This document shows positions 1-17,923 of a stretch of DNA of 17,923 bases, one piece after another (position 1 is the stretch's first letter; each line of letters starts with the position of its first letter). The position numbers and the translations under genes are program-made. Location of the stretch: contig JAGBGV010000241.1 of assembly GCA_017935805.1 (NCBI GenBank), positions 1 through 17,923 on the forward strand. The letters run 5' to 3'. A model generated the notes under the pieces. It ran no database searches. It saw only the letters and a program-made list of their open reading frames with translations, and was not told the origin of the DNA. The DNA comes from Clostridia bacterium. GTDB taxonomy: Bacteria > Bacillota_A > Clostridia > Oscillospirales > CAG-272.

Positions 1-2
1 GA

Positions 3-680
3 ATCGTCATTCTTATGCTGAATATCCCCTTGCTCATTTCGGGAGCCATAATCCTCGGCGGGAAGTTTTTTGTCGGAACGATCTGGGCAACCTTTTTCTC
101 CTCAGTCTGTATCTCTTTTTTTGAGAGAATACTGAACACTACCTTGACCGACGATATATTTTGCGCGTCTCTTCTGGGAGCTCTGTTCCTTGGAATCGGA
201 CTCGGACTCGTGTTTCGTGAAAACGCAACAACAGGCGGTACTGATATCGCTGTCAGACTCATTCAAAAGCGTCTGCCACATATGAAAAGCGGTAACATAT
301 TTCTGATCATTGATTCTGTTGTTGTCATAATGTCGGGCGTCATTCACGGAGATATTCGAACGGCAACCTACAGCGGGCTGTCTCTCGGGCTCAGCATGTT
401 TGTATTTAACTATGTTCTTTACGGCGGAATGCGCGCTAAACTTCTGATAATAATCGACGACAATGTAAGCTCGCTCCCATACAAGCTCATGCATGAGACG
501 GGGGTAACCATAATTGACGCCCGCGGTGCTTATTCCGGCGAAAAGAAAAACATCATGATATGCGCAGTTGACAAAAGAAAATATCCGCTTGTCACACGGA
601 TGATAGCAAATTCAGCCCCGGACGCAATAGTAATAACCACCCCGGCTGAAGGGTTCTCACACGGTCGGTCTATTGTGTGA
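3..680 (+). CDS. YitT family membrane protein, 5'-truncated by the window edge
   Basis: The frame is open to the left edge, so the true start lies outside the window; about 225 residues are visible and roughly 60 to 70 are probably missing. The visible part has several hydrophobic membrane segments and a glycine/threonine motif (TTGGTDIAVR, about residue 75) typical of the YitT (DUF161) membrane domain. It is followed by a soluble C-terminal domain of about 80 residues (the DUF2179 type) containing an AYSGEKKNIM stretch. The family is widespread in Firmicutes and its biochemical role is not established. It resembles the second YitT gene at 2114-2986 and is separated from it by one unrelated gene. 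It ends with TGA at 678-680. No hairpin terminator is evident before the next promoter. Confidence 0.88.
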   Translation: MVILMLNIPLLISGAIILGGKFFVGTIWATFFSSVCISFFERILNTTLTDDIFCASLLGALFLGIGLGLVFRENATTGGTDIAVRLIQKRLPHMKSGNIFLIIDSVVVIMSGVIHGDIRTATYSGLSLGLSMFVFNYVLYGGMRAKLLIIIDDNVSSLPYKLMHETGVTIIDARGAYSGEKKNIMICAVDKRKYPLVTRMIANSAPDAIVITTPAEGFSHGRSIV

Positions 681-708
681 ATCATGCACATTCTGACGCA
701 ATTTGCTC

Positions 709-737
709 TTGATTTACTTCGCGTTACATGGTATAAT
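709..737 (+). promoter_or_regulatory. Candidate sigma-A promoter for the 797 gene
   Basis: A -35-like TTGATT (709-714) is followed after 17 bases by a perfect -10 TATAAT (732-737), with TG-G just upstream of the -10. It lies about 60 bases before the ATG at 797. A 7-base inverted repeat, CTATGAT (740-746) and ATCATAG (770-776), lies in the leader and could be an operator, though it is short and may be chance. Confidence 0.6.
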
Positions 738-796
738 ATCTATGATTATGTAGTATTTTATCAAAATTCATCATAGACACCCCAGGAGGTAAGTCA

Positions 797-2041
797 ATGG
801 CGGAATACAGCAAGGAGAATCTCATATCCTCTCTTAAGGATATGCAAACCGAAATAACAGCCATTCGTTATTATAACAACAAGCTCGCTTCCCTGAAGAA
901 GGAGATCGATACATCAAGTATTGACCCGTCAGCATATGATACTTCATCTGCGAGCCGTATCATGCAAGAAAGAGATCATGCGTTGTCATCTCTGAAAAAG
1001 CCCGAGGAGAAAAAGAACATTTTTGACATCATTCTATATGCAGTCTTTGCGGTGTTCTCTGCCATTCTCATGATAATGCTTTTCCCGGGAAATCTGATTC
1101 CGCTGCCCCTCGCTGTACTGAACATAATCTTCCTCGGATACGGCGTTCTATATTCTGTATTTTTTGCCGCAATCAAGTGTTCTGTTGTCGGCAAAGTATA
1201 TGACAGTATTCCAAAGGTCGGCAGATATGTTATGCTGGCGGCTCTCGGTTTATCTGCCATTGCATATGTAATTGACGGCATCCTCCGACCCATTTTCTTT
1301 ATTGTGGTTTGCCCTATTGCTCTCGGCTTCCTCATGCTTCTCGCAAAGGATAAGGAAAACAAGAGACTCGCAGCAAGTGCACAGGTCAATGCACAAAACC
1401 GTCTCCGTGCAAAATATGACAAGCTGGTAAATGACGCTCGCCGCTCCGATGAAGCAGAAAAGGCACGCTTTGAGGCAGATCTTGAAGCTGAGCGCATCGG
1501 CAAGCAGAAAAAGCACGCGTCCGTTATTGCAGAATGTTCCAAGGCGCTCTCCAAGCACAAGGCAAAGTTCAATGAAGTAAACATTCTCCCTGCTCAAGTT
1601 CTCAAAAAAGACACATATGTTGTTGACTCACTTCTGAAGATCCTTGCAAGCGACCAGGCTGATGATCTTGATGGTGCACTCGCTATCTGGGAAAAGACTC
1701 TGCTCTCACGTGAAGAAGATTTCGCTCAAGTATATGTTTCCGCTTCTATCAGACGCCGCGACGGATGGGGACCCATAAGAAACATGATGTATGTAGATGG
1801 CGCAAAGGTAGGCACAGCCGAACAACCTCACAAGATAATCAAAGTTGTACCCGGCACCCACGCCATATCCGCCAAGGTTCAGCTTAACTATGGCGGTCAG
1901 TCACACTATCCCCAGTCCGAGCCTGTTGAGCTTACTCTCAATGCAGGAGATGTAAAATATGTAAAGTTCTTTGTCAGCGGTACTCCTACAGTTCAGTACC
2001 GTATTTGCCGTGACATGGATGAATTCTCTGCAGAGATATAA
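797..2041 (+). CDS. Hypothetical membrane protein with coiled coils and a C-terminal beta-rich domain
   Basis: I do not recognise this 414-residue protein. The start is well supported: AGGAGGT lies 7 to 8 bases before the ATG. Residues 1-70 are polar and helical, with coiled-coil character. Four hydrophobic stretches, about 75-96, 101-127, 143-161 and 163-183, look like membrane spans. Residues about 184-250 are a highly charged Lys/Glu/Ala-rich helix. The last 110 residues are beta-rich and glycine-containing (DGAKVGTAEQPHKIIKVVPG, about 335-355), a pattern reminiscent of PEGA-like surface repeats. There is no obvious catalytic motif. It has its own promoter and a terminator at 2048-2073, so it is probably monocistronic, although the next YitT gene could receive readthrough. 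Confidence 0.85.
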   Translation: MAEYSKENLISSLKDMQTEITAIRYYNNKLASLKKEIDTSSIDPSAYDTSSASRIMQERDHALSSLKKPEEKKNIFDIILYAVFAVFSAILMIMLFPGNLIPLPLAVLNIIFLGYGVLYSVFFAAIKCSVVGKVYDSIPKVGRYVMLAALGLSAIAYVIDGILRPIFFIVVCPIALGFLMLLAKDKENKRLAASAQVNAQNRLRAKYDKLVNDARRSDEAEKARFEADLEAERIGKQKKHASVIAECSKALSKHKAKFNEVNILPAQVLKKDTYVVDSLLKILASDQADDLDGALAIWEKTLLSREEDFAQVYVSASIRRRDGWGPIRNMMYVDGAKVGTAEQPHKIIKVVPGTHAISAKVQLNYGGQSHYPQSEPVELTLNAGDVKYVKFFVSGTPTVQYRICRDMDEFSAEI

Positions 2042-2047
2042 AAAAAC

Positions 2048-2076
2048 AAAACCGTAGGTCATTCCTGCGGTTTATT
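2048..2076 (+). terminator. Hairpin terminator after the 797 gene
   Basis: AAACCGTAGG (2049-2058) pairs with CCTGCGGTTT (2064-2073) around a five-base loop, with one G-T wobble, and is followed by TATTTAT. It starts a few bases after the TAA at 2039-2041. Because it ends only about 40 bases before the next gene, that gene may depend on leakage through it. Confidence 0.65.
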
Positions 2077-2113
2077 TATGGATCTGACACAACTACAATA
2101 CATGAGGTTTCAT

Positions 2114-2986
2114 ATGAATAAAAGTAAAATTGCCATCTCTTATTTTTGGGTGGCGGCAGTTGCAATACTACTTGCACTTAACTACCACATTTTCATAGTG
2201 CAAAATAACTTTGCCCCGGCCGGACTTAACGGTATTGCTACAATGGTGCAGTACAAAACAGGCTTCAGTATCAGCTATATGTCTTTGCTGATCAATATTC
2301 CGCTGTCAGTATTCGCGTATTTCCTGATTCAAAAGTCATTTGCGACAAAAACCTTGGTATTCACCTTGGTGTATTCTTTCTCATTCCTGTTTTTGCAGAA
2401 TGCAGGACTTGAATTTTTACAGTACAACGCGGACGGTCACGACACTATTTACCCTGTAATCATCAGCGGCGTGATCAGCGGTCTCGTTTACGGAATCTGC
2501 TTTAAGAACAGCGCATCAACCGGCGGCACGGACGTTGTTGCACGGTATATCAACAAGGTCAATCCCGACACCAACTTCTTTATTGTTACCTTTGCTCTTA
2601 ATACTGTAGTTGCCGTTGCTTCCCTGTTCGTTTATTCCGAAAACTCTGTTGACTACAAGCCTGTTGCTCTCTGTATAACATACTGTTTTATCTCCACATT
2701 TGTAGGAAACTATATCATCAAGGGTACAAAAACCGCTTACAAATTCACTGTTGTTACCACTCAACCCGATGAGATTTCTGAAGAGATATCTTCGCTTCTC
2801 AAACACAGCTCAACCAAGATCAGCGCAACCGGCACTTACACCGGAGCCGAAAAATGGGTGCTCATCTGCGTAGTAAACCGCCATCAGCTCACGGATTTTC
2901 AGAACATTATTGCCAAATATAACGGCACCTTTGCTTTCTACGAGCTGATAAACGAGACATACGGTAATTTCGTTCACGTTAAATAA
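2114..2986 (+). CDS. YitT family membrane protein
   Basis: This 290-residue protein has five to six predicted membrane spans in the first 200 residues and the family motif STGGTDVVARY. The soluble C-terminal DUF2179-type domain contains GTYTGAEKWVLICVV, parallel to the stretch in the YitT gene at the left edge. Length fits the family (about 280-290). The frame could open earlier, at ATG 2078 or 2102, but only the ATG at 2114 has a Shine-Dalgarno site (GAGG, 2104-2107) at proper spacing, and 2078 falls in the tail of the preceding terminator; 2114 is therefore preferred. The molecular role of YitT proteins is unknown. Its 3' end overlaps the convergent spoVAC by 8 bases. Confidence 0.9.
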   Translation: MNKSKIAISYFWVAAVAILLALNYHIFIVQNNFAPAGLNGIATMVQYKTGFSISYMSLLINIPLSVFAYFLIQKSFATKTLVFTLVYSFSFLFLQNAGLEFLQYNADGHDTIYPVIISGVISGLVYGICFKNSASTGGTDVVARYINKVNPDTNFFIVTFALNTVVAVASLFVYSENSVDYKPVALCITYCFISTFVGNYIIKGTKTAYKFTVVTTQPDEISEEISSLLKHSSTKISATGTYTGAEKWVLICVVNRHQLTDFQNIIAKYNGTFAFYELINETYGNFVHVK

Positions 2987-3425
2987 AGTGAAGCGCTCCA
3001 AGTGCCCAGTAAATTACACCGTACACTACCCCCGCCGATATTCCGTAAAGGATCACAGGACCGGCAATCGTAAATATCTTCGCACCAACACCGAGGATGA
3101 AACCCTCCGTTTTATTGTCTATTGCCGCGGCCGTTACAGCATTTGCAAATCCTGTTATGGGCACAAGAGTTCCGCCTCCTGCACGCTTGGCAATGTTATC
3201 AAATATGCCGAGCCCTGTCAACAGTGCAGTGACAAACACAAGTGTCACCGAGGTGAGAGTTCCCGCATTCTGAAGCGACATCCCAAGGGATTCATAAAGC
3301 TTTCGCAAGGCTTCTCCTCCTGTACATATCATTCCCCCTATCACAAATGCTCTCGTGCAGTCAAGAAGTAATGGAGATTTCTTCGCTCTGCCCTGCACAT
3401 ATCTTTCGTATGTTTTTCCGTTCAT
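2979..3425 (-). CDS. spoVAC: Stage V sporulation protein AC (SpoVAC family)
   Basis: In Bacillus and Clostridia, SpoVA membrane proteins form the channel that moves Ca-dipicolinate into the developing spore and releases it at germination. This 148-residue product has the family's length and pattern: a short basic N-terminus, then hydrophobic segments with GGMICTGGEAL near the first span, LLTGLGIFD, and the diagnostic VPITGFANAVTAAAID followed by KTEGFILGVGAKIF and a final hydrophobic span. The longer N-terminus and the TGFAN...EG block favour SpoVAC over the shorter SpoVAE/EB. The start is supported by CGGAG, 6 bases upstream. Unusually, neither spoVAD nor spoVAE is adjacent: the downstream neighbour is a convergent YitT gene and the upstream neighbour is divergent. 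I saw no clear sigma-G promoter. Confidence 0.87.
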   Translation of the reverse strand: MNGKTYERYVQGRAKKSPLLLDCTRAFVIGGMICTGGEALRKLYESLGMSLQNAGTLTSVTLVFVTALLTGLGIFDNIAKRAGGGTLVPITGFANAVTAAAIDNKTEGFILGVGAKIFTIAGPVILYGISAGVVYGVIYWALGALHFI

Positions 3426-3465
3426 ATGCTTCTCCGTTTATTTGTAACTTGCAGATTTAGTTTTC

Positions 3466-3490
3466 CAAGTTATTTGCAAATTATAACTTG
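3466..3490. promoter_or_regulatory. Palindromic operator-like site between spoVAC and the 3610 gene
   Basis: CAAGTTAT (3466-3473) and ATAACTTG (3483-3490) form a perfect 8-base inverted repeat with a 9-base spacer that itself contains the palindrome TTGCAA. A third half-site, TAACTTG, lies at 3445-3451. On the minus strand the right arm overlaps a TATAAT (3480-3485) that could be the -10 of a spoVAC promoter, though no matching -35 is seen. The symmetry suggests a dimeric regulator site; no regulator gene is nearby. Confidence 0.4.
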
Positions 3491-3542
3491 AAAAATTAAA
3501 AACCGCTAAATCGTTTGTTTACAATTTTAATGGTAAATTAAT

Positions 3543-3571
3543 TTGACATATCATAGATTCCATTGTATAAT
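3543..3571 (+). promoter_or_regulatory. Consensus sigma-A promoter for the 3610 gene
   Basis: TTGACA (3543-3548), a 17-base spacer and TATAAT (3566-3571) match the vegetative consensus exactly at both hexamers. The start codon follows 39 bases downstream. This predicts strong constitutive expression of the small zinc-ribbon protein. Confidence 0.85.
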
Positions 3572-3609
3572 CATATTGTAAACCAAATAAATTGAAAGGA
3601 CCTATTACT

Positions 3610-4080
3610 ATGGCTTTTATTGACGAACTGAAGAAAAATGCAGTAGACTTTGCAGACAAAGCAAAGAAGAAGACAAACGAGATCACGGGTATCACAAAGA
3701 TCAATATTGCGATCAGATCCAACGAGAGCAAGCTGGCTGCTGTTTATGAAGAGATCGGCAGACTTTTCTACAAGGCTGAACGCGAAGGCGCTGACTACAC
3801 AGAGGACATCGCTACCTGCATCATGAAGGCTGACAAGTACAACAGCGACATTGAGCTCGGTAAGCGTGAACTCGCAAAGCTCCGAAAGGTTAAGACCTGT
3901 GGCGGCTGCGGCAATGAGATCGACCGTACATTCGCTTTCTGCAACTTCTGCGGCGAAAAGCAGGAAATGCCCGAATCCGAAATCGTTGAAGAAACTGAAG
4001 ACGAGATCGTTGAGATCGCAATCGAAGATCCCGCTGATGAAGTTGAGATCACAGTTGAGGAGCCCTCTGACGAGGAATAA
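3610..4080 (+). CDS. Zinc-ribbon protein with helical N-terminus and acidic tail
   Basis: The 156-residue product begins at ATG 3610, preceded by AAAGGA with a 9-base gap; an upstream in-frame TTG at 3592 lacks such support. Residues 1-92 are helical and charged, with coiled-coil character (KKNAVDFADKAKKKTNEI). They are followed by a zinc ribbon with two CxxC pairs (C97/C100 and C111/C114; CGGCGNEI...CNFCG). Residues 121-156 are almost all Glu, Asp, Val and Ile, a strongly acidic tail. Small proteins with a helical N-terminus and a ribbon are common in Clostridia, but no function is established. It is soluble and presumably cytoplasmic. The perfect promoter and strong terminator indicate a highly expressed single-gene unit. 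Confidence 0.88.
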   Translation: MAFIDELKKNAVDFADKAKKKTNEITGITKINIAIRSNESKLAAVYEEIGRLFYKAEREGADYTEDIATCIMKADKYNSDIELGKRELAKLRKVKTCGGCGNEIDRTFAFCNFCGEKQEMPESEIVEETEDEIVEIAIEDPADEVEITVEEPSDEE

Positions 4081-4095
4081 TCAAACATCACAAGT

Positions 4096-4129
4096 ACAGC
4101 CGATCATTAAGGTCGGCTGTGTTTTTTTT
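4096..4129 (+). terminator. Intrinsic terminator of the 3610 gene
   Basis: ACAGCCGA (4096-4103) pairs perfectly with TCGGCTGT (4113-4120) and is followed by G and eight T residues (4122-4129), a textbook Rho-independent terminator 15 bases after the TAA. Confidence 0.93.
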
Positions 4130-4131
4130 GC

Positions 4132-4160
4132 TTGACTTATTCTCTTAAGGGTGATATCAT
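4132..4160 (+). promoter_or_regulatory. Candidate sigma-A promoter for the peptidase S51 gene
   Basis: TTGACT (4132-4137), a 17-base spacer and TATCAT (4155-4160) lie directly after the preceding terminator and 29 bases before the ATG at 4189. The in-frame TTG at 4132 coincides with the -35 box, so it is not a credible start codon. Confidence 0.65.
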
Positions 4161-4188
4161 TAATATAACGACAAATCAGGAGCAAACT

Positions 4189-4845
4189 ATGGTAAACATT
4201 CTTTTTGACTGTCCCAATATTGACGATTTTTATGACGATCTGAAGGAGTACTTCTCACCCACAGACAAAGTCGCAGTTGTAGCGTTCTCGTTCTACGACG
4301 ACTATGTTACTGACGCTGAAATGTGGGAAAAGGTTTACGGTCGCGGTGTAGGCAACTGCTATTTCGAGACGGTTGACTCATTTAAGCCTTTCGGTATCCC
4401 CGAGGAAAACTTCACGTTCATCAACTACTTCAAAGATACAAAAGAATCCGCCAAAGAGATAATTAAAAATGCCGACGTGATCTACTTCACAGGCGGACTT
4501 CCCGACAGAATGATGGACAGAATTGAGGAGTTTGAGCTTGTCGATGTGCTAATGGAGCACAAAGGTGTAATCATAGGTTACAGCGCAGGTGCAGTTATTC
4601 AGATGAAAGAATATCACCTTTCCCCCGATGACGATTATCCCGAGTTCGGATATTATCACGGACTACCATATCTCGACGGATTCTACCTTGAAGTACATTA
4701 TGAGCACAAGCCCTGGCAGGATGAGTCTATACGCCGTGTACCAGTTGAGAGAGGTAAACCCTTATACGTCCTTCACACAAGAGGTGGCGGAATTGTTGTT
4801 GACAACGGAAAAATCAAGGTTATCGGCAAGGTTGACATACATTAA
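4189..4845 (+). CDS. Peptidase S51 family protein (dipeptidase E-like)
   Basis: S51 peptidases are cytoplasmic serine hydrolases; PepE cleaves N-terminal Asp-X dipeptides and cyanophycinase belongs to the same fold. This 218-residue protein fits the family length. It carries the nucleophile elbow GYSAGAVI with Ser132 in the catalytic position. An upstream TGG(L) loop follows a beta strand (VIYFTGGLPDR, residues 97-107), and a downstream Asp cluster (147-149) and His170 in GFYLEVHYEH are plausible triad partners. The start at 4189 has AGGAG six bases upstream. Substrate cannot be read from the sequence, as many Clostridial members are uncharacterised. It stands alone between its own promoter and a terminator. 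Confidence 0.87.
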   Translation: MVNILFDCPNIDDFYDDLKEYFSPTDKVAVVAFSFYDDYVTDAEMWEKVYGRGVGNCYFETVDSFKPFGIPEENFTFINYFKDTKESAKEIIKNADVIYFTGGLPDRMMDRIEEFELVDVLMEHKGVIIGYSAGAVIQMKEYHLSPDDDYPEFGYYHGLPYLDGFYLEVHYEHKPWQDESIRRVPVERGKPLYVLHTRGGGIVVDNGKIKVIGKVDIH

Positions 4846-4856
4846 TAGAATAATAA

Positions 4857-4896
4857 AACAGAGCCCCGCACAGTTGTGTAGAGCTCTGTTATTTTT
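4857..4896. terminator. Bidirectional intrinsic terminator between the S51 gene and msmX
   Basis: AACAGAGC (4857-4864) pairs with GCTCTGTT (4883-4890). On the plus strand it is followed by ATTTTTGTT, and on the minus strand by a TTTATTATT run, so it can end both the S51 transcript and the converging msmX transcript. The 18-base loop contains a smaller CACA/TGTG repeat. Confidence 0.82.
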
Positions 4897-4904
4897 GTTA
4901 TGAA

Positions 4905-6029
4905 TTAAACGAGAAGATTCTTTTCAGTTTCGGGATCGAAGAAGTGCATTACCTTGCCTTCGAATGTAACATAAATTGTTGCACCGTAAACCAGGCCCTT
5001 GCGCTGTTCATCATCGAGAGAAACTGTAGGAATACGAACGATGAGCTTATCGCCGTTTTCTTCAACTACGTGGAGGTGAAGCTCGCTACCCATCATTTCG
5101 TTAACAACGATCTTGCAAGGAATAGCTGCGGGGTTATCCTTATCTGCAAGGATGAAGTGCTCAGGACGAACGCCAAGAATGATCTCCTTGGAACCTGCCT
5201 GCTTTTTAGCAAGCATTTCAGCCTTCTTGCCTGTTACCTCGATCTTAGCACCGTAAGGTGTTACATAGTACTTGCCGTCCTCGAGTACGAGATTTGTCTT
5301 GAATGTATTCATCTTAGGTGCGCCGATAAATTCAGCAACAAAGAGGTTGTCAGGCATGTCGAATACCTCAGTAGGTGTGCCGACCTGCATGATGAAGCCG
5401 TCCTTCATGATTACGATACGGTCACCGAGAGTCATAGCCTCTGTCTGGTCATGTGTAACGTAAATGAAGGTTGTGTCGATCTTCTGACGGAGCAGGATGA
5501 TCTCAGCTCTCATCTGGTTACGGAGCTTTGCGTCAAGGTTGGAGAGCGGTTCGTCCATGAGGAACACCTTACTGTCTCTAACCATCGCACGTCCGATAGC
5601 AACTCTCTGTCTCTGACCGCCGGAGAGAGCGCGGGGCTTTCTTGTAAGATACTCAGTAATACCGAGAATCTCAGCAGCCTTTGTTACCTTTTCATATACT
5701 TCATCCTGAGGAACCTTCTTGAGACGGAGGCTGAATGCCATGTTCTCAAATACTGTAAGGTGGGGATAAAGCGCGTAGTTCTGGAATACCATCGCGATAT
5801 CACGGTCACGAGGCTGAAGGTCATTTACAACAACGCCGTCGATCTCAATTGTACCTTCGGAAATATCCTCGAGACCTGCGATCATACGAAGTGTAGTAGA
5901 TTTACCGCATCCGGAGGGACCTACGAATACAATAAATTCTTTGTCGGCAATGTCAAGGTTGAAGTCCTGAACTGCAACTGTGTCCTTGCCGTATATCTTT
6001 TTAACATTAGTTAATTTAACACTAGCCAT
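4905..6029 (-). CDS. msmX: Sugar ABC transporter ATPase, MsmX/UgpC (MalK) family
   Basis: This 374-residue ATPase energises binding-protein-dependent oligosaccharide import. All key elements are visible: Walker A GPSGCGKST (37-45), Q-loop Gln83, signature LSGGQ (135-139), Walker B VFLMDE (155-160) and switch His193. A C-terminal TOBE/OB-type regulatory domain follows (about 235-374, including GVRPEHF). Length equals that of MsmX and MalK. AGGAG lies 6 bases before the ATG. It is the last gene of the transporter operon, 12 bases after malG, and ends at the bidirectional terminator. MsmX-type ATPases often serve several permeases, including galactan and maltodextrin systems in Bacillus, so its presence does not decide the substrate. 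Confidence 0.95.
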   Translation of the reverse strand: MASVKLTNVKKIYGKDTVAVQDFNLDIADKEFIVFVGPSGCGKSTTLRMIAGLEDISEGTIEIDGVVVNDLQPRDRDIAMVFQNYALYPHLTVFENMAFSLRLKKVPQDEVYEKVTKAAEILGITEYLTRKPRALSGGQRQRVAIGRAMVRDSKVFLMDEPLSNLDAKLRNQMRAEIILLRQKIDTTFIYVTHDQTEAMTLGDRIVIMKDGFIMQVGTPTEVFDMPDNLFVAEFIGAPKMNTFKTNLVLEDGKYYVTPYGAKIEVTGKKAEMLAKKQAGSKEIILGVRPEHFILADKDNPAAIPCKIVVNEMMGSELHLHVVEENGDKLIVRIPTVSLDDEQRKGLVYGATIYVTFEGKVMHFFDPETEKNLLV

Positions 6030-6041
6030 ATTATTCTCCTA

Positions 6042-6917
6042 TTATCCTTTCACTGCTCCGCCTGTTACGCCTTCAACATAGTACTTCTGAAGTGCAAGGA
6101 AGACTGCTACAACAGGGATCGCTACTACAACGCCCGCGGCGCAGAACATGGTATAATTCGTATTTACCATGGTTTTGGAAAGCCATTCGTACATACCGAC
6201 CGCAACGCTCATACCTTGGCTGTTTTCATGAATAAGATAACTTGCAAGCATGAAGTCGCCCCAAGGTGCCATAAAGCCCATGAGTACTGTATAGATAACG
6301 ATAGGCTTGGAAAGAGGCATGATTACCTTATAGAATACCTGCCAACGTGTGGCGCCGTCTACTCGCGCAGTTTCGTCAAGGCTCTTGGGAATAGTATCGA
6401 AGAAGCCCTTGGATACGTAGTATCCCATACCGCTGCTCGCGCAGTAAACGATGATAAGTCCGAGAGGTGCCATCTCCATGGTAAGTCCGAAGTCGGAGAA
6501 TACCTTGTAGATGAGGATCATGGTAAGGAATCCGGGGAACATTCCAAGGATCAGCATAAGGTTCATAAGTCCCTTTCTGCCCTTGAATCTGAGTCTGGAG
6601 AGCACATAGCTCATTGAAAGAACGAAGAATGTCTGAAGCACTGCAGTTGCAACGCCCATAATTGCTGTGTTCTTGAACCAGTTAAAGAAGTCAGTTTCCT
6701 TGAAAAGTCTGATATAGTTGTCAAATCCGAATTCACCGGGAATGAACCTACCGTCCATACCGCGTACATCGACCTTGAAGGACTCAAGTACAATACCGAC
6801 AAATGGGAAAAGCCATATGATGGTTATTAGTATCAGTAAGATATAAATAACAGTGTTACCGAGTCTGCGGCTTGTTGAAGCGTTAAGACTCTTCTTATTC
6901 AGCTTATTGTTTTTCAT
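6042..6917 (-). CDS. malG: Oligosaccharide ABC transporter permease, MalG/GanQ type
   Basis: The 291-residue inner permease has a short basic N-terminus, six predicted membrane spans and the EAA loop that contacts the ATPase (DETARVDGATRWQ...MPLSKP, about 181-205). The C-terminal ending GVTGGAVKG matches the MalG pattern. Its start ATG shares one base with the stop of the upstream malF (TAATG), and the AGGAGG ribosome site lies inside the end of malF, indicating translational coupling and equal subunit production. It forms a heterodimer with the malF product. MalG (maltodextrin) and GanQ (galacto-oligosaccharide) proteins are close relatives, so the substrate is not fixed by this gene. Confidence 0.93.
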   Translation of the reverse strand: MKNNKLNKKSLNASTSRRLGNTVIYILLILITIIWLFPFVGIVLESFKVDVRGMDGRFIPGEFGFDNYIRLFKETDFFNWFKNTAIMGVATAVLQTFFVLSMSYVLSRLRFKGRKGLMNLMLILGMFPGFLTMILIYKVFSDFGLTMEMAPLGLIIVYCASSGMGYYVSKGFFDTIPKSLDETARVDGATRWQVFYKVIMPLSKPIVIYTVLMGFMAPWGDFMLASYLIHENSQGMSVAVGMYEWLSKTMVNTNYTMFCAAGVVVAIPVVAVFLALQKYYVEGVTGGAVKG

Positions 6918-8503
6918 TACTTGTAATCCTCCTCATTTCTTGTAGACGGAATTACATTGTAAACGATAAGCGACAGTACAGCAACCACAACGAATACAAG
7001 AATACCGATGAGAGATGCCATATAGTACTTACTTTCCGCACTTCCGAGTGTCATCTTGAACAGCCATGTGATAAGAAGGTCTGTATGACCTACAGATACA
7101 CCGCCGGCTGTGCCGATAGCTGTGTTGATCGGGTTACCACCGGTCAGAAGATAGATTACGTTGAAGTTGTTAAGGTTACCTACAAAGCTGGTAAGCAGAT
7201 ACGGACCCATTACGAACATCATATAAGGCAGAGTGATCTTTGAGTACTGCTGCCAGGGGCTTGCGCCGTCGATACGGGAGGATTCGTAAAGGTCTGCGGG
7301 GATATTCATAAGAATACCTGTTGCCATAAGCATTATGTAAGGAATACCTACCCAGATATTGATAACAATAACAAGGACTTTTGCCACTATGGGTGAATCC
7401 CAAAGTGAGAAGAAGTGGTTTGTGCTGAGATAGTTCTCAATGAACGGAATCTCGCCAAGAACCTTACCGATAATACCGGAAGAGTCAAAGAGCTTTGCAA
7501 CGTAAAGGAGTGATACGAACTGAGGAATAGCGATGGTCATAACCAGCACTGTTCTCCAGAACTTCTTGATCTTGATGCCCTTCTTGTTGATCATGATCGC
7601 AACGAACATACCAAGGAAGTAGTTGGTAAATGATGCAAAGAACGCCCACATGAGAGTCCAGGAGAGGATCTCACCGAAAGCAAGACCAAGACCGCCCTTA
7701 CCGAAATCGAAAAGCTCGTTAAAATGCTCAAGTCCTACCCAACTGAACAGGTTAGCATAACCGTCATGAGCCGCGTCATAGCTTGTGAAAGCAACGAGCA
7801 CCATGTAAATGATGGGAAGAACCGTAAATGCCATAATGCCGAACAGAGGGAGTGAAAGAAGTGTTTTGTGGAACTGATCGTCAAGCAAAGATCTGAGGTC
7901 ATCCTTACCGCTTCTAACCTTCTTGCCTTTTTTGGTAATATCAATGCAGATTCTGCACTGTTTTACCTGCATACGCCATGTTACGACAAACGCAATAATA
8001 AAGATGATTGTAAGAAGACCGTAAAGCATAACCTTTACAGAGTCGTCGCCTGCTACCCAGTCCTTTGTTACGATCTGCATTCCGCCGTAATCAATGGTAT
8101 TCTCAACGTAGCCGCCCTGAACTGTACCGATCGTTGCACCGGTCTGGAACCAGTTACCTTTGGCAAGCCAATAAATACCGCCGCTGGGTACAACCATATA
8201 TCCGATAAATACTAATCCGAACAGAAGGAAGAGGATACCTCTCAAAATCTGTCCATAGTAAAAATTGCCGAAACCGAAAATGAAGAACGACAGTTTAACT
8301 GCCCAGTTACCGTTCTTGAAAGTGTATCCAATGTCGCAAAATTCGTTCTTAACAGCTAAGCCGCAGGTCTTAAAGAAATTCAAAATACCAATTCCGAGAT
8401 TCTTGAACCACAGCGGAATAGCACAGAAGAACAGTTTAAGTTTGTACAGGAAAGCTTCAAACTTATTTAGTTTTAAGTAATCTAAATCGTTTAATCTTTT
8501 CAT
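6917..8503 (-). CDS. malF: Oligosaccharide ABC transporter permease, MalF/GanP type
   Basis: This permease has 528 residues if it starts at the ATG at 8501-8503; a TTG two codons earlier (8507-8509) is also possible. It has an unusual N-terminus: about 70 amphipathic or hydrophobic residues, then a span near 72-104, an external segment of about 50 residues, and further spans from about 158 onward. The EAA loop ESSRIDGASPWQQYSKITLP lies at about 407-426 and marks the MalK-type ATPase contact. Length is close to E. coli MalF. It is coupled to malG by a one-base overlap. The start codon lies 12 bases plus a 17-base palindrome away from the nearest good ribosome site. The binding protein gene lies upstream, separated by two stem-loops. 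Confidence 0.93.
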   Translation of the reverse strand: MKRLNDLDYLKLNKFEAFLYKLKLFFCAIPLWFKNLGIGILNFFKTCGLAVKNEFCDIGYTFKNGNWAVKLSFFIFGFGNFYYGQILRGILFLLFGLVFIGYMVVPSGGIYWLAKGNWFQTGATIGTVQGGYVENTIDYGGMQIVTKDWVAGDDSVKVMLYGLLTIIFIIAFVVTWRMQVKQCRICIDITKKGKKVRSGKDDLRSLLDDQFHKTLLSLPLFGIMAFTVLPIIYMVLVAFTSYDAAHDGYANLFSWVGLEHFNELFDFGKGGLGLAFGEILSWTLMWAFFASFTNYFLGMFVAIMINKKGIKIKKFWRTVLVMTIAIPQFVSLLYVAKLFDSSGIIGKVLGEIPFIENYLSTNHFFSLWDSPIVAKVLVIVINIWVGIPYIMLMATGILMNIPADLYESSRIDGASPWQQYSKITLPYMMFVMGPYLLTSFVGNLNNFNVIYLLTGGNPINTAIGTAGGVSVGHTDLLITWLFKMTLGSAESKYYMASLIGILVFVVVAVLSLIVYNVIPSTRNEEDYK

Positions 8504-8537
8504 AATCAAAATATAAACTGAGTTTATACTGACTCCT
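8504..8537 (-). promoter_or_regulatory. malF leader: Shine-Dalgarno separated from ATG by a palindrome
   Basis: On the minus strand AGGAG (8537-8533) is followed by TCAG, then the perfect inverted repeat TATAAACTCAGTTTATA (8528-8512), then TTTTGATT and the ATG at 8503. Linear spacing is far too long for a normal ribosome site. If the repeat folds (7-base stem, 3-base loop) the effective spacing becomes about 12 bases. It may instead be a DNA operator. Confidence 0.5.
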
Positions 8538-8566
8538 TTTTATATTTTTAAATAAAAAACATCATC

Positions 8567-8606
8567 AGCCGACGCCTAAGACAATTGTTGTCATTGGCTA
8601 TCGGCT
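8567..8606 (-). other. Long stem-loop between the binding-protein gene and malF
   Basis: AGCCGA (8567-8572) pairs with TCGGCT (8601-8606). Inside, GCCTAAGACAA pairs with TTGTCATTGGC at 9 of 11 positions around a three-base TTG loop. On the minus strand GATGATG and then six T residues follow. It could act as a partial terminator, or as an RNA-processing barrier that sets the binding protein to permease ratio. Confidence 0.55.
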
Positions 8607-8633
8607 AACAATGCCTAATCGTTTTGAAGACAA

Positions 8634-8650
8634 GGGGGATTTTCTCCCCC
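8634..8650 (-). terminator. GC-rich stem-loop after the binding-protein gene, possible attenuator
   Basis: On the minus strand GGGGGA pairs with TCCCCC around a five-base loop, 23 bases after the stop of the binding-protein gene. The following bases (TTGTCTTC) are only weakly T-rich, so full termination is doubtful. Together with the stem-loop at 8567-8606 it probably protects the 3' end of the binding-protein message and lowers expression of malFG. Confidence 0.5.
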
Positions 8651-8673
8651 TGCTGCCTTCAGTAAATATTAAA

Positions 8674-10212
8674 TTATTCTACGGGAATGAGAGTTACTGT
8701 ACCTGTCTGTGCGCCGTCCCATACGAGCTGTACCTTGTAGTTACCGTCAGCTTCAACAACGATGTTAGCACCGTTGAATTCTACGCCGAAGTTAACATCC
8801 CAAGATGCGCCCTGGCGAACCTTGAATTCTTCGCCTGCCTTGAGTGCAAGAACGTCAGATACATATGTGCCGGGTTCAACCTCTGTCATAGCGAAGTCAA
8901 CGTCCCAAGATGTGCCGCAGATACCACCGATAACGCCCCATGCGTTCTTCTGCTCTTCTGTCATCTGGAAGAGACCGTCGATTGTGGACTGGTATGCATC
9001 AAGAGCTGCCTTGAGGTCTGCGTCGCTCTTAGCTGCCTTAGCGTCAGCGCCGAGAACCTTTGCGATATCCCACCAAGAACCGTGGATCTGGCCCTGAGGC
9101 TGACCGTATGCGTTCTGGAGAGCGAGAGCTGCGAGAGAAGCGTTAGACTGAACTGCTTCGGAAGCCTGAGCCTTGAGGTTAGAGGGACCTCATTCGAAGC
9201 TTGCGAATCTCTGGTTCTGGCATTCTTCGCCTGTCAGATACTGAGCGAGGAGAGAAAGAACTGCTGCCTTCTTAGCGTCTGTCTGGGGCTTAACACCCAT
9301 GAGCTTGTTACCTGTGTAAGAGCCGAGGTGGTAGGTCTTGCCGTCAACTGTGAAGGAAGGAAGATCTGTTGCACCGAGGTTTGCGCCGAAGTGATCAGCT
9401 GCAGCACCTGCGTTCCAAATACCTGTGATAACAACACCTGCATCTGTGAAGATGTCTGCGTTGCTGTCATAGCACTTGGACTGAGCAAGCTTCTGCATAC
9501 CCTTCATTGCTGCGAGACCTGCATCGGAGTTGAAGTCGTCGTCAACAGCGATGAATTCGCCATCCTGGTTCATTGTCCAGTTGGAGTGGCAGCCTGTAGC
9601 GAAGAAGAAGGATGCTGTGTACCAAGCATTCTCAAGAGCATAACGGAACTTAACGTCGTTAGCTTCACAAGCAGCGATGATGTCTTCAAGGCTGTCGGGA
9701 TTGGAGATGATGCTTGTATCATAGTACATGTAGTAACCGTTGTCGCTTGTCATAGGATAAGCGTAAAGTGTGCCTGCAACAGATGCAGCTGCAACGGAAC
9801 CTGCGTCGTTGTTAGCCTTGATTGCTGTAGCGATGTCACCACCGGGAGCAGCAAGAGCAGCAGCCTGTACAAGACGAGCGAGCTGGTCCTGTGCGAAGCA
9901 GTAAATATCAGGAGCTGTAGCAACGTCAGCAACTACCTTAGAACCAGCGTCAGCTTCAGTAACGCCTTCGATCTGAGCGTTGATTACGATGCCGGGGTTA
10001 GTAGCTTCAAATGCATCGATCTGAGACTGGAACTGTGCAGCAACGCCGTCCATCTCGGATACCCACATAGTAATGTTGTATGTGCCTTCAAGTCCTGTAG
10101 CAGCACTGCCGCCGTCAGGATTCTGTTCAACGGGTTTCTTGTCGCAAGCTACGAATGTAGCAGCAATCATAAGAACCGCAAGAATAAGTGATAAGATTTT
10201 ACTCATTTTCAT
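8674..10212 (-). CDS. Solute-binding lipoprotein (MalE-like) with C-terminal SusE/X25-like domain; in-frame TGA at codon 341
   Basis: This is the extracytoplasmic receptor of the malFG/msmX transporter. The start is clear: AGGAGG lies 7 bases before the ATG. Residues 1-23 are a lipoprotein signal ending in FVAC, with Cys23 the lipid anchor. Residues about 45-410 show the type I binding-protein pattern (YNITMWVSE, then YAYPMTSDNGYYMYYD and a late conserved block). At codon 341 (9190-9192) a TGA interrupts FASFE-stop-GPSNLKAQAS. The same frame continues for 171 codons without further stops, and Trp-Gly-Pro-Ser-Asn is the expected sequence there. Residues about 424-512 form a compact Trp-rich module (WGVIGGICGTSWDVDF, then GTYVSDVLALKAGEEFKVR) like the SusE/X25 starch-binding domains. 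If TGA stops translation, the product lacks part of the second lobe and this module. Confidence 0.88.
9190..9192 (-). other. In-frame TGA (probable ancestral TGG) in the binding-protein gene
   Basis: The context on the minus strand is GAA TGA GGT CCC. Reading TGA as Trp gives WGPSN, a sequence expected for this family. The stop lies 171 codons before the natural TAA at 8674-8676. A short GAGG/CCTC inverted repeat (9182-9191) overlaps it. Confidence 0.9.
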
Positions 10213-10238
10213 AAGTAAGCCTCCTAAAAATTATAGTG

Positions 10239-10256
10239 ATACGCCTAATTGCGTAT
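10239..10256 (-). promoter_or_regulatory. Inverted repeat at the start of the transporter transcript, candidate operator
   Basis: ATACGC and GCGTAT are perfect six-base arms separated by six bases. The repeat begins four bases downstream of the candidate -10 at 10261-10266, so it covers the expected transcription start. A repressor bound here would block initiation. No regulator gene is in the window. Confidence 0.55.
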
Positions 10257-10260
10257 ATTT

Positions 10261-10290
10261 ATTGTAACACCAAATGACCGATTCTGTCAA
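10261..10290 (-). promoter_or_regulatory. Candidate sigma-A promoter of the transporter operon
   Basis: On the minus strand TTGACA (10290-10285) is followed after 18 bases by TACAAT (10266-10261), about 50 bases upstream of the binding-protein start codon. It separates the transporter operon from the glycosidase operon that ends at 10364. The 70 bases between are AT-rich, with no GC-rich terminator, so readthrough from the glycosidase genes is possible. Confidence 0.75.
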
Positions 10291-10363
10291 TATCATTGAT
10301 GTTTTTTATAAAAAATCAGCATTTTAACTAAACTAAATTGAATTTTTTCTACAAATTACAAAA

Positions 10364-11476
10364 TTAGTTTCCAGCCGAAGTTTTATACTCGTCGAACGCC
10401 GGCAATTTCTGTCCGCAGTAGTCGAAAAGGCACTGATTTGCCCATTCGTTTGATGTAGATTTTCCTTCTTCGTGTATATATTCCTGTCCCGCTACAGATG
10501 CCCAGCAGATTCCCTCACCGGGTAGCCAAAGCGGTTCCCAATAAAACACTCCGCCAATATCATTAGCGCGTGCAGTGGCAAGGAAATCTCTTACAAATGC
10601 GGTCTGTCCTTCGGGAGTAACAGGATACTTTTCGGTAAATCCGGGCATATAGGCTCTATCCGAGTCGATAACAAGTCGCTTCTCTTCCCCACCGAGAGAG
10701 TACGCTTCAGTGGTAAAGCCATAACCAAGCTCCATTATCATGATCTCCTTGCCGAATCTTCTGCAGTCCCGCAGGTTGGCAAAAAGCTCTTCGGGTGTGC
10801 CGTGCCAATATGGATAATACGATGCGCCGATGATATCGTAGTCTACACCGTGACTCTCCATATTGGAATAGAATTCCTGATACACCTCTTTATCGTTACT
10901 CCGTTCAAGATGCAGTACTATCTTCGCCTCCGGTGTGATCTCGCGGCAAGCACGGCATCCGGCATCGGCAAGTCGGCAGAAATTATCGTAATTTCCACGC
11001 TTTCCCTCTCCGAGATCCAGCTTTCCGAGCGGCCAAAGCATTCCGTTAGTGATCTCGTTGCCAACCTGTATCATGTCAGGCGCAACACCTTCGCGGCACG
11101 CAACAGTCAGGCACTCCTTGGTAAACTCATACACGGCATCGGTCATTCTGTCAATATCATATTCAGCCCAAGCCTTTGGTATGATCTGCTTTCCCGGATC
11201 TGCCCAGAAATCACTGTAGTGGAAATCCATCAAAAGTCGGTATCCCTTACTCTTTGCCAGCTTTCCGAGCTTTACATAGTTATCCATATCGCAGTTTCCT
11301 GCAAGATAAGGCGAACCGTCCTTGCCGTAAGGGTCGTTCCACACGCGGATACGCATGAAATCAACGCCGTTTGCGCGGAATGCGTCAAGTGGATCTATTT
11401 CATGTTCGCCTTCGTAGAATTTTGCACCGTGCTCCAGTTCTTCAAGGTAAGTAGAGACATCAATTCCGAGGATCAT
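10364..11476 (-). CDS. Cytosolic GH53 endo-beta-1,4-galactanase-like enzyme
   Basis: GH53 enzymes cleave beta-1,4-galactan, the side chain of pectic arabinogalactan I. The 370-residue product is essentially a bare (beta/alpha)8 catalytic domain. Family signatures are MRIRVWNDP (41-49), DFHYSDFWADPGKQ (84-97), the acid/base Glu141 in VGNEITNG and the nucleophile Glu249 in IMELGYGF, with ASYYPYWHG (218-226) between them. There is no signal peptide, unlike the second GH53 in the locus, so it probably acts on imported oligosaccharides in the cytoplasm. Its ATG overlaps the stop of the preceding zinc-ribbon gene (ATGA), indicating coupled translation. It is the last gene of the upstream operon. 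Confidence 0.93.
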   Translation of the reverse strand: MILGIDVSTYLEELEHGAKFYEGEHEIDPLDAFRANGVDFMRIRVWNDPYGKDGSPYLAGNCDMDNYVKLGKLAKSKGYRLLMDFHYSDFWADPGKQIIPKAWAEYDIDRMTDAVYEFTKECLTVACREGVAPDMIQVGNEITNGMLWPLGKLDLGEGKRGNYDNFCRLADAGCRACREITPEAKIVLHLERSNDKEVYQEFYSNMESHGVDYDIIGASYYPYWHGTPEELFANLRDCRRFGKEIMIMELGYGFTTEAYSLGGEEKRLVIDSDRAYMPGFTEKYPVTPEGQTAFVRDFLATARANDIGGVFYWEPLWLPGEGICWASVAGQEYIHEEGKSTSNEWANQCLFDYCGQKLPAFDEYKTSAGN

Positions 11477-11733
11477 TGCTCTCCTCCCTTGTGCGGTGCG
11501 AATTTGATAGGCTCATTGTCTTCACCAAAGTCAACAACTCGCAGCTTCATCGCACGGTAACGGTATCTTGCAGCTTCGTTCAGTCGGAGTACATCATCTT
11601 CCTTGCCGGTGAATCCACAGCGCAGGCAATAGTACTCGCCCTTGTCCTCGTCGTAGAACATATCAATGTCGATATCTCTCATGAAGCATGAGGGACAACG
11701 GAAATTCAGTTTGCCTTTTGTAGCTTGAGCCAT
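11473..11733 (-). CDS. Small zinc-ribbon protein in the glycosidase operon
   Basis: The 86-residue protein has two CxxC pairs (C13/C16 and C36/C39; CPSC...CLRC) about 20 residues apart, the spacing of a TFIIB/rubredoxin-knuckle ribbon. A charged, helical C-terminus follows (EAARYRYRAMKLRVVDFG). There is no signal peptide. The start is supported by GGAGAGG seven bases upstream. Its first 28 bases lie inside the end of the 601-residue gene, and its TGA overlaps the ATG of the cytosolic GH53, so the three are translated together. The ribbon suggests a nucleic acid or protein contact rather than catalysis; a regulatory or chaperone role would be speculation. I do not recognise a named family. Confidence 0.83.
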   Translation of the reverse strand: MAQATKGKLNFRCPSCFMRDIDIDMFYDEDKGEYYCLRCGFTGKEDDVLRLNEAARYRYRAMKLRVVDFGEDNEPIKFAPHKGGEQ

Positions 11734-13511
11734 GTCTTGACCTCTCCTTTGCTAATGGTTTTTGTGAGTCCGAGATGATATACAGGCGAGAAGGCTATAC
11801 CCTCTTCAACAAATGCTTCATCATTGTCGCCGCCCATTTCTACTCTTGTGAGAACGTCGGGAATGATAACATATGCGCTCTCTGCATTACCCTTTACGAT
11901 CTTTTTGCCGTGATAAGAGAACTGCATATCGTCTCCGTCAACACAGAGAGTGAGCTTTGTCATATCCGCCTGATACTCTGTAGTGCCGAACGCACCTGTA
12001 AAGTATTCGTTGAATGTTACCTGCTCGTCTCCTATATCGTTGAGGATGCGTCTTTCGGTAATGATCTTACCCTCTCCCTCAAGTATAGTGAACACGGACT
12101 GAATTACTATATCAAGTCCGCCGAGGCTAACTGTGACAGGGTCTGTTGTAAGTCTGACACCGCCGTCGATCTTATCGTATTTCGCCATAGTTCTTGTGAG
12201 GCAAAGGTCTGCTGTTTCTCCTCTGCAGCTTACCTTACAGGAACGGATAGTACCTGCGCCTGCGTAATGAGTAAAGTAGCCTGCACGGTAGTTTATCTGA
12301 ATTAGGTAAGGATAGGATGCGTCATACACGTTGTCCGTGCCGATACCTGTTTCCTGGGGAATTCGTGCAACGTAAGGACGAAGATCGATCATTGCACCGC
12401 CTTGATTAAAGTCGAAGCAGGTTCTCATCTGCGGGTCCGCATATCAGAAATACTCCTTGTTGCTGCCGTAAAGTATATCCTTCCAAAGAGCACATTCACC
12501 GCGGTTATAATCCTGATGACAGCTTCTGTAGTAGTCAGCGAACTCACTCATGGTCATATCAATGAGCTTGCCCTCAGCCTTCAGCTTGCCGTAGTACTTC
12601 ATACCGTCATCATATGACTTTGCAAGAAGCTCATAGGGTGCTTCCCAGCGTCCGCGCTTATTGAGCCAGCCGGGACCGACAAACATCATGTTATAGCTGT
12701 ATCCGTCGTTGTACTTGGCAAGGTGGCGGTACTGGTCGATAAGATTATAGAGATAGGGATATTCGTACTCGCCATTGTCATTGTAATAGATCATTCCGCG
12801 GAGCACGTTCTGTGGGTGTGTACCGAAGTTGGAGCCGTTTCCGTCAAAGCAAGCCATAAGGTCGCGTGACAGGTGCGGTATTGCAACGATACCTGAGTCA
12901 TCGTCAGCGGAACAGGCAGGACAGTGAGAGTTTACTTTAGAGGGTATCCAAGGGTTCCACGGACCGCCGTCCATGAAGGTATACCATGAGTTGTTGCAGG
13001 TATGGTATGCCTTCGGTCCTTCTTCCCAGCAGGTCGCAACCGCGCATTTTACTGTGGGATAGTGCTTCTTAATATAGTTTATCGTGTATGCGTCGAGGAA
13101 GTAGCTGCTTGTTGACTCGGGATAGAATCCGAACTTGTCATAGAACTTGCCAAACACGTCGTCGATGATCTCTTCCTTGGTCTTATCATCGAACATCCAG
13201 ATGCAGAAGTCCTCTGTGTGATACTTTGCTCTGAACTCAGGGCACGGCAAACCAAGCAAGGAAAGTCCGATCTCGTCCCCGTACTTCTCGTGCTCCTCTT
13301 TAGCCTGTTCAACGATCACATCAGAGAAAGGAGACGCGTATGTGATCTGAATAGTTGTTTTCAGCCCATATTTGTGGGCGCAGTCCTGCTGAAATCTGAA
13401 GATATCAATGGACTCGTCGCGAACTCCCTTGCCCTTGCCGAGTGCACGTTCTGCATACTCCGGAGAGAGCTCGGGGCGGTGGATAATGTTGACTACAAAT
13501 CTGTTTTCCAT
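11706..13511 (-). CDS. Unrecognised 601-residue protein, possible carbohydrate-active enzyme; in-frame TGA at codon 356
   Basis: Read through one internal TGA (12444-12446), this is a single frame of 602 codons ending at TGA 11706-11708. No signal peptide is seen, so it is probably cytosolic. The N-terminal 350 residues look like a barrel-type enzyme domain rich in aromatic and acidic residues (FVVNIIHRPELSPEYAERAL at the start; DFCIWMFDD; FMDGGPWNPWIPS; a CPAC pair; MFVGPGWLNKRGRWEAPYE). This could be a GH57- or deacetylase-like fold, at low confidence. Residues 357-601 are mostly beta strand, like the C-terminal sandwich of many glycosidases. The TGA interrupts NKEYF-stop-YADPQMRTCFDFNQGG, where Trp is the natural reading. 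The ATG at 12426-12428 just beyond has no ribosome site. The gene lies 13 bases after the amylase gene. Confidence 0.78.
12444..12446 (-). other. In-frame TGA (probable ancestral TGG) in the 601-residue gene
   Basis: The context on the minus strand is TTC TGA TAT GCG. The frame is open for 355 codons before and 245 after it. A short perfect inverted repeat, TGCGGACCCGCA (12441-12430), begins two bases downstream. Trp would give EYFWYADPQ. Confidence 0.85.
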
Positions 13512-13524
13512 AGTTTTCTTTCCG

Positions 13525-15108
13525 TTACTTTAGTATTACGCTTGTTTGCGGTCCGACTGTGAGAGATGTGCCGTTAAGCTTAGCGGAGCCTACTCCCACG
13601 TAGTCACTGATTTTTGTGAAGCTGTAGCCTTTGATAACACCGAGGTCAATTGTTATCTCCGATGTTGAGTTATTGTGAAGAAGTCCGATGGTCTCACCGT
13701 TATACTCGATAATAAATCCACCGAGATTCTTTTCTCCACAGCTTACAGCGGTATATTTGCCTCTTGCTATTGCAGGATACTTATGTCTGATGCCGATCAG
13801 CTTGCAATAATAGTTGTAAAGGCTGTTCTCGTCCTCCAATTGAGTCTTGACGGTTGATTCAATCTGCTTGGATGCAGGGTAGGTAGTACCGACAGGGTCT
13901 CTTATGAGGTCCTCGTCTCCCCAAAGCATTGCAAGTCTGCGGTTGGCGTCAGTGCTCTCGCTTCCTCTTGAACCTCTCATGCCAATTTCCTCACCGTAAT
14001 ATATTACAGGAGAGCCCGGGGAGAGCAGATACAGATTCGCCGCCATCTTCATATTGTTTTCAGTGATAAATGAGCCTGCGATTCTGTCCATATCGTGATT
14101 GGAGAGGAACGGCATGATCATTCCCTCAGGGTATTTTTCAGCTATTCTTCCCTGGAGAGATCCGATATAGTTGGTGTATTTGGAGATTCCTGTTCCCTTT
14201 GCGGCAGATGCAACAACTCCCTCTGCCTGTGCCATCGCAAAGTTGAAGCAGTTGAGTCCTGCGGTGTAGTATTCAAGTATCTCGGTCTCACCGGACCAGC
14301 ACTCGCCTACACAGTAGATATCCTGATCAATGGCGCGCAACTCTTCCATGTACCATTTCCAGAACTCAACAGATCTGTCGGTGTTTCCATAATAAATGTA
14401 CTTAACAGCGTCAAATCTGAAGCCGTCAACGCCAAGGTCGAGATAGTATTTTGCAACGTCAAGCATGGCCTGTCGAACATCGGGATTGTCATAGTTCAGC
14501 TCAGGCATTCCACCGTCGAAATTGCACTCATACCAGCAGTCCACTCCCGCGATTTTTTGGTACTGTATACCGTTTTGCTTTTCCGCAGTTGTTACGCATG
14601 AATAGTAATCGTAATAAGGGTTCTCTGTGTCTCCGTTGATGCGAGCTTCCTTGAAGTTGAGGAACCACTCGTGACTGTTTGAGGTGTGGTTTATCGCGAG
14701 ATCAAGAATAAGCTTAACATTACGCTCATGACACAGTTCGACAAGCTCAACAAGGTCGGATTCCTCACCGAATCGCCAGTCGATCTTATAATAATCCGAT
14801 GCGTCGTATTTGTGATATGTAGGGGATGAGAATATGGGTGAGAGCCAAATTCCCTGAACTCCGAGGCTCTTGCCAGAATTGATGTTTCCGTCATTGAGAT
14901 AATCCATACGGTTGATGATACCGCGAAGATCCCCAATTCCGTCTCCGTTTGAATCGGAGAAAGAGCCTACGAATATCTGATAAAATGTTCTGTAATTGTC
15001 GTCAATCGGGTCAACCATAGGCGGAAGCTCCTTTTTGCCGCAGCCCGTCAGCATCACCGCAGAGATTATCATTACAGCTGACAATAACAAAGCTATCTTT
15101 TTTATCAT
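13525..15108 (-). CDS. GH13 alpha-amylase family lipoprotein
   Basis: The 527-residue enzyme should hydrolyse alpha-1,4-glucan at the cell surface. Residues 1-23 are a lipoprotein signal with the lipobox LTGC (Cys23). The GH13 (beta/alpha)8 barrel follows, with the usual conserved regions: FYQIFVGSFSDSNGDGIGD (42-60), DLAINHTS (136-143), GFRFDAVKYI with the nucleophile Asp233, VGECWSG with acid/base Glu269, and FLSNHDMDR with Asp339. The C-terminal 80 residues form the all-beta domain C. No extra binding module is present. A weak ribosome site (CGGAAA) precedes the ATG, 13 bases after the upstream GH53, so coupling within the operon is likely. The GH13 subfamily cannot be fixed by eye. Confidence 0.93.
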   Translation of the reverse strand: MIKKIALLLSAVMIISAVMLTGCGKKELPPMVDPIDDNYRTFYQIFVGSFSDSNGDGIGDLRGIINRMDYLNDGNINSGKSLGVQGIWLSPIFSSPTYHKYDASDYYKIDWRFGEESDLVELVELCHERNVKLILDLAINHTSNSHEWFLNFKEARINGDTENPYYDYYSCVTTAEKQNGIQYQKIAGVDCWYECNFDGGMPELNYDNPDVRQAMLDVAKYYLDLGVDGFRFDAVKYIYYGNTDRSVEFWKWYMEELRAIDQDIYCVGECWSGETEILEYYTAGLNCFNFAMAQAEGVVASAAKGTGISKYTNYIGSLQGRIAEKYPEGMIMPFLSNHDMDRIAGSFITENNMKMAANLYLLSPGSPVIYYGEEIGMRGSRGSESTDANRRLAMLWGDEDLIRDPVGTTYPASKQIESTVKTQLEDENSLYNYYCKLIGIRHKYPAIARGKYTAVSCGEKNLGGFIIEYNGETIGLLHNNSTSEITIDLGVIKGYSFTKISDYVGVGSAKLNGTSLTVGPQTSVILK

Positions 15109-15121
15109 AATTGTTTTCCGT

Positions 15122-17122
15122 TTATTCCTTTACTGAATTAAGCATAGCATCATCGATCTTGCCCCATGCATTGGGTCCGCTACACTTGACGTAGATGCCC
15201 ACAGTTATTGTATCGCCCGCGCTATACTCAATTCCGTTTATTGTTGCAGTATGCCATTCGTTATAGACGGTTATCTCGGTTTTGTCGGTGTATACGATCT
15301 CACCGTTTATCTTGATATAAGCGTAAATGTCAGTTTCACCGCCGTCTCCGCCCATGATCGAGATAGAATAGTTGTATTTTCCCGTTTTGAGGTCCTGTAC
15401 GTCCTGCTCAAGTGTAAACTCCACGCAATCAGCCGCCGCACCCCAGAAGTGGTAGTGGAATGTGCCTGTGAGAGAGTCTGTAACCTTGTCCTCAATCTTG
15501 AGTTCATCAAATTTGCCGATAGGTGTTGCAGTCCAGCCACTTTCGCCTTCTTCAAAGCTCCAGTTTCGGAGGTAGTTGTACTCGACCATTGAAACATAGC
15601 AATGAGCAGTCATACCCCCTGCCGTGCCGAGTATATCATATTTCGCAACGCCGCCTGACTTCATGGCTTCATAGTCCACATTATGCCACTCAACAGGGAT
15701 AGCCTCATTTGAGTTGTCACTCATGATGGCGTTTACGGTGTCCGGTAAGATTATCTCGCCGTTTAAGTCGATCATGAGGTTTACGTCCTCAACAGCATCA
15801 GCAATCACAGGGGCTGAGTTACCCTCTCTCATAAGCGCGAACACCTTGAGAGACTCTATGGGGTGTCCTGTTTCGTCAAAGAATGCCTGATTGTCCACAG
15901 CGCAACCGCCGTACCACTGACCTGCGTCTTCCGGATCATATCCGCCCGCATAGCTTGATGCCCAACCGGAACCGTGCTTTTCCCAAAGTGCAGAATTCTC
16001 TTCCCAGCTTGATCCGCCGGCGGAGATCCATGTACCTTCCCAATAGAACACGCCTATTCCGTTTGTGGTTTTGTTCGCAACAGTATCAACAACATTGCGC
16101 ACTAGATTTGCCTGTCCTTGAGGTGTAAACGGGTAGTCCTTGACTATTCCGCCGCCCTCACCTATGGTATTTCCGTAGAAGTCGCTGTCCTCCGCGGTAA
16201 ATGCGTACGAGGTTTCGGCTACCATTACTTTTTTACCGTAGGTGTTTGCAATATCTGAAAGAACAGATGCAAGATTGTCAAGTGTGCCGTGCCAGAAGGG
16301 ATAGTAGGACGAAGCGAAAACGTCGTAATCTACACCGTAGTACTCAAGGTTCTTACCGTAGCTGACATAATTCGATACTTTCTCGGGGTTGGCAAAGTGT
16401 ACTGCCACAAGTGCATTCGGGCACACCTCGCGCACCGCCTTTGAGCCCGCGGACATAAGCTGCATGATCTTCTGCCATCCGCCAAGTGAGCTGCTGTTCT
16501 CACCGCACATGGCACCGTTTGTCTCGTTACCGATCTGCACCATACCGACATCAACGCCTGCATCTGTTAGCTTTTGGAGGCAATCCTTGGTATACTGATA
16601 CAGTGCCTCGGACTTTTCTTCGATACTCATGCCGCGCCAAGCTTTCGGTACCATCTGCTTTCCGGGATCTGCCCAGAAGTCGGAGTAGTGGAAGTTCACA
16701 AGCAGCTTTATGCCGTACTGTGTGGCGCGCTTGCCTATTTCTACCGCGTTGTCGATATCGCAGTTGCCTCCGCCGTATCCGTTTCCGTCCGAATCAAAGG
16801 GATCATTCCAGATACGAACGCGAATGTAATTTATTCCGTTCTCGGAGAGTATCTGATACACGTCCTTTTCATTGCCCTCGAAATCGTAATACTTTACTCC
16901 GCCTGCTTCAAGAGAAGGAACAGCGGAAGCATCCATACCGAAAATGAAGTCCTCGGGAAGGTTCTCTACCTTTTCGACGTAAAGGGTGTCGGATGTCACG
17001 TTTGTGTCTATCACATTAGGTCTCCAGTCGCTGCTTTTCTTTTCTTTTGCGCATGATACAAATGCTGAAAACGCACACATAGCCGCAAGAATTACAGCAA
17101 CCGTTTTCTTGATATTCTTCAT
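15122..17122 (-). CDS. Surface GH53 endo-beta-1,4-galactanase with C-terminal accessory modules
   Basis: The start is taken at the ATG at 17120-17122, which has GGAGG 6 bases upstream. The frame runs 10 codons further to a TTG, but the lipoprotein signal (MKNIKKTVAVILAAMCAFSA, then FVSC with Cys24) begins at this ATG. The GH53 domain spans about 50-430, with RVRIWNDPFD, NFHYSDFWADPGKQ (143-156), acid/base Glu200 in IGNETNG and nucleophile Glu303 in VAETSYAF. It is followed by an Ig-like or bacterial linker domain (about 438-512) and a beta-sandwich module (about 515-664, starting NYLRNWSFEEGESGW). That module resembles the CBM4/9 or CBM61 galactan-binding modules often found on GH53 enzymes. 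The enzyme probably makes galacto-oligosaccharides outside the cell. Confidence 0.94.
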   Translation of the reverse strand: MKNIKKTVAVILAAMCAFSAFVSCAKEKKSSDWRPNVIDTNVTSDTLYVEKVENLPEDFIFGMDASAVPSLEAGGVKYYDFEGNEKDVYQILSENGINYIRVRIWNDPFDSDGNGYGGGNCDIDNAVEIGKRATQYGIKLLVNFHYSDFWADPGKQMVPKAWRGMSIEEKSEALYQYTKDCLQKLTDAGVDVGMVQIGNETNGAMCGENSSSLGGWQKIMQLMSAGSKAVREVCPNALVAVHFANPEKVSNYVSYGKNLEYYGVDYDVFASSYYPFWHGTLDNLASVLSDIANTYGKKVMVAETSYAFTAEDSDFYGNTIGEGGGIVKDYPFTPQGQANLVRNVVDTVANKTTNGIGVFYWEGTWISAGGSSWEENSALWEKHGSGWASSYAGGYDPEDAGQWYGGCAVDNQAFFDETGHPIESLKVFALMREGNSAPVIADAVEDVNLMIDLNGEIILPDTVNAIMSDNSNEAIPVEWHNVDYEAMKSGGVAKYDILGTAGGMTAHCYVSMVEYNYLRNWSFEEGESGWTATPIGKFDELKIEDKVTDSLTGTFHYHFWGAAADCVEFTLEQDVQDLKTGKYNYSISIMGGDGGETDIYAYIKINGEIVYTDKTEITVYNEWHTATINGIEYSAGDTITVGIYVKCSGPNAWGKIDDAMLNSVKE

Positions 17123-17176
17123 AATTGTCCTCCGCGTATATTGATTTATCAAATTTTTACGGGGATACTTTCACCA

Positions 17177-17923
17177 TTATTCTGCTTCGCTTGTATTTGC
17201 AAGTGTGTCATTAATATAGATCTTTACTCCAATCGCGGGAAGGGATATTTTACCTGTCTCGTTTGCCAGAATACCGCTGCCCGCTCTCTCACGGTCCGCG
17301 ATAAGGTTCCACTCACCGTCAAGCTCGTAAGTCAGGTCTGTGTTGAGCGGGTTAATAAGAACAAGTGCTACACCGCCGTCGTTGTCTCTGATGGTTACTG
17401 CAAGTGCGCCGCCTGCGAATTCTTCGTGTTCTATTGTTACGTCAAGGTCGGAGAAAATATCATACGCCTTACGCATCTCGATGAGTCCCTTGTAGTACAG
17501 CATTGTTGCGTACTCGCGGCTTCCCTCTGCAAGAACGGACCAGTTGATATTGTTGATAGCATCGCTTGACTTATAGCTGTTCTCGTCTCCATCCTTTGTG
17601 CGAAGCATTTCTTCACCTGCCTGCCAGAACGGAGTACCGCGAGATACCATAATGATAGCTGCACCGAGATTATTCATGCGGTTTCTCTCGTCATCGGAAT
17701 CATTTTGATTGGAGAGAAGCAGCTTATCCCACAGAGTATTGTTGTCATGTGCACTCATGTAGTTGATGACCATTGCATTGTCAACAGTCCATCCCTGTCC
17801 AACGCCAACACCGCCCTTGATACCGAACATGATCTTGGCTGCTGTGCCCTTTGGTGAGCCGCTGATATAACCCTTTGCTGTCTTTTCAAAAACGCTTCCC
17901 TTCAGTCCGTCGCGAGTTGCATC
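17177..17923 (-). CDS. pulA: Type I pullulanase (GH13_14), C-terminal part, cut by the window edge
   Basis: The frame is open through the right edge of the window, so only the last 248 codons are seen. The visible part begins DATRDGLKGSVFEKTAKGYI and continues with NYMSAHDNNTLWDK, where Asp is the conserved transition-state residue. GTPFWQAGEEMLRTKDGDENSYKSSDAIN follows, characteristic of type I pullulanases that cleave alpha-1,6 branches of pullulan and starch. A beta-rich C-terminal domain follows, and no sorting signal or binding module is seen after it. The surface GH53 gene starts 54 bases downstream, so pulA probably heads or belongs to the same operon. Whether it carries a signal peptide cannot be seen. 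Confidence 0.9.
   Translation of the reverse strand, partial: DATRDGLKGSVFEKTAKGYISGSPKGTAAKIMFGIKGGVGVGQGWTVDNAMVINYMSAHDNNTLWDKLLLSNQNDSDDERNRMNNLGAAIIMVSRGTPFWQAGEEMLRTKDGDENSYKSSDAINNINWSVLAEGSREYATMLYYKGLIEMRKAYDIFSDLDVTIEHEEFAGGALAVTIRDNDGGVALVLINPLNTDLTYELDGEWNLIADRERAGSGILANETGKISLPAIGVKIYINDTLANTSEAE

Follow-up and report, generated by a model that had tools for sequence, protein, structure and literature searches.

The window analyzed here, i.e., the whole stretch of 17,923 nucleotides, contains a gene for a MalE-like extracellular solute-binding protein that is interrupted by one in-frame TGA. The TGA is a confirmed feature of the given sequence. The reading that we favor, with a probability of about 0.45, is a recent TGG-to-TGA change that is private to this strain and is read under the standard code, i.e., a young loss-of-function allele. 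The gene, its stop and the site preceding it are as follows.

8674 to 10212, minus strand: gene for a MalE-like extracellular solute-binding protein, 512 codons across the TGA, with an SBP_bac_8 domain and a C-terminal beta module
9190 to 9192, minus strand: in-frame TGA at codon 341 of this gene, in a column with Trp in all listed homologues
10261 to 10290, minus strand: promoter-like site preceding the binding-protein gene (hexamers TTGACA and TACAAT, spacing 18 nt; 11 of 12 positions matched; TG ahead of the second hexamer)

The frame runs from an ATG at 10212 to a TAA at 8674-8676 and comprises 340 open codons, the TGA and 171 further codons, with no other in-frame stop; the position and the codon counts reported by the first-pass annotation of this DNA were re-derived and are correct. 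As judged from the sequence, the N-terminus is of the lipoprotein type. The promoter-like site is a consensus match only, with five such sites in the region versus 6.8 in shuffled sequences. No tRNA was found in the whole window with ARAGORN, and searches of phage and plasmid collections yielded no match.

The window has a GC content of 46% and is collinear with a contig of a sister species (L001), with approximately 81% nucleotide identity; a second sister locus is L018. The surrounding genes belong to a carbohydrate cluster.

4905 to 6029, minus strand: MalK-like ATPase gene, no internal stop
6042 to 6917, minus strand: MalG-like permease gene, no internal stop
6917 to 8509, minus strand: MalF-like permease gene, no internal stop
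10364 to 11476, minus strand: GH53 glycoside hydrolase gene, no internal stop
11706 to 13511, minus strand: 601-codon gene split by a TGA, one gene in L001 and L018
12444 to 12446, minus strand: second in-frame TGA, in place of the invariant Trp of KEYF[W]YADP at codon 356 of the 601-codon gene
13525 to 15108, minus strand: GH13 alpha-amylase-family gene, no internal stop
15122 to 17152, minus strand: second, longer GH53 gene with a Big_4 domain, no internal stop
17177 to 17923, minus strand: pullulanase-like gene (type I), C-terminal part only, truncated at the end of the contig

The pullulanase-like part scores 150 bits against TIGR02104, which is under the whole-protein cut-off of 504.5. 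Two further stops that seemed to interrupt GH53 and amylase frames were discarded as candidates; they are located in extensions upstream of the gene starts, and the genes themselves are open. Comparison of the window genes with the L001 and L018 frames revealed neither frameshifts nor further internal stops. The two GH53 genes match each other at approximately 35-38% via the sister sequences, and GH13-type genes are located between and next to the two. Codon 183 of the MalG-like permease gene (6369-6371) encodes Thr, where Ala is present in the 45 loci with a letter at this position (46 loci compared); this stretch resembles the EAA loop that is conserved in permeases of this kind. A 526-codon open frame on the plus strand (8611-10191) lies antisense to the binding-protein gene; similar frames are present in L001 and L018, and the frame appears to be a mere reflection of codon bias.

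The tryptophan expected at the stop is well conserved. Regarding the best 120 of 5696 homologues, Trp occupies the TGA column in all 120, and W, G, P, S and N of the motif WGPSN, which the first-pass annotation had proposed as the family sequence at this place, are each present in 120 of 120. After addition of the best 120 of 4405 matches from a second search, Trp was found in 181 of the 182 listed rows, which is 181 of 181 when the window's own product is left aside. The single gapped row is this product itself (P0121, 340 amino acids, a single sequence from a contig of 17,923 bases, as long as the window), which is also the only one of the 182 aligned homologues that ends exactly at the stop position; of the six others with fewer than 480 residues, none stops there. 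Homologues that end naturally at this position had been named in advance as evidence against an interruption, and none occurs among the 181 other listed proteins. The same had been said of TGG at this codon in reads or other strains, and at the level of related species TGG is indeed what was found: the column is covered by 55 matches from 54 of 64 related genome loci, with the codons TGG (52), TAT (2) and GCT (1) and no in-frame stop. None of the 64 loci matched an exact DNA pattern taken around the TGA. The closest listed homologue (P0001) is intact, has 512 residues, is 98% identical and shows eight residue differences besides the stop; this sequence and P0183, the closest relative of the split gene, were compared as proteins only. 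A copy nearer than 91% to P0001 was not found in 25 genomes of the sister genus and 395 genomes drawn from the family. Because related species have TGG and a 98%-identical intact protein exists, the stop looks, on the aligned sequences, private to this contig rather than a fixed feature of the family.

The Pfam domain SBP_bac_8 (PF13416) matches with 74.5 bits across the TGA (residues 65-361) and with 65.2 bits when the first 340 residues are taken alone (cut-off 27); the better match across the TGA indicates that the domain spans the stop. The nearest solved structures by sequence are 4ua8 (maltotriose-binding), 9kha (maltodextrin-binding) and 5mk9 (MalE1), and a fold search with the model of the intact homologue ranked maltodextrin-binding proteins at the top. 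Both 4ua8 and 5mk9 (MalE1 of L. casei) are among the best matches by sequence as well as by fold, with identities of 26% and 19%, respectively, in the fold search. Their chains of 383 and 378 residues are matched over the binding fold and, unlike the window protein, are without an extra C-terminal beta module; the residue of 4ua8 at the Trp column is Gln. We take the source species of 4ua8 to be Eubacterium rectale. In the model of P0001 (mean pLDDT 76.7), helices at residues 346-422 belong mostly to the binding fold and are followed by the beta module at 425-510. Under the standard code the window product ends at residue 340, short of the complete two-lobe fold, and since the P0001 model places these helices and the beta module downstream of the stop, the 340-residue product is predicted to lack a portion of the second lobe together with the entire C-terminal module. 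The first-pass annotation had foreseen the same loss on termination, with which the model agrees; transport would probably be lost in the strain. It had also called the module SusE/X25-like: the beta module stands, whereas the X25 label is weak, with 19.6 bits for the window fragment and 18.5 bits for P0001 against PF22058 (gathering score 27). Similarly, P0001 yields 38.5 bits against the model of the galacto-oligosaccharide-binding protein GanS (NF053763), for which the equivalog cut-off is 700.

The second in-frame TGA is located in the gene next but one from the binding-protein gene, which appears in the window as two ORFs (12444-13511 and 11706-12428). In L001 and L018 one uninterrupted 601-codon gene extends from the shared start, with TGG at the site in both, and all of the best 120 of 2595 homologues have Trp in this column. 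The true stop of the gene (11706-11708) is TGA, also in L001 and L018. The best listed homologue is P0183, an intact protein of 601 residues that represents 345 member sequences and 2 contigs. Between it and the window there are differences at three of 601 positions (L61P, the stop and A456T), of which two (L61P and the stop) are at invariant columns. At codon 61 (13329-13331, minus strand) the window encodes Pro, where Leu is the sole residue among those listed homologues that have a letter in this column (at least 108 of 120). The split gene yielded no Pfam or NCBIfam family match. Its structural model (confidence 63.9) had a 4-alpha-glucanotransferase as best fold match, with a TM-score of 0.27; this low-confidence model resembles a carbohydrate enzyme with a barrel plus a beta-sandwich.

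The frequency of such stops was estimated from 295 alignments of relatives (best per locus at an identity of at least 55%), which comprise 129,061 codons and 2438 Trp. They contain two in-frame stops, a TAG in the MalK homologue of locus L050 (65% identity), which is the sole one deep within a gene, and a TGA located five residues before the end of a pullulanase alignment. The window has two in-frame stops in 5613 codons, whereas 0.087 would be expected at the relatives' rate; the chance at that rate is 0.004 for at least two stops and 0.08 for at least one more. TGA at Trp positions amounts to 2 of 88 in the window versus 0 of 2438 in the relatives (Fisher p = 0.001, or p = 0.034 with the first TGA set aside as ascertained, i.e., as the reason for looking). 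This excess counts against a private change, as does the type of the change: random nonsense mutation does not favor TGG to TGA, which makes up 4-18% of the nonsense opportunities in the window (transition weights 1 to 10). Two such changes in 18 kb are a mild coincidence, with p about 0.03-0.08 after ascertainment.

A serious competitor, to which we give less weight than to a real allele, is that both stops are consensus base errors, TGG having been miscalled TGA in a contig probably assembled from shotgun reads, in which case the living strain would have no broken gene. This would fit the occurrence of the stop in one contig only among the listed homologues and the existence of near-identical intact proteins, and some related MAG contigs state a coverage near 3. 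Two of three P0183 differences on invariant columns are also about what is expected of unselected changes (298 of 601 columns are invariant), a pattern that counts against a private change to the extent that it fits errors as well as mutations. On the other hand, private missense changes at otherwise invariant columns number 4 of 1246, plus one stop, in the window (nine genes), the same as in L001 (4 of 1246) and similar to L018 (2 of 1244), with a range of 0 to 2.26% over the loci with at least six genes; the stop at 9190 is outside this count because Trp is not universal there in the wider locus set. The proposal that the contig is error-rich as a whole was rejected on these figures, and there is no frameshift in the compared genes. 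If errors are few, it is unlikely that two of them would both be TGG to TGA. Taken together, the private-change counts and the P0183 differences are compatible with a real allele as well as with base errors. A literature search joining in-frame stops with assembly errors in MAGs, all terms required together, found no paper.

The part of the binding-protein frame downstream of the TGA has remained under constraint, in line with the first-pass annotation, which saw the character of the family continue past the stop. Values of dN/dS after the stop are 0.26 versus L001 and 0.22 versus L018, compared with 0.17 and 0.13 before it. For the same parts, the values of the intact pair L001-L018 are 0.25 downstream and 0.16 upstream of the stop position, and comparisons with L009, L005 and L004 give 0.11, 0.12 and 0.10 after and 0.11, 0.13 and 0.13 before the stop. 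An old pseudogene under relaxed selection was rejected, because the intact pair shows the same rise and the other three loci show none. A clear relaxation of selection downstream of the stop is not seen, which points to a recent change. From the sequence comparison there is no sign of a long unselected period, which would fit a young allele or an error. With close relatives that are intact (P0001 at 98%, P0183 with three differences) and dN/dS values of the binding-protein gene without long relaxation, the interruptions have features expected of nonsense polymorphisms or young pseudogenes.

The first-pass annotation had further proposed that UGA is sometimes read as Trp, so that a truncated and a full form of the binding protein are made. 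Such reading at a useful level, by an opal suppressor tRNA-Trp, an altered anticodon stem or a weakened RF2, is in our view unlikely. It retains some probability because of the second TGA-for-Trp in the same cluster: both in-frame stops are TGA, both stand at a Trp that is invariant in the listed homologues, the binding-protein gene is under constraint, and the excess of TGA at Trp over the relatives points in this direction, weakened as it is to p about 0.03-0.08 by ascertainment. UGA is known to be leaky: Belinky et al. 2021 (PMC7918605) cite a UGA readthrough of 6% in Bacillus subtilis, which rises to 19-54% with prfB mutations, and suppressor tRNAs are stated to occur in 0.3% of standard-code bacterial genomes (PMC13092985, excerpt); both figures count in favor of this reading. 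Direct support for the two forms was not obtained from the window or its sisters. TGA ends two of the 15 window genes, namely the split gene (at 11706-11708, TGA in both sisters) and a YitT-family gene (at 678-680, TAG in L001), so that UGA ends one of the two broken genes themselves; 86 of the 88 Trp codons are TGG, and the proteins of close relatives are intact. The sister genomes G001 and G002, to which L001 and L018 belong, both have prfB (RF2) above the family cut-off. Among the 39 (G001) and 35 (G002) tRNA places read with ARAGORN, each genome has one tRNA-Trp, with the anticodon CCA and an anticodon stem (CCAGT/ACTGG) of 5 bp, and none has the anticodon UCA; both assemblies are fragmented, and the family model could miss a tRNA of the selenocysteine type. 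The tRNA-Trp pattern was found once each in G001 and G002, and the other 23 genomes of the sister genus had no match to it within three mismatches and are uninformative on their tRNA-Trp. In G001 (contig C30, locus L085, 1500-2795) a Val-Asp-Phe-Gly tRNA block is present twice in tandem, 879 bases apart.

Reassignment of UGA to Trp is described in the Mycoplasmatales, the Entomoplasmatales and four named bacteria of insect-symbiont type (PMC8629427), with an additional case in the Patescibacteriota (PMC13092985); the available excerpts of these two sources do not name the lineage of the window among such cases. Code 4, as used by the Mycoplasmatales and some insect endosymbionts (PMC8629427, in part), shares with the window the presence of UGA where relatives have Trp. 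It differs in that UGA is there unused as a terminator, whereas TGA ends two window genes, nearly all Trp codons are TGG, and the sisters keep RF2 with no UCA tRNA seen. A tRNA-Trp(CCA) with a 4-bp anticodon stem (PMC13092985, in part) would provide a route to UGA as Trp in a normal-looking genome, but the stem in the sister species has five pairs. A more specific proposal, that this Oscillospiraceae-like strain is in an early and ambiguous stage of UGA capture in which TGG-to-TGA changes are near-silent and UGA still ends some genes, we consider a little less probable again. A selenoprotein, with UGA read as Sec, would need Cys or Sec at the column, whereas Trp is present in 181 of 181 and 120 of 120 listed homologues at the two sites.

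Two ways in which the stop could be functional are both very improbable. Programmed readthrough, with the TGA kept to make a short and a long binding protein, would account for the intact frame downstream of the stop; a regulatory stop that is kept should, however, be shared, and it is present in none of the 55 genome matches and none of the 181 other listed proteins, and no RNA family matched anywhere in the window (Rfam, gathering thresholds). The halves might instead be separate proteins, the second made by restart downstream of the TGA. An ATG overlaps the TGA at 9190 (AATGAGG), and an in-frame ATG lies 15 bases downstream of the TGA of the second gene. The overlapping ATG, however, is in another frame that meets a TAA after four codons, and the stop lies inside the binding fold. 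A simple motif test for ribosome-site-like sequences was negative for both in-frame starts downstream of 9190, which are located 96 and 71 residues before the C-terminus; in the second gene it was positive for only one of eight in-frame starts, at 73 residues before the C-terminus. Restart after the stop was rejected on this motif test.

The favored reading, a recent private allele under the standard code, is in keeping with Trp in all listed homologues at both sites, with the intact P0001 and P0183 and with the TGA gene ends in the window and its sisters. We infer that the base call is correct and that UGA terminates in the window strain. In the proposed sequence of events, a single base change from TGG to TGA would have occurred recently and privately in the strain, UGA would terminate translation to give a 340-residue fragment of the binding protein, and full-length protein would be made at most in traces, via basal UGA leakiness. 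The gene at 11706-13511 would have undergone a change of the same kind of its own, from which it follows that the cluster for oligosaccharide use is probably under loss in the strain or polymorphic in the species.

In the part of their study available to us, Belinky et al. 2021 (PMC7918605) describe bacterial in-frame stops as short-lived polymorphisms. Their cases share with the present one an in-frame stop in a gene otherwise under purifying selection, with near-identical intact copies, and carbohydrate transport and metabolism is the category with the second most cases, after the mobilome. They focused on stops common to at least two species in order to reduce artefacts, whereas the stop described here occurs in one contig only. 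In its present form the finding is of modest scope: it adds another in-frame stop in a bacterial gene for sugar use and cautions that standard gene calling yields truncated and split genes on this contig. Were UGA instead tolerated as Trp, the window would offer a direct view of an intermediate of codon reassignment in gut Clostridia of intermediate GC content that still use UGA as a stop.
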